Of a stretch of 64,000 nucleotides of DNA, positions 1-64,000 are shown one piece after another. The position numbers and the translations under genes were made by a program. Each line of letters opens with the position of its first letter. Within the stretch, counting starts at the first letter, position 1. This stretch comes from Diacronema lutheri (lineage: Eukaryota; Haptophyta; Pavlovophyceae; Pavlovales; Pavlovaceae): the NCBI GenBank assembly GCA_019448385.1, contig JAGTXO010000013.1, positions 186,001 to 250,000 of the forward strand, written 5' to 3'. The notes beneath the pieces are model-generated. The model was not told the origin of the DNA and did not search any database. It was given only the letters and a program-made list of their open reading frames with translations.

Positions 1-1000
1 GGCGCTGCGCACGCTCGCGTCCGTCCGGGGTCGCCTTGTCCGGATGCAGGTGCAGCGACTGGCGGCGGTAGTGCGAGCGGATTGCCTTACTTACCGCCTC
101 GACTGAGAGGGCCAACGCATCGCCGCCACCCCCGACGTCGCCCGCGGGCGCCGCGTCCGGCCGGAGGCGCTTGCACGCCACCTTGATTGCGCCGTCGACC
201 CCGTCGAGCGCGCGCGCGCCCCTGGCCTGCAGCGCGCGCAGCGCGGCCACCGCCTCCTTGTCATGGTCGTCGTCTGCGCGCGCGCGTGCGCGGTCCTTTG
301 TGTCCTTGGCCGCCTTCTCCGCCGCGAGCGCGTGCTTGTCAAGCTGGTCGAGCGCAGCGCGGTACACGCGCCGCGAGCGCCCGAGCGCGTCGACGAGCTC
401 GTGCGCGGCGAGCTCATCGGTGAGCAGCGCGAGCAGCTCGTCGCTCGGCTCGAGATCGACGATGAGCGGCAGCGAGCCGAGGCACTCGCGCGCGGCGTCG
501 AGCCGCCTGCCCATCACGCGCACCCAGCCGGCGTGCGCGGCCGCGACGACGCCCTGCGCGAACGCCGGCCCAACGGCGAGCATCTCACTCACGTACGCGC
601 GGCGCGTCTCCGGCGCGAGCAGGAGCATCAAGCACCGACGGTTGTCGGCGTCGCGCTTGAAGTGGCGGCAGCTGACGAGCCGGCGAAGGACCTCACCGAC
701 CGCGAGCTCGGCGCGCGCGAGCTCGTCGAGAGGCGCGCCCGCGCGGCACGCGTGCACCTCGGCGGCGAGCGCGGCGACGAGCTGCTCGCCGTACTCGGAG
801 CCGGCCGACGACATGATCGCCGAGAGGAAGCTCATCGAGCTGTTCACGTAGGACACGAGTGCAACCGCCGGGATCGATCTGACGGCCTCGCAGAGCTCGT
901 TTGGCGCAGGCTCGGCCGAGGCGATGATCGACGGCGCGCTTGCGCCTGGCGACGGCACGCTTGCGCCTCCCTCCCGCTTGCGCATCAGCACGCGCCACAT
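1..1000 (-). CDS. J-domain (DnaJ-like) protein, C-terminus beyond window
   Basis: A reading frame on the minus strand opens at ATG 1000, preceded in frame by a stop near 1058, and runs without a stop to the window edge. At least 333 residues are therefore visible and the C-terminus is missing. The first ~290 residues are helical and of no recognised family. Near the edge it enters a J-domain: helix II (SKAIRSHYRRQSLHLHP) followed by the HPD tripeptide at residues 319-321, then DKATPDG. HPD is the signature that stimulates Hsp70 ATPase, so the protein probably recruits an Hsp70; its client is unknown. The J-domain is far from the N-terminus, unlike type I/II DnaJ proteins, so this is type III-like. 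No signal peptide is seen. Confidence 0.75.
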   Translation of the reverse strand, partial: MWRVLMRKREGGASVPSPGASAPSIIASAEPAPNELCEAVRSIPAVALVSYVNSSMSFLSAIMSSAGSEYGEQLVAALAAEVHACRAGAPLDELARAELAVGEVLRRLVSCRHFKRDADNRRCLMLLLAPETRRAYVSEMLAVGPAFAQGVVAAAHAGWVRVMGRRLDAARECLGSLPLIVDLEPSDELLALLTDELAAHELVDALGRSRRVYRAALDQLDKHALAAEKAAKDTKDRARARADDDHDKEAVAALRALQARGARALDGVDGAIKVACKRLRPDAAPAGDVGGGGDALALSVEAVSKAIRSHYRRQSLHLHPDKATPDGRERAQR

Positions 1001-1278
1001 CCTCGCCCCAGCCACCACCAACCGGGATTGGATGCCTTCCGGACAGTCAAGCTGTCAGCGGCATGAGTGACATGACGCACCGCGACTTCTGGCGGACTCT
1101 GCTCACTCTGTTTGCTCATGATCATGCTGAGAGCCGACGTCTCGCAAGGACTCCCAATGATGACATCACGTACCGCACATGCGCGATTCCAGGTGGGACT
1201 GGCGGCCGCGGGGCGCACGTACAGCCGCGCCGACGCGGAGGCTGGCTCCCGTTGGGCACGAGCGGCCCACTGCGCGCG

Positions 1279-1914
1279 TCAGCCAAAGACGCGGTCGCCC
1301 CAGACGCTCGAACTGCGCATTAGCTCAGCCACGCTTTGCAGCGCGGAAGTGCCCGTCAGCTGCTCGTCCTCCTGCAGCGAGTTGGCGTCATCCGGCGCAA
1401 ACTCAGCGGATGTGACGCCCCACCGGCTGGCGCGCTGTCGCGCGAGGGCGGCAACCACGTCCGCGTGCAAGCGCGCGGCGGCAGTGTGCTCATCGGGCGC
1501 CAGGCGCACGAACAACTCGCCGCGCACGCTCGCGCCGAGTGGCGTCTGCAGCAGCGCAAGGCGCGAGAGCGTCTTCTTGCTCCCCATGATCGCGCCCGCC
1601 ACGAGGCCCGACGCGGTGCACGAACCCACCATCACGAGGCTCATCAGCCGCGCGTGCCCGATGGGGAGACCGCGGAAGCCGAGCGACGCGAGAAGCCCAA
1701 CGCCGAGCCCGACCGCCGTGTTCCGCGCCTCGAATCGGCGTTGCTGCTCGAGGCACTCCTTGAGCACGGCGGCGTCGACGGGCGTGACGGGCGCCTTGTT
1801 CGGTTGGGTGAGACGGCGCTTGAGTTGGCGCCACGCGTGCGAGGTCGAGTCGAGCGAGAGCGAGTCGATCGCCGCCACGGGCCTGAAGAGCGAAAGGTCC
1901 TCTTTGCCGCGCAT
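1279..1914 (-). CDS. hypothetical small membrane protein
   Basis: A 211-residue single-exon frame starting MRGKEDLSLFRP. I do not recognise the family. Two hydrophobic stretches lie around residues 67-85 (VGLGVGLLASLGFRGLPIG) and 90-110 (SLVMVGSCTASGLVAGAIMG). They are separated by a short polar turn, which suggests a membrane hairpin. The N-terminal third is basic and soluble, the C-terminal 80 residues amphipathic. This is the only long frame here that is free of Arg/Ala shadow composition. It sits in the same direction as the flanking J-domain and aspartyl-tRNA synthetase genes, with ~180 bp to the latter's stop codon. Confidence 0.6.
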   Translation of the reverse strand: MRGKEDLSLFRPVAAIDSLSLDSTSHAWRQLKRRLTQPNKAPVTPVDAAVLKECLEQQRRFEARNTAVGLGVGLLASLGFRGLPIGHARLMSLVMVGSCTASGLVAGAIMGSKKTLSRLALLQTPLGASVRGELFVRLAPDEHTAAARLHADVVAALARQRASRWGVTSAEFAPDDANSLQEDEQLTGTSALQSVAELMRSSSVWGDRVFG

Positions 1915-2090
1915 GTCAAAGTCTCAGGTCTCTGCTTCAGAGACCAGCTTGCTACGACCGTCCACGAGGGGAGAAGGCGGAGAAACTTATCTTTTACTTT
2001 CAGAGACCCGCGAGCTTTCAAACCTTTTTCAAAAGGCGGGCGCGACCGCGCCTCACGTCAAGCGGCCAGGCCTCCCGCCTCAGCAGCAGC

Positions 2091-4422
2091 TCAGCTGGCA
2101 GCGGCGCCGGCGGGCTTCGTCGGTTTGACGCTGATGCTGAGCTCGTCGAGCTGCGCCTGCGAGATTTCCGACGGCGCATTGATCATCACGTCGCGCCCCT
2201 GGTTGTTTTTCGGGAAGGCGATGTAGTCCCTGATCGAGCTCCCACCGCCGATCAGCGTGCACAGCCGGTCGAGCCCAAACGCCAGCCCGCCGTGCGGCGG
2301 CGCGCCGTACTCGAATGCGCCGAGCAAAAATCCGAACTGCGCCTTCGCCTCCTCGGGCGTAAAGCCTGCATCCGCCGCGCGCGCACGGCGCCGCGTGCGT
2401 GAGCGTGCGCGCGCGCACGGCAGTGCGCGGTGCGGTGCAGCTCGCCGCACCAAGGAGCGCAAAGACCTTGGATTGCATCGCCTTGTCGTGGATGCGAATG
2501 CTGCCGCCGCCCACCTCTACTCCGTTGATGACCATGTCGTACGCGTTGGCGCGCACCTTGCCCGGGTCGCTCTCCATCAGCGGCAGGTCCTGCGTGAGGG
2601 GCAGAGCCGCGCCCAGCGCCCAGCGCCCAACGGCCGGCGCGCGGCTGAGCGAGCGAGCGCGGGGGGCGCGCCGCCCTTTTCACCAGCCCCACCCCCCCCC
2701 CCCTTTCCCCCTTCCCCCTCCCCTTCCCCCCCTTCTCCTCCCGCCCACATTCCCCCCCCCCCCCCCCCCCCCCCCCCCGCGCGCGCGCGCGCGCGCGCGC
2801 GCCTCTGGCTTGCACGAGGTGAAGGGGTGGTGCATGGCGATGTAACGGTTCTGCTCCTCGTCATACTCGAGGAGCGGGAAATCAACGACCCACAGCGCGG
2901 AGAAGCCGCTGCTGCGCAGGCCAAGCTCGGTGCCGAGGAGATGGCGGAACTTGCCCGCTGCCGTCTGCGTGCGCAGGCGCGGCCCCCAGAAGCAGCAGAT
3001 CAGATCGCCCTCGGCGCAGCCGCACGCGTCCGCCCAGCCCTTGAGCGCGTCCGCGTCGTAGAACTTCTTGGCGGACGAGTCGATGTCGACGGCGCCGGGC
3101 TTGAGGCTCTTCACCTTGGCCCAGACGAGGCCGCTCGCGCCGACCGCCTCGCCCGTCACCATCTTCTCCAGGTCCTTGACGCGCTTGGTCGCCCAGCCGG
3201 CGCAGCCGGGCAGCGCAAGGGCGCACACGTACTCGGCTTCGTCAAAGAGCTTGAACTCGCGCCCCTTCACGAGGTGCGTGATCTCGTGGAGGCGCATGTC
3301 AAAGCGCAAGTCCGGCTTGTCGATGCCGTACTCGTCCATTGCCCTCTGCCACGTCATCCGCTCAAAGGGCGGGAAGGCGACGCCGAGCTCTGCGAGGAAG
3401 AGGGCGCGCGCCATGCCCTCGAAAGTGGCGAGCACGTCGTCCTGCTTCACAAAGCTCATCTCGCAGTCGATCTGCGTGAACTCGGGCTGGCGGTCGGCGC
3501 GGAGCTCCTCGTCGCGGAAGCACTTGACGATCTGGAAGTACCGGTCCATCCCCGCCACCATGAGCAGCTGCTTGAAGGTTTGCGGCGACTGTGGCAGCGC
3601 GTAGAACTGGCCACCATTCATGCGGCTCGGCACGACAAAGTCGCGCGCGCCCTCGGGCGTCGACTTGATGAGGACGGGCGTCTCGATCTCGACAAAACCG
3701 CGTCCGCTCAGGTGCTCGCGCACCAGCCGCGCGATCCGGTTGCGCAGCAGCAGCGCGTTCGCAATCGGCGCACGGCGGATGTCGAGGTAGCGGTACTCCA
3801 TCCGCTTGAGCTCGCCGCCGTCGGTCTCGTCCTGAATGAGGAAGGGCGGGGTGAGCGACTCGTTGAGCACGACGAGTTCGTGGGCCAGGATTTCAATCTC
3901 GCCCGTCGCACGCGCCTTGTTCTTGTTCGAACGCTCCACCACCTTGCCCTTCACCTGGATGACAAACTCGCGGCCGAGCTTCTTTGCGAGCTCGTACCGC
4001 GCGACAGCGGCCGCGTCCCCGTCCTTCTCGTTGAGACAGACGCACTGCGTGATGCCGTACCGGTCGCGCAGGTCGACGAATGCAAAGTGGTTCATGTCAC
4101 GCGCCTGCTGCACCCAGCCCGCCAGTACGACGTCGACGCCGACGTCCGAGATGCGCAGCTCGCCGCACGTGTGCGTGCGAAAGCCGGTCGCCTGGTCGGC
4201 GGCCGGCGCTGCGGCAGGCGGTGGCGCACGCGAAGGTGCAGAGGCCAACGCGCTCGCAGCGCCGCCCGGCGCGTCGCCCTCCGCCATCGCCAACCCCATA
4301 CCCACCGGGCCCGTGCCGTAGTTCAGCGCCATCCTCGTGTGCGGTGTCGCCGCAGCCACCCCTCGCGTCGTGTCCGGTGTCCCACTCACAGGTTGTGACT
4401 GACTACTTGTGAGGGCCCGCAC
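2091..4422 (-). CDS. aspS: aspartyl-tRNA synthetase, bacterial/organellar type
   Basis: Charges tRNA-Asp with aspartate. Three exons restore one frame of ~677 residues: 4422-2803, 2589-2451 and 2365-2091. After an ~80-residue leader comes the OB-fold anticodon-binding domain ([19 protein letters not shown]). Next are class II motif 1 ([20 protein letters not shown]), motif 2 ([16 protein letters not shown]), and a GAD insertion domain that marks the bacterial type. HHPFT follows, then exon 2 ([18 protein letters not shown]) and motif 3 ([10 protein letters not shown]) in exon 3. The GAD domain and the leader suggest a mitochondrial and/or plastid enzyme; the cytosolic archaeal-type enzyme lacks GAD. 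Intron 1 has a GC donor (GAG|GCGCGC) and contains a long poly-G/CG tract; intron 2 is GT-AG. An alternative start is Met at 4332 (MALNYG). Confidence 0.93.
2690..2802. repeat. poly-C and (CG)n tract in aspS intron 1
   Basis: An almost pure cytosine stretch (2690-2778, with a few T and A) followed by ~24 bases of alternating CG, directly abutting the 5' splice site of the aspartyl-tRNA synthetase intron. On the sense (minus) strand this reads (GC)n followed by poly-G. Length may be inaccurate in an assembly because such homopolymers are hard to sequence. Confidence 0.9.
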
Positions 4423-4457
4423 GCGGCGCCGCGGCGCGCCCTATCACGCAGCTGCTC

Positions 4458-5587
4458 TCACGGCGTGCCCGGCGCCGCGTCGCATGCCCCGCCCTGCGCT
4501 TCGCCCTGCGCGCCGCCCTCGGCGCAGCACGTCCCGCCGTCGGCCGCTTGCGCGCGCGTGGGCGCGCACAGCTCGATCCCGTCAACGGGGCACGTCGTGT
4601 TCGCGCCGGTGAGCCAGCTGTCAATGCACGGCTGGTGGAAAATGTGCGCGCACGGCAGAACCCGCACCAGCTCGCCCAGCCGCAACTCCTCCTGGCAGAT
4701 GACGCACGGCGCGCCCGACGCAAAGCCGTCGGCGCTGCACCCGGCCGGCAGCGCGGCGGAGCCGCCCGCACCGCACGCCTCCGCCTTTGCGATGAGCTGG
4801 CCGCGCGAGCCAACGCGGGCGGTCGGGAAGCGCTCGAGCTCGGCGCGCTCGAGCGTCTTGGGCTTGACCGCCGCGTGCAGCCGCTGGAGCACGTCGTAAT
4901 CCTCCGGGTCGATCTCACGGTGCTGAAGCTGCCACAGCTGCGCATACGTCGCCGCGTCGACGCCCACCTGCGCGGCGGCGGCCGTGATGTGCGCCCACAC
5001 GTCGCCGTAGCTGCGCGGCGCGGCGCGCGCGCGGCGTCGCGTCGGCGCGCGCGCGGGCGCGCGCGCGGCACCCCACCGGCGGACAGCGCAGCGCGGCGCG
5101 GCGGCGGAGAGCAACGCGCGCACTCGAACGGCTCGCGCGGCCAGTGCTCGTGCAGCTCGAGGCCCAACTCGGCAAGAGAATCCTCCAACCGGCGCGCGTC
5201 CGCTTCGAGGATCGATTCGAGCACCTGCCGCGCGCGCACCGCCGACTCGGCGGCCGCCGACGGCGCGTGGCCATGGCGCGCGCGCGCTTTCCGTTCGGCG
5301 CTCGCGTACGCCTTGCACGCGGCGGCGAGTGGAGAGCGGAGCTGCACGGCACGCGCGCGCGCGCTCGCCATCGCGTGCGGCGGCACGCTCCGGCTCCGTC
5401 GCATCGAGCGTGCGCTGCACGCGCCGCTGTCGCCGGCGCTCGCGCCGGGCGCGCCCACGGCCAGAGGCTGCGGACGGCGCCGGCGCAGCGGCTTGCCGTC
5501 GCGGCCCACGGCTTCGTCCTCAATGTACGGGCATGGTAGCTGCGGCGCCACGTATCGCCCGCTCTTGCTCACCTGCGCGCGCGGCAC
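4458..5587 (-). CDS. RING-H2 finger protein, probable E3 ubiquitin ligase
   Basis: Two exons, best read as 5587-5118 and 5010-4458 (~340 residues). The 3' splice site (CGCGCAG before a YGDVW segment) is clear. The donor is less certain; GC at 5117 keeps the frame. The N-terminal part is basic, then helical (ARQVLESILEADARRLEDSL). Exon 2 carries a helical region and near the C-terminus a RING-H2 finger: CVIC..., then CAHIFHQPCIDSWL, then CPVDG, i.e. C-x2-C, C-x-H-x2-H-x2-C, C-x2 with the last position not a standard Cys. RING-H2 proteins bring E2-ubiquitin to substrates. No transmembrane segment is visible. The final CPVD instead of CPxC makes the second zinc site incomplete as read. Confidence 0.7.
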
Positions 5588-5832
5588 GTCGACGCGCGCG
5601 TGAGCGCGCGCGTGGCCGCGGGGCTGCGAGCCGCTCGGCCGCGATGCGCGCGCGCGCGCTGCGCACCTGCAACCCGCCGGCCGGCGCGGCGGCGCGGAAC
5701 TGCCGACCGCGGTTCATCCAGTCCGTCATCCGTGGCGGCGGCCGGTCGAGCCGAAGGTGCGCATGCGCAACGCCCGCCGTGATCACCATCCGCCCGAGGT
5801 CGTTCACGTCCAGCAACAGGTTGCGCCGCACG

Positions 5833-7390
5833 ATGGCGCCCGGTGGCGCGCGCATCGCGGTGCTCGTCGTGGCGGTGGGCGTGGGAGCCAAGCTGCGGCG
5901 GCAGCTGGCGACGGTGGTGATGCCGTTGCTGCAGCCGCTGCGTGCATGCGTGCTCCTTTCGCTTATCGGCGGGCTCGCCACGCTGCGCGTCGTGCCGCAC
6001 ATGCGCGCGTCCTTTGCAAAGGCGGGGCTGACCGGGATCGACCTCAACAAGCAGACCACGAGGCGACTGGCGAGTGGCGAGCTGGTGCGGCCGTACGAGG
6101 GGGTCGCGGTGCCGGAAGCAATGGGCGCAGTCTCGTGCGCCGTCTACCTCGTTTGCCTCTTCCTCTTCATCCCGCTCCCGTTTGCGCAGCCGGGCGTGCC
6201 CGCCTACTCGGACGGCGCGTTCCCGCACGCACAGCTCGCGCGGCTGCTGTGCGCCCTGCTCTCGATCTGCTGCATGTGCTTCCTTGGTTTTGCGGATAAC
6301 GTGCTCGACCTGCGCTGGCGCGACCGCCTCATCCTGCCCCTCGCCGCCTCGCTTCCCGTGCTGATGACGTACGCGGCGACGGGCGGCGTCACGACCGTCA
6401 AGGTGCCCGCGGCCGCGCAGGCGTTGCTCGGGCTCGGTGGATCCGTAGACATCGGCGCGCTCTACTTTGTGTACATCTCGCTCCTTGCCATCTTCTGCAC
6501 CAACGCGATCAACATCCTCGCCGGTGTGAATGGCCTCGAGGTCGGCCAGTCCGTTGTGATCGGACTCACGATCGCCGCGTTCAACTGCGTACAGGTGCGC
6601 GCGCGCGCACGCTCGTCCCGCTTCTCTCGCCCGCGCCACCCACGCACCTGTCGACGCTCGCGTCGCCCCGTGCCGCCGCCGGCGCGCGCCGCCAGCTCGC
6701 GCGCTGGCCCGAGGACAGCGTGCTCGTGGGGCACAACCTCTTCTCTCTCTATGTCGTCCTCCCCTTCATCACCACCTCGCTCGGTATGCGCCGCATGCGC
6801 GCGCGCGCCGACCATCGCTACTGCGCACCGGCGCGCGCCGACCGTCGATTCTGCGCACCGGCACGTGTCGAACAGGCCTTCTGTGGCATAATTGGTACCC
6901 GGCGAGCGTATTCGTGGGAGACACGTACTGCTACTTTGCGGGTATGACGTTTGCGGTGGCGGGTATCCTCGGCCACTTCTCCAAGACGATGCTGCTCTTC
7001 TTCTTGCCGCAGCTCGTCAACTTTGTCTATTCGCTGCCTCAGCTCGCGCTCATCATCCCGTGCCCGCGCCACCGGATGCCGGGCTACCTGCCCGCGACCG
7101 ACCAGCTCGCGCTATCGACCGTCGACTTCCGGCCGGACGAACTGACCACGCTGGGGCGGCTCGCGTACCGCGCGCTCGCCGCGCTGCGCGCCGTGCACGT
7201 GCGCGAGCGCGCCGACGGGAGCGTGGCCATGTCGAACCTCACGATCATCAACTTCGTGCTCCACGTGTGCGGGCCGATGCGCGAGGCGTCGCTCACGCGC
7301 GCGCTGCTCGGCGTGCAGCTGGCGAGCAGTGTGCTCGCATTCGCCATCCGCTACCCGCTCGCGGCGCTGCTCTATGACGTGGTCAAGTGA
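5833..7390 (+). CDS. ALG7: UDP-GlcNAc:dolichyl-phosphate GlcNAc-1-phosphotransferase
   Basis: Catalyses the first step of lipid-linked oligosaccharide synthesis for N-glycosylation in the ER membrane: GlcNAc-1-P from UDP-GlcNAc to dolichyl phosphate. Exons 5833-6594, 6696-6783 and 6876-7390 join in frame to 454 residues, close to the usual ~400-450. Conserved family segments are visible in order: GLTGIDLNK and PEAMG near the start, FLGFADNVLDLRWR, FCTNAINILAGVNGLEVGQ, HNLFSLYVVLPF, HNWYPASVFVGDTYCYFAGM (the catalytic Asp region), GILGHFSKTMLLFF, YSLPQL, and IIPCPRHRMP. Multiple hydrophobic helices span the length. Start ATG 5833 gives a hydrophobic N-terminus. The stop lies only 36 bp before transposon A, so the 3' untranslated region probably runs into the element. 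Confidence 0.95.
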
Positions 7391-7425
7391 GTGAAGCTCC
7401 CTCTTGGGCATTCCTGCAGCCCGTA

Positions 7426-7861
7426 CTGCCCGTTGGGTCTGAGTTCGCGGACGAAGGAATAGGAGAGACCCGCGCGCGAGAAAGCGAAAATGGCCGCGAG
7501 AGGTGCGCGCGCGCGTCGCGTCGGCCCCGCGGGAGGTGGCGCGGTGCGTGTCGCGCTATGCGTGTCGCCGCTGCGCGTGGGGGTTCCTGACATACCCGGG
7601 AACCCCGCTCTCATAACCGCGACACGTGCAGGCGGCGCGGCCGCAGCGCCGCGAGCGGCGTCATCATCGGCGTCGGTCGCGGGCACCGGCTCTCGGTCGA
7701 GGTCATGAAGATCATCCTGTGGCGGCTATTTTCTCGGCAGGAGCGCGGTGAGGATTGCGGATGACCTCCACACATCCACCGACACTCTCACGGAGTCGAT
7801 CGTCCGCGCCACCATCGAGCGGTACGAGGCCACCGGCCGTCGATTCCCAGCCGAACAAGCC
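7426..7861 (+). repeat. left terminal inverted repeat of transposon A
   Basis: Matches the reverse complement of 9732-10169 over its whole length with few differences, notably a 2-bp gap within CACCGGCCGTCG versus CACCGGCATCGTCG. It holds an internal hairpin (GGGGTTCC ... GGAACCCC, ~7580-7606) and the start of the transposase reading frame. Identity stops abruptly after AACAAGCC, where the passenger begins. Confidence 0.9.
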
Positions 7862-7883
7862 ACACGCTCGGTGAGCCGGCAGC

Positions 7884-9451
7884 GGACGGCGGCGTCGCGG
7901 ACGGTGTCGCCGTGCCGGCCCCGGGTTCCCAAAATGGCCAGGACCCCGCCGCCGCAGCTGCGACATCCGCCGCGCCCGGCCCGCCGGCCGGCGCAGGCGC
8001 GCTCGCGGCCCTCCGCTTGGACGCGGACGCCGGCGCGCGCGCTGGCGTTGGTCGCGTCAAGGTCGCGCGCGCCGGTCCGTGGGACAAGGCGATAGCCGAC
8101 AAGATGACACGAGCGAAGCGCAAGGCCGACCAAGACGAGGCCGATCGCGCGCGCGAGACCTCGGCGCCGGCTGGCGCGCGACCCCGCGTGCCGAGGGTTA
8201 CCATGTACTCGCCTACAACAATTGGCGCGCTGCCGCAGCGCTCGTCTCGCAAGCCCAACGCTGGCGCAACGAAGCCGCCCGAGAAAGCGGCTCCAGTGCG
8301 CGCCCTCGCCGGCGGCGGGGCCGGCGCGAAGGCCGGTAGCTCGAGCGGAGGAGAGCCGGACGGCACGAGCCGGACGAGCACGAGCCGGCGCGTGGGCTTG
8401 CGGCGGTGCCCGCGCAGGATTCGCTCAAGTCGTGGCGGACGACTCCGAGGAGGAGGGGAAGGCTTTGGAGACGCTGCGCGTGTACCTCGTGTCCTTTGAC
8501 GCGTACGTTGATGCCCTCTACGTTGATGCCCTCAAGCCGGGCGAGCCATTGTGCGTCAAGCTGGGCGCCAACTCGGGGGACAACGATGCGATCACTCGCG
8601 TGCAAGCTTTAAAAAGGGCCAAGCTCCTCTTCAGTATAGCGCGGAGGCCGCGGAGCTCGCCAAGTCGGAGGCCGCGCGCACGCAGAGGAGAACAAGGTGC
8701 ACTTTGCGCCTGCGCTCGGGGAGAAGGCGCAAGCGCAGGCCCGGTCGGCTGAGACGCGCGCCAACAAGGACGAGGCGGCCGCAAAGGCGGCGGAGATCAA
8801 AGCCGCGCAGCTTGAGGAGCGCACGGCGGAGACGAGCGATGTGTCGGCGCGCCGGCCCGGCGCGCGAGACGCGTCGCGCCGCTAATCGCGCTCGACCGGC
8901 GAAGACGGTGAGGATGACGAAGCAAGCGCTTCCGCGCCGCTACGCGCTCTCGTTGGTCTACAAGCAGCCGACGGCTTTTACGCGCTGGTCGAGAGCCGCG
9001 ACGTGCTCACCACGCTCCTACGCTCGACGCACGACTCGGCTCACGGCAACCTGCCGCAGCCGCCTCACTCCCTTCGGCTCTACCGGATCGGCATCAGCGA
9101 GAGGTCGGCGCGCCCGCAGTGTTCGTCCGCCTGACACAGATCACCGACGATGCCGACGTGGCGCGCAGGTTTTACGCGCCGAGCGGCGCGCAGCAGGACT
9201 TGGACATCTGCATTCTTTACCTTGTCGTCGAGGTGACGCCCCCGCCCAAGCACCCTGGCAAGGTCGGTGGCGGCGGCCTCGTGGCGTCGGGCGGCTGGGC
9301 CGGCGCGTTCGGTGCCTGCTCCGCGCCTGTGCCGGCGCCGCAGTCCATTGCTCCCACTATGCCGGCCGCTCAGAGCGTGGCGCTCGCGCAGCAGGTCGCG
9401 CAGGCGCTCGAGTTGTGCAAAGTTGGCTGGGATGCGACCGCGCAGGCGTGA
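7884..9451 (+). pseudogene. passenger gene of transposon A, unknown product, broken
   Basis: Between the terminal repeat and the transposase remnant lies protein-like sequence on the plus strand, scattered over several frames. Segments in order are: an Ala/Pro/Arg-rich stretch from ~7884 to 8400; an acidic-then-hydrophobic segment (DDSEEEG, LETLRVYLVSFDAYVDALYV, ~8433-8620); a coiled-coil-like Ala/Glu/Lys stretch (8697-8885, ending in a stop); a segment LVYKQPT with ALVESRDVLTTLLRSTHDS (~8950-9050); and FVRLTQITDDADVARRFYAP with DLDICILYLVVEV to a stop at 9451. No known family is recognised. Frame changes between segments could be introns or decay; the same layout in copy B shows most arose before the duplication. 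Confidence 0.5.
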
Positions 9452-9514
9452 ATCAAGGCTGCTGAGCACATCAACAGCAGCGTCGAGCGCGCGCAGCTGT
9501 TCCTCAGCATGCCC

Positions 9515-9965
9515 GAGGTGTTCTTCTTCGTCGCGGGCCGCTTGGACGCGCTGCATCTTCTTGAGCGAGAGGCCGGCGGCGCAGAGGTTGTAGTGAATGT
9601 ACTCGCGCGTGAACGCCTTGAGCGTGACGGCCTGCAGCTCGGCCGCAATCTCGCTTAAGTAAAGTCACGGTTGCTCCGCCATGATCGCGAGCATCAGCTC
9701 CTGGTCGAGCTCGCTCATGAGCTTCGCGCACGGCTTGTTCGGCTGGGAATCGACGATGCCGGTGGCCTCGTACCGCTCGATGGTGGCGCGGACGATCGAC
9801 TCCGTGAGCGTGTCGGTGGATGTGTGGAGGTCATCCGCAATCCTCACCGCGCTCCTGCCGAGAAAATAGCCGCCACAGGATGATCTTCATGACCTCGACC
9901 GAGAGCCGGTGCCCGCGACCGACGCCGATGATGACGCCGCTCGCGGCGCTGCGGCCGCGCCACCT
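9515..9965 (-). pseudogene. transposase N-terminal remnant in transposon A
   Basis: Reading inward from the right end on the minus strand gives LSVEVMKIILWRLF, then, one base out of frame, SAVRIADDLHTSTDTLTESI and ERYEATGIVDSQPNKP. This matches the helix-turn-helix layout of Tc1/mariner and IS630 transposases (GKSVREIA ... RYRETG.. R). After a stop the similarity resumes with LYLSEIAAELQ, then LCAAGLSLKKMQRVQAARDEEE, the end of the second helix-turn-helix. The DDE catalytic domain that should follow is absent. The protein cannot be active as read. Confidence 0.65.
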
Positions 9966-10169
9966 GCACGTGTCGCGGTTATGAGATCGGGGTTCCCGGG
10001 TATGTCAGGAACCCCCACGCGCAGCGGCGACACGCATAGCGCGACACGCACCGCGCCACCTCCCGCGGGGCCGACGCGACGCGCGCGCGCACCTCTCGCG
10101 GCCATTTTCGCTTTTTCGCGCGCGGGTCTCTCCTATTCCTTCGTCCGCGAACTCAGACCCAACGGGCAG
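9732..10169 (-). repeat. right terminal inverted repeat of transposon A
   Basis: Reverse complement of the left end of the same element, 438 bp. Its outer end CAGACCCAACGGGCAG is followed by the TA duplication at 10170-10171. The transposase similarity continues inward past the repeat boundary at 9732, which shows this arm, not the left one, is the original 5' end of the transposase gene. Confidence 0.9.
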
Positions 10170-10173
10170 TAAT

Positions 10174-10187
10174 AAGCGCCGTTAGTA
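10174..10187. repeat. 14-bp inverted repeat upstream of FAHD1-like gene
   Basis: AAGCGCCGTTAGTA, starting 3 bp after the TA flank of transposon A and ending 4 bp before the FAHD1-like start codon. Its exact reverse complement TACTAACGGCGCTT is at 10970-10983, before transposon B, so the gene lies between the two. The core TACTAACGRCG recurs at 63567-63579 and in the palindrome at 63688-63719. The arrangement could be ends of a short inverted-repeat element or a promoter motif (TAACGG resembles a Myb site). Confidence 0.7.
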
Positions 10188-10191
10188 AAAG

Positions 10192-10851
10192 ATGGCCGGG
10201 CCCTCCGTCCGGTACGTAGATTCCGTCGCGCGCGTGGCGGTGTCTAACGTCTGGTGCGTGGGCCGCAACTTTCACAAGCACGCGCTCGAGCTGGGCAACG
10301 ACGTGCCCTCGCAGCCGCTCGTCTTCCTGAAGGCGACGAGCTCGCTCCGCGCGCTTGCGGCTGGCCCGCTCGCGCATGGCTCGGAGGAGTTCCATCACGA
10401 GGCCGAATGCGTCCTGCTCGTCGGTGCGACGGTGCCGCTCGGCGGGCTGCCGCGCGACGAGCTGCTGCGCTGCGTCCATGGCGTTGGCCTTGGGCTCGAC
10501 CTTACGCGCCGAGGCTTGCAGAGCGAGCTCAAGAAGCAGGGCTTGCCGTGGCTGATGGCAAAGTCATTCGCCGGCGCGGCGCCCGTCTCCGACTTTGTGG
10601 CGGAATTTGATCTGAGCGCGATCGAATACTCGCTCGAAGTGAACGGCAAGCGTAGGCAGCGTGCGCGCTTTGCTGACATGATCTTCGACGTGCCGCGCCT
10701 GCTCGCGCACATTGCGTCCACGCATGAGCTGCTACCCGGGGATATCGTCTTTACAGGCACGCCCGAGGGCGTCGGCCCGATCCGCAGAGGCGACCGCTTC
10801 CGGCTCGCTTTCGAGAACGGGGCAAGCGGCGTGTTTGATGGGCAGCTGTGA
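10192..10851 (+). CDS. FAHD1: fumarylacetoacetate hydrolase-family protein, FAHD1-like
   Basis: A single-exon 219-residue enzyme of the FAH superfamily. FAHD1 members cleave acylpyruvates and decarboxylate oxaloacetate, usually in mitochondria. The family start is clear: VWCVGRNFHKHALELG (usual CVGRNYxxHAxELG) and PLVFLKATSSL. The metal-binding motif HHEAECVLLVG follows (usual HHEVELxxxIG, with both Glu ligands kept), then GLDLTRRGLQSELKKQGLPW, AKSFAGAAPVSDF, and near the end GDIVFTGTPEGVGPI. Length matches FAHD1 (~220). The start ATG 10192 is 20 bp beyond transposon A and no transit peptide is evident. The gene is bracketed by two inverted transposon copies and by the 14-bp inverted repeats, so its promoter must be in or next to the element. 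Confidence 0.93.
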   Translation: MAGPSVRYVDSVARVAVSNVWCVGRNFHKHALELGNDVPSQPLVFLKATSSLRALAAGPLAHGSEEFHHEAECVLLVGATVPLGGLPRDELLRCVHGVGLGLDLTRRGLQSELKKQGLPWLMAKSFAGAAPVSDFVAEFDLSAIEYSLEVNGKRRQRARFADMIFDVPRLLAHIASTHELLPGDIVFTGTPEGVGPIRRGDRFRLAFENGASGVFDGQL

Positions 10852-10958
10852 GTGCGTCCTCGATCAGCTTCAGGCTCCAGCGAATGCGCCGTGGCCCGTG
10901 GCACTACAACAGGGGTGGAGCCCGCGGAGTGCCCTGGGGGGTGGGAAAACGATAGGAA

Positions 10959-10970
10959 TACCCATAGTAT
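10959..10970 (+). repeat. 12-bp direct repeat, left copy
   Basis: TACCCATAGTAT occurs here and again at 13808-13819, immediately after transposon B. The pair flanks a unit of 81 bp plus the whole of transposon B. The second copy contains the ATG at 13818. It may be a target duplication of an older insertion into which B later moved, or a leftover of local duplication. Confidence 0.7.
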
Positions 10971-11051
10971 ACTAACGGCGCTTACGTCAGGACAGCGGGG
11001 TCAGCACCAGCTGCGGGGGAATCGAGTAGCCACCAATGTCGTCGATTTATA

Positions 11052-11489
11052 CTGCCCGTTGGGTCTGAGTTCGCGGACGAAGGAATAGGAGAGACCCGCG
11101 CGCGAAAAAGCGAAAATGGCCGCGAGAGGTGCGCGCGCGCGTCGCGTCGGCCCCGCGGGAGGTGGCGCGGTGCGTGTCGCGCTATGCGTGTCGCCGCTGC
11201 GCGTGGGGGTTCCTGACATACCCGGGAACCCCGCTCTCATAACCGCGACACGTGCAGGCGGCGCGGCCGCAGCGCCGCGAGCGGCGTCATCATCGGCGTC
11301 GGTCGCGGGCACCGGCTCTCGGTCGAGGTCATGAAGATCATCCTGTGGCGGCTATTTTCTCGGCAGGAGCGCGGTGAGGATCGCGGATGACCTCCACACA
11401 TCCACCGACACGCTCACGGAGTCGATCGTCCGCGCCACCATCGAGCGGTACGAGGCCACCGGCATCGTCGATTCCCAGCCGAACAAGCC
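11052..11489 (+). repeat. left terminal inverted repeat of transposon B
   Basis: 438 bp starting CTGCCCGTTGGGTCTGAG, the reverse complement of 13370-13807. It is the arm from which the transposase similarity continues inward. Confidence 0.9.
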
Positions 11490-11710
11490 GTGCGCGAAGC
11501 TCATGAGCGAGCTCGACCAGGAGCTGATGCTCGCGATCATGGCGGAGCAACCGTGACTTTACTTAAGCGAGATTGCGGCCGAGCTGCAGGCCGTCACGCT
11601 CAAGGCGTTCACGCGCGAGTACATTCACTACAACCTCTGCGCCGCCGGCCTCTCGCTCAAGAAGATGCAGCGCGTCCAAGCGGCCCGCGACGAAGAAGAA
11701 CACCTCGGGC
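11257..11710 (+). pseudogene. transposase N-terminal remnant in transposon B
   Basis: Same content as in transposon A: LSVEVMKIILWRLF, a one-base frame change, then SAVRIADDLHTSTDTLTESI, ERYEATGIVDSQPNKP, a stop, LYLSEIAAELQ and LCAAGLSLKKMQRVQAARDEEE. The frame change at the TTTTCTCGG run is present in all four terminal repeats, so it predates the copies. The catalytic domain is absent. Confidence 0.65.
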
Positions 11711-11769
11711 ATGCTGAGGAACAGCTGCGCGCGCTCGACGCTGCTGTTGATGTGCTCAGCAGCCTTGAT

Positions 11770-13350
11770 TCACGCCTGCGCGGTCGCATCCCAGCCAACT
11801 TTGCACAACTCGAGCGCCTGCGCGACCTGCTGCGCGAGCGCCACGCTCTGAGCGGCCGGCATAGTGGGAGCAATGGACTGCGGCGCCGGCACGGGCGCGG
11901 AGTAGGCATCGAACGCGCCGGCCCAGCCGCCCGACGCCACGAGGCCGCCGCCACCGACCTTGCCAGGGTGCTTGGGCGGGGGCGTCACCTCGACGACAAG
12001 GTAAAGAATGCAGATGTCCAAGTCCTGCTGCGCGCCGCTCGGCGCGTAAAACCTGCGCGCCACGTCGGCATCGTCGGTGATCAGCGTCAGGCGGACGAAC
12101 ACTGCGGGCGCGCCGACCTCTCGCTGATGCCGATCCGGTAGAGCCGAAGGGAGTGAGGCGGCTGCGGCAGGTTGCCGTGAGTCGAGTCGTGCGTCGAGCG
12201 TAGGAGCGCGGTGAGCACTTCGCGGCTCTCGACCAGCGCGTAAAAGCCGTCGGCTGCTTGTAGACCAACGAGAGCGCGTAGCGGCGCGGAAGCGCTTGCT
12301 TCGTCATCCTCACCGTCTTCGCCGGTCGAGCGCGATTAGCGGCGCGACGCGTCTCGCGCGCCGGGCCGGCGCGCCGACACATCGCTCGTCTCCGCCGTGC
12401 GCTCCTCAAGCTGCGCGGCTTTGATCTCCGCCGCCTTTGCGGCCGCCTCGTCCTTGTTGGCGCGCGTCTCAGCCGACCGGGCCTGCGCTTGCGCCTTCTC
12501 CCCGAGCGCAGGCGCAAAGTGCACCTTGTTCTCCTCTGCGTGCGCGCGGCCTCCGACTTGGCGAGCTCCGCGGCCTCCGCGCTATACTGAAGAGGAGCTT
12601 GGCCCTTTTTAAAGCTTGCACGCGAGTGATCGCATCGTTGTCCCCCGAGTTGGCGCCCAGCTTGACGCACAATGGCTCGCCCGGCTTGAGGGCATCAACG
12701 TAGAGGGCATCAACGTACGCGTCAAAGGACACGAGGTACACGCGCAGCGTCTCCAAAGGCTTCCCCTCCTCCTCGGAGTCGTCCGCCACGACTTGAGCGA
12801 ATCCTGCGCGGGCACCGCCGCAAGCCCACGCGCCGGCTCGTGCTCGTCCGGCTCGTGCTCGTCCGGCTCGGCCGCCGGCAGCGCGCTCGAGCTACCGGCC
12901 TTCGCGCCGGCCCCGCCGCCGGCGAGGGCGCGCACTGGAGCCGCTTTCTCGGGCGGCTTCGTTGCGCCAGCGCTGGGCTTGCGAGACGAGCGCTGCGGCA
13001 GCGCGCCAATTGTTGTAGGCGAGTACATGGTAACCCTCGGCACGCGGGGTCGCGCGCCAGCCGGCGCCGAGGTCTCGCGCGCGCGATTGGCCTCGTCTTG
13101 GTCGGCCTTGCGCTTCGCTCGCGTCATCTTGTCGGCTATCGCCTTGTCCAACGGACCGGCGCGCGCGACCTTGACGCGACCAACGCCAGCGCGCGCGCCG
13201 GCGTCCGCGTCCAAGCGGAGGGCCGCGAGCGCGCCTGCGCCGGCCGGCGGGCCGGGCGCGGCGGATGTCGCAGCTGCGGCGGCGGGGTCCTGGCCATCTT
13301 GAGAACCCGGGGCCGGCACGGCGACACCGTCCGCGACGCCGCCGTCCGCT
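11770..13350 (-). pseudogene. passenger gene of transposon B, unknown product, broken
   Basis: The minus-strand counterpart of the passenger in transposon A. The longest open stretch here (13472-12609, 287 codons) runs from the terminal repeat through the Ala/Pro-rich part; in A the equivalent is shorter. Downstream segments (DDSEEEG and the SFDAYVDALYV block, the coiled-coil block 12524-12336, and the ILYLVVEV block ending at 11770) again lie in different frames. Conservation of all blocks in both copies reflects recent copying rather than selection. Confidence 0.5.
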
Positions 13351-13369
13351 GCCGGCTCACCGAGCGTGT

Positions 13370-13807
13370 GGCTTGTTCGGCTGGGAATCGACGATGCCGG
13401 TGGCCTCGTACCGCTCGATGGTGGCGCGGACGATCGACTCCGTGAGCGTGTCGGTGGATGTGTGGAGGTCATCCGCGATCCTCACCGCGCTCCTGCCGAG
13501 AAAATAGCCGCCACAGGATGATCTTCATGACCTCGACCGAGAGCCGGTGCCCGCGACCGACGCCGATGATGACGCCGCTCGCGGCGCTGCGGCCGCGCCG
13601 CCTGCACGTGTCGCGGTTATGAGAGCGGGGTTCCCGGGTATGTCAGGAACCCCCACGCGCAGCGGCGACACGCATAGCGCGACACGCACCGCGCCACCTC
13701 CCGCGGGGCCGACGCGACGCGCGCGCGCACCTCTCGCGGCCATTTTCGCTTTTTCGCGCGCGGGTCTCTCCTATTCCTTCGTCCGCGAACTCAGACCCAA
13801 CGGGCAG
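13370..13807 (-). repeat. right terminal inverted repeat of transposon B
   Basis: 438 bp ending CAGACCCAACGGGCAG, then the TA duplication. The passenger sequence begins immediately inside it. The outer end is 11 bp from the first ATG of the SET-domain gene. Confidence 0.9.
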
Positions 13808-13819
13808 TACCCATAGTAT
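13808..13819 (+). repeat. 12-bp direct repeat, right copy
   Basis: Second copy of TACCCATAGTAT (first at 10959-10970). Its first two bases are the TA flank of transposon B and its last two are the first bases of the ATG at 13818. Confidence 0.7.
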
Positions 13820-16800
13820 GAGAAGTAGAACGATGCCGTCACGCACGCCCACCCTGGAGCTGCCGGCGGCGCACGAGCGCGATGAGTGGGAGAGCGACGA
13901 GCTGCTTTTGGTAAGCAATGTGCGCACCTCGCCCACGCGGGCGAACATACCCTTTCTATCGGCATCCGCGCACCCGCCAGCTCGCAAGGGCGCGCGGCCG
14001 AACAGCCCGGCGACGCACGCGCTCCAAGGCGAGCATGCGGGCGGCGCGCACCTCGGCGTACGCGGCGCAGAGGTCGGCGCGGGCGGCGCTTGGCGGCCGC
14101 CCAATGACGTGGCGTCTAACAGTGATGGAGATGCACACCTGCCGTCGAGCGCCGCCGTGCCCGCCATGCCAACCGGAGAGCACGCGCCGGACGAGTGCGT
14201 CGCGGCTGCGGCGCTGGTCGGCCGCGCCCGCCCGGCCACGAGCCGGCTAGCGAGCTCATTCCTGTGCGTGCACATTGACTCGGTCGAGCCCCTTGACCTC
14301 GCCTTTGTCAAATCGATGCTCGCGCGCCTCGCCGATCCTTCGATGGCCGTTGGCGACGACGGGCACGCCGTGAGCGCGCTGCATGCGGCCGTGCTGCGCG
14401 CGCACACGGGCAGGTGTGGCGGCAAGGCGGGCAGGCGTTCGTACGCGGTCGGGTGCGTCCCGGAGCCGGATGAGTCGCGCCGCGACGAGGGCGTGCAGCT
14501 CCTCGAGTGCGTGCTGCGTGCCCCCGGCGGCTACGCGCTGGGCACGCCGGACGTCGCAGAGGGGAGCAACCCGACGTCGTTGGGCCTCGCGTGCATGCTT
14601 GGCAGCGAGTACGCCGCGAGGCTGCTGCTCGAGGCGCGCGCCGATCCCGAGCGCCGCTTTGGCTCCGGCGCGTGGACGCCGCTCCAGACCGCCGCCGAGC
14701 ATGGCCGGCTGTGCATCGTGCGATTGTTGGTGGCTGAGGGTGCGTGCGTGAACACGGTCGACATGAGGGGCACGTCGGCGCTGCACAGGGCAGCGAGCTC
14801 GGACGCCAATGCGTGCGTGCAGGAGCTGGGCGATTTCGGCAATGACGCTGCGCTCGTCCAGCCGCGCGCGTGCGAGCAGCTCCACGCATCGTCGGAGCGC
14901 GCGTGCGCGCTCGACGGCGCGCGCGATGCCGGCGCCGCGGCCGGCGCGGCCACGCGCGCGCTCGCTGGAGCGTGCGCGCGCGTGTGCGATGCGGCCGGCG
15001 CTTCGCCAAGCTGCGCATCGCCAGAGTCCGCGCGGTCGCCGGCGGATGGAGGGCGAGGTGCGAGCGGCACGCGCAAGCGGCCTCTCGACTCGCCCGTGCT
15101 GGCGGAACGCGCCCGCGACGTCGCGCGCAGCAGCTCGATGTCGGCCGGTCGATCGGGCTGCGTGTCATCCGAGGCGGATGACGACTCGCAGGCGTGCTCC
15201 CGTCCGCCGCCCACGCCGCCCCCGCGCCCGCCCGGCGCGCGCAGCGGCCGCACGCGCGCGGAGTGGAGCAGCGCGACGGGGCGGTGGCACAGCTTCGTCC
15301 TGCCAACGGCGAGAACGCCGCTCGCCTCCGCCGGCTTTTACGAGAGCGAGCAGGACGCGGCCGAGGCGGCTCGCTGGCTCGCGGACGTGCTCGACTGCGA
15401 GCTCAGCGGCACTACGGACGTGCTCGGCTGCGAGCTCAGCGGCACTACGGACGTGCTCGGCTGCGAGCTCAGCGGCAGTACGGACGTGCTCGGCTGCGAG
15501 CTCAGCGGCAGTATGGACGTGCTCGATTGCGAGCGCTGCCCCCTCCATCCACCGGCGCACCTCCCGCCGCGCGCACTGCGCGCGGACGTGCCGTCTCGCT
15601 CGGCCGGCTCGCTCGCTCCGCCCACCGCCGCCGAGCTCGCGCGGCTGCGCGACATGTGGCACTACGCGCGGCCGAGCACTTTGGAAAGCGGCGGCGAGAG
15701 CGGTGGCGAGAATGACCGTTTCGTCTGCGCCGTCTGCTTCGACCCGAATTGGGATGAGGAGAACGCGCTCGTCGTGTGCGGCGGCTGCGACGTGGCAGTC
15801 CACCAGCTTTGCTACCACATTCCGCACGTGCCCGACGACGAGTGGCTCTGCGCGCCGTGCGTGGACACGCCATCGCGCACGCGGGCCAGCGCCATCGCGA
15901 GCCGCAGCTGCCGGCTCTGCCCGCAGCCCGGCGGCGCGCTCTGGCGCGTGAGCGGTGAGGACGGCGGCGGGTACGTGCACGTTGCGTGCAACGACTCGGC
16001 GCCCGGCTTCGGCCAGCCCGCGCGCGACGGGAGCGCGGAAGAGGTCGCGCGCCTCGCGCACAGGGAAGTTGCTGGCATGCACGCGTGCGAGCCGTCCGTG
16101 TGCGCGGTGTGCGCCGACCCGATGGGCGCGGTCGTGCCGTGCGGCTTCTGCGATGCGATCGCGCGCACGCGCGCCGGACGCGCGCCGCGGCGCGCGGTCG
16201 TGCATGTCGGCTGCGCGATCGTGCACGGCCTCCGCTGGACGTCGAAACCGCGTGGGAGGGATGGCGGGCACGTCGAGTGGGTGTTCGGCTGTCCGGCGCA
16301 CCAGGACCGGGGCGTGGCACACCTCGTCGACGCGGCGCTGGACGGCGACACGACGCGCGTCGTCGACCTGCTGCGCAACGGCGTGCCGCCGGACGCCGTG
16401 CCGGCGAGCGCGCCGACCTCGCACGCGGGCGCGTTCAGCGCGCTGCGCGCATGCGCCGCGAACCCGCGCGCCGCCCGTTCGAGCCTCGAATGCCTCGAGA
16501 TGCTCATGCACGCGATGGAGGCCGCGCACGCGCCCACGCGCTCGGCGACACGCGTCCACTGGCTCCGCGCGCACGAGGCGGAGGCGCGCGAGCGCGGTCT
16601 GCCGTCCGCGCTTGAGGCGGCGGCCGCAGCAGGCAGGGCCGACGCACTGCTCCTCCTGCTCACGCGCTGCGTGCCCGCCCCTTCCGTGGAGCTGCTGCGC
16701 GCGTGCAGCGCCGCGCTCAAGCGCGCGCGTGACGACGCGCACACCGCGCAGCTGAGCGGGCTGCACGCGTGCGAGCGCGTGCTGCGCGCGTGGGTGCACA

Positions 16801-17597
16801 GCCGCCGCGTCCGCGCACTCGACGCCGGGAGCGAGCTCGCGCCGCTTCTCACCGACGTGCCGTACCGGCCGCTGCAGATTGCGGACATGTCTGGCGGGCG
16901 CGAGCGCTACCCCGTGCCGCTCGTGCTGGGCTCGGATGGCGCGCACGGGACCGACACCGATCTCTTCCGCTCGAGCCTGGCCGAGCTCGCCTACGTGCTG
17001 CGCCCGTTCGTCTCGCACACCAAGCCGGACAGCTTTGGGTGGCCGACGTGCTCCGCACGTGATGCGATGGCCAAGGCTAGCTTTGTGCCTGGCGTGCCGC
17101 TCGGCGCGAGGCTGCGCGTCGCGCCCACGAACGGCCGTGGACTGGGCGTCTTTGCAGACGAGCGCATTGGCGAGGGCACCATCGTGTGCACGTACGCGGG
17201 CGTGCTCGTTACGGCGGAGGAGGCGAACGCCATGGGCGACAACGTCTACTTGATGGATGTCAAAACCGCGTGGACGATCGACGCGCGCCACTTTCGGAAC
17301 GTGGGCGGCTTCATCAACTTTGGCTGCGAGCCAAACGTCAAGCTCAAGTGGCTCAGCGAGGGAGCAAACTGGCAGCTCACCAGCCGCAATTGCATCCCGT
17401 GGCCGGTCTTCGAAGCCTCGAGGACGATCGAGCGCGACGAGGAGCTGTGCTACATCCGCGACGCCGCAACCTTTGGCCGACCGTCGGCGCGCGCGGCGCG
17501 GTCCATGCCGCGTAGCTCGCGCGTCTCACTCGCCGCTACGTCACTCGCCGCCGGCGAGTGCCGTTGCGGCGCTGCGAGGTGCCACGGCACGTATTGA
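13818..17597 (+). CDS. ankyrin-PHD-ePHD-SET domain protein, putative histone methyltransferase
   Basis: A 1,259-residue single-exon frame; ATG 13833 (MPSRTPTLELP) is an alternative start free of the flanking repeat. Ankyrin-like repeats lie at ~250-340 (WTPLQTAAEHGRLCIVRLLV). A TGRWHSFVLP...GFYESEQDAAEAARW block at ~480-520 weakly resembles AP2. An 11-residue tandem repeat follows at ~523-570. The PHD finger is at ~635-685 (CAVCF, CGGCDVAVHQLCY, WLCAPC), and an extended PHD at ~697-830 (CRLCPQPGG, HVACN, CAVCAD, CGFCDA, HVGCA, FGCPAHQ). More ankyrin-like helices precede the SET domain at ~1097-1215 (NGRGLGVFADERIGEG, GGFINFGCEPN, EELCYIRDA) and the post-SET CRCGAARC at the end. PHD-ePHD reads histone tails; SET methylates lysine. 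The usual NHSCxPN is NFGCEPN, so activity is uncertain. Likely nuclear. Confidence 0.85.
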   Translation: MRSRTMPSRTPTLELPAAHERDEWESDELLLVSNVRTSPTRANIPFLSASAHPPARKGARPNSPATHALQGEHAGGAHLGVRGAEVGAGGAWRPPNDVASNSDGDAHLPSSAAVPAMPTGEHAPDECVAAAALVGRARPATSRLASSFLCVHIDSVEPLDLAFVKSMLARLADPSMAVGDDGHAVSALHAAVLRAHTGRCGGKAGRRSYAVGCVPEPDESRRDEGVQLLECVLRAPGGYALGTPDVAEGSNPTSLGLACMLGSEYAARLLLEARADPERRFGSGAWTPLQTAAEHGRLCIVRLLVAEGACVNTVDMRGTSALHRAASSDANACVQELGDFGNDAALVQPRACEQLHASSERACALDGARDAGAAAGAATRALAGACARVCDAAGASPSCASPESARSPADGGRGASGTRKRPLDSPVLAERARDVARSSSMSAGRSGCVSSEADDDSQACSRPPPTPPPRPPGARSGRTRAEWSSATGRWHSFVLPTARTPLASAGFYESEQDAAEAARWLADVLDCELSGTTDVLGCELSGTTDVLGCELSGSTDVLGCELSGSMDVLDCERCPLHPPAHLPPRALRADVPSRSAGSLAPPTAAELARLRDMWHYARPSTLESGGESGGENDRFVCAVCFDPNWDEENALVVCGGCDVAVHQLCYHIPHVPDDEWLCAPCVDTPSRTRASAIASRSCRLCPQPGGALWRVSGEDGGGYVHVACNDSAPGFGQPARDGSAEEVARLAHREVAGMHACEPSVCAVCADPMGAVVPCGFCDAIARTRAGRAPRRAVVHVGCAIVHGLRWTSKPRGRDGGHVEWVFGCPAHQDRGVAHLVDAALDGDTTRVVDLLRNGVPPDAVPASAPTSHAGAFSALRACAANPRAARSSLECLEMLMHAMEAAHAPTRSATRVHWLRAHEAEARERGLPSALEAAAAAGRADALLLLLTRCVPAPSVELLRACSAALKRARDDAHTAQLSGLHACERVLRAWVHSRRVRALDAGSELAPLLTDVPYRPLQIADMSGGRERYPVPLVLGSDGAHGTDTDLFRSSLAELAYVLRPFVSHTKPDSFGWPTCSARDAMAKASFVPGVPLGARLRVAPTNGRGLGVFADERIGEGTIVCTYAGVLVTAEEANAMGDNVYLMDVKTAWTIDARHFRNVGGFINFGCEPNVKLKWLSEGANWQLTSRNCIPWPVFEASRTIERDEELCYIRDAATFGRPSARAARSMPRSSRVSLAATSLAAGECRCGAARCHGTY
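15384..15515 (+). repeat. 33-bp coding tandem repeat in SET gene
   Basis: Four copies of a 33-bp unit encoding DVLGCELSGTT-like 11-mers, with a degenerate fifth ending DVLDCER. The near-identity at DNA level suggests recent slippage; the frame is preserved. It lies between the ankyrin region and the PHD finger. Confidence 0.85.
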
Positions 17598-17798
17598 CTC
17601 GTGCCACGTGCGGCCTTGCCCGTCGGCGACGATGCACGTGTGAGACGCGCAGGTGCGCGGCATGGTCGCTGGCCGCGCGGCGCACGCATTTTCCACCATC
17701 GTAGGAGGTTGGTAGTAATGGGAGAAAGAAATAGTAAGTAATGGATTACATCTAAGAGCCACATAGGAAGCTGCTGGAGCCGCCTGCACGCGGCCCAG

Positions 17799-19232
17799 AT
17801 GCTCATCGCGGCGTGCTCTCGCGGGAAGGCCCTCAGCCACCGGCTGAACGCGAGCGCGAGCCCGTGCGCGATCAAGGATGGCGCGCGGCTCGGCACGCTT
17901 TCCTGGCGGCCGTGCCCGCTCCGCACGCGCGAGACGGCCGAGCATACGCGCGAGCTGCTCGCCAACCGGTGCCGGCTTTCGCTCATGCATTGCACGCGCG
18001 TGCTGCTGCGCGGCAACGTGAGCGTGCTGAAGATGGGAAGGAGCAACCATGCGTGGGCGCAGTCTTCGGCCGACGCGACCTCGCTCATCGCGAGCATGCT
18101 CGGCTCGAGCGCGCGCTCGTCGTTTGTGGGCGGCGCGGGCGCGCGCACGCTGCGCGAGTGGCTGCACGCGCACCGCTGGACGCTCGCGGCGAACGCGGCA
18201 TGCTCGTTGCAGATGATCCAGTGGGCAATGGACGACGTGCTCTACCTGCGCTCGATCAACATCCTCGCCATCTGCTTCTTCACGCTCTACAACGCGCACA
18301 TGGGCGCATGGATCTACATCTCGTGGGATGCGGCGTACACGCTCATCAACATGATTCAGATCTACCGGATCGTGCGCGAGCGCCGGGAGGCGGCGCTGCT
18401 GCCGTGGCAGCACGAGCTGCACGCGAGCGTTTTCCAGCACGGCGGACTCAGCACGCACCACACGCGCGCGCTTCTCCGCATCGCCGAGCCCGAGCAGCTG
18501 CTCCGCGCGGGCGAGCGGCTCATCGTCGCAAAGGGCGCCGTGGCGCCTGACGAGCCGTCGGGCGGCGCGGGCGCGGACGACGAGCACTTGGTCGGGCTCG
18601 TCCTGTCGGGGTCTCTACGCGCGGAGGTGGGTGGCGAGGTCGTCGGCTTCGTCGACGAGTGCGGCTGGTACGGGCACGTGCAGTTCAACGTGGATGAGCA
18701 CCCGGCCGTTACGCTCGTCGCGCTCGAGCCGACGCGCCTGCTGCAGTGGTCGAGCGCGCGGCTGTCGGAGCTGGTGCAGCGCGACGCGTGCGTGCAGCGC
18801 GGGCTGCACGAGCTCTGGAACGACGACATGGGCCGCCTCCTTTCAAAGAGGGACGACGATTTCCTCCGGCGGCGCTCTGGCCACTACGCGCGCGTCATCC
18901 GCGCGCTCACCGCGTCGGCGGCGCGCGTCACGGACGGCGACATCGCGCACGTGCTTGAGCACCGGCGGCGGCACGGGATCGACGACGCGACGCACGAGGC
19001 GACGCTTGACGAGCTCGAGGCGGCGGGCGCGCTCGAGCCGCACGCGCTGCACGCGCTCAGGAGGCTGCGCTTGGACGCCGACGACGGCGACGGCGATGGC
19101 GCGCGCGGCGCGCTGCCCTACCTGTCGCGCGTGCGCCGCTTCGTCTCGTCGCAGCTCACGTCGATGGCGATGGAGCTCGCGTTCGCCTCGGCGCCCGACG
19201 GCGCAACTGCGGGCGCGGCCGAGCGCAACTGA
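17799..19232 (+). CDS. Popeye-domain-like membrane protein
   Basis: A 477-residue single-exon protein. After a ~120-residue N-terminus come hydrophobic helices (INILAICFFTLYNAHMGAWI and SWDAAYTLINMIQIYRIV, ~145-190). Then comes a soluble cyclic-nucleotide-binding-like beta-roll with GERLIVAKG, LVGLVLSGSLRAEVGGEVV, FVDECGWYGHVQFN and TLVALEPTRLLQW. This order, hydrophobic segment then FxxL..HG... L...G..L..G...D.L.L.LSG.L, is that of Popeye proteins, which bind cAMP through an unusual phosphate-binding cassette in animals. Here the cassette is not the animal sequence, so cAMP binding is only inferred. The C-terminal 120 residues are helical and unassigned. The start follows a CCCAG, so an upstream exon cannot be excluded. 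Confidence 0.72.
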   Translation: MLIAACSRGKALSHRLNASASPCAIKDGARLGTLSWRPCPLRTRETAEHTRELLANRCRLSLMHCTRVLLRGNVSVLKMGRSNHAWAQSSADATSLIASMLGSSARSSFVGGAGARTLREWLHAHRWTLAANAACSLQMIQWAMDDVLYLRSINILAICFFTLYNAHMGAWIYISWDAAYTLINMIQIYRIVRERREAALLPWQHELHASVFQHGGLSTHHTRALLRIAEPEQLLRAGERLIVAKGAVAPDEPSGGAGADDEHLVGLVLSGSLRAEVGGEVVGFVDECGWYGHVQFNVDEHPAVTLVALEPTRLLQWSSARLSELVQRDACVQRGLHELWNDDMGRLLSKRDDDFLRRRSGHYARVIRALTASAARVTDGDIAHVLEHRRRHGIDDATHEATLDELEAAGALEPHALHALRRLRLDADDGDGDGARGALPYLSRVRRFVSSQLTSMAMELAFASAPDGATAGAAERN

Positions 19233-19391
19233 CCTCCACTTCCGGGCAACGGTCGGTCTCATGAGCCATGAGCCTGGCCGTTCGCCATGTTCACCACCCC
19301 TTCCGGTCACTTCCTTCTGTGGCTGAGCTGACCTGCCGCAGCGGCGAGCTGTGAGTCGTCGCGACCCCGCTGGCATGACTTCACCAAAAGG

Positions 19392-22328
19392 TCAGAGCAC
19401 GAGTCCGTCCCCGCGGTCGCCCCACGCGCGCGTTACCGCCGCCCTGCCGTCGGCGCTTAGCGCGTTGCCGCCGAGCCAGAGCACGGAGAGCAGGCTGTTG
19501 GCGCGGAGCGCGGCGGCGAACGCGCGCGCGCCCCGGTCGCCCATCTCGTTCTTGTACACATAGAGCGCAGAGAGTCGCCCATCGCTCTCGAGCGCGCCGG
19601 CGAGCGCGACTGCCCCGTCGTCGCCGATCGCGTTGAGCTGCAGGTCGAGCATCGCGACGGAGGCATGGGCGTGGAGGGCAAAGGCGAGCGCCATCGCGCC
19701 CGCGTCGCCCACGCGATTCTTGCACAGGTCGAGCGCGGTGAGCGAGCTGCTCGCCTTGACGCCCTCGGCAAGCGCGATGGCGCCCGCGTCGCCCACGCGG
19801 TTGTACCGCAGGTCGAGCTCGCGCAGCGCGCGCGACGCGCGCAGGTCGTGAGCGAGCAGCACGAGGTCGACATCGCCGAGCTCGCTGTCGCTCAGGCTCG
19901 CGCGCGTGCGCCCGCGCTCAAGCCCGCAGAGCGAATGCACGCGCGCCCTGCCCGGCCGGTCGCACGCGTGCGTGAGCGCCGCGGCCGCCGGCGCGTAGAA
20001 CGCGTTGCGCAGCATGTTGAGCTGCGTGAGCGACGGGCACGCGCGCAGCGCCTCGGCGAGGGCGAGCGCGCCCGCGTCGCCGAGCTTGTTGGCCGAAAGG
20101 TCGAGAACGCTCACGCGCAGTGCGCTGTTGGCGCACAGCGCCTCGGCGAGGGCGAGCGCACCCGCGTCGCCGAGCTTGTTGCGCGGCAGGAGCAGCGCGT
20201 CGAGCGAGCGAGACGCGCGCACGCCGGGCGCGAGCGCGCGCGCGCCCGCCGCGCGCAGGTCGCATTCGCAGACGCGCAGCGTGCGCATCTCTGCGCCGTC
20301 GTTGAGCAGAGCGCAGAGGCCGGCCGCCATCGGCGCAGCCGCGAGCGCCTCGAGGTCGAGGTAGCGGAGCGACGGTGGGAGCGAGCTGCCGAGCAGCGCG
20401 CACCGCGCGGCGGGCGGCCGGTCGGCGCACTGCACGCGCAGCGCGAAGAGCGCGGGTGAGGCTGCGAGCGCCGCGCAGTACTTGCTGAGCATCTCGTTCA
20501 CGCGCGCGGCCGCGTGCGTCTCCACGCCACCGCCACCGCCACCGCCACCGCCACCGCCACCGCCACCGCCACCGCCACCGTCCGCGTCCGCATCGGGCAT
20601 GAGGAGAGAAAGAACAATGGCGGCGAGCCGAGCGCGCAGGGCATTCGTCAGCTCGGCTGCGAGCTTGATTGGGCCGCCGGTGCGCGCGCTGAGGGCGGCG
20701 GCGGCGCGCGGCACACCATCGTCGAGCACCGCGTGCGCGACGTCGAGCGGAAAGGCCGCCTGCCTCTCGGCCTGCGCGTGCCCGCTGTACTCGCGCCCGT
20801 ACCTGTGCTCGTCGCACGCGGCGGGGCCGCCGTCCGTCAGGCCGACCGCGGCCGAGCCGCCGCGCGGCGGGTGGTAGACGTCGAGGAGGGCGGCGGGGCG
20901 AGCGAGCAGCGCGTGCAGCTGCTCGAGGCTCGGCCCGTCCGTCAGCGCCGCCGCGCCGTCGCCGTCGAGGACGAGCAGCGCGCCGCGCGCGCCGCCGTCG
21001 AGCGCGGCGGCTAGCGTCACCGACGCCGCGCCTGCGCCAGCCGCCGCGTACCCTTCCGCCGCGCGCGCGTCGGGCGCGTCGGGCGCGTCGGCGGGCGCGT
21101 CGGCCAGCGCGTACGCTCCAACCCAGTACGCCACGTCCTCGCCGAGGTGCCTGTCTGCGGAGTGCTGTCTCAGACAGCGCACGAGCTCAAACACGCGCCC
21201 GGCAGGCCGGTGCACAACGACCCACGCCGGCCGCTGCGGCCGCGCGGCGACCATCTCGACGAGCGAGCGGCCGGGACCGCCGGCCGTGCGCGCCACGTGC
21301 GCGACCAGCTCCGCGTGCGTCAGCGCCTCGCGCGCGTGCGACGGCGGCGAGTCGGCCCGGCCGGCGGACGTCGTGCCCGGCGGCGCCGAGCCGCGCCGCG
21401 CACGCTCGAGCGCGTCGGCGGTGGACAGTGCGAGAGCCTCGAGCTGGCGCAGCGTGATCGCGCGCTCGGCGGGATCGGCGATCTGACAGCCCGCCGGCGC
21501 ACCCATTGCGAGCGCGCCCGCGCCGCGCACGCGCACGCGCGTCGGCGCAGACGGCGGCGGCGCCTTGTGCGACGGAGCGTGTAGCATGGCGGATGGGTCG
21601 GTGGTTGGCGGCGGCGCGCCACTGGCGGGCACGGGCGCGCGGCGCTGAAACGCGCCAGCGCCGTGTAGCATTGGTGTCGCCGAGCCGCCGCAGGTGCCGC
21701 CGCAGGTGCCGCCGCAGGTGCCGCCGCCCGCGGCGTGCTGGCCGCCGGTGATGCTCAGGCGGCACGGGGTGATGCTCAGGCGGCCGATGCCGCCGTGCAC
21801 GCAGATCGACGCCGAGCGTGCGGCCGCGCCGGCGACGCGGCCGTCGCGGCTGTGCCGGCGATCGCCGAGCGACGACCTGCGCCCAAAATGCGGCACGCCG
21901 AACGCCGGCCGCGCGCTCGTCCATTGCGCGAGCGCGTGGAGCGTCGTTACGACCGCCGGTATGTTTTTGCCGTCGTGCAGGTCGACCGGCATGAAGAGCT
22001 CGCGCTCGGCGAGGCCAAAATGCGCGGCGCATGCGGCAAGAAAGGATGAGATGTTCTCCATCTGCTTGAAGGCGTTGCCCGGCTGGTGCACGCGCGGCAC
22101 CACGCCCGGCCGGATCGTGTTTGCGAGGCGGCAGAGCACCACCCCATCGCGCAGGCCCTCCTGGAGCGACTCGCCGCCAATTGGCGCGCAGATCGTCGCC
22201 TCCATCCACGCCTGCACGTCGTGCACCATCTGCCGCTTCAACTCCATGTCGAGCCGCCGCCGCCGGTACGTCGCGCCGCCGAGCGGGCTGTCGTCCCCAA
22301 CGGGCTCGACGAGCAGGTGACTTGACAT
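19392..22328 (-). CDS. calponin-homology plus leucine-rich-repeat protein
   Basis: About 978 residues from ATG 22328 (MSSHLLVEPVGDD). A single calponin-homology domain of the calponin/transgelin kind occupies ~20-130 (WMEATICAPIGGESLQEGLR, DGVVLCRLANTIRPGVVPRV, AFKQMENISSFLAAC, LFMPVDLHDGKNIPAVVTTL). A long Ala/Gly/Pro-rich middle follows, with a ~19-Gly run encoded by a GGTGGC repeat. Near the end are ten or so ribonuclease-inhibitor-type leucine-rich repeats (LGDAGALALAEAL, VGDAGAIALAEGV, MGDRGARAFAAAL), ~660-960. CH domains of this type bind actin or microtubules and RI-type repeats bind proteins, so a cytoskeletal scaffold is plausible. The earlier in-frame GTG at 22442 is not needed. Confidence 0.82.
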   Translation of the reverse strand: MSSHLLVEPVGDDSPLGGATYRRRRLDMELKRQMVHDVQAWMEATICAPIGGESLQEGLRDGVVLCRLANTIRPGVVPRVHQPGNAFKQMENISSFLAACAAHFGLAERELFMPVDLHDGKNIPAVVTTLHALAQWTSARPAFGVPHFGRRSSLGDRRHSRDGRVAGAAARSASICVHGGIGRLSITPCRLSITGGQHAAGGGTCGGTCGGTCGGSATPMLHGAGAFQRRAPVPASGAPPPTTDPSAMLHAPSHKAPPPSAPTRVRVRGAGALAMGAPAGCQIADPAERAITLRQLEALALSTADALERARRGSAPPGTTSAGRADSPPSHAREALTHAELVAHVARTAGGPGRSLVEMVAARPQRPAWVVVHRPAGRVFELVRCLRQHSADRHLGEDVAYWVGAYALADAPADAPDAPDARAAEGYAAAGAGAASVTLAAALDGGARGALLVLDGDGAAALTDGPSLEQLHALLARPAALLDVYHPPRGGSAAVGLTDGGPAACDEHRYGREYSGHAQAERQAAFPLDVAHAVLDDGVPRAAAALSARTGGPIKLAAELTNALRARLAAIVLSLLMPDADADGGGGGGGGGGGGGGGGGGVETHAAARVNEMLSKYCAALAASPALFALRVQCADRPPAARCALLGSSLPPSLRYLDLEALAAAPMAAGLCALLNDGAEMRTLRVCECDLRAAGARALAPGVRASRSLDALLLPRNKLGDAGALALAEALCANSALRVSVLDLSANKLGDAGALALAEALRACPSLTQLNMLRNAFYAPAAAALTHACDRPGRARVHSLCGLERGRTRASLSDSELGDVDLVLLAHDLRASRALRELDLRYNRVGDAGAIALAEGVKASSSLTALDLCKNRVGDAGAMALAFALHAHASVAMLDLQLNAIGDDGAVALAGALESDGRLSALYVYKNEMGDRGARAFAAALRANSLLSVLWLGGNALSADGRAAVTRAWGDRGDGLVL
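20526..20580. repeat. (CCACCG)n hexamer repeat coding poly-glycine
   Basis: About nine units of CGCCAC; on the coding strand GGTGGC, giving ~19 consecutive Gly between the middle region and the leucine-rich repeats of the CH-LRR protein. Length is likely variable among strains. Confidence 0.9.
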
Positions 22329-22687
22329 GAATTTTCTTTGAATCGATTTCAGGAGTGGAGGGTGGCGCCGCGGAAGTCGGAAGTCGGAGCACACGTGCGT
22401 GCGACGTGCGGCGTGCGCGGCTGCGCGGCCCGCCGGTCTCACTCACCCCGTGAATGTCACGATATCAAAGTGCACCCAAAGCTCCGCCACACCATCACAC
22501 GGCCGCGCCTGCCGGCGACTCCTCCCGACCTCGGCCACGGCGTTCACGCGTCCGCGCCGCCCATACCGCGCTGGGCGGATGACCGCCGCCCGCCGCGCGA
22601 GTAAGCAACGCTCCTCGACGCTCCCCGCTCAGTGGGCGCGGTGTGGCACTTTCGGGTCGAAAGCCCGCGCGCGCGACAGCGCGCGCC
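22329..22687. other. intergenic, 5' flank of the CH-LRR gene
   Basis: Between the start of the CH-LRR gene and the stop of HPRT. It is less GC-rich close to the CH-LRR start codon (TCTTTGAATCGATTTC). I see no repeat, RNA gene or credible coding frame. Confidence 0.6.
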
Positions 22688-23422
22688 TCAGCTGGTCCGG
22701 TGTGCCTGTGCGAGCGCATCGTACTTTGGGAGGCAGGCCTTGTTGATGATGCAGATGTGGTCCATGTCTCGAAAGTACTCCTCGTAGTCGAGGCAATAGC
22801 CAACGACAAAGTGGTTGGGCACCTGGAAGCCGAGGTAGTCGACGACAAAGTTGGCTGAATTGGGCACGCGCTTCTGCAGCAGCGAGCAGACGCGCACCGT
22901 GGCGGGCTGGTGCTTGTGCAGCTCCGGGATCAGCGCCGCCATCGTGCGGCCGGTGTCGACGATGTCCTCGACAAGCAACACGTGCTTCCCCTTGAGCTGC
23001 TCAAAGTCCATTCCCGTCGCGTGCACCTGCACGTCGCCGCTCGATGTCATCCCCTTGTACGACGACACACGGATGAAGTCAAACGTGAAGGGGACCGTGG
23101 GCGTGCGGCGCGAGTAGCAGCGCTTGAGGTACATGATAAGGTCTGAGAAGAACTGCGCGCCTCCCTTGAGGCAGCACAGGATGTGGATCATCGCGCCATC
23201 GTAGTCGGAGAATATGTCCTCAGCGAGCTTCTCGCTGCGCGCCTGGATGAGGCCCGACGGGATGAGGACCGACTCGAGGTCGCCCTCGTAATGCACCGGT
23301 ATGGAGAAGACATCGAGCGGGTAGGCCGGCTGCTCGGCCACGTCCGGGATCACGATGCACTTGCGCGGTCCCGTCGCTGGGAAAGTTGGCCAGTCCGCCG
23401 ACGGCTTTGTGGCATCCCCCAT
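22688..23422 (-). CDS. HPRT1: hypoxanthine-guanine phosphoribosyltransferase
   Basis: Purine salvage: transfers phosphoribose from PRPP to hypoxanthine or guanine, giving IMP or GMP in the cytosol. It is single-exon, 244 residues, near the usual 218-230. Key motifs are in order: HYEGDLESVLIPSGLIQARSEKLA, LCCLKGGAQFFSDLI, FIRVSSYKGMTSSGDVQV, the PRPP-binding loop HVLLVEDIVDTGRTM (acidic pair E-D), VRVCSLLQKRVP, and FVVGYCLDYEEYFRDMDHI, which contacts the purine base. The start at 23422 gives MGDATKPSADWP with a short extension before the conserved core. Its 5' flank holds the most AT-rich tract of the neighbourhood. Confidence 0.96.
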   Translation of the reverse strand: MGDATKPSADWPTFPATGPRKCIVIPDVAEQPAYPLDVFSIPVHYEGDLESVLIPSGLIQARSEKLAEDIFSDYDGAMIHILCCLKGGAQFFSDLIMYLKRCYSRRTPTVPFTFDFIRVSSYKGMTSSGDVQVHATGMDFEQLKGKHVLLVEDIVDTGRTMAALIPELHKHQPATVRVCSLLQKRVPNSANFVVDYLGFQVPNHFVVGYCLDYEEYFRDMDHICIINKACLPKYDALAQAHRTS

Positions 23423-23450
23423 GCTGTCGGGGCTTGGATTCCGCCGCGCC

Positions 23451-23471
23451 GATTAAATAATTAAATAATTC
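23451..23471 (-). promoter_or_regulatory. AT-rich tract upstream of HPRT
   Basis: GATTAAATAATTAAATAATT, 30-50 bp upstream of the HPRT start codon: two copies of TTAAATAA in a region otherwise above 65 percent GC. It could be a TATA-like core promoter or an AT-rich leader; its position right before the ATG suits either. Confidence 0.4.
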
Positions 23472-23552
23472 ATGCGGCCAGCCCATGGCCGCGCTCGCCT
23501 GCAGCTGAGGAGCTGTCGTGCTGCCCCCCGCTCCTTCGTATGCTACGGCCGC

Positions 23553-24518
23553 TCACTTCTTTTTGGAGCCGGCGCGGCTGGCTGGCCGGCTGCTCTTCTC
23601 GGCGGCGAGCTCGAGCGACGCTATTCGCTCGGCGAGCTCGGCCTCGCGCTGGTCGAACTGCGCGGCGAGCGCCGCGCGCGCAGCTTCGACGCGGTCCTCC
23701 ACCAGCTTTGCGATCGCCTCGTCCACCTCGGGCAAGCCCGCATCGGGCAGCTCGTCGGGCGCCGCGGGCGCCGCGGCATCGGCGGCTGGTGTCGCGGCAC
23801 GTACGGCATCCGTACTGGGCGCCGCCTCCGCGTCCGACGCCGGCGCGTGCACGACCGGCGTGCCTTGCTCGAGCGGCAGTGGGAGCGCGGCGAGCTGAAC
23901 GAAGGCGTTGAGCCGCCTGCGCTCGCCCTCGCGCTCTTGCGTGAAGACGTGCTGGTGCAGCTCGTAGTGATTGAAGTAGTCGGCGCTCACGTGCGCGGTC
24001 AGACTTTGCACCTGCGCGAGCGTCATGCTCTCCTCAGGCGGCAGCGCAGAGATGCGCTCCATCAGAAGTTGGCTCCATTGCGCGAACGCCTCCTCTTTGC
24101 TCAGCAGCTGGCCTGCGCGGGCCGATGGGGCGGCGGCGCACGTGCAGGAGCGATGCATGGGGGCGATAGATTGGTGTGGGGGGGTGTGGGGGGGAAGGGG
24201 GCTGGGTTCGGCCGGACGCCGTGGACGGCTGGACGAAAGGTGACGCATCAGCGGCAGGCCGGCGCGCCCAAAGCACCCACCGCAAGCCTGCGCGTGGACT
24301 GCGACAATCGTCTCGAAGGCGACAAACGTCTTTGCGACGGAGAAGCCCACGTCCTTGCAGAAGGCGAGCGTCTGGTGGAGGAAGTCAACGTAGATGGACT
24401 GGCGTAGGTCGCTCTCGTGCTTGGGCTGAGACGCGATCCTCGCGAGGATCCCCACCGCCGTTGGCTCGTCCGCCGCCCAGATCTCGTCGAGCTGCGCGGG
24501 CAACAACCGGAGAGCCAT
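23553..24518 (-). CDS. C8orf74-like protein, possible flagellar component
   Basis: Two exons, 24518-24281 and 24112-23553, join in frame to 265 residues (MALRLLPAQLDEI start). The N-terminal ~80 residues contain RQSIYVDFLHQTLAFCKDVG and FSVAKTFVAFETI, which resemble the conserved block of human C8orf74 and flagellate homologues by spacing and pattern. Exon 2 carries SKEEAFAQWSQLLMERI, and a C-terminal coiled coil (VEDRVEAARAALAAQFDQRE) ends in a Ser/Lys-rich tail. C8orf74-like genes follow the distribution of motile cilia, so a flagellar role is inference. It is head-to-head with the next gene, with 55 bp between start codons, suggesting co-expression. Confidence 0.6.
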   Translation of the reverse strand: MALRLLPAQLDEIWAADEPTAVGILARIASQPKHESDLRQSIYVDFLHQTLAFCKDVGFSVAKTFVAFETIVAVHAQACGGCFGRAGLPLMRHLSSSRPRRPAEPSPLPPHTPPHQSIAPMHRSCTCAAAPSARAGQLLSKEEAFAQWSQLLMERISALPPEESMTLAQVQSLTAHVSADYFNHYELHQHVFTQEREGERRRLNAFVQLAALPLPLEQGTPVVHAPASDAEAAPSTDAVRAATPAADAAAPAAPDELPDAGLPEVDEAIAKLVEDRVEAARAALAAQFDQREAELAERIASLELAAEKSSRPASRAGSKKK

Positions 24519-24573
24519 CGCCCGTTTCTTGCCACTCCGCGCGCGCAAGGGTGGTCGGCGTAACAGCCGGGCG

Positions 24574-25395
24574 ATGGATCACGTGCAGACCGAGCGGCTG
24601 CGGGAGCAGATCCGGCGGGAGGAGCGCACGCTGGAGGCGTGGACGCTCAAGTACTTGAACGAGGAGGCGCGTTCGCAATTCGCCGAGGACGCATCCAACC
24701 GCGAGGGCCAGTACCCGCCAAAGGACGTGTGGAAGGGGGGCGCCGTGCAACAGCCGCTTGACCCGACGGCCGACGAGCTCGCGTGGGAGGCAGCGAGCGC
24801 GCGCGAGCTGGTCGAGAAGAACAAGGCCAAGAACGACCGCGGTAGCGTGCTCACGCAGCCGCCCGCCGACCTGACTGCGCCGATCCCGCCGGGTTACAGG
24901 TTCGGCCGCGCGGCCGCGCCGGCGCCCGGTGTGGCGCGTGCGTGCGCCGCCCTGACGCGCACCCTCGAGCCGCCATAACCGCCCTTCGCGCCGTGCGCAG
25001 CCGGTCGTCGCGTCTCACCCACGACACGCGCACCGAGTCGATCCTGCAGGACCTCTCACCCGCGCTCGTCTGCCCCGGCGCAGTGTACGTCAAGCAGCGC
25101 TTCTCCACGTCGACGTCCGACGCGTTCAAGTACCACAAAGACCGGCTTGACCACGTGCGCAGCCGCGGCACGCCGCGCTGCCCGGCGCGCACGCACACGC
25201 GCGCCAGTGGCACGCTCACTCGTGACGCGCTGCGGTCGGCTGCCGCCGTGCCGGCGTGCGCAGGACCAGTTTGTCGCGCGCGAGAAGTACGCGCTGCGGA
25301 GGACATGGGCGCAGCAGCACGCGGAGAAGTGCCTGCTGCTCGGCGAGAAGCCCTTCCTCTCCGGCAGTGCAAAGGGGTCTGGCGGGGCCAAGTGA
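24574..25395 (+). CDS. hypothetical protein, three exons, divergent partner of C8orf74-like gene
   Basis: Exons 24574-24899, 25001-25154 and 25264-25395 join in frame to 203 residues. Donors are CAG|GTTCGG and CAC|GTGCGC; acceptors TGCGCAG and TGCGCAG. The protein begins MDHVQTERLREQIRREER and is helical with no membrane segment. It continues through IPPGY (exon junction) SRSSRLTHDTRTESI, FKYHKDRLDH, then DQFVAREKYALRRTWAQQHA and a Gly/Ser/Lys tail. I do not recognise a family. The short, Tyr/Arg-rich motif style and the bidirectional promoter with a candidate flagellar gene make an axonemal inner-surface protein conceivable, but this is a guess from context only. Confidence 0.6.
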
Positions 25396-25460
25396 CACAT
25401 GCAGTGACTGACCGTCTCTGTGCGAGTAGTGAATGATAGACCTTTGCGGGGGGGGGGGAG

Positions 25461-28223
25461 TCACGCGGATCGAGCCGCAACTTCGGCCCGGCACCGCGCT
25501 GGCTGCGGCTCGGGCAGTACGCCGCCGTCGGCACCAAGCGACACGAGGGGCGGCTCGCGCGCGGCGACGACACGCGCCTTGTAGTCCGCGACGACGAAGC
25601 GCGAGGTGACAAGCCCGAACCGGCCCACCTGCACCGCCGCGAGCGCGCAAAGGCGGGTGTGCGGCGCGCGTGCGCGCGCGTGTGCGCACCGCGCGTGCGC
25701 CCATGTGTGCGCGCCGCGCGCGCGCGCGGTGCACCGGCGCGCGCGGCTCGTGCAGCGGGGCGCGCGCGCCTGATTCTCGTTGCGGCGGCGCGGCGTCTTG
25801 TCGGCGACAAAAGCGTAGCCCACCTGCTCGCCGCACGCCGCGCAGTGCACGTCCGCCATGTCGAAGAGGCCCTGCGCGAGCTGCTCCTCGTACGCGGGCT
25901 TGACGCGCACGGAGCGCGCCACGACCGAGTTCACGTAGCACGCGGGTTCGGAAGGGCCGCCGCCTGGGCGTGGCCAATGCATGGCGCACGCGTCGCGTGT
26001 GAGCGGCACGCGCACGCGTCACTCGGCGGCCACACCGCACGCGTCACTCGGCGGCCACACCGCACGCGTCACTCGGCGGCCACACCGCACGCGTCACTCG
26101 GCGCGGCGCGGCACGGCGCGGCGCAGCGCACCCACAGCCCACCGCCTGTGCGTGCACAGCAGCTGGTCGGTGTACGAGAGCACGCTGCGCACTCCGTCGC
26201 GCAAGCAGCGCGCGCAGAGCAGCGGCACCGAGCAGCACAGCGCATCGAGCTGCGTGTGCGCGCGCGCCACGCGGGGCGGGCGCGGCGCGGCGCGGTGAGC
26301 GCGCGAAGAGCCGTTGCGCGGCGCAAGGCCGGCGACACGCGCGCGCTGTCCGACCTGCGTCGACGCGCAACGGTGCGCGGAGGCCGCGAGCACGCGCGTG
26401 TAGCGCAGCCCGATGAAGGTCTGCTCGATGGGCAGCGAGAGCGCGCTAAGCGCGGAGAGAGATGCGAGGAGACCCGGACGGCGGGCGTTGACGGGCGCCG
26501 CGCTCGCGACGGCAGCAGCGATCGCCGCGTCGATGGAGCCCGCCGTGTCGCCCAGCTCGGCCGCGTCGGCGCGCAGCAGATCGGCGAGGCTCGGTTGTGG
26601 AGTGGCCGGGCCCGCGCGCGCCGCGCCACCGCCCAGCGCGCCGCCGTCGGCGACGGGCAGAGCCAAGGCGCGTTCGACACGTTCGGCGGGTGGGTCAGGC
26701 AAGGCGCGCGCGGCGCGCGCGAGCGGCACATCGGGCAGCGGCGCGGCGCGCGGCGCTCGTGACGGCGGCGGCGGCGCCGTCCAACCGCGCACGAATCGCG
26801 CGCCGTCGGCGACGCCGGCATCGGCCGCGCCGCGCGCGGCCTCGCCGGCCGGCTGCGCGGGCGGCAGCGCCGGACTGGGCGAGAATGACCGTGCTGAGCT
26901 GAAGGCAGGGCGGGCGCTGAGTGGCAAACCGCCGGCGCACACGGGCGCGGCGAAGGTGGGCGAATTGCCGTGCGCCGCGCATGCGCTCGGTGACGCCGGC
27001 TGCCACAGCGCACGCGCGCTACCGGCGCCCGTCGCTGCGCCGGTACGCGCCGGCGCAGCGAGCTGCCCCTCGCTTGGCGGCGAGGCCGGCTCGCTGCTTG
27101 AGGTGCAGCTCGGCGAGGACGGGACGGATGCGCGGCATGAAGAGCGGCTCGGTGCACTTAAAGGCTGCGCGCGCTCGTCGTCGTCGTCCGCGCGCGCATG
27201 TGCGAGCTCGTCATGGCCACCACGGCTGCCACGGCTGCCACGCCCATTCGCAAGCTGCGGCCGCCGGCGCGGCGGCGCGCGCGGTGGCGGCCTCGCTGCG
27301 AGGAACGTGTCGCGCGGCCGCGAGATGAGCGCGCCGCGCGAGAGCGAGAGCAGGCGCGCGAGGACGGCGCACAGGCGCGGATCGAGCACGCCCGGCTGGC
27401 AGCGCAGCCGGTGCGCGCGCAGCACACGCACGCCTGCGCGCGCCGCGGCGGAAAGAGGCGCGCGCGCCCGCGGGTGGGGGGGTGGGGGGGGGGCGTGCGG
27501 CGGACGGCAGCGCGCGAGTCAGCGGCCGCGCGCCGAGCAGCCGCTGAGACGAGCGCGCGGCGTCGCGCGCGCACCGATGAAGAGCGTGCAGCCAGGGCAG
27601 TGCAGCGAGCACACCGCATACGCCCAACCAAAGTGCTCATCGTCGTTGGCGTGTAGCATGCGAATGCGCCTTGCGGCTGGCGGCAGGGCGCCGCACGTCG
27701 AGTGCGTGCACACGCACTCGTCCGAGTCATCGAGACGGAGGTGAGCGGCGACGCGCGCGCCGTCGATCACGTCGGCGAGGCGGCACAGCGGATGCCCGCA
27801 CGCCGCGCACCCCACTACGCTCGTGGTGGACGCGCGTGCGAGCGCGAGCGGCGCGGATGCGCCGCCGACGCGCGCGATCACGTGCGAGTGACGCGACGAG
27901 CCAGCTGGGCTGCGCGTGCGGGCGAGGCGGAGCGTCGCGCTCGCGCGCTCCGCGATGCGCAGCCGCCGCTGGTCCTGCTCGAGCATCACCTTGGCCATGT
28001 CGGGCGCGGCCGGGCCGCGCGCGCCGTGCTCGGGCGCGTGCGCCGGCCGCTCGCGCGGCGGCGCGTGGCGCGGCACGGCCATCGGAGGGCGCGCGTGGAG
28101 CGGTGCGTCGTCGTCGTGGCGGAGGATGCGGCGGAGGCTCTCGCGCAGCCGCTGCATCGGCATGTGGATCATCGTGAGCATGGCGCCTGCGCGTGCGCTC
28201 GCCGCGCGCGCGGCGGTGGACAT
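25461..28223 (-). CDS. protein with CULT-like and Mis18/Yippee-like zinc-binding modules
   Basis: Exons 28223-27575, 27433-26132, 25963-25770 and 25628-25461 form one open frame of ~770 residues. Exon 1 contains CAACGHPLCRLADVI ... FGWAYAVCSLHCPGCTLFIG, the C-x2-C ... FxGYAW..C..C pattern of the CULT (cereblon-type) beta-tent fold. A Pro/Ala-rich linker follows in exon 2. Its end (LLCARCLRDGVRSVLSY) plus exons 3-4 (YVNSVVARSVRVKPAYEEQL, MADVHCAACGEQVGYAF, VGRFGLVTSRFVV) resemble Mis18/Yippee domains, with two CxxC zinc knuckles. Mis18 loads centromeric CENP-A; Yippee/CULT proteins serve in ubiquitin complexes. The intron after NENQ has a GC donor. Two adjacent genes rather than one is the main alternative. 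Confidence 0.6.
26016..26103. repeat. 25-bp tandem repeat in an intron
   Basis: Three and a half copies of a 25-bp unit (GCGTCACTCGGCGGCCACAC plus CGCAC), nearly identical, inside the third intron (25964-26131) of the zinc-module gene. Confidence 0.85.
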
Positions 28224-28934
28224 GCGCGCGCGTCAGTGAGAAGGGCGATCAATGAGAAGGGCGGAAGCGCGCTCGGCTGAGGCGGTCGGCCGAAACGAGG
28301 AGGCCGCTAGGCACTCGACGCGCCGCCCCTTGCCCGCCTTCTCACCTCGAGGGACGGCCCCGCCCGCGCCCGTCCGGCTCTCCAAGGTGAAAACCTCGCT
28401 TCGCGTTCCGTGTCCGGGTCGCCCGCACGGGATGGCTCCGGACTCCTCTTTTTCCTTCCTTGATCGTCGCGGCTTCAGCAAGGGCAGGGCGAGGCAGAGC
28501 CTGAGCGGGAAACGCGGCTCGTCCAAGGTGTGAACCACATGCGCGTCGGCGCGCGCGCGCGCGTTTCGCGCGGGCTCGTGGGCGCGGCGCGCCGCGCGGC
28601 ACCGGTGCGCGGCCGGCACGGCCACGCGCGCCCGAGTGCAGCCCTTGCAGGCCGCGCGCGCGTGGCGCCAAGCGGCCCCTCCCCACTGGGCTTCTTGGCC
28701 CTCCCCCTTCGCGCGGCCCCAGCTGCATCCAGTGCAGGGCGCTGCGCTGGGGTGCGGGCGGGCGAGGCGGGTCGCGTGGCCTGCCCGCACGCCTGCTCAC
28801 GCGCGCCGCCGGCTCGTGCGTGCGCCGCCGCGCCCCCCTCCGCCCTCACCAGGCGACCGAGCGGACGCGCGTGGCTCCAGCGCGACTCCGCCGCGCACCG
28901 GGCTCGCGAGCGCTCGTGCGCTTCGGCGGGGCGG
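28224..28934. other. divergent intergenic region before the SNF2 gene
   Basis: Separates the start codons of the zinc-module gene (minus) and the remodeller (plus). The remodeller frame stays open upstream from ~28530, but composition there is Arg/Ala-rich and not protein-like, so I place the start at ATG 28935. The centre (28380-28530) is lower in GC and is the most likely promoter. No repeat or RNA gene was recognised. Confidence 0.5.
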
Positions 28935-29176
28935 ATGGTGAACGAGCGGATCGCGGCCGGGGCGCTCGACACGACGCCAGGCGCGCGCGTCGAGGCCATC
29001 CTCCACGATGAGGCCCTCTCCGGCGCGCGGTACACGGCGGTCGTGCAGCCGAGCTCGGCGGCGGCCAAGGCAGCCGTACACGCCGGCCGCTCCGGCGCCG
29101 GCGCGCGCGACGCCGGCATCGTGCCGGCGGCCGGCGCGAGCGGCCGGAAGTTGACGTTGCGCTTCGACAACCTCGT

Positions 29177-29212
<36 letters not shown>

Positions 29213-32200
29213 CGACGGCGACGACGACGCGCGCGCCAAGCGTGCTGACGCGCGCGGCGGCGTCGGCGAGGCGGAGGCGAGCGCGCTCGTCCAGCGCCAC
29301 GTGCTCTCCGACTGCCGGCCGATTCCACCGCCCACGCCCGCGGGCTTCTTCGATGGGCTCGCGCGCGGCGCGCGGCTCGAGCTGCTCTACGACGATGGCT
29401 GGTGGCCCGTCGAGCTGCTCGAGGCAAGGCCCGCGCCCACGCGCGCGGGCGCGCGCGGAGATGGCGGCGGCGGCCGCAGCGGCAGCAGCGGCGGAGGACG
29501 CGATGGCGCGGCGCAGTACGTCGTCGTCTCTCGCACCTACCACCTCGAGCACACGGTGTCGCAGGCCAAGCTGCGTCCGGCGTGGGAGTGGCGCGCGGAC
29601 ACCGACGCGCGAGCCGACGCATCCTCGATCGGCGGCAGCTGGCGCACCCTCGGGCCGGCGGACGCCGAGCCAGCGCCACCGCAGCCCGCCGCGAAGGGAT
29701 CGCGCGGCGGCAAGGCCGCGGCGGCGCGCGCGCCGCGCGCGGGCGGCGCGCGCGCGCGCGCGGGCGGCGCGGCGACCGAGCCGCGCGCGCGCGCCGGCGC
29801 GGGCGGCAGGAGTGGCGCACGTGCCAAGGGCGCGGCGGGCGCGGATGGCGACGACGAGTCGGCGCGCGGCGAGGCGGCAGATGCGGACGCGGATGGGGAT
29901 GACGCGCACCCTGCCGCCGGCCTGCCGCAGCCGCCCACGCCCGCGTCCGTCGTCCTCGTGCACAACGGCAGCGCGTGGCGCACAGTCGGCGAGCACGCGC
30001 TCGACATGCACGCGCTCGTCGAGAGCGCGCGCGCGGGCGGCGGCGACGGTGACGGTGACGGCGCGCGCGACGAGGACGGCGGCGAGCAGGCGCGGCCGAC
30101 GCGCCCGCTCAACCTGCCGACGGTGAGGGTGCCGTTACGCTGGTCCAAGGGTGGCTGGAAGGTTGGGCACGCGCCGCGCAGGGGCGGCAGCGGCGGCACG
30201 CCGGCGGGCGGCGCGGGTGGCGCGGGCGGCGACGACGGCGGCGACGACGGTGACGGTGGCGAGGCGGGCGACGACGCGCGCGCGGGTGGCAGGGGCGCGC
30301 CGCCCAAGCCGGCCGACGGCGCGTCGATGGCGTCCACCGCCGCGCCTGGCCGCTCGGCGAAGAAGGGCGCGTCGCGCAAGTCGGCAGGCGGCCGTGCGCT
30401 CTCGGCTGCAGCGAAGCGGCTGCCGCCAAACGGCGCGTGCGAGCTGCGCGTCGGTCTCGACGTGGAGGTGGGCCCGGAGGACGATGGCTTTTATGGCGGC
30501 TGGTACGCCGCGACTGTGCTCGCGCTGCGCGACGGCCCGCCCGCCGACGACGAGGACATGGCAGCGCGCGCAGCTGAGGCAGGGGCGGCGCTCGCGAGCT
30601 CGGTGCACGCCGAGCTCGAGGGTGACGGGCGCGCGAAGCTCGCCGACTGCCACGCGCTCGTGCGGTACGCGACGGTGGTCGACGAGGCCGGCGCCGCCGT
30701 GCACGAGTGGCAACCTGCACGCCTCCTCCGCCCCGTACCGCCCGCCACCCCCCTCGCGTTCGCGCCAAACATCAAGGAAGGCGAGCACGTGCAGCTGCGA
30801 CACAGCGACGGCTTTTGGGAGGCGACGGTCGTCGAGGTGTGCGAGAAGGCGGAGCGGCGCGCGCGCGGCGCGCGCGAGATCTCGCAGCCCGGCCGCTTCA
30901 AGCTCGCGCTGTGCCACGGCGGCAAGGGCGCGGAGGTGATGGAGGCGACGGCGCACGAGCTGCGCCCGGCGTGGGCGTGGTGCACCGATCACTGCTGGGC
31001 GATCATCGGCGCGGAGGGGCGGCTGCGCACGGACGCGGAGCTGTCGGCGACGCTCTCCGCCGCGCCCTTCCTGTGCTGCGACGCGGCGGGCGAGTGGCAC
31101 ATCCGGCGCGGCCCGCGCGGCGCCGGGCTCGCGTCCGCGCCCGCCGGCGCGCTGGGCGAAGACGACGATGCGTGGGGAGGCGGCGTCTTCGTGCAGATCA
31201 GCCGCTCGGGCGCGGACTGGCGGCTGAGCGAGCGGCGGACGGGCGGCGACACGCTCGACCCTCGTGAGCTCCTGCGCGAAGGCTGCGCCCTCGAAGTCGA
31301 GGTGCCCGACGAGAGCGCCGCCGCGGCCGCGGAGTCGGCGGCGGCGGGCAGCGGCGGCGGCGGCGGTGGCGGCGCGTCGCACTCGGCGGCGGCGATGCTC
31401 GGCGTGGCCGCCGACCCGTTCATGTGCACCTACCAGCGCTGCCGCCTCGTGAGCATCGCTCTGCGCTCCTCCGCCGAGCCCGCCGCCGGCGCGCGCGGCG
31501 AGGCGGGCGGCGAGGAGGGCGACGACGACGACGATGACGACGACGACGACGACACCGACGAGGCGCAGCTCAAGGCGGTCGTGCGCTTGATGAGCCCGCG
31601 GCGCGCGCCCGACGGCGGCGGCGGCGGCGGCGGCGACGACGCGCGCGACGCCGCCGCCGTTGAGTGGGAGGAGGGCGCGCATAAGCTCGAGTGCGCGATC
31701 CACCGGCTGCGGCCGCTGCCCGCGCCGCCTCTCGCGAACGGCGGCAACGTCGCCTTCCTGCAGCGCGTGCGCGTGGATGGCATGCAGCCCGTCGAGTACC
31801 GCGACCCGGTGACGGGCCAGTGGCGACTCTCCACCATCGTCGGCGTCCGGCGTAACGGCTACCGCCCGCCGGCCGCGCTGCCCGGCGCGTTCACGATCGG
31901 CACGGTGCGCAAGGGGCTCGACGGCCGCGAGTGGGAGGTCGTCCTGCGCGAGGTGAAGGGCGCGAGGCCGTCGTGGACGCCGCGCGCCGAGCCCGACTGG
32001 CGGCCGCCGCGCGCGGGCGACGCCGATGCGCTCTACGCCGTGCGCGCGCCCGGCGCGGGCACGGCGCCGCGCAAGCGCGACGAGGCCGCGGCCGTCGTCG
32101 AGATCGAGCCGAGCGCGATCCGGCCGGCGTTCGCTTGGGACCTGCGCACGTGCGCGCTTGATCTGACGAGCTCGTTCGCAGAGATCGACGCGAAACGCCG

Positions 32201-33891
32201 CGCGGGCGAGGAGCACTGGCGTAAGCGCGCCGGCGCCGACGCCAAGGCGGCGGCCAAGGCGGCGCGCGCCGGCCGCGTTGAGGCGGCGAAGGCGGCGCGC
32301 GCGCACGCGCGCGCGCGCGCCGACGCGCAGCACAAGGCCAAGGCGGCGGCGCGCGAGGCGAAGGGTTCAGTGGACGAGGGGAAGGCGACGCGCGCGGACA
32401 AGCAGCGGCACAAGCTCGACCGCTCGGCGTCCGTCGCCGACAAGCTCAACGCGCGCCGGCTCGCGACCGACGCGGCTGCGCTGCGCGCGCTCGGCATCGG
32501 CTCCGTCTTCGAGACGCTCGTCGGCCCGCCGCTCGACGTGCCCGCGCCCGCGCCGCCCGCGCCGCCGCCCGCCGAAGCCGGCGGCGGCCGCCGCCGCGCG
32601 GGCGGCGCGGCCGCCGCCGTCGATGCCGCCGCCGAGCCCGCTGCCGAGCCCGCTGCCGAGCCCGCTGCCGAGCCCGCGCCGGGCGCGAGCCGGCGCGGCG
32701 CCGCCTTCCATCTCGTCGAGGTGATCGCCTGTCGCGACGACGACCCGTCGGAGGTGACGGTCGTGAGGCGGCTCTCACACGACCCGGCCACGCTGCCCGC
32801 CGGCCATGACGTCAAGGTGGAGAGCGCGGACGCGCTCGGTGTGCTGCACGGCGAGCCGTTCGAGCTGCGCGTGCCCGCGCAGGTGCGTCCGCGCGCGCCG
32901 CCCGTGCCGCCCGACTTTGCGGCGCAGCTCAAGCCGGGCGCGGCCGTCGAGCTGTGGGTGAGCGGCGGCTGGGAGCGGCGAACGCTCGCGCGCCTGCCGC
33001 CCTCGCCGACCACCGTGCCGCGCGGCGCGGCCGTCTGGGCCGTGAAGCGCGCCGCGCGCAGCGCCGAGCGGCGCGCGGCCGAGGGCGTCGGCGGCGCCGG
33101 CGACGGCGACGGAGGCGGCAGGAAGGGCAAGGGCGCGCCGCCATCGTCGAGCAAGGCGAAGGGCGCGAAGGGCGCGCGCGCCACCGGCGCCGACGACGAC
33201 GACGGCGCCGACGGCGCCGACGACGACGAGGAGGAAGGCGAGGGCGGCGACGACGACGGCGAGGGCGGCGGCGACGACGACGACGACGACGGCGAGGACG
33301 GCGCCGACGAGGGCGACGAGCCGAGCGGCGCGGAGCGCGAGGAGCTCGTGCCGCTCGCGCGGCTACGGCCGGGCTGGGAGTGGTCGCGCACGCGCAGGCG
33401 GTGGGTGGGAGCATGGCTGCCCGAGCGGAAGAAGACGCCGCGCGACCTCAAGGCCGCCGAGGAGCTCGCCGTGCTGAGCGCGCTCTTCCCGCCGTCATCA
33501 AAGGTCGAGGTGATGCAGCGCGAGCAGGGCTACGCCGGCTCGTGGTACGCCGGCTCTGTCCTCGCTGTCGAGACGGGCGGCGCGCCGCTGCACGTGCAGT
33601 ACGACGACTTCTTCACGGATGACGCGCAAACCGAGCCGCTCGCCGAGTGGCAGCGCGACAAGCACGTGCGGCCCGCGCCGCCCGCGCGCCCGCCGGCGGA
33701 CTGGACGATCGACTCGCTGCAGCCGGGCGCGCCGCTCGACCTGTGGTACGAGGACGGCTGGTGGGAGGTTGAGCTCACGCACGTGCTGCGCGGCGACGCG
33801 GCCGCGGCCGCGAAGGCCAAGGCGGACGCCGACGCCGCCGCAGACGCCGCCGCCGATGCGGCCGACGAGCGCGCGCCCGCGAGCGCGCCGC

Positions 33892-33922
<31 letters not shown>

Positions 33923-36900
33923 GCGCGTCGACCTCGTGCTCCTCGTCCGGTCGGTGCAGTACGACGTGGAGCACGTCGTCTCAGATCTGGCGCGGCTCAG
34001 GCCGGGCTGGAAGTGGCGGCCGCCGTCTGCAGCGGCGACGGCGAGCATCGCGGCCGCGCTCGCCGGCGACGGCAACGACGCCGCCGCCATCGCGCGCGCA
34101 GCCGTTGACGCGGGCTGGACAATGCGTGCACGGCCGGGCGTGCACGTCGCGCCGGACGGCGCGCTGCTGCCGCGCGAGGGCGAGGGCGCGGCCGAGGGCG
34201 GCGGCGAGGCGAAGCCGGCGGGCGGGAGCGCGCGGCGCGACCACAAGCGCAAGATCTCCATCGGTTCGAACGGCGAGCCGCCCGCCGGCGCGTCGGCGTA
34301 TGCCGTCGGCACGCAGAAGAAGGGGACGGATGGGCGGATGTGGGAGGTGGGCTCGGACGAGAAGCTGCAGAACACGTGGCAGCCCGTCCTCGCGTCGGTG
34401 CAGCGCGGACGGCGCGCGTCGAGCACGCCCGCGCGCTACGCGCTCGGCGCCGGCGGCGGCGCCGGCGGCGGCGACGACGCTGGCGGCTGCGGTGGGATCG
34501 ACGCGGCGATGGCGGCGGCAATCGAGGCGTCGCGCATTGCCGACGGCCTCCCGCCGTCCAAGCGCGCGCGTGGCGAGGGCGGCGGCGAGGCGGACGATGT
34601 TGCACGCGCGCCCGAGCTGCCGCCCGCGACGGCCGTCAAGGTGCACGGCAAGGCGGCGCCCACGCCGCGCCAGCACGCCATTGTGCGCTACCGCGTGCAC
34701 ACGCCGCCGGCCGAGCTGCTCGCGGACATGCGCTCGGTCGGGCTGAGCGTCGACGAGCTGCGCGCACGCGGCCTGCTGCGCGTGAGGGGGCGCTCGCGCT
34801 CGCGCCGCGTCGCGAGCGGCATTGCGCCCGGCGCGGCGACCGCCGCCGCCGAGCCGAGTGCGTCGGAGTCCGGCTCGGAGTCCGGCTCGGACAACGACGG
34901 CGGCGATGAGCAGGCGGCGCACGTCTCGCTCGTCTCGCCGCAGCAGCTCGCGTCGGTGTACGAGGCGGACCAGGCCGCGATGGGCGTGACGCAGAAGCGC
35001 GGGTACGAGGGCCTCGTCGTCGACGCGCTGCTGCGAGCGCTCGGCGAGGGCGCGGTTGGGCCGCACACGCTCATGGTCTTCAACGGCGGGCGGAGGCGGA
35101 TCTGGGCGCGCGCGACGTGCCCGGGCTGCGCGCACCGGCTCGACCTCCTCCTCGTGCCCGTCCTCGACTCGATCCGCTGCCTCATCTGCGGCACGTGGTC
35201 GCTCTCGTGTGCGCCGCGCATGAGCGCGGTCGAGATCGCCGCTGCGGCCGTCGAGGCGGCCGAGCGAGAGGCGGCGGAGGCGGAGCACGCCGTGGCCGCT
35301 CGCGCCGCCGCGGCTGCCGCCGCCGCGCAGCACGAGCTCGCCGCGCGGATGCACGCCGCGGCCGGCGCGCACGCGGCCGCACAGACGGCGGCGGCGCAGG
35401 CGGCGGCGCTCCTGCACGCGCACGGGCAGCACGCGGCCGGCGGCGCGCTCGCGCCCATCGGCGCCGGTGGCGCGCTGCTCGGCGCGGCCTTGGGCGCCGG
35501 CGCGCCGCCCGGCCTCGGCGTCGCGGCCGCACCGCCGCTGCGCGCGCAGCACGCGCTGCCGGCCGCGCTGCCGCACGCGCTTGCCGCGCCGGCGGCCCTT
35601 GCGCCGCCGCTCGCGATGGCCGGCGCGCCGCATCCTGCCGTCGCCGCCGCCGCGCCACCCGCCATGCCGCCGCCCGTCGTGTCCGAAGAGCACGCATCCA
35701 ACCGATACTCGCGCCGCGGCTCGGGCAAGGCGGTCGCAGCATGGCTGATCGCGCGCAGACCGGAGGATCCGCTGCCCGAGCTGCAGCGCTCGAAGAACGA
35801 GGTGCGCGCGCGCGCGCGCGCGCGCGCGCGGCGAGGCCTGCCGCGCGTCGCGCGCGCACGCGCCGCGCGCGCTGCCGCGTCCCTGGCGCGTCGCCCTCCA
35901 CCGTGCCGGACTGCGTGCCGCCTGACCCGCCTTCTCCCCGCCCGGCCCGCCGCCCGTGCGCGCCCCTCTGCTCAGTCCGGGTACAAGGGCGTGCACCGGA
36001 CTGGCAAGAGCAAGTGGCAGTCGCAGATCTACTTCCAAGGCAAGCTTCTCCACTTGGGCGTCTTCGACGAGCCCGTCGAGGCTGCAGTTGCATACCAGAC
36101 CGCACGCAAGCGTGTCCACTGCATCCCACCCGAGCTCGACGCAGGCCTCGCGGCCGCAGGCGCCGCTGCGCACGTCGGCGCGCAGCCGACCGCCGCGGAC
36201 GCCGGCACGCTCGGAGCGCCGCAGCTCGCGCCGGCCGATCCGCGCGGCGCGGGCGCGCTCGCGCTCGCCGGCGCGAACGCGACCGTCTCGGCGCCCGGCG
36301 CCGTGTACCAGGAGCGGCGTGCGAGCGTCGGCCGGCCACCGGGAACGATGGCGCCGCGCGTGAGCGCAGGCGCGCTCGCCGCCGACGCGGCGCGCGCGGC
36401 GAGCGCGGCGGGTGCGGCGGCGGAAGCGGAGGAGGTGCGCGCGTTCGCGCATGAGCTGTTCCGCGCGGAGCGCGTGACGGGCGGCTACCAGGGCGTCTTC
36501 TTCCACTCGGCGCTTGAGTGGGCGCACGGGCCGCAATGGCTCGCGATCGCGCCGGGCGGCACGCAGCTCGGCTACTGCTTCTCGGACAAGGGCGCGGCCG
36601 TGCGCGTGTGGAAGTTTGTGCACGCGGTGCGCCGACGGTACGGCGCGGAGGCGCTCGGCCGTGCGTGGCCGCGCTTCGAGATCCCCGGCGCCGTCGACTT
36701 TGCCGAGATCACGCTCGTGCGCTCCGCCGAGCAGGACGGCGAGATCGCGTCCGCCGTGAGTGAGACGGTGCACTGCCTCGTCGCGCGGATCGAGGAGTGG
36801 GCGGCGGAGACGATGCGCGCGGCGAGCGCGCCGTCGGCGCTGTCGCGGCTGGGCAAGACGCCGGAGCGCGCGCACGACGCGCCGCCGCTCTGCGGCGCGC

Positions 36901-39900
36901 TGCCGCCGCCGCTGCCGCCCCCGCCCGTCCACCAGCCGCTCAAGCTGTTGATCGGCCAGGCCTTTGAGCGGCAGTCGCTCATCGCGCTGCCGGGCGAGGC
37001 GCAGGAGGTGCAGCTCACGTTCGCGCAGCTCGAGCACGTGCTGCACGCCGCGAACGTGCCGCCGAGCGAGATCGAGCGCGTCATCTCGCGCGCGCCGCCC
37101 GCGCACCACGCGCTGCCCGCCGTCGCGGGCGACAAGCGGCCGGCGGCAGCCGACGGCGCGGCCGGCGCGGCGCCGGGCGGCGGCGGCGACGCCAAGCGGC
37201 CGCGCACCGACGGCGGTGGCGCCCTCGTCAAGGCGGAGGGCAGCGCGTTGCCGTTGCCGCCGCCGCCCTCCGCACCACCGCCCGCACCGGCGCCCCAGGC
37301 CGTGTCGGTCGACGTGGATGCGCTGATGAAGCTGACGGGCGGTGCGTACGGCAGTGCAATCTTCACGGCGCTTCGCCCCTTTGTGCCCGTGCGCCCGCAG
37401 CTCCAGCCCGCGCTGCCGCCGGCGGCGCACGCGCACGCGGCGGCGAGCGCGCCAGCGACGCCCTCGCGCGACCGGCAGCACGCCGTCTCGCCGCTCGGCG
37501 CCGGCCGCGCTCCGCTCCACCCGTACCTGCAGACGCTCGGCAACGGCGGCGTCGCGCTGCCCGGCTCGCAGCGGCTGTCCCCATACGGGCTGCAGTTTCG
37601 TCAGATCGAGCAGTACCTGCTCGCGCGGTACGGCGGCTCGATCTCGGCGGGCCGGATCAACACCGCCATCGGCTCGCACGTCAAGACCGGCCGGCTGCTG
37701 CGAGACAAGCGCTTCTACTCGCTCGGCGGCACGCCGCTCGCCTTCCGCATCCGCACGGCCGCGGACGACGCTGCGGACGCGGCGAGGCTGCCAAAGTCGA
37801 AGAAGAGTCAGCGCATGCTTCACGCCCTCGCCGAGAAGCGCAGCCGCCGCCTCGACCTCGACGGCGCGCGCAAGGCGCATAACGAGCTCGTGCGCCACGC
37901 GCTGCGCGAGTCGGAGCTGCGGTGCATGGCGTTCTTGAAGGGCCACCTCGACATGCTCCGCCCATTCCTGCGCGGCGCCAAGCGCGAGACGCTGCGCAGG
38001 CTCGGCTGCGAGGCGGAGATTTTGGGAGAGGAGGCGGTCGACGCGCTCGACGACGACGACGAGCTCGACGAGGACGAGGACGTCGATGTCGTCGCCGACG
38101 GCGACGACGATGATGACGACGCCGACGCCGAGGTGGACGCAGACGCGGACGCAGACGCAGACGGTGGCGAGGAGAGCGAGGACGAGGCGGCCGACGACGA
38201 TGTGGAGGAGGACGCCGATGAGGCTGACGATGTCGGCCCGCCCGCCAGCCGCGTCACGACGCCGTCGCGCGCCGTGCCAAGCTCGGCCGCAAAGCCGCCG
38301 CAGCCGCAGCCGCAGCCGCAGCCGCAGCCGCAGCCGCAGCCGGCCGCGGTGGCCGCCGCTGCCGGTGCGCGCGCGCCGCCGGCCGCCGCCGTGGCCGCGC
38401 CGGCACCGCCGCGGGCTGTAACGCCGCCGCTCGTCGCAGCTACGCCGCCACCGCCAAGCGTGAGCGCACAGCCGACCGCTCCGCCTGCCTCGCCGACAGC
38501 CGCGCCGACTGCCGCGCCGACGGCCGCGCTCATGGACGTCGATGCGCCGGCGCAGTCGGCGCCACCGGCTGCTGACGGCAGCACCGCGCTCAGCGTGTGC
38601 GCGGGCGCGCCCGCCACCGCCGAGTCCGACCTGGCCACGGCGGTCGCGGCGAGCGCGCTTGGCCTCCCGGCGTCGGCGGAGGAGGCGGCGCAGTGGGCGA
38701 GCGCGTTCGGCCAGGTGCCGGACATGCCGTTGGTCGCGGAGGAGATCGCGGGCTTTAAGTGGTGCAAGTGCGCGCACGCGCGCACGGCAGCTCGCCGCGC
38801 CGCCGCGCCGCCGCGCCGCCGCGCCGCCGCACCGCCGCGCCGCCGCGCCGCCGCGCCGCTGACCGACGCGCGCGCGCGCGCGCCGCACGTCGCGCCGCGC
38901 GGCAGGTGCGACCTGCGCGAGCACCAGCTCGCGGGTGTGAACTGGCTGGTGCAATCGTACCGGCGCGGCCTCAACGTGATCCTTGCCGACGAGATGGGCC
39001 TGGGCAAGACGGTGCAGACGATTACCTACTTGGGCTACCTCAAGTTTGTGTGCGGCGTGCACGGGCCGTCGCTCGTCGTCGCGCCGCTTTCGGTGCTCTC
39101 GTCGTGGGTGGCCGAGTTCGCGCGCTGGTGCCCGGCGATGCGCGTCGTGCGGCTGCACACCGCGGACAACAAGGAGCGCGAGCTGCTGCGCACCGAGATG
39201 CTCTCCGACGTGCGCACCTTTGACGTGGTCCTCACGACGTACGAGATGGCAGCGTCGGCGAGCATGCAGTCGATCATCTGCGGGCGGATGAGCTGGCGCT
39301 ACCTCGTGCTCGACGAGGGCCACCGCATCAAGAACGAGCGGACGATTCAATACGAGCGGCTGCGGCACGTGCGCTGCCAGCGCAAGCTGCTGCTGACGGG
39401 CACGCCGCTGCAGAACAACATGCACGAGCTGTGGGCGCTGATGCACTTTCTGCACCCGCAGCTCTTCGCCAACGCCGACGTCTTCGACTCGGCCTTCGAC
39501 CTCAACCGCCAGACCGTTGACGAGGCCATCCTGCACAAGGCGCGCAGCGCAGCGCCGTGTCGCGCCGTGTCGCGCCGTGTCGCGCTACGCGCGCGCGCAC
39601 GCAGGACGGCGCGCGCCGCGGCCGCCGCGGCCGTGGCGAAGGGGCGCTCACGCGTTCGCACGCGCGCCCTCCGCCCCCGCCCCGCCCCGGCCCGCCGTCC
39701 GCGCGCGCGCAGGTGCACGACCTGCTCGGCACGTTTGTGCTCCGGCGCGTCAAGGCGGACGTGTTGCGCTCGCTGCCCAAGAAGACGGAGGTGCGCCTCT
39801 ACGTGCCCCTCTCCAAGACGCAGCAGCAGCTCAGCAAGCTCCTCCTCCTGCAGGACGGCGAGCTGCTCGACCGCATGCGCTCGCGCCAGCAGGACACGAC

Positions 39901-42015
39901 CGGCGCTGCCGGCGCGGCCGGCCCGTCGGGCGTGGACGGCGCAAAGCCTGCCGTCGTCTCGTCCACGCAGGCGAGCCGCGACTGGAATCGGATGCAGTCG
40001 CTGCTCATGTCGCTGCGCAAGTGCTGCAACCACCCGCACCTCTTCCCCGCGATGCACCGCGTCTCCGAGCGGTGCGCCGCGCCGCAGCGCGCGCCGCGCC
40101 GCGCAACCGCCGCGCGCCGCGCGCCCTCCTCCGCCTGCACGCAGCGCGCCCTCCTCCGCCTGCACGCAGCGCGCCCTCCTCCGCCTGCACGCAGCGCGCC
40201 CTCCTCCGCCTGCACGCAGCGCGCCCTCCTCCGCCTGCACGCCGCGCGCCCTCCTCCGCCTGCACGCAGCGCGCCCTCCTCCGCCTGCACGCCGCGCGCC
40301 CTCCTCCGCCTGCACGCAGCGCGCCCTCCTCCGCCTGCACGCAGTAGCGCGCGGCGCTCACGAGCGGCGCGGAGGTCGCGCGGCGCGTGCAGGCTTGGCG
40401 AGACGCTCGCGACGGCATCGGGCAAGCTCGCAATCCTCGACAGGCTACTGCGCTCTCTCTTTGCGGGTGGCCATCGTGTTGTCCTCTTCTCCTTCTTCAC
40501 GAGCATGCTTGACATTCTCGAGAGCTACTTCACCGAACGGCAGATCCCGTGCGCGCGGCGCGGCGGGCGGGCGGCAGGGGCGTCGCGCGGTGCGAGGCGG
40601 CACGTGCGATGGGGTCGGCAGACGGCCGCGGCGCGGCTCGCGGCAGCGCCCGACGTCGCAGCGCGCCGACGCTCGCTCGCCCGCCGCGCCCGTCGCGCCG
40701 CGCGCGCAGGTACGTTCGCCTCGACGGCTCGACCAATCCGGCACAGCGCTCGCAGAACATCGACCAGTTCAACGAGGCCGACTCTGAGTTGCGCCTCTTC
40801 CTCTGCTCGACGCGCGCAGGTGATCGCGCGCGCGGCCGTCGCCGCGCGCCGCGCCGCATCGCGCGGCGCGGCGCGGCGCACGGCGACGGCGACGGCGCGG
40901 CGCCCGTCGAGCGGCGGCTCGCGTCCGCTGCGGCGATGCGCGCGCATTCAAACGCGGCGATGCGCGCGCTGCCCCGCCGCCGCGCGCAGGCGGCCTCGGG
41001 ATCAACTTGACGTCGGCTGACACGGTCGTGCTCTATGACTCGGATTTTAATCCGCAGGTGGACATCCAAGCGCAGGACCGCGTGCACCGCATCGGGCAGA
41101 CCAAGCCCGTGCGCATCTTCCGCCTCGTCACGCGCGGCACCGTCGAGGAGCGGATCGTCTCGCGCGCCTCGCAGAAGCTCTACCTCGAGCGAATGGTCGT
41201 GGGCGGGCGCGGGGGCGCCGCGCAGACGGAGCGCGAGCGGAAGACGGAGGACACGGCCGACGAGGTCCTTTCGCTCGGCGTCTCGCGCTCGGAGGTGCGC
41301 CGCGCGGCGCGCGACGGCCGCGTGGCAGAGCGCGCGGGCCGCGGCGAGCTGCGCGCCGCGAGCCGCGCCGCGCCGCGCCGCGCCGCGCCCCGCCGCCGCC
41401 GTGCCCGCCGCGCCGCCGCCGCGCCGACGCACGCCGCGGCGCGCCACGACGCACCGCCGTTCGGGCCGCGGCCTCCGTGCGCGCGCTCTGCGCCAGGTGC
41501 TCGCGATGCTCGCCTTCTCGATGTCGGGCGCTCTCGACGGCAGTTCGCTCTCGACGGCTGACGTCACCGACGCGATGATCGACGAGGTGCTCGCGCAGTC
41601 GCACGGCTGCATCGACGAGCAGCAGCTCGAGCAGGTGACGATCGGCGTGGGCGGGATCATGCCGATGGCGGCGGGGGGCGAGCGGCCTGTGCTGCCCGAG
41701 ATCGACGCCGCCGGGCTGCACGCCGGGATCGACCCGGCGGTGCTCGAGGAGCTGCGCGCGTTCAACGAGGAGGAGGACGGCGAGGACGGTGATGCGGACG
41801 CGCGCGCGGCGGCTGCGCTGCTCGAGGAGGAGGAGATGCTTGCCGCGGCGGGCGGTGGCCGCTCCAAGCGCAAGCGCACGTCGCGCTTCATCGAGGTCGA
41901 CGGCTTCATGGTGCTCAAGCTGAACGACTACACGCTCGAGGACGGCGAGCCGTCCGTCTTTGGCACGGAGCTATCGCTCACCAAGCCCAAGCCGCGGCAC
42001 TCGGGCAGGCTCTGA
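28935..42015 (+). CDS. giant ISWI-type SNF2 chromatin remodeller with Agenet/Tudor-like array and AP2 domain
   Basis: Eight exons (28935-35801, 35976-38767, 38906-39539, 39713-40071, 40393-40554, 40710-40819, 40990-41294, 41497-42015) give ~3,915 residues in one frame. Residues ~140-1700 hold about eight Agenet/Tudor-like modules ([45 protein letters not shown], each with a following LRPxWxW). A four-Cys ribbon (CPGCAH ... CLICGTW) is at ~2065 and an AP2 domain ([19 protein letters not shown]) at ~2290. Then come a helical HSA-like block and an acidic run. The motor begins at ~3220: [66 protein letters not shown]. Sequence is closest to ISWI. It slides nucleosomes with ATP; the front half probably reads histone marks or DNA. 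Exon 3-4 intron is GC-AG. Confidence 0.88.
38300..38341 (+). repeat. (CAGCCG)n coding repeat
   Basis: About seven units encoding alternating Pro-Gln in the low-complexity linker between the acidic run and the ATPase of the remodeller. Confidence 0.9.
40119..40344 (+). repeat. nine-copy 25-bp minisatellite resembling repeated 3' splice sites
   Basis: Nine tandem copies of a 25-bp unit (CGCGCCCTCCTCCGCCTGCA plus CGCAG) within the 321-bp intron 40072-40392 of the remodeller. Each unit is a pyrimidine-rich tract; seven of nine end in CAG and two in CCG. The acceptor that keeps the frame is the separate GTGCAG at 40387-40392, downstream of the array. Confidence 0.92.
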
Positions 42016-42134
42016 GCGCGGCGCGCGCGCGCGCCGCGGCCGTGCGGGACGGGTGGCGGCCGGCGGCGTTACGCCGGGGAGGACAGCATCGGGCTCTGAC
42101 GGATCCAAAGACGAAGATTGAGAGCTTCAGCGTG

Positions 42135-42176
42135 ACTGGCAAGTTGTGCGCACTCGTTCACAGTTCACTTGCCAGT
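42135..42176. promoter_or_regulatory. inverted repeat between remodeller and PDI genes
   Basis: ACTGGCAAGT (42135-42144) and ACTTGCCAGT (42167-42176) are perfect 10-bp inverted arms separated by 22 bases. They lie 27 bp before the PDI start codon and 119 bp after the remodeller stop. They could be a dimer-binding operator for the PDI promoter or an RNA hairpin in its leader. CAGTTG-type Myb-like motifs overlap the right arm. Confidence 0.45.
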
Positions 42177-42202
42177 TGACTGACAACAACTGAGTCCCGA
42201 CA

Positions 42203-44164
42203 TTGAGTCAAGCCGCCATGCTCCGCTCGCTCGCAACCGTGCTGCTCGCGGCGGCCGCACCCGCCGCGCGCGCGCGCGCGACGACGCTGCTGAACGCGAG
42301 CTCGTTCGACGGGTTTGTCGGCGGGCACGACGTCACCGTCGTCTTCTTTTTCGTGCCGTGGTGCGGCCATTCGCGCGAGCTGCTCCCGACGTACGAGCGC
42401 GCGGCGGACCAGGTGCGCGCGGCGCTCGAGGCGAGCGAGAGCGCGCGGAGCTGCGGGTTCGCCAAGCTGGACGCGTCGGAGGACGAACAGATCGCGGCGC
42501 GGTACGGTATCGAGGGCTACCCTACGCTCCTTCTCCTGCACACCCCACGGCCATCAGCGCTGGGCGGGGCGGTGGGCGCGCCCGCGCCGCGTGAGTTCCG
42601 CGGCGAGCGCACGACGGCGGCGATCGCCGCGTGGGCGCTCAACCAGCTCGAGCCGCGGCTGCCGGTGGTGCGCAGCGTCGCCGAGGCGCGCGCCCTGCTC
42701 CACGCGCCGCCCGGTGCCGGAGTCGGCGGGCCGGTGGTCGCCGCGGCGATCGCGCTCATCCCGCCCGGCCACGCGCCGGCGCTCCTCTCGGCGGTGCGCC
42801 TCGCGGCGGCGGAGCTCAACTCGATCCCGTGGGTGCACTGCCCGTCGGCCGACGCCGCGGATATTGGCCGCGAGCTCGCGCACGGCGAGGGCGGCGACCC
42901 GCTGGCGCTGCCAGCCCTTGTCGTGCTGCGCGCGGCCGACGGCGGCGCGGCCGTCCTACCGCTCGGGCCATGGGACGGTCCCGAGTCCGGCTGGGAGGTG
43001 CCGCAGTCCGGGGGCTTCGCCGCCCCGCTCTACGCCCAGTCGGGCGCGAGCGGCGATGGCGCCGCCAGCGCCGGCGTGCCGAGCGGCGCGGCGCATCGTT
43101 TGGGCGCTCATTTGGCCGAATGGGCAGATGCACACGCCCTCCCCTTTTTAATGCCCTACACGGCCAGCAGCGCCGAGATGCTCTTTGGCACGCGCGCGGA
43201 CTTTTACGCGCTGCTCATCCACGCGGGGCCCACGCTCACGTCGCCCGTTGGGCAGCGCGCGACGGGCAGCGACGGCGCAGATGCACTCCCCGCCGCCATC
43301 GTGCGCGCGCTGCGCGAGGCCGCGGACGGCGGCCTGCGCGGCAGCTTTGCCTTCGCGACGGTCGCCGCGGCCGACTTCCCTGAGATCGCGGAGTATGTTG
43401 GGCTCATCCCCGCGCCGACGGCAGCTGCCGACGGCGCACCCGGCGCCAGCACCGCCACCGGCGCGCCGGTGGGCTGGCCTGCGCTGCCCGCGCTGGCCGT
43501 GCTACAGCCGTCCATGTCGCTCAAATGGGCGTTCGCGCTTGGCGCTGAGGGCGGCACGGCGGGTGGCGAGGCAGGCGCGACGGCAGGCGGCGCGCCGAGC
43601 GCGGGCATGCGATTGGCCAATCCCGCGCAGCTCAATTCTCTGCTCGCACAAATCCGGCACGGTGCGCTCGCGCCGTCTCTCCGCTCCGCGCCGCCGCTCT
43701 CGCCGCCGCCGCAGCCCGTCGCGGGCCGCGTGACGGAGATCGTCGGCAGCTCCTTCGAGGCGGTGGTGCTGCAGCCGAGCTGGCACGTGCTCGTCTACGT
43801 GTACTCGCCGTGGTGCGGCCACTGTCTCCGCTTCAACGGCACGCTCGGCGAGATCGCCGCCGAGCTGCAGCCGATCGAATCACTCGTCATCGTCGCGCTC
43901 GACGGTACGGCGAACGAGCTGCCCGGCCTGCCGGTCGGTGCGTATCCGTCGCTCTTCCTCTACGCCAAGGGGCGCAAGGACGAGCCCGTCGAGTTCACCG
44001 GCGCGCGCTCGCGCACCGCCGTGACGCACTTTGTGCTTGCCGAGCTGGGCGAGGACGAGAGCGTGCGCCTCGCGCGCTCCGCGGAGGCGGACTGGCGGCA
44101 AACGGACGGCGCGGCGGAGCGGCGCAGCGCGCAGCATGCCGCGCCGTCCAAGGTGGAGCTCTGA
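42203..44164 (+). CDS. ER protein disulfide isomerase-like protein with one altered active site
   Basis: A single-exon protein of 653 residues (or 648 from ATG 42218). A signal peptide is visible: MLRSLATVLLAAAAPAARARA. The first thioredoxin domain (~28-120) has WCGHS, so the resolving Cys is Ser, then FAKLDASEDEQIAARYGIEG and the cis-Pro GYPTLLL. A ~400-residue middle has two degenerate thioredoxin-like folds. The last domain has SPWCGHC at ~535-540 and VGAYPSLFLY. The C-terminus is KVEL, a KDEL variant for ER retrieval. PDI forms and reshuffles disulfides in secretory proteins. The CGHS site can act as a trap or reductant but not a normal dithiol oxidase. The layout is a-b-b'-a', longer than the usual ~500 residues. 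Confidence 0.88.
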   Translation: MSQAAMLRSLATVLLAAAAPAARARATTLLNASSFDGFVGGHDVTVVFFFVPWCGHSRELLPTYERAADQVRAALEASESARSCGFAKLDASEDEQIAARYGIEGYPTLLLLHTPRPSALGGAVGAPAPREFRGERTTAAIAAWALNQLEPRLPVVRSVAEARALLHAPPGAGVGGPVVAAAIALIPPGHAPALLSAVRLAAAELNSIPWVHCPSADAADIGRELAHGEGGDPLALPALVVLRAADGGAAVLPLGPWDGPESGWEVPQSGGFAAPLYAQSGASGDGAASAGVPSGAAHRLGAHLAEWADAHALPFLMPYTASSAEMLFGTRADFYALLIHAGPTLTSPVGQRATGSDGADALPAAIVRALREAADGGLRGSFAFATVAAADFPEIAEYVGLIPAPTAAADGAPGASTATGAPVGWPALPALAVLQPSMSLKWAFALGAEGGTAGGEAGATAGGAPSAGMRLANPAQLNSLLAQIRHGALAPSLRSAPPLSPPPQPVAGRVTEIVGSSFEAVVLQPSWHVLVYVYSPWCGHCLRFNGTLGEIAAELQPIESLVIVALDGTANELPGLPVGAYPSLFLYAKGRKDEPVEFTGARSRTAVTHFVLAELGEDESVRLARSAEADWRQTDGAAERRSAQHAAPSKVEL

Positions 44165-44183
44165 GGGTGTGAGTCAGTCTTAC

Positions 44184-45209
44184 TTATGAGTTGCGCGTGC
44201 TCGTCACTTTGCCGAGCGTCGAAATCGTCTGGAAGGTGTCAACCACGTCCTTGCCAAACTGCGCCGGCTTCTCGCCGGCGTACTTGGCGACGATCGCACG
44301 CAGCTCGGCGTCGCCGAGAAGCAACTCACCGATCGGGTCGCCCTGCGCACCGACTTTGATGAGGCCGCGCAGGTAGGCGCTGCCAAACGGCGCGCCCGAG
44401 CTCGGCACGCCATCCAGCGCCCCCATCCGCACGTCCGCGCCGAGCGCGCCCTTGCCCTGCTGCGGCTCGGCATAGCCCGCGAGCGCGCTCGTCGTCTCGT
44501 CGTCCTCGTCCGCGTTGAACGTCTCGACCTTTGCGGGCTTGGCGACGCGCGCCACTTCGCGGAGCGCGCCGAGCGCGCCGGCAAGCAGCATCAGCTCACG
44601 TGAGCCGAGGCCCGCGCTCGCAAAGGCTGCGCGCAGCTCGTCGGCGGACGCGCCGTCAAAATTGAGGAGCGCCTCGTCGCCGCGGCCACCGCCGCTGCTC
44701 GCGCTGCTCGCGTCGTCGCGGCCAAGCTGGACGAGAACCTTGGGCCCACCAACAATTTCTATCGACTGCCCACCCGCGTACGCCAGCAGGTCCGCGAACG
44801 TGACCTCCGTCTGCTTGACGAGCGAGCGTTGCAGCGAGTCGACCTCCGACAGCGCGCGCGCGAGCGGCGGGCGCGCGCTCACGGCTTGGGCGAAGCGGAC
44901 GCTGCCGTCAAGCCCACCACGCGCACCCGAGCGGCGGTAATCCAGTGCGTCGGCGACGGCCAGCTCGAAAAAGGCCGGGATCAGCGCCGGCTCGGCGCTC
45001 GCGGCGTCGCGCACCGCCTGCTTGAGCCGATTGAGCGTTGCGACCTGCAGCTCGCGGTCGCCATAGCGAGACATGTCGAACGCGACGGTCGCGCGCGCGG
45101 GGAGCGGCAGGAGCGCCGACGTGGACAGCGCGGCGTTCGCGAGCAGCTGCCGACGTCCAATCTGTTGACCTGCAAAGCACGTGAGCGCGATGACGTTCAA
45201 CGCTGCCAT
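44184..45209 (-). CDS. TL29-like thylakoid lumen protein, ascorbate-peroxidase fold without haem ligands
   Basis: A single-exon protein of 341 residues. The leader contains GRRQLLANAALSTSALLPLP ending ARA, a twin-Arg signal with an AxA cleavage site, indicating Tat transport into the thylakoid lumen. The body follows class I haem peroxidases: PALIPAFFELAVADALDY aligns with the distal helix (normally RLAWHDA), GGLDGSVRF with GGANGSIRF, and VTFADLLAYAGGQSIEIVGG with the proximal helix, then GRDD. The distal His is replaced (LAVADA) and the proximal His region reads AYAGGQSIEIVGG without His, as in TL29/APX4, which lacks peroxidase activity. A structural or regulatory lumen role near photosystem II is known for TL29 and inferred here. 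Its neighbour is a light-harvesting gene. Confidence 0.78.
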   Translation of the reverse strand: MAALNVIALTCFAGQQIGRRQLLANAALSTSALLPLPARATVAFDMSRYGDRELQVATLNRLKQAVRDAASAEPALIPAFFELAVADALDYRRSGARGGLDGSVRFAQAVSARPPLARALSEVDSLQRSLVKQTEVTFADLLAYAGGQSIEIVGGPKVLVQLGRDDASSASSGGGRGDEALLNFDGASADELRAAFASAGLGSRELMLLAGALGALREVARVAKPAKVETFNADEDDETTSALAGYAEPQQGKGALGADVRMGALDGVPSSGAPFGSAYLRGLIKVGAQGDPIGELLLGDAELRAIVAKYAGEKPAQFGKDVVDTFQTISTLGKVTSTRNS

Positions 45210-45249
45210 CGTTTCCTTTTGGTTGCTCTGACCGCAATTATTTCGTAGT

Positions 45250-45269
45250 GCCGAGTCGCGCGACTCGGC
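45250..45269. promoter_or_regulatory. 20-bp perfect palindrome
   Basis: GCCGAGTCGCGCGACTCGGC reads the same on both strands, 41 bp upstream of the TL29-like start codon and 130 bp beyond the end of the light-harvesting gene, both minus. It could be a dimeric regulator site in the TL29-like promoter or a cruciform/hairpin in either transcript. Confidence 0.45.
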
Positions 45270-45398
45270 GCTGTGGCGGAATCAAGCCAAGAGCGGTGGC
45301 AGCCGAGGGCGATTCCGGCGACAGGCGACAGCGCGCCGTGACAGTGATGATTTTGGGGCGCGCCGCTTCGTCAAGGACGGCAAAAGGCAACCCATCGC

Positions 45399-46445
45399 TC
45401 AGTTGAACGGCAGGCCGAGCCAGTCGTACGTCTGCTCCGAGATCGACTTGCCCGAGACAAGGCTGCCCGCGAGCATGCCTGCGCGGCGCAATATCGCAGG
45501 CGCGCGCGCCAGCGTGAGCGCAAGCGCAAGATGTGACGCAAAGGCGCACAATTAGTGCACGTGCGACACGCACCGGCAGCGCCGAGCATGGCGAGGCGGC
45601 CGTGCTTGAGCTCCGCAATCGCGTAGTCGAGGTTCAGGCCGCCGGCCGAGAGGCCGAGCGGGTCCCAGCCGAGGTCGCCCGGCGAGCCCGAGCCAGCCGG
45701 CGCCTTGAGGTTGGGCGAGTCCTCGTAGAACGAGTCGGTGATGAGCAGGCTGCTCGAAGTGACGAGCTCGATGAGGAAGATCAGCGCGACGATCTGCGCA
45801 AGGCCGAGGGGCGGCGCCGTCGAAAGCGCCTCGAGCGGGGTCTTCGCCGTCGCGAAGAGCTCCGGGTTGCTCGCCGGGCCCGGCAGGCGGTAGCCCTCCT
45901 ACACAAGGTATGTGCACACAGGCGCAGGGGGGGGGGGGGGGCGGTGGGGAAGGGAGGCGGAAGGTGGTGGGCAGGAAAAGAGGGCGCGCGGGGTCGTTGG
46001 GTGAGCGCAGCCTGCTGATGGGCACGTCGTATCGCGAGCGGCCCGCGCCGCGCTCGGCACGCTGCCGGAGCGAGGCCCCTGTACGCGCCGCAGCCCGCGG
46101 GCGTACGCGCGCGGGCCGCCACGCGCACACCTGCACGAGGAAGCCCGTGGCGGCAAGCATGCCAACGCGACCGTGCTTGATCTCCGCAGCGCGCAGCCAC
46201 TTGATGTCCCAAAGGTTGCTCAGGCCCAGTGGATCGAAGCCGATGTCGCCGAGGAGCGTTCCGTCGAGCTTGGCAGGCTTCGGCGCGAACGGGATCGACG
46301 CCGAGTACTCGACCGGCGAGGCGGTCGCCGTCTTCGACGACTTAACCGCCGCCTTGGCGCCGCCGCGGGCGACGCTGATCTTCGGGCGGCCCGCCATGGC
46401 GTCCGCGCTCGCGAAGAGGAGTGCGGCGAGGAAGACGCGGAACAT
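45399..46445 (-). CDS. chlorophyll a/c light-harvesting protein
   Basis: Three exons (46445-46131, 45898-45574, 45478-45399) join in frame to 239 residues. The leader [19 protein letters not shown] is a signal peptide for the outer membranes of a complex plastid, followed by a basic transit region. The mature protein has [16 protein letters not shown], then helix 1 with the chlorophyll-binding [12 protein letters not shown], helix 2 ([15 protein letters not shown]), then [10 protein letters not shown] and helix 3 with [15 protein letters not shown]. The short C-terminus is DWLGLPFN. The paired ExxHxR motifs and FDPLGL are diagnostic of the LHC family. The sequence type is that of FCP/LHCR-like antenna proteins of algae with red-derived plastids. 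Intron 1 contains a C-rich run; the acceptor of exon 2 is TGTGTAG. Confidence 0.94.
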
Positions 46446-46545
46446 GGTGCGCGAAAGAATTACTAATTATCCGGGTTTCCGGACTATGGCGCCCGGTCCT
46501 GTGAATCTCTGCCCGAAAATTCGCGCACGCGCTTGGCGCTGGCGC

Positions 46546-47985
46546 TCACAGCTCATCGGCGCGCGAGCGCCGACTCGCGCTCGCGGCGCCTGCGCCCGCC
46601 GTGGCTGCGGCGGCATCGGCCGCCTCGTCAGCGCGCGCCGAGGCTGCGCCTACCGCCGCCCATCGTGCCGCCAGCTCGCCGTCGTGGTCGTCGCTCGGGA
46701 CGACATGCACGCGCCATGCACCGCTCGCCCCCTTCGCCTCCCGGCCGAGGCGCACGATTTGCCCGTGGCAGCCCGCCGCCTTGCGCGGACAGATGAGCCC
46801 GCCGCGCCGCGACCTCGCCTCCGTCTCGCCGTCGCAGTAATTGTTGCCGGAACCGCGGAACCAGCGACCCAACGCTGAGTCGAGCGCGAGCAGCGCGCCG
46901 CCGCACGACACGCGCACGTCGTTGGCCGGCGTGTGCCCCACCGCGATGCGGCTGACGTTGAGCGCAGCCGCGACAGCCGCGACTTGCGCGCAGTCGCCGT
47001 GCAGCCCGCGGAACTCGACGAGCTCGTGCACGACGGTGCGCTCGGCGAGCAGCGCGCCCAACCGGCCATGCGCAGAACGCGCGCCGAGCTCGGCGTTGAG
47101 CGCGCGCAGCGCGGCCTGCGAGCCGAGCGGCGCGCCCGGGCCCGCAACGAGCGACGCGGCGATGCCGCCGTGCACGAAGAGCGTGCCGCCGAGCACGACC
47201 GTGAGGGGCCGCTGCTCGAGCCAAGTGCCCAGCTCGGAACCCGACGCAACGCCCGCGAGGTAGGCGGCCTGCCAGCGCGACAGCTCGCGAGCGGCGAGCG
47301 CGCGCGCGTCGCGGTCGGGGATCCAACGCAGGATGGACGCGTCCGCCCGCGGCTGATCCGCCTCACCGCCCTCGCCCGGGCCCTCGCCGGGGCCGCCGCC
47401 TCGACCCCTGTCGCCCCGGCCGTCGCCCTCCGGCGCGGGCGCGGCGAGGAGCGTGTCTCCATGCTTGCGCGCGGCGTACACGTCGGCGAGCGCGTCGAGC
47501 AGCGAGCGGAGCGCGGCCTTACCGTCAGCGCTCTCGCGCTCGGCGGGCGGAAGCCAGCTCGCGTACTGCCCGGGATGGGCCGCACCCCACGCGAGCTCCA
47601 GGTACCGATACGCGCCCGCGCCCGTCAGGCCGCTCTCCTTCTCCCTGTCGGCGAGGAGGTTGAGCTCGTGATTGCCCATGATGGCGTGCACGTGCCGCGC
47701 GAAGCGCCGCGTGAGCGCGCGCACAAATTCGAGCACGGCGCGCGCCTCCGGCCCTTTATCAATGTAGTCGCCTACGAAGACAAGGGCGGCAGTCGGGTCG
47801 GTCCATGTCCACCCGCTCGACGGGCCGTCAAGCTCGGCGATGAGGCCCGTGCGCGACACCCAGTAGCGCGCGCACGCCGCGTCGCCGTGCAGATCGCCGA
47901 TCGCCCACACGGTCGACCACTCCTCGTCGGCACGTCCGACCGTCACGAGGAGAGCGAGCGCGAGCGCAAGCCGCCGCCGCGCCAT
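46546..47985 (-). CDS. Shewanella-like PPP-family phosphatase with signal peptide
   Basis: From ATG 47985 the protein has 479 residues. It begins MARRRLALALALLVTVGRA, a signal peptide. PPP-phosphatase metal motifs follow: GDLHGD (30-35), GDYIDKG, GNHELN, then LFVHGG and GHTP. The spacing and the lack of PP1/PP2A C-terminal features fit Shewanella-like phosphatases (SLP), which are found in plants, algae and apicomplexans. A Gly-rich insert separates the motifs at ~190-230. The C-terminus is ADEL, a weak KDEL-like tail, so residence in the secretory system or ER is inferred. The start is chosen because the longer frame would overlap the divergent dehydrogenase. Only 19 bp separate the two start codons. 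Confidence 0.85.
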   Translation of the reverse strand: MARRRLALALALLVTVGRADEEWSTVWAIGDLHGDAACARYWVSRTGLIAELDGPSSGWTWTDPTAALVFVGDYIDKGPEARAVLEFVRALTRRFARHVHAIMGNHELNLLADREKESGLTGAGAYRYLELAWGAAHPGQYASWLPPAERESADGKAALRSLLDALADVYAARKHGDTLLAAPAPEGDGRGDRGRGGGPGEGPGEGGEADQPRADASILRWIPDRDARALAARELSRWQAAYLAGVASGSELGTWLEQRPLTVVLGGTLFVHGGIAASLVAGPGAPLGSQAALRALNAELGARSAHGRLGALLAERTVVHELVEFRGLHGDCAQVAAVAAALNVSRIAVGHTPANDVRVSCGGALLALDSALGRWFRGSGNNYCDGETEARSRRGGLICPRKAAGCHGQIVRLGREAKGASGAWRVHVVPSDDHDGELAARWAAVGAASARADEAADAAAATAGAGAASASRRSRADEL

Positions 47986-48004
47986 CGTGCGCAGACTCCT
48001 CACG

Positions 48005-48982
48005 ATGGCCCGAGCTCGCGCGTGGGCGCGCGTCGCGCTCATGCTTCTGCCTCTGCCTGCGCTCGTGCTGCACATCCCGCTCTGGATCGAGCAGCTCTCG
48101 TCGATCGAGTACCCGATCCATCCGCGCGGCATTGTGGTCATCACGGGCGCGTCGAGCGGCATCGGCAGGCACGCGGCGCTCGCGCTCGACTTGGGCGGGA
48201 TGACTGTGTTTGCGGCCGTGCGCTCGCACGAGGCGGCCGCGGCGCTGCTGGCAGAGCGGCCGTCGGTCCGCGCGCTCGTTTGGGACGTGACCTCTCAAGA
48301 ACACACCGAAGCGGCTGTGGACGCGGTGCGCGCCGCCATGTCGGCCGAAGGCCTGCCGCTCGTCGGCCTCGTCAACAATGCGGGTGTCTCCCACCGGCTG
48401 CCGCTCGAGCTGGACACGGACGAGGCGATGCGCGCGTTGTACGAGGTGAACGTGTTTGGCGCCGTGCGTGCCACCCGCGCATTCCTCCCGCTGCTCCGCG
48501 AGTCGCGCGGCCGCGTCGTCTTCGTTTCGTCGCTCGCCGCGCTCCTGCCGCACCCGGGCGCGGCGGCCTACTCGGGCTCCAAGGCGGCGATCGAGCTGAC
48601 GGCCGACGTGCTCCGGCTCGAGCTTGAGCCGTGGCGCGTCAGCGTTTCGGTCGTCGAGCCCGGCTACGTCCGGACAGGCATCGCCGCCAAGCAAGTTGGC
48701 GCGGCCGCGCGCGCGCGAACGCATCCGTTCGCCGAGCTATATAGCGATTTCGTCGGCTCGCAGGACGCACGGCGGCTCCAGATGGAGGGCAAGGCGGACT
48801 CGCCGTTGGTCACATCGTCGGCAATTGCGCACGCTCTTGCAGCGCCGCGCCCGCGCACGCGCTACGTCGTTGCGAACGTGAACGGTGTGCCAGCATGGGC
48901 GTACGGCTGGCTTGCATGGCTGCTGCCCGACCGGCTGCAGGACCGCGTGGTGCTGCGGGCGTGGCGGCAGCCGGTCGTGTGA
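48005..48982 (+). CDS. short-chain dehydrogenase/reductase, membrane-anchored
   Basis: From ATG 48005 the protein has 325 residues. An N-terminal hydrophobic anchor (ARVALMLLPLPALVLHIPLW) precedes a Rossmann fold with the NAD(P) motif TGASSGIGRHAAL, LVNNAGVSHRLP, the catalytic Ser region VVFVSSLAAL, and YSGSK, i.e. the Tyr-x3-Lys pair. VEPGYVRTGI follows. This is a classical SDR; the overall pattern is nearest to retinol/11-beta- or 17-beta-hydroxysteroid dehydrogenase-like enzymes, but the substrate cannot be read from sequence. The cofactor may be NADP(H). It shares a very compact divergent promoter with the phosphatase gene. Confidence 0.9.
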   Translation: MARARAWARVALMLLPLPALVLHIPLWIEQLSSIEYPIHPRGIVVITGASSGIGRHAALALDLGGMTVFAAVRSHEAAAALLAERPSVRALVWDVTSQEHTEAAVDAVRAAMSAEGLPLVGLVNNAGVSHRLPLELDTDEAMRALYEVNVFGAVRATRAFLPLLRESRGRVVFVSSLAALLPHPGAAAYSGSKAAIELTADVLRLELEPWRVSVSVVEPGYVRTGIAAKQVGAAARARTHPFAELYSDFVGSQDARRLQMEGKADSPLVTSSAIAHALAAPRPRTRYVVANVNGVPAWAYGWLAWLLPDRLQDRVVLRAWRQPVV

Positions 48983-49130
48983 GAAAAATGTACACGTACG
49001 CCATTCAGCCATACGATCGGAGCGCGAGCACGTCGAGCAGATCAGCCAGCCCCGTCCGCCGGCGGCTTCTTGAGGAGCTCGACGAAAGCCCATAGGCTTC
49101 AGGCCTCAGGGCTGGCGATGTGCATATGGT

Positions 49131-49397
49131 TCAGCCCGTGGTCGGGTCGCCGAGCACGCCGGCAGACAACGCGGGGTTTCTGCGCATCTCCGGCACGGCA
49201 GAGGGAAGGCCTTGCACGTAAGCGCCGGCGAGGAGGCAAAGCGTCAAGCCGACGAGCGCGAGCTTGGTGCGCAAGGTGGATTGCTCGGTGAATCGCTCGG
49301 GGGGAACGATCGGCGCAATATCGTCCTCCGACCGAAGGATGGGGATCGCGATGTGCCCAAGGGTGAGGCGCCTCCGCTCCGCGAGCGGCACGCTCAT
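49131..49397 (-). CDS. small single-pass membrane protein
   Basis: An 88-residue frame from ATG 49397. The N-terminal ~45 residues are soluble (MSVPLAERRRLTLGHIAIPI), then LALVGLTLCLLAGAYVQGLP forms one membrane helix, followed by a short tail. No family was recognised. It is head-to-head with the next gene (68 bp between starts), and its composition differs from antisense shadows, which supports it as real. A tail-anchored or organellar subunit-like protein is conceivable. Confidence 0.55.
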   Translation of the reverse strand: MSVPLAERRRLTLGHIAIPILRSEDDIAPIVPPERFTEQSTLRTKLALVGLTLCLLAGAYVQGLPSAVPEMRRNPALSAGVLGDPTTG

Positions 49398-49465
49398 GCG
49401 TCCTCCACTCCTGGGTCCTGGGAGCGTAACTGCACAAACGTCGGTTTCGCCAATCTGGGGCGACG

Positions 49466-50434
49466 ATGGCGGAGGTCGGTCCGGCCGCGCTCTTCACCCT
49501 CTCCGAGGAGATTGGGCTCGAGCTGGCGCGGCTGCGGCGCGAGTACGAGGTGCGCGAGCAGTTTCCTGGTCGTCTGCCGGCCGAGACCGCGCACACGGCC
49601 GGCGTCTTTGGCTCGCGCTGGTCGGACGCGGAGCTCAAGGCGGTTCACGACGCCGAGGCGCGCAGGTTTGACCAGCTCGAGCTCACGCGCCTGCTCGCGG
49701 AGCCGCGCGGGAGCGACGGCGCGATGGCGCGGCGCGTCGCGCTTCGAAACCCTCGGCACGCGCTCGGCGCGGCGAGCTCGGGCCGCGGGCTGCACGAGGC
49801 GCTTGTCGGCCTGTCGGCTGTTCGCAGGAGGGATGCGCACGCGCAGAACGCCCACGACGTCAGGGGGCTGCTGCCTCGCGATGAACCGTCGCTCGAGGCG
49901 TCCGTGACGGGCCGAGCCCGCTCGCGCCTCCACGGCCCGAGCAGTATCGCCTCTGCGCGCTCGCATTCGCTCGGTGGCCGGCCGTCCACCGGCGCACGCG
50001 CGCGCGCGCCGCGCCGGACGATGCGCGCGCCCGCGTCGCCGCCCGGCTCGTCGCGCGTGGTGCTGCAGTCCGCGACGCGGCTTCTGCTCGGCGAGGGACA
50101 GCTCTCCTCCGTATCCATCCCCTCCAAGCTCCACATGGGCTCGACCGGCCCAGCGTCGATCGACTACCTCGAAGAAGAGCGCCGTGTGCACACGTCGCCC
50201 CCCAAATCGCACGGTGCCATCGCCCGGCGCTCGGGCGGCTTCGACCGGCTCGAGACCAACTTTGACGTGCTGCCGGCGCACAAGTGCGCGCGCCGCGGAT
50301 CCACGCGCTCGCCGCCGCTCCGCCTCACGGCCTCAAGGCGAAGCGCGCTGTGACGTGCACGCCCCCCCCCCCTCCCCCCCCCTGTCCCCCTGCCCCCTTT
50401 GGCCTCGGGTCAGCAGCGCGCCATCCCGTGCACC

Positions 50435-50467
<33 letters not shown>

Positions 50468-52718
50468 TTCCCCTTGGCCCTCGGGCCAGGGCGCACGCGC
50501 TCGCGCGGCCCGCGCGCGCGCGCGCCGCGGTCGGGCTCACCGTCCGCGCCTCGCGTTCCGCCTTGTGCGCCGCTCGGCAGGTATTGGGCGCAAGAGCAGC
50601 AGGAGCACTGGCGCGCCGTCAACGCGCAGACCGCCGCCACCTCCGGGCCACAGCCACGCCAACCGGCCGGCGGCGCAAAGCCTGCTTGGTTGCGGCTCGC
50701 AGACTCGAAGGCGCCCAAGCAGCTGCTCGCGCAGATTGAGGGCACGGGCGGCTTCTTGCCGGCGCTGCGCGCGCTCGAGCTGGGCGCGAAAGCCAAGGCA
50801 GACGCCTGTACGCCGCGCCGCGAGACGCCGCGCGCGCGCGTGCGCCGCCGTGCGCCCGCCACACGCCGCGCCGCCGACGTTGGTCGGCAGCCACATCGCG
50901 TCATCGGCGCTGCGCGTCTTTGGCGCTGCGCTCCTCCCCCCCCCCCCCCCCCCCTTGGGGGGTTTCACCGCGGGCTGGTGAAACCCTTAGGGGGGGGAGG
51001 GCTGATGTCGTTACGCGGCCGCACGGGGGCTGCAACGCCCATTTCTGGTCGCTCGCGCCGCCGCTTTTTGACCCTCGTCCCCTTCCCCCATCCATCTTCG
51101 CTGGACGCGCTCCCCGCCCGCGCGTGCGTCGCTGCTGTGCGCAGACCCGCACATCAGCGCCGTCTCAGTTCCACCGCGCGTCGCACCACAAAGCAGCGCA
51201 GAGGCTGTGCGCGGATGCGGTCCGCCGTCCGGGCTGCTCGCGCCGCGCACGGCTGGCGGCGAGACGGTCGCCTCGGTGGCTCAGGCAGCCAACGCTCCGC
51301 AGCGCGTCGCGCCCCCTTCCGCACACGCCGCGGGTGGCGCGTCGCCAGTGCCGCCGAGCGCCGGCGACGGCGACGCAGCTGGCAGCACCGACGCAGATGC
51401 CACATCGTGTACTGCGAGTCCCTTGCTTCCGCCCGCGCACGATGGCGCCGCCGCGACAACTGCAGAGCGCGCGCTCTTGCACGACGCTCCGTGCACGAAC
51501 GGTGCCATCGTGGACGAGCGCCAGGCGCGGCTGGAACCGAGCGCATACGACGCGGCCTCGTGGGCGTCGGCCGCTAGCTCAGCTACGGCGCATGCCGCGC
51601 CGGGCCGGGAGGCGCACGAGGCTGGCGCGGCGCAGCACGGCGCGGGCGGCGCGCAGCCGGCGCCGGTGGGCGGGCAGCTCCTCAGTCAGAGCCGGCTCTT
51701 CAGTCAGAGCCTTGCGCCCGCGCCCGCACGCGTGGCGGGTGCTGCGCGCGCCGACGTCAATGCGGCTACCTCGGCCTCGAGCGCGCAGCCGCCCGCGTCG
51801 CACAGCACCGTGGCGAGCGCGCTGCACGCGCGTGCGCCAGGCGGCGCCGAGCGCAGCGCGCGCGGGGGCGGGGCCAAGTCGGCCGCCGCGCTCGGCAGCG
51901 GCGTGCGAGCATTGATGAGCGCCTTGCCTGCAGCTCAGTGGCTCGGCGGCGCGCCGCACAAGGGCGGGGCCGAAGCGCCGGCACGCGCGTGCGCTGCCGG
52001 CATCTCGCGCGCGCTCTCCGCTGCCTCGATGCTCCCGCGCACGCACGCCGGCTGCGGCGCGCACGCCAGCGGCGCCGCGCGTTGCGCGCCGCTCGGCGAT
52101 GCGCCCGCGCACGTGCTCGCCGCAGCCAGCGGCGAGCACAGCGGCGCGGCGCGGGCGGACACCGTCAAGCTCGCAGCGGGCCGCGCGATCGCGCCGACGA
52201 GGGCCGCTGCAGCGGCTGCACGCGGCGTGAGCTCAATCTCATCGAGCGGCAGGCCGCTGGACGGTGGATGCCTCATGTGCTTGGCCGCGCCGGCGGCGCG
52301 AGCCGGCGCGTGCGCGAGTGCGACGGTCGGCGCAGCGTGCGCGCGGCGCGTCTCGGCATCCGACGAGGCGCTGGAGCAGATGCGCGCAGAGCAGCGCGCG
52401 GCCAACTCCGAGCGCTGGCAGAGCCGCGGCTTGCTGCAGCTGCAACCGGACGAGGGCACGGTCGGCGTGGCGCGCTCGGCGCGCCCAGCGGTGCTGCACG
52501 CGCGCAGTGGCTGCCACGTGCACTGCGGCGGCGCGGCTCTCGCTGAGCAGAGCGCGCCACCAGCCTTCATGCGCCAAGCTCCTTCGCCGAATGCGGCAGG
52601 CGTGGCGCAGCCACCACCAAGCCCTGCGGTGTCGAGCGTGCGTGGCGCACAACTGAGCGGCTGGAATCATGAGCAACGTGGCGAAGGCGGTGCGGATGGA
52701 CTCGCATGCTCAGAGTGA
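49466..52718 (+). CDS. hypothetical three-exon protein, Ala/Ser-rich C-terminal half
   Basis: Exons 49466-50283, 50581-50807 and 51145-52718 join in frame to ~872 residues. Splice sites are AA|GTGCGC...GGCAG and CT|GTACGC...GCGCAG. Residues 1-120 are mixed helical (SEEIGLELARLRREYEVREQ, SDAELKAVHDAEARRFDQLE). Exon 2 continues YWAQEQQEHWRAVNAQ and APKQLLAQIEGTGGFLPALR. Exon 3 is 524 residues of Ala/Ser/Gly-rich low complexity without a recognised domain. No membrane segment or signal was seen. Function is unknown. The gene ends 30 bp from the convergent HEI10-like gene. The last exon could be overpredicted, but its frame is open for 1.57 kb and joins cleanly. Confidence 0.55.
50436..50467 (+). 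repeat. poly-C run in intron
   Basis: 32 consecutive cytosines in intron 1 (50284-50580) of the preceding gene. It is the pyrimidine-rich half of the intron and may serve as an extended polypyrimidine tract. Confidence 0.9.
50948..50996 (+). repeat. long intronic hairpin
   Basis: GGGTTTCACC (50960-50969) and GGTGAAACCC (50977-50986) form a perfect 10-bp stem around a 7-base loop. An outer layer pairs the preceding C-run with the following G-run (AGGGGGGG at 50989-50996). It sits in intron 2 (50808-51144). Confidence 0.85.
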
Positions 52719-52748
52719 CGCGTTCAGCTGCTGCCACGTCTGCGCACT

Positions 52749-54490
52749 TCAAAAGCGCACGCGCGCGCCTGCACCACCGCCGGCAAGGAAGGAACTCAGC
52801 GGGTCCGCGTGGCTGCGAGCCCGCGCGGACGGCCCGGGCAGCAGCGGGGAGTCGCACGCGCCCCTCGACGCGCCACCTGCACCTCCGCCCCGCGCGCCAC
52901 CGGCGCCGCTGCTTGCGCGCATCGCTTGCTGCGCTTGCTGCTGCAACTGCGCCTGCTGCTGCGCCTGCCGGCGCATGTCGGCAGGAATCGGGGTGGTCGA
53001 GTTTGGGTTGAGCAACCCATGCTGCTGCTGGCTCGCATCGACGCCGCGCAGGCTTCGGTCGCCGAAAAAGCCCGCGCGTGGCGGGAGCTGGTAGCTCGCG
53101 GCCGCGCCGGCCGGCGAATCAGCGCCCCAGCCTAGCCGTGGCGACGCGTCGCAGCCCGGCTGGAGGCGCTTGTTGACACGAGGCGACTGCCCCAGGCCGA
53201 GCTGTGCGGCACGCTGTTCGTGCTGCGCCGTGGGCGAGCAGGCGCTGAGCCCACCGGCCTCGACCGCGACGGGCCGCGGCTTGAAGAGGCCCGACGTCGC
53301 GCCTTGCTGCCGCTTGAGCAGGTCAAACGCGTCGTCGCCGTTGCCGACGCTGCCGACGCCGCCGTTTACACGGCCGTACCCGCGTGCGCCGGCAAAGTCA
53401 ACTATCGGGCTGCTGGCGGCGTCGAGGTACTGCTGCTGCTGCGCCTGGCTCAGCAGAGGCGCGCGCAGCCGCTCTGCAAGGCGCGCGTTCACCTGCGCGA
53501 GCTTGTCCTCGGCCTCCTGCTTGCCCTCGTGGAGCTCGCGCGCGAGCCGCTCCATGCGCTCGAGCTCGACCGAGAGCCGCTCGACCTCGGGCCGCACCGC
53601 GTTGAGCTCTGCTCGCGCACTCGCGCAGGCGCGCACATCGCTCCGCGCGAGCGACAAAGGGTCAGACCGGCGGAGGGAGTGGGGGGAGAGGAGGAGAACG
53701 GGGATGCGGCAGCACGGACGCGTCCACCAAGGAACTGACCACGGACGAATGAAATCGTCTGCAGCTCGCAGGGGCCGCGCCGGGGAGTGGCCAAAGGCAA
53801 TCTGAGAGCGTTTGCGGGTGCAAGCGCACACCGTCCGCGACCGTCTTGGTGTACATGCGGTGTTTGTTCTCCGACTTCTCGGCGCGCGCGCGCTTGCGCG
53901 CCTCGATGACCGTCTCGAGCTGCTTTTGCTTGACGTGGAACTGGACCGCGTACGCCGAGAGCTGAAAAGCTTCCTCGGGTCGAAGCCGCTTGGCAAATTC
54001 GCGCATCTCGTCGTCGGACTTGAAGAAGGCCGGATCTTGCTCCGTCAGGTCCCTGCGCGCCGCGTGACGCATCGCATGACAGTGCGACCAACGCACGAGC
54101 GCGTGGCAGCGACCAACGGGCGTGAGCGACGCGCTCGCCCCTCGCGGAGGTGAGGATGAGGATGCTCGGCAGCGTGCCGCAGCCCGTCCGCCCTCTAGAC
54201 GAGAGCGTGGCACGGCGCGCGGCGCTAGACTGTGGTCCTTCGACTCCGCTTCCCAGCCCGCGCGCGCACTTGATGCCGAGGCCCTTCTTGCACGCTGGGC
54301 AGCGATGCGGCAGGCCGTTGTCCTCGCATGCATGCACCCGGCAGAGCAGGTGGTCGCACTGCGTCCGGAGGAACGGAATGGTGAGCTCGTTGAAGCAGAT
54401 TGAGCACTTGAGCGCCTCGGAGCACCAGCCATGGTCGGCGAGGCCCACCTTGCCGCCACCTCGCGTCTCGCCGGTGACTCGCCACTCCAT
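52749..54490 (-). CDS. HEI10: HEI10/CCNB1IP1-like meiotic RING protein
   Basis: Three exons (54490-54270, 54052-53832, 53608-52749) form 433 residues in one frame. The N-terminal RING-like finger is CSICFNELTIPFLRTQCDHLLCRVHACE ending CPACKKGLG (start MEWRVTGE at 54490). It is followed by DLTEQDPAF, then a helix pair (RPEEAFQLSAYAVQFHVKQK) and a coiled coil (RPEVERLSVELERMERLARE). A Ser/Gly/Gln-rich tail carries GFFGDRS. RING plus coiled coil plus low-complexity tail in this order is the HEI10/Zip3 family, which marks and stabilises meiotic crossover sites as a SUMO/ubiquitin E3. This implies sexual recombination in the organism. The gene is convergent with the hypothetical gene, 30 bp apart. 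Confidence 0.8.
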
Positions 54491-54704
54491 GCTGCGGCAG
54501 AGCAAGGGCTGCGGGGTGTTCGCTCCCGCTCTTTCTAACTATACTCTGGCAGCCGTTGCTCTGCGCTGCAGAAGAGACCTGTCACCAAGGCGGGGACGCG
54601 GTGCAAGCACCAACCTGGCGCTTCCCAGCCCGCACGCGCACTTCATGCGGAGGTGGCGGCGAAAGGGATGGCTAGGCTCCCGCCCGTCACGTGGGACCGC
54701 GCCG

Positions 54705-55603
54705 TCAGCCCGGCGTGGCGTCGGCACCGCCCGCCGCGTCGGCGCCGCCCGCATCGCTCGCGCCGCCAGCTCCTCGGCCACCGTCGCTGTCCGCCGCCTC
54801 AAAGTCGCCGTACTCGTCCGAGGCGAGCTTGGCGAGCGCGGGCGGGAGCGCGCCAGCCGGAGCGCCGCTCGCGCTCGACGCCGGCGCCGGCGCCGCGCCC
54901 ACTTGGGGCGGCGAAGCGAGCGGCGGCGGCGGCGGCGGCGCGAGTGCACGGAGCGCGTCGGCCGGCGCGAGCTCGCCCGACGGCCGGCGGTGGATCGTGC
55001 GGTTGCGCGTCTTCTCACCGATGTGGATGTTGAGCATTTGGCCCTCCTTGAGCTTGAGGTCAAGTTGCGGCCCCGCCGATGCGTCGTTCGCAATCTGCTC
55101 CGAGATTTCGGCAGCCTCGCGCTCGCGCCGGACGCCTTTCCAGTGGTCGGCGAGCGTCGCGCTAAAGTCATAGGCATCAGGCCGCTCGCGGAAGCCCATG
55201 CCAATGTACTGGTGGTGGCCCTTGCCATCCTCGATGCGGAGCACGTAATACCGCGAGCTGTCCGTGACCGTTTCGACCGACGTCGGCCCCGTCCCGGGCT
55301 CGCGCACGGGGCACGCGGCAAAGAGGAGGCCCGTCTCTGAGTCCTCGAGGTATATGGTGAGCTCGTTGCCCTTTGCGGCCATGCGCAGCCGGCCCGACCA
55401 GAGCCACTTGTTCACGTCCCAGTCGTTCGCGCGGTGCCCCGACTCGTTCTTGAGCGGCGGGATTTTGTACACGAAGCATTCCTGCGCGGCGCATGGCGAA
55501 AGGCGGCGCCGCCGCGCATTGGCACGCGTCAGGCCGCGAGCGCCCGAGGCGCACGGGTGCGGAGCGAGCTGACCTTGAATGTATGCAACGTGTGCTCCGA
55601 CAT
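54705..55603 (-). CDS. NECAP1: NECAP-like endocytosis adaptor protein
   Basis: Exon 1 (55603-55574) codes only MSEHTLHTFK; exon 2 (55481-54705) the rest; 268 residues, matching NECAP (~275). The PH-like NECAP domain is unmistakable: VYKIPPLKNESGHRANDW, WSGRLRMAAKGNELTIYLED, LFAACPVREPG, VETVTDSSRYYVLRIEDGKG, QYIGMGFRERPDAYDF, and LDLKLKEGQMLNIHIG. The C-terminal ~90 residues are Ala/Pro-rich with a DEYGDFEA segment that may be an adaptor-ear-binding motif. NECAP binds AP-2 and clathrin machinery at coated pits. The start at MSEHTLHTFK is supported by a GT donor (AAG|GTCAGC) and by homology of the next residues to the family. Confidence 0.94.
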
Positions 55604-55922
55604 CGAGAGAATGATGGCGGAAGGAGCTGAGTTGAAACCCGGCGGAAGGAGCTGAGTCACACCCACGCGAGGTCAGTCGAGATGTCACACGAGAGCGCAG
55701 TCGAAGGGGGCGCGCTGCACGCGCACGTGGCTCGCACGCTCGGCGGCGAGCCTGCGTCGCGCGGCGCCCGGAGCGTGCTGTCGGTGACCCTCCGACAGTC
55801 CACACCCCCGTTCGGAACACTGTTTGCCTCCACGCCCGTTGCGAGAAGGTCGTAAGACTGACTTAAAAGGCGCACTGCGAAGACGAACTCTGTCGGTCGG
55901 AGCGGCGGCCGAGCGGACACGC

Positions 55923-58900
55923 ATGCTGCAGCGGATCGGGTGAGCGGCCGGCAGCGGAAAGACGCGCGCGCCCACCCGCGCGGCCCGCTGCCTCACCGTG
56001 AGCCGCGCGCGCCGCCCGCGCGCCGCGCCTCTTCCCGCCCGCCTTCGCGCGCACCCACCGTCGCACAGCGCCGCACCGGCGCGCCGGGCCGCCTTGCGCG
56101 CGCCCGCGCTGCGCGGCGCGACGGCGCTCGCACGCCGCGGCGTGTCTGACTTCGCGAAGGCAGTCCACGAGATCACGGCGGAGCGCGAGAAGCTCAAGAT
56201 CGTGCCGCCCCCGCTCGACGCCAAGCTGACGGGTATGCTCGTCGAGCTCCTCAAGAAGCCGCCGGCGGACGAGGCGGACTTTCTGCTCGAACAGCTCACC
56301 AACCGCGTGCCGCCCGGCGTCGACGAGGCGGCATACGTGAAGGCATCCTTCTTGACGGCGCTTGTCAAGGGTGAGACGAGCTCGCCGCTCGTCACCAAGC
56401 AGCGCGCCGTCGAGCTGCTCGGCACGATGCAGGGCGGCTACAATGTCGACACGCTCGTCGGCGCGCTCGACGACCCGCAGGTGGCCGAGACGGCCGCCGC
56501 GCAGCTCAAGAAGACGCTGCTCGTGTTCGAGGCGTTCTACGACGTGGAGGAGAAGGCGAAGAAGGGCAACACGCACGCCAAGGCCGTCCTCCAGTCCTGG
56601 GCCGATGCCGAGTGGTTCACGTCGCGCCCAAAGGTTGCGGAGAAGATGACCGTCACCGTTTTCAAAGTGCCCGGCGAGACGAACACCGACGACCTGTCGC
56701 CCGCGCCGGACGCGTGGTCGCGGCCGGACATCCCGCTGCACGCGCTCGCCATGCTCAAGAACCCGCGCGAGGGCGTGCCCACCGACGTGCCCGCCGCCAT
56801 CGACGAGCTCAAGCGCAAGGGCCACCCGCTCGCGTACGTCGGCGACGTCGTCGGCACCGGCTCGTCGCGCAAGTCTGCGACCAACTCGGTGCTCTGGTGC
56901 GCGCGCGCGCACGCGCGCCGGTCGTGCGCCGCGCGCGCACGCGGCGCCGCCCGCTCCGCCGCCCACCGACCGCCGACCGTTACCCGCCGACCGTTACCCG
57001 CCGACCGTTACCCGCCGACCGCGCGGCGCCCTTGTGCGGCGCGCTCGGCCGCGACCGCGCGCGTGCTCGCGCGCAGGTACATGGGCGACGACATCCCGTA
57101 CGTGCCGAACAAGCGCGGCGGCGGCGTGTGCATCGGCGGCAAGATCGCGCCCATCTTCTACAACACGATGGAGGACTCTGGCGCGCTGCCCCTTGAGTTT
57201 GACGTGAGCTGCGTCGAGATGGGCGACGTGATCGACATCCACCCGTACGAGGGCAAGGTCATCAAGGGCGGCAAGCAGGTGGCGACGTTTGAGCTCAAGT
57301 CGCACGTGCTCCTTGACGAGGTGCAGGCGGGCGGGCGCATTCCGCTCATCATCGGCCGGCAGGTCACCAAGCGCGCGCGCGATGCGCTCGGCCTCGGCCC
57401 GAGCGCCGTCTTCCGGCTGCCCACGGACGCGGCGCCGGCTGCGGCGGGCTACACGCTCGCGCAGAAGATGGTGGGCAAGGCGTGCGGCGTGGCGGGTGTG
57501 CTGCCCGGGCAGTACTGCGAGCCGCTCATGACGACCGTCGGCTCGCAGGACACGACCGGCCCGATGACGCGCGACGAGCTCAAGGACCTCGCCTGCCTCG
57601 GCTTCCTCGCCGACCTGACGATGCAGTCCTTCTGCCACACGGCGGCGTACCCCAAGCCCGTCGACGTGGTCACGCACCACACGCTGCCCGACTTCATCAT
57701 GAGCCGCGGCGGCGTCTCGCTCCGGCCGGGCGACGGCATCATCCACACGTGGCTCAACCGCATGCTCGTGCCCGACACCGTCGGCACGGGCGGCGACTCG
57801 CACACGCGCTTCCCGATTGGCATCTCGTTCCCCGCGGGCTCGGGCCTCGTCGCCTTCGCGGCCGCGACGGGCCTGATGCCGCTTGACATGCCCGAGTCGG
57901 TGCTTGTCCGCTTCACCGGTACGATGCAGCCGGGCGTGACGCTGCGTGACCTCGTGCATGCCATCCCGTATGTGGCCATCCAGCGCGGCCTGCTCACCGT
58001 CGAGAAGAAGGGTAAGAAGAACGTCTTCTCGGGGCGGATCCTCGAGATCGAGGGCCTCGAGCACCTCAAGTGCGAGCAGGCCTTCGAGCTGAGCGACGCG
58101 TCCGCCGAGCGCTCCGCCGCGGGCTGCACGATCAAGCTCGCCAAGGTGCGGCGGCACAGCGCCGCGCGTGGCTCGCGTGGCGCGACCGCGCCGCCAACGC
58201 GCGCTCGCGCTGTGCGCGCTCACGTTGGCTCGCGCGCGCGCGCGGCGGGCGCACCCGTCCGGTGCAGGAGCCCGTGATCGAGTACCTGCGCAGCAACGTG
58301 ACGATGCTCAAATGGATGATCGCAGAGGGTGCGCACGCGCGCTGCTGCCGCCCCCGCGCGCCTGCGCGGGACGAGGCGCGCGCGCGCGCGCCGCGCCGCG
58401 TCACGTCGTGCGCGCTCGCGCCGCGCGGCGCGCTTCCGTCGCCTCGCGCGCTCCTCAGGCTACGGCGAGCGGCGGACCCTCGAGCGGCGGATTGGCCGCA
58501 TGGAGGAGTGGCTCGCCAAGCCGGTGCTCATGGAGGCGGACAAGGCGGCGACGTACGCCGCCACGATCGAGATCAACATGGACGAGATCAAGGAGCCGAT
58601 CCTGTGCGCGCCCAACGACCCGGACGACGCGCGCCTCCTCTCTGACGTCGCCGGCGACAAGGTGGACGAGGTCTTCATCGGCAGCTGCATGACCAACATT
58701 GGCCACTTCCGCGCGGCGGGCAAGCTGCTCGCAAAGCACGATGGCCAGCTCCCCGCAAAGCTGTGGGTCGCGCCGCCGACCAAGATGGACGCTGCGCAGC
58801 TCACCGCCGAGGGCTATTACTCGACCTACGGCAAGGTGGGCGCGCGCACCGAGATGCCCGGCTGCTCGCTGTGCATGGGCAACCAGGCGCGCGTCAACGA

Positions 58901-59195
58901 CAAGGCGACGGTCGTCTCGACATCCACGCGCAACTTTCCAAACCGTTTAGGCAAGGGCGCCAACGTGTACCTCGCGTCCGCCGAGCTCGCGGCCATCGCC
59001 GCGATCATCGGCAGGCTGCCCACACCCGCCGAGTACTCGTCCTACTTCAAATCGCTCGACGCGACGGCGGCGGACACGTACCGCTACCTCAACTTTGACC
59101 AGGTGCCCGCCTTCCAGCAGAAGGCGAGCAAGGTCGAGATCTCGAGCGAGATTCGCGAGGAGGCCAAGAAGCTGCAGGCCAAGATGAGCCAGTGA
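55923..59195 (+). CDS. acnB: mitochondrial aconitase of the bacterial AcnB type
   Basis: Isomerises citrate and isocitrate, and in bacteria also 2-methylaconitate. Five exons (55923-55939, 56069-56896, 57077-58145, 58268-58328, 58459-59195) make 903 residues. The 17-base first exon MLQRI plus exon 2 gives a mitochondrial-type presequence rich in Arg/Ala. AcnB blocks follow: [84 protein letters not shown], and [13 protein letters not shown]. The Fe-S ligand regions are [10 protein letters not shown] and [12 protein letters not shown]. All three Fe-S cysteines are present. Introns with GTGCGC/GTGAGC donors rule out bacterial contamination. Eukaryotes usually carry AcnA-type mitochondrial aconitase, so this is a transfer or replacement. 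Confidence 0.96.
56973..57014 (+). repeat. 14-bp tandem repeat in aconitase intron 2
   Basis: Three exact copies of CCGACCGTTACCCG with partial copies on both sides, within intron 56897-57076. Confidence 0.9.
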
Positions 59196-59640
59196 GCAAG
59201 CCCCGCTGCGGTCCGCCCATGCCGGGCGTGCCGCCGCGCCGCCCGTACGACCGCGGCCGCTGTGGCCGCTCGGCTGCGCGGCGCGGTGGAGCGCGCCTCA
59301 GCCAGCGCAGGCGCTCCGCTTGGCTGCTACTTGACGCGGGCTGCAGCGGCGCGCGCAATGCGCGCCGGGCGCATCGCGCGCCGAGGCAGGCCGCGCACGC
59401 GCCTTGGCCTCGCACTTGCTCGAGCTCGGCTCCGGTCGAGCGCTAGGTGCGCACTCGGTCAAGGTGTCATGGTGTCGACAGATGGTGTGGATGAGATTGT
59501 GACCGTTCACGCCAGCACACAGTCCTTGCCCAGCCACAGTACCACACGCCTGGCCCATGAGGGCTCTCACTCTCCCGCGCGCCAGTACGGGGTGGAGCGT
59601 TGTGAAGGGCGAGAAGCGCCACCACCCGTGCCGCTGAGAG
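59196..59640. other. convergent intergenic region
   Basis: Between the stops of aconitase (plus) and the methyltransferase-like gene (minus). GC-rich at the left, falling in GC after 59450 (TCAAGGTGTCATGGTGTCGA). No repeat, hairpin or credible frame was recognised; it should hold both 3' ends. Confidence 0.6.
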
Positions 59641-60162
59641 TCATTTGTGCCCTGGCGCGAACGCAGCGCCTTCGAAAAGGTAAAGCTTTGTGCCGGACAC
59701 CGCCACCGTTCTCACCGGCTCGACGCCCTCGATCGGCCAGTGGAAGCTGACCACGCGCGCGCTTGCTGGCAGCGTGCCTAGAACGGGCAGTAGCTGCGTG
59801 TTGCCGCGCACCGACAAGTACAGCGTCGCGACCGAGCAGCCGGAGAGGTCCGCCGTGCGCGCGTCCTGCTCGCGCACGTCGACGGATGAGGCCAGGCCCG
59901 CCGCAGTGGCGCTCTCGCGCGCAAGCCGCGCAAGCCGCGCGTCAGTCTCGTAGCCGATCGTGGACGATGCACCAAAGTCGCGCGCGGCGAGGACGAGGAG
60001 CCTGCCGTCGCCGCAGCCGAGGTCAGCAAGGCGGTCACCCGGACCGACACGCGCGAGGCGGAGCATCGCCTTGCAGACGGGCAGGGCCGTCGGGACGAAG
60101 GGCGCGAGACGGTTCCCCACGAGGAAACGCGCCCATGTCCCCAGCCACAAGCCTTCGGCCAT
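59641..60162 (-). CDS. SAM-dependent methyltransferase, FAM173-like
   Basis: A single-exon protein of 173 residues. The N-terminal segment WLGTWARFLVGNRLAPFVPT precedes the SAM-binding motif LADLGCGDGRLLVLAARDFG (motif I), then TIGYETDARLARLARE (motif II acidic end), VDVREQDARTADL, and VATLYLSVRGNTQLLPVL. The size and the order of motifs resemble FAM173/ATPSCKMT, small lysine methyltransferases of mitochondrial carrier or ATP-synthase subunits. Target assignment is inference. The start ATG 60162 is 44 bp from the divergent glyoxalase II-like gene; the two probably share a promoter. Confidence 0.8.
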   Translation of the reverse strand: MAEGLWLGTWARFLVGNRLAPFVPTALPVCKAMLRLARVGPGDRLADLGCGDGRLLVLAARDFGASSTIGYETDARLARLARESATAAGLASSVDVREQDARTADLSGCSVATLYLSVRGNTQLLPVLGTLPASARVVSFHWPIEGVEPVRTVAVSGTKLYLFEGAAFAPGHK

Positions 60163-60206
60163 CGTGCATCATTTTTTGAGACGCGGCTCGCGCGCTTCGA
60201 ACAGCT

Positions 60207-61304
60207 ATGTGGTGGGTCGTCTCCTGCGCGCTGCACTACGGCCTGCGATACGGGCTGGGGTTTGGCGGCGCCTTCCTAGGCTTCTGTTACTTCTCGTCGA
60301 CGCTCGCGCGCATCGGCGTTGACGACCCGTGCCCGGCGTTCCCAACAGTGCTGCGCGTCATGTACGGGCTGTTTGGCACACGCCTGACGCACCTGGTGCT
60401 CGGGCACTTTGCGCACACGCGCGCGGGCCAGCAGCAGGCCGCGCAGACGGGCGGCACGCAGCCCACGCTTGCGGGCGAGGCTGTCACTGGTTCGTCGCTT
60501 CGCGTCGCCGTGCTGCCCGTGCTTGGCGAGATCTTTGGCGGCAACTATGCATTCGTCGTGTTTGACGCGCACGACGCGCAGCGGCGCGCCGTCGCGGTGG
60601 ACGGGGCGGACCCCGAGGTGGTGCTGCGCTACGTCGCCTCGGCCGGGCTCACGCTTACGCACGTGCTCACGACGCACTGGCACTGGGACCACAGCGGCGG
60701 CAACCGAAGGCTTCAGGCCGCGTGGCCCGACGCGATCGTCGTCGGCGGGCGCGAGGAGGGGTGGCGCGTGCCGTGCGCGCGAGCGCTCGTAACGCACGGC
60801 GACGAGCTGGGTGTTGGCACGCTCGCCGTCAAGTGCCACGGGCTGCGCGGACACACGCGCGGTTCAATCTGCTACGAAGTGGCGGTCGCGGGCGGCAGCG
60901 GCCGGCCGGCACTGTTCACGGGCGACGCGCTCTTCATCGGCGGCTGCGGCGCGCTCTTCGAGGGCTCGGCGGCGGTCATGTACGCGCAGCTCGGCCGCCT
61001 CTTCGCCGCGCTGCCGCCTGACACGCTTCTCTTCCCCGGGCATGAGTACGCTGCAATGCTGCTCACGCAGGCGGTGCAGCGCGAGCCAGCCAACGAGGAC
61101 GCCCGGCGCAAGCTCGCATGGGTGCGGCGCCAGCGCGAGCAGCGGCTGCCGACGGTGCCCTCGCCCCTCAGCGACGAGCTGGCGTACAACGGCTGGGCGC
61201 GCGCCGCGGCGCGGAAGGGCGACTTTGGCCTCTTTTGCCGACTGTGCGGCGTGGAGGACGCGCCGCCGGACGGCACGGCCGCGAACGCCAAGCGGCGCGA
61301 CTGA
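60207..61304 (+). CDS. GLO2: glyoxalase II (hydroxyacylglutathione hydrolase), membrane-anchored form
   Basis: A single-exon metallo-beta-lactamase-fold enzyme of 365 residues. The N-terminus has a hydrophobic helix (LRYGLGFGGAFLGFCYFSS). Catalytic metal motifs follow: THWHWDHSGGN (normal THxHxDH), then HGLRGHTRGSICY, FTGDALFIGGCG, and PPDTLLFPGHEYA, in the order and spacing of glyoxalase II. It hydrolyses S-lactoylglutathione in methylglyoxal detoxification. The C-terminal substrate-binding helices (NEDARRKLAWVRRQREQRLP) are also present. In the metal box the usual second residue pair THHH is THWH, which keeps both ligands. The anchor is unusual for the cytosolic or mitochondrial enzyme. Confidence 0.93.
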   Translation: MWWVVSCALHYGLRYGLGFGGAFLGFCYFSSTLARIGVDDPCPAFPTVLRVMYGLFGTRLTHLVLGHFAHTRAGQQQAAQTGGTQPTLAGEAVTGSSLRVAVLPVLGEIFGGNYAFVVFDAHDAQRRAVAVDGADPEVVLRYVASAGLTLTHVLTTHWHWDHSGGNRRLQAAWPDAIVVGGREEGWRVPCARALVTHGDELGVGTLAVKCHGLRGHTRGSICYEVAVAGGSGRPALFTGDALFIGGCGALFEGSAAVMYAQLGRLFAALPPDTLLFPGHEYAAMLLTQAVQREPANEDARRKLAWVRRQREQRLPTVPSPLSDELAYNGWARAAARKGDFGLFCRLCGVEDAPPDGTAANAKRRD

Positions 61305-61421
61305 CGGCTCATCCGCGGTGTGTGCACACTGTGACAGGCACTGGCTGCCAGTCTCATCTCTTTGCGTGCCGTGCAGTGCACGTGCCGGGGAATGCGCGGG
61401 CGGAGCGTTCGCAGGCGTCGA

Positions 61422-62333
61422 TCAGCCGACCGCAATCTTGTGCCGCAGGCGCGCGGTCTCGTCTTTGCGCTCGAGAGCGTCGTCCGGGATGGTGATGAGC
61501 AGGTCGTGGAGCGCCGGCTCGTACACCGCCTTGATGGCTTCGGGCTTGAGCACGCGCGCGGGCAGCTTGAACACCTTGTGCACGTCCGAAGATTGGTCCC
61601 ACGCCCTGCCATTCGCGTGGAGCATCTTGCCCTCAATGTCGACAGCGATTCCGTCCGCGTCCATGCCGTGCACCGTGATGCGCAGCGACTTGGCCTTCTT
61701 GTCGTGGTCCACCTCCATTTTGCCCGCCTTTGGCGGGTACACATGGACGGGGACCGCTTTGGGCTCCTTGGGCCCGGCCGGCGCGGCGCGCTCGGCGCCG
61801 CGCGCGGCAGGCGCGGAGCCGGACGGCGCAACGGGCTCTGCGGCATGCTCGGCGGGCGGCTTGGCGGGCTCGGCGGACGGCGCGCCGAGCGGCGCCGTGG
61901 GGCCGGCTGTCGGCACTTCAGGTTGCGACGAGAGCGCGTCGGCCGGGATCGTGACGATTACGCGGCCGCCGTGCATCTGCGCCGTGATCTGGCGCGGCTG
62001 TTCGACAGCGCACGGCAGCTTGACCGAGCGCGTGGTGCGCAGCCGGCCGTCCATCGTCTCGGCGACGACCGTCATCAGCTCGGAGTGCGGATCAATGTAC
62101 ACGTGCGCGAGGTCAAACTCCTTCGCACGCGAGGAAAGAAAGCAAGGTCATGTGTGGGGTAAGGCGCGCGCGCGCACGGCCGCACACACGCCTCCCGCGC
62201 AGCTTCCCTGGGCGCGCACATCCATTTCGTCGAAGGCGACTTCGAGCGAGTGGTCGGACGCGGTCTTGACACGCACGACGGGGTTGAGCGAATGCGAGAG
62301 CAGTCCCGCTAAGCCTCCGAGCCCCGAGAACAT
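61422..62333 (-). CDS. HSP20-like protein 1, tandem paralogue
   Basis: Exons 62333-62220 and 62120-61422 give 270 residues (MFSGLGGLAGLLSHSLNP start). The body has two halves, each resembling the end of an alpha-crystallin domain: RTTRSVKLPCAVEQPRQITA with GGRVIVTIPADAL, and SSDVHKVFKLPARVLKPEAI with HDLLITIPDDALERKD. These match the pattern R..F.LP..v....i.A....G.L.i.iP of HSP20 proteins. An Ala/Pro-rich linker separates the halves. HSP20s hold unfolding proteins without ATP; a double domain is unusual. The next gene upstream is a close paralogue, so this is a local duplication. An earlier GTG start exists at 62354. Confidence 0.65.
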
Positions 62334-62561
62334 GTCGCTGTGCTTCGCAGCCACGGATCGAGCGTGTGGATGTGACGCCCAGCGTTTTTGAGTGGCTGAA
62401 AATTGAAAATTCGTGCAAATCTTGCTGACCTTTCCCTGCAGCGACGACTGATGCTGGTCTGCAAGCGATCCACGATGCGAAATGGGGCCCTGGACGACGT
62501 CGAGCTTCCAGGCAGAGCGTGGCTGTGTGGGTGCAATGCGGGGGGCGCCACGCCTGCCGGC

Positions 62562-63463
62562 TCAGCTGACTGCGATCTTCTGCCGCTGCTGGTCCTTCCT
62601 CTTCTGCTCGAGCGCAACGTCAGGCACCGATACGACGAGCGCGTGCTGCGCCGGGTCGTACACTGCCTTGATGGCGCCGGGCGAGAGCACACGCGCATGC
62701 AACTTGTACGCGCGGTGCACGTCGGAGGAGCCGTCGGCCGCCTTGCCCGCGACAGAGAGGATGCGTCCCTCGAGATCGACGTTGATGCCCTCCGCACGCA
62801 CACCGTGCACGGTCAGCTTGAGCGCTTTCTGCTCGTCGTCGTGGTCGACCTCGAGCTGGCCCGCGCGCGGCGGGTACACGTGCACTTTGATCTCCTTCGG
62901 CTCCACGGGCGCACCGGGCGCCTGGTGTGCCAGCGGGGCGGCGCCAGCGTCCGGCGCCTCGGGCGCCGCCGCGAGCGCATCGGCCGGGATCGTGACGATC
63001 ACGCAGCCGTCGTGCATCTGCGCGGTGATTTTGCGCGGCTGGTTGACGGCGCACGGCAGCTTGACCGTCCGCGTCGTGCGCAGCAGACCGTCCAGCGTCT
63101 CGGCGACGACCGTCATCAGCTCGGAGTGCGGATCAATGTGCCTGGCACGGGGCGTGCAGCGCGGCGCGCGTGGCGCGTTCACGGCGAGGCGAGCCGCACG
63201 GTAGGATGTCGTCGGCACGTGTGCCTTACACATGCGCGAGGTCAAAGCCCTGTCAACCATTTCGACGCGGCGGGCGAATCGCGCACAAGCATCAGCCTCG
63301 ATGCGCGCGCGCATCGGATGGCGCGGCTCTGTGCGTCGTGCGGCGCATCCAAGCCCACCTCCATTTCCGCAAAGACAACGTCGAGCGAGTGGTCGGGCGC
63401 GGCCTTGACGCGTACGATGGGCGTGATCGAGTGTGAGAGCAGCTCGGAGAGCCCGAAAAACAT
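62562..63463 (-). CDS. HSP20-like protein 2, tandem paralogue with a 20-bp micro-exon
   Basis: Exons 63463-63359, 63249-63230 and 63141-62562 give 234 residues (MFFGLSELLSHSITPIVRVK start). Sequence is collinear with the neighbouring paralogue: IDPHSELMTVVAET, RTTRTVKLPCAVNQPRKITA, VIVTIPADAL, and SDVHRAYKLHARVLSPGAIK with VVSVPDVALEQK. The linker is shorter. The segment GFDLAHV-HIDPH is split by an intron with a GTAAGG donor, whereas the paralogue reads EFDLAHVYIDPH uninterrupted. One copy therefore gained or lost an intron after duplication. The role is the same as for paralogue 1. Confidence 0.65.
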
Positions 63464-63565
63464 GCTGTCAAGGAGAGAGCGCGAGGGCGAGAAAGCTGAG
63501 AGCGGACGGACGGGGTTTCGTCAGAGGACTACATACCATCATATTGGGATACTGACATACTCCAT

Positions 63566-63719
63566 TTATACTAACGGCGTGCACAGGGTCGACGCCCTGA
63601 TTTCGGCCTGATGTTGCGTGCGCCCTTTCGCTCGCTCCGTTTGTCCAGCCTCGGCCCCGTGCGCGCCCCTCCTGCTGACCCGCCTGTAAGCGTCGTTAGT
63701 ATTTATACTAACGACGCTT
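63566..63719. repeat. short inverted-repeat element and 32-bp palindrome
   Basis: TTATACTAACGGCG at 63566-63579 is met by CGTCGTTAGTAT at 63691-63702, an inverted pair ~137 bp apart. The right member is itself half of a near-perfect palindrome (63688-63719: AAGCGTCGTTAGTAT, TT, ATACTAACGACGCTT). The same core flanks the FAHD1-like gene. A miniature inverted-repeat element is one reading; a recurrent promoter palindrome is the other. It lies 103 bp upstream of HSP20-like 2. Confidence 0.5.
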
Positions 63720-64000
63720 TCCGACGGGTCAACAGATGGGGTCAGGAAGTGCGCAGCGAGGCGCCAGGCGGAGCAGGCCCAAAGGCCCACTCGCGCCTAG
63801 CCACCGCGCGCCGCCGCCCGCGCGCCGCCGCACCGGTGGCCGCCGTCAATCACACCACCGGCCGACGCGCACGCGCACGCCGAGGCCCGAAGATCGTCGG
63901 CGACGACCGCCACCCCCGAGCCGCCGCCTGCCACGTCGCCAAGCCGCCCGCCGCCGCTGCAGAGCGCGACGCCCGCCGCCAGCGAGCCGCCGCCCTCCCC
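63720..64000. other. unassigned right edge
   Basis: GC-rich sequence (GCCGCC- and CCGCCG-type runs) with no convincing start, splice site or family match. It could be the 5' end of a gene continuing to the right. Confidence 0.4.

Follow-up and report, generated by a model that had tools for sequence, protein, structure and literature searches.

A predicted single-chain Snf2 protein whose motor follows tandem Agenet pairs and an AP2 domain

The window analysed here, 64,000 nucleotides of a very GC-rich eukaryotic genome, contains a gene model (28935-42015, + strand) whose product appears to place five tandem Agenet pairs, followed by an AP2 domain, before a Snf2-family ATPase motor. The spliced model of 8 exons and 3,913 amino acids has a continuous coding frame, in agreement with the original prediction of a single chain of about 3,900 residues with this order of domains. 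Other organisms usually distribute an Agenet array, a plant-like DNA-binding module and an ATPase that moves chromatin over separate proteins. We consider the product most likely to be a variant among reader-fused Snf2 enzymes, a remodeller that carries in one chain the means of reaching H3K9-methylated chromatin.

The exons lie at 28935-35801, 35976-38767, 38906-39539, 39713-40071, 40393-40548, 40710-40819, 40990-41294 and 41497-42015. Six of the seven introns are GT-AG and one is GC-AG, the lengths of four are not multiples of 3, and the spliced model has a single stop codon, the terminal TGA at 42013-42015. Introns 2 to 6 are bridged by PDB alignments. The underlying ORF (28464-40787) spans 4,107 codons without a stop; open frames are cheap at such GC content, and an antisense frame is itself open over 1,867 codons, so other evidence of coding was used. 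Codon log-odds, for which four further ORFs in the window served as training set, were scored in 240-bp windows over exons 1 and 2, leaving aside 35655-35801 and 38616-38767, which are too short for one window. The gene's frame was the best of the three forward-strand frames in 39/39 windows. From 28.9 kb into the motor this one frame stays open, and exon 2 by itself connects the AP2 domain, without a stop, with the opening residues of the motor (FKWCK). At 35.8 and 38.8 kb, where a stop or promoter might have separated front end from motor, the model has introns: 35802-35975 borders the AP2 match and 38768-38905 falls within a stretch that aligns with ISWI.

Scanning 35-39 kb for bacterial promoters and terminators, a method unsuited to a eukaryote, gave nothing beyond chance, and an Rfam scan of the window gave no matches. 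Homologue scans covered viral or prokaryote DNA (viral_contigs and genome_contigs) and are silent on other haptophytes. The pre-motor and motor region hit five viral_contigs loci, uninformative at 24-38% identity in their best segments; exons 1 and 2 had no match in viral_contigs, nor the motor core in genome_contigs.

In the front end we recognise what look like five Agenet pairs in tandem. Pfam PF05641 (Agenet) matches three stretches (E 1e-20), and ten modules, an A and a B in each pair, were delimited by eye and scored leave-one-out against 1,000 composition shuffles. Both modules stand out in pair 1 (28971-29597; A1 28971-29342, B1 29346-29597; 0/1,000 shuffles equally high for each), pair 2 (30432-31004; 4 and 0 of 1,000 for A2 and B2) and pair 5 (33477-34022; 0/1,000 for A5 and B5). 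In pair 4 (32490-33410), B4 is supported (0/1,000) and A4 fails (1,000/1,000), while a possible degenerate pair 3 (31260-32162) has an unsupported A3 (999/1,000) and a borderline B3 (15/1,000). An Agenet/Tudor-like array had been proposed with about eight modules; the array stands, with ten modules placed and seven passing the shuffle test. The signature [LI]RP[AG][WF]xW, devised after the sequence had been seen, occurs exactly five times, once at the close of each pair (IRPAFAW in pair 3). Pair 5, the one pair modelled, is predicted by AF2 to adopt the Agenet-pair fold (pLDDT 79, pTM 0.71) from an alignment of the five internal repeats only. All 14 chains that Foldseek matched to this model at E<=0.001 are ADCP1, AGDP1 or AGDP3, and a profile of the five pairs retrieved from the PDB, at E<=1, six distinct sequences, every one a plant AGDP/ADCP-type tandem Agenet. 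Profile and model both place these Agenets in the tandem AGDP1/ADCP1 group.

Readers of this type have an aromatic cage (Y122, W127 and F144 in AGDP1 numbering) and an H3K4 pocket (E45 and E89). We mapped seven H3-contact residues from AGDP1; F144, which completes the cage, and E149 lie outside the mapping. Pair 5 is identical at six of the seven (E45, Y53, E89, Y122, D124, W127) and has Tyr for F48. In the AGDP1 structure these six residues touch H3K4, H3A7, H3R2 and H3K9me2 (PMC6208443). Pair 1 retains Y122, D124 and W127 in B1, and pair 2 retains F48, Y53, E89, D124 and W127, with His at cage position Tyr122. Pair 4 has lost its cage positions, V, G and E replacing Y122, D124 and W127. E89 is present in three pairs of five (2, 4 and 5), and at the E45 position pair 5 has Glu, pairs 1 and 2 Asp. 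Because the Agenets appear to be of the tandem AGDP1/ADCP1 kind, our best guess at the mark read is H3K9 methylation with unmethylated H3K4.

Between the Agenet pairs and the motor, a possible four-Cys zinc ribbon (35097-35219, + strand), also part of the original prediction, keeps its pattern, with CPGC and CLIC starting 20 residues apart, but finds no match in a Pfam scan. The AP2 domain that follows (35787-36122, + strand), with intron 1 at its N-terminal edge, is by homology genuine, as had been proposed. It matches WRI1 (E 2.7e-5) and TEM1 (E 3.4e-4) in the PDB and phrog_99 (E 3e-14), the last match drawing residues from both exons; AP2 is absent from the Pfam scan reports of the protein. 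Since phrog_99, its best family match, comprises phage HNH endonucleases, the homology does not imply sequence specificity. A candidate second AP2 (GGYQGVFF) was dropped, having no family match and a BLASTP E value of 0.21 against the first. The idea of a winged-helix or linker-histone-like fold at 37521-38033 was likewise rejected: AF2 without an alignment gave helices alone (pLDDT 56, pTM 0.26), and a PDB sequence search gave one chance match (E 1.8). The front end is joined to the motor by a linker (38040-38717, + strand) that is acidic and then Pro/Gln/Ala-rich. A ppHSA before the motor was sought with a profile built from eight such motifs and rejected. The top tile in the whole protein did lie there, at 3.8 bits, but with only 9 aligned positions, and 63/2,000 shuffles of the pre-motor region scored as high.

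The motor (38754-41207, + strand, exons 2 to 7) has intact helicase motifs and matches Pfam SNF2-rel (E 1.8e-73) and Helicase_C (E 3e-24); in NCBIfam, exon 3 matches nine prokaryote Snf2 helicase models, each far under its cut-off, and nothing else is notable. It had been called ISWI-type, a label that overstates what our comparisons show. Identity of the motor to four ISWIs is 45-49%, whereas two ISWI-ISWI pairs (human-yeast and human-plant CHR11) are 68-69% identical, and its identity to Lsh/HELLS/DDM1 is 44-46%. Its top PDB match is SNF2H, at 444 bits. SNF2H itself scores 710 against yeast ISW1 and 437-482 against SNF2, HELLS, DDM1 and CHD1, which puts the motor at between-subfamily distance. 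Columns found only in ISWI number 8/29 in the motor and 7/28 in CHD1 with SNF2 as outgroup, and 11/35 in the motor and 13/33 in SNF2 with CHD1 as outgroup, so there is no ISWI-specific excess. In a tree of nine motors the end branch of the query is 1.99 long. The sequence forms a long branch near ISWI and Lsh/DDM1, placed firmly with neither. Its C-terminal tail (41208-42015, + strand), with intron 7 (41295-41496) inside, is unmatched by the Pfam HAND and SLIDE models, and its four PDB matches at E<=10 all belong to one bacterial protein (E 0.29 or worse), none being an ISWI chain; the absence of HAND-SANT-SLIDE after the motor, as first noted, is borne out.

The protein might be a true ISWI orthologue that has evolved fast, losing HAND-SANT-SLIDE and acquiring a new front end, a reading we hold to be somewhat unlikely. 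SNF2H outscores DDM1 (395 bits) among PDB matches, and an ISWI clade that includes the motor is not rejected (p-AU 0.225). Divergent ISWI-related proteins also have a precedent in PfSnf2L, reported to share only 30% homology with human SNF2L, its ATPase core being relatively conserved and the remainder poorly so (PMC11946908). Against this, the best tree groups the motor with Lsh (69/55, not significant), and the ISWI-only columns are no richer than in CHD1 or SNF2. ISWI is a near-best match for other motors too, DDM1 scoring 464 against ISW1 and 495 against its orthologue HELLS. The 3,913 residues also contain no RHRK or RHR (AutoN basic motif), although RHRK is described as present in many, but not all, ISWIs (PMC5305211).

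Two neighbouring genes, an Agenet-AP2 reader and a separate Snf2 ATPase starting in the linker at about 38.4-38.6 kb, seem decidedly improbable. The coding signal is indeed lowest and marginal there (38376-38615, +0.04 nats per codon), position-specific GC is flat across 38250-38699, an in-frame ATG lies at 38532, and intergenic gaps in the genome are short (202 bp from the stop to the first ATG of the next frame). However, the front end meets no stop before 40787 and could end earlier only if an unseen splice shifted its frame, a motor start in the front-end frame would be chance, and the acidic part of the linker, to about 38.25 kb, has a clear in-frame coding signal. A larger share of doubt, still a minority one, attaches to the mark: the array could be a scaffold or read something else, other Tudor relatives having other histone marks, RNA or proteins as ligands. 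Y122 and W127 occur together in only two of the five pairs (1 and 5), long acidic and Gly/Ala-rich inserts break the pair loops, and SETDB1, FMRP, SGF29, UHRF1 and 53BP1 are among the Foldseek matches to pair 5 from E ~0.007 on. Yet pair 5 retains the H3K4 pocket and two cage residues, and all six sequences from the profile search are of the AGDP/ADCP kind.

In the explanation we prefer, to which we give about an even chance as a whole, one giant gene read as a single transcript would encode H3-docking Agenets, an AP2 DNA contact and a tethered motor of the ISWI/Lsh neighbourhood. The Agenet pairs would dock onto H3 tails; a preference for H3K9 methylation with unmethylated H3K4 is expected of pair 5 and perhaps of pairs 1 and 2. 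Further DNA contact, possibly sequence-preferring, would come from the AP2 domain, and the motor, at the end of its long acidic, Pro/Gln-rich tether, would translocate on, and perhaps slide, the nucleosome gripped by the front end, presumably in heterochromatin. In ISWI, recruitment and substrate grip come from HAND-SANT-SLIDE; here the front end would supply both, and the protein offers a test of nucleosome grip by a remodeller that has no such module. Land plants keep the H3K9me reader and the heterochromatin remodeller on separate proteins. A bolder, doubtful extension is that one chain combines a multivalent H3K9me reader equivalent to ADCP1/AGDP1 with a DDM1-equivalent heterochromatin remodeller, its AP2 domain addressing DNA sequence, in a lineage-specific Snf2 subfamily that is neither ISWI nor Lsh. 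A remodeller usually finds its target through separate reader subunits, or has one or two reader domains in its own chain for the purpose; five Agenet pairs and an AP2 domain before the motor, if true, would be extreme built-in targeting.

The motor resembles ISWI (SNF2H, ISW1), the closest PDB motor by score, in its intact Snf2 core, and differs in its modest identity and in having neither HAND-SANT-SLIDE nor RHRK. To Lsh/HELLS/DDM1 it is linked by similar identity and by the unsupported sister grouping, but it carries only 3/30 Lsh-only columns, and Lsh proteins are not known to have a front end of Agenet and AP2 domains. With ADCP1, AGDP1 and AGDP3 the front end shares serial tandem Agenet pairs, the predicted pair-5 fold, the profile match and the pair-5 contact residues. 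ADCP1 and AGDP1 are H3K9me2 readers with three Agenet pairs each (PMC6318295, PMC6208443), whereas the protein described here has five, of which three are well preserved, and joins them to AP2 and an ATPase. ADCP1 has been termed plant-specific (PMC6318295), and a haptophyte origin would put such pairs beyond plants. In Chlamydomonas and Volvox, SNF2 proteins are described as having gained a PWWP (Royal Family) reader in a lineage-specific manner (PMC3457860). The present protein likewise joins a Royal-Family reader to an algal Snf2 enzyme, but with five Agenet pairs plus AP2.

Open frames are cheap in a window of 72.2% GC (close to the 73.25% given for the haptophyte Diacronema lutheri in PMC8379373), and the reading frame of the proposed remodeller gene (28935-42015, + strand) was therefore judged by codon statistics. 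The sense frame is open for 4,107 codons. An antisense frame (33981-39584, - strand) also stays open over 1,867 codons; the simplest account is that it follows from the high GC at third codon positions of the gene on the sense strand. GC was lowest at the gene's second codon position in 70 of the 71 300-bp windows between 28950 and 39450, the lone exception being the window at 29550; positional contrast was small (≤0.12) there and at 30150, 35700, 38250 and 38400. Codon log-odds were trained on four further ORFs in the window, with the two alternative frames of each as the contrast, and were scored on the + strand of exons 1 and 2 short of the exon ends (35655-35801 and 38616-38767). The gene's frame beat the other two + strand frames in 39/39 windows of 240 bp, marginally (+0.04) in the weakest, 38376-38615.

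Removal of seven introns (174, 138, 173, 321, 161, 170 and 202 bp) leaves 3,913 residues and a single terminal stop. Recovery of the frame carries information because four of these lengths are not divisible by 3; splice sites were picked with homology in view. Six introns are GT-AG and one, 39540-39712, is GC-AG. Intron 4 (40072-40392) is mostly occupied by a 25-bp minisatellite (40107-40344, 9.6 copies, 96% match), and the intron also contains seven copies of CACGCAG, a sequence similar to a 3′ splice site. Homology support covers introns 1 to 6: alignments to SNF2H and ISW1 span introns 2 to 6 and match on either side, and intron 1 falls at the border of the AP2 alignment, where residues from the upstream exon raise the phrog_99 score from 49.2 to 54.5 bits.

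The original prediction named 35.8 and 38.8 kb as examples of places where front end and motor might break into separate genes. These are explained by introns 1 and 2 of the splice model (35802-35975 and from 38768). A separate front-end gene cannot end in frame near 38.8 kb because the first stop comes only at 40787, and exon 2 by itself (35976-38767) links the AP2 domain to FKWCK, which aligns with VKWGK of SNF2H. The codon log-odds and the splice model are consistent with the predicted chain of roughly 3,900 residues.

The Agenet/Tudor-like modules first described in the front end can be given a more precise name, as Agenet pairs in tandem of the type seen in AGDP1 and ADCP1. Pfam matches Agenet in three stretches (E 1e-20). 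Ten modules were placed by eye as five pairs, with first modules A1-A5 and second modules B1-B5, and each was scored with a leave-one-out profile against 1,000 composition shuffles. Seven (A1, A2, A5, B1, B2, B4 and B5) were supported, with 0-4 shuffles as high; B3 was borderline (15/1,000), and A3 and A4 failed (999/1,000 and 1,000/1,000). The pattern [LI]RP[AG][WF]xW, defined post hoc, occurs exactly five times, each closing one pair. The five-pair profile gave six matches at E≤1 among 177,635 distinct PDB sequences, all plant tandem Agenets (best E 4.8e-7; best single stretch 1.4e-4). An AF2 model of pair 5, aligned with the other four pairs of the same protein, has five strands in each half (pLDDT 79, pTM 0.71). 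Foldseek returned 327 PDB matches at E≤10 for this model; among the best 50 listed, all 14 chains at E≤0.001 are the plant tandem Agenets ADCP1, AGDP1 and AGDP3, several holding an H3K9me peptide. A short motif occurs twice in the front end (~31890-31980 and 34299-34390, + strand; from residues 986 and 1789); in PHROGs the first copy had one match (E 0.24) and the second none. An 18-residue stretch at 34497-34550 (+) resembles a ubiquitin-interacting motif; the Pfam scan reported none there.

According to the study of AGDP1 (PMC6208443), Y122, W127 and F144 form the H3K9me2 cage, E45 and E89 hold H3K4, D124 holds H3R2, and F48, Y53 and L77 hold H3A7. In the corresponding study of ADCP1 (PMC6318295), the cage of pair 3/4 is Y301, W306 and F323, and Tyr plus Trp double mutants in each of its pairs lack binding. 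AGDP1 contacts were mapped gap-free from hand-chosen anchors, except for first-module contacts in pairs 3 and 4, second-module contacts in pair 3, and F144 and E149 throughout. Pair 5 carries E45, Y48, Y53, E89, Y122, D124 and W127 (6/7 identical to AGDP1); the residues at the same positions are D, F, Y, E, H, D and W in pair 2 (5/7) and D, L, Y, Q, Y, D and W in pair 1 (4/7). Pair 4 keeps E89 and has V, G and E at Y122, D124 and W127; pair 3 has L at the E89 position. On these residues, pair 5 would be a good candidate reader of H3K9me/H3K4me0, pairs 1 and 2 possible readers, and pairs 3 and 4 unlikely ones.

The predicted AP2 domain was recovered in PDB matches to WRI1 (E 2.7e-5) and TEM1 (E 3.4e-4) and in a match to phrog_99 (E 3e-14), phage HNH endonucleases that carry AP2, though Pfam scans of this protein do not report it. 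The possible four-Cys ribbon is seen only as a CPGC-CLIC pattern.

The Snf2-family motor (38754-41207, + strand) had been called ISWI-type. Among PDB matches it scores highest against SNF2H (444 bits) and ISW1 (416), followed by DDM1 (395), HELLS (381), CHD1 (361), ALC1 (360), INO80 (357) and STH1 (348). For calibration, the core of SNF2H reaches 710 against ISW1, 482 against SNF2, 476 against HELLS, 443 against DDM1 and 437 against CHD1, which puts the motor at roughly the distance that separates other subfamilies from ISWI. The motor shares 49% of residues with SNF2H and 45-46% with three other ISWIs, compared with 67.5% between SNF2H and ISW1 and 68.6% between SNF2H and a provisional CHR11 sequence. 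The motor shares 6/22 ISWI-only and 3/30 Lsh-only columns. Like for like, its ISWI-only counts are no better than those of CHD1 (8/29 vs 7/28) or SNF2 (11/35 vs 13/33), and ISWI membership is therefore not shown. A nine-motor tree shows it as a long branch (1.99) that groups with ISWI and Lsh against CHD1 and SNF2 at 82/90, below the tool's star level; the best tree joins it to Lsh (69/55), and the AU test does not reject its grouping with ISWI (p-AU 0.225). The lack of HAND-SANT-SLIDE held up: the Pfam scan found neither HAND nor SLIDE, and the tail (41208-42015) matches no ISWI chain among PDB sequences. The label should be softened to a Snf2 motor close to ISWI and Lsh.

Elsewhere in the window, a frame at 13623-17597 (+) is a further chromatin protein: it combines ankyrin repeats and PHD fingers with a SET domain, and has a weak HC5HC2H PHD-like match. 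At 55944-58277 (+) this eukaryotic window encodes an AcnB-type aconitase, the bacterial form (Aconitase_2_N, E 1.2e-88; Aconitase_B_N, E 1e-60).

At the level of sequence, the Agenet-AP2-Snf2 architecture is real; the protein may be produced as one chain, read H3K9me and slide nucleosomes. In titles and abstract starts of the open-licence literature we found no description of a protein of this architecture, among haptophyte SNF2 remodellers or elsewhere, an absence that is weak evidence. SNF2 proteins of Chlamydomonas and Volvox are described in PMC3457860 as having gained PWWP domains.
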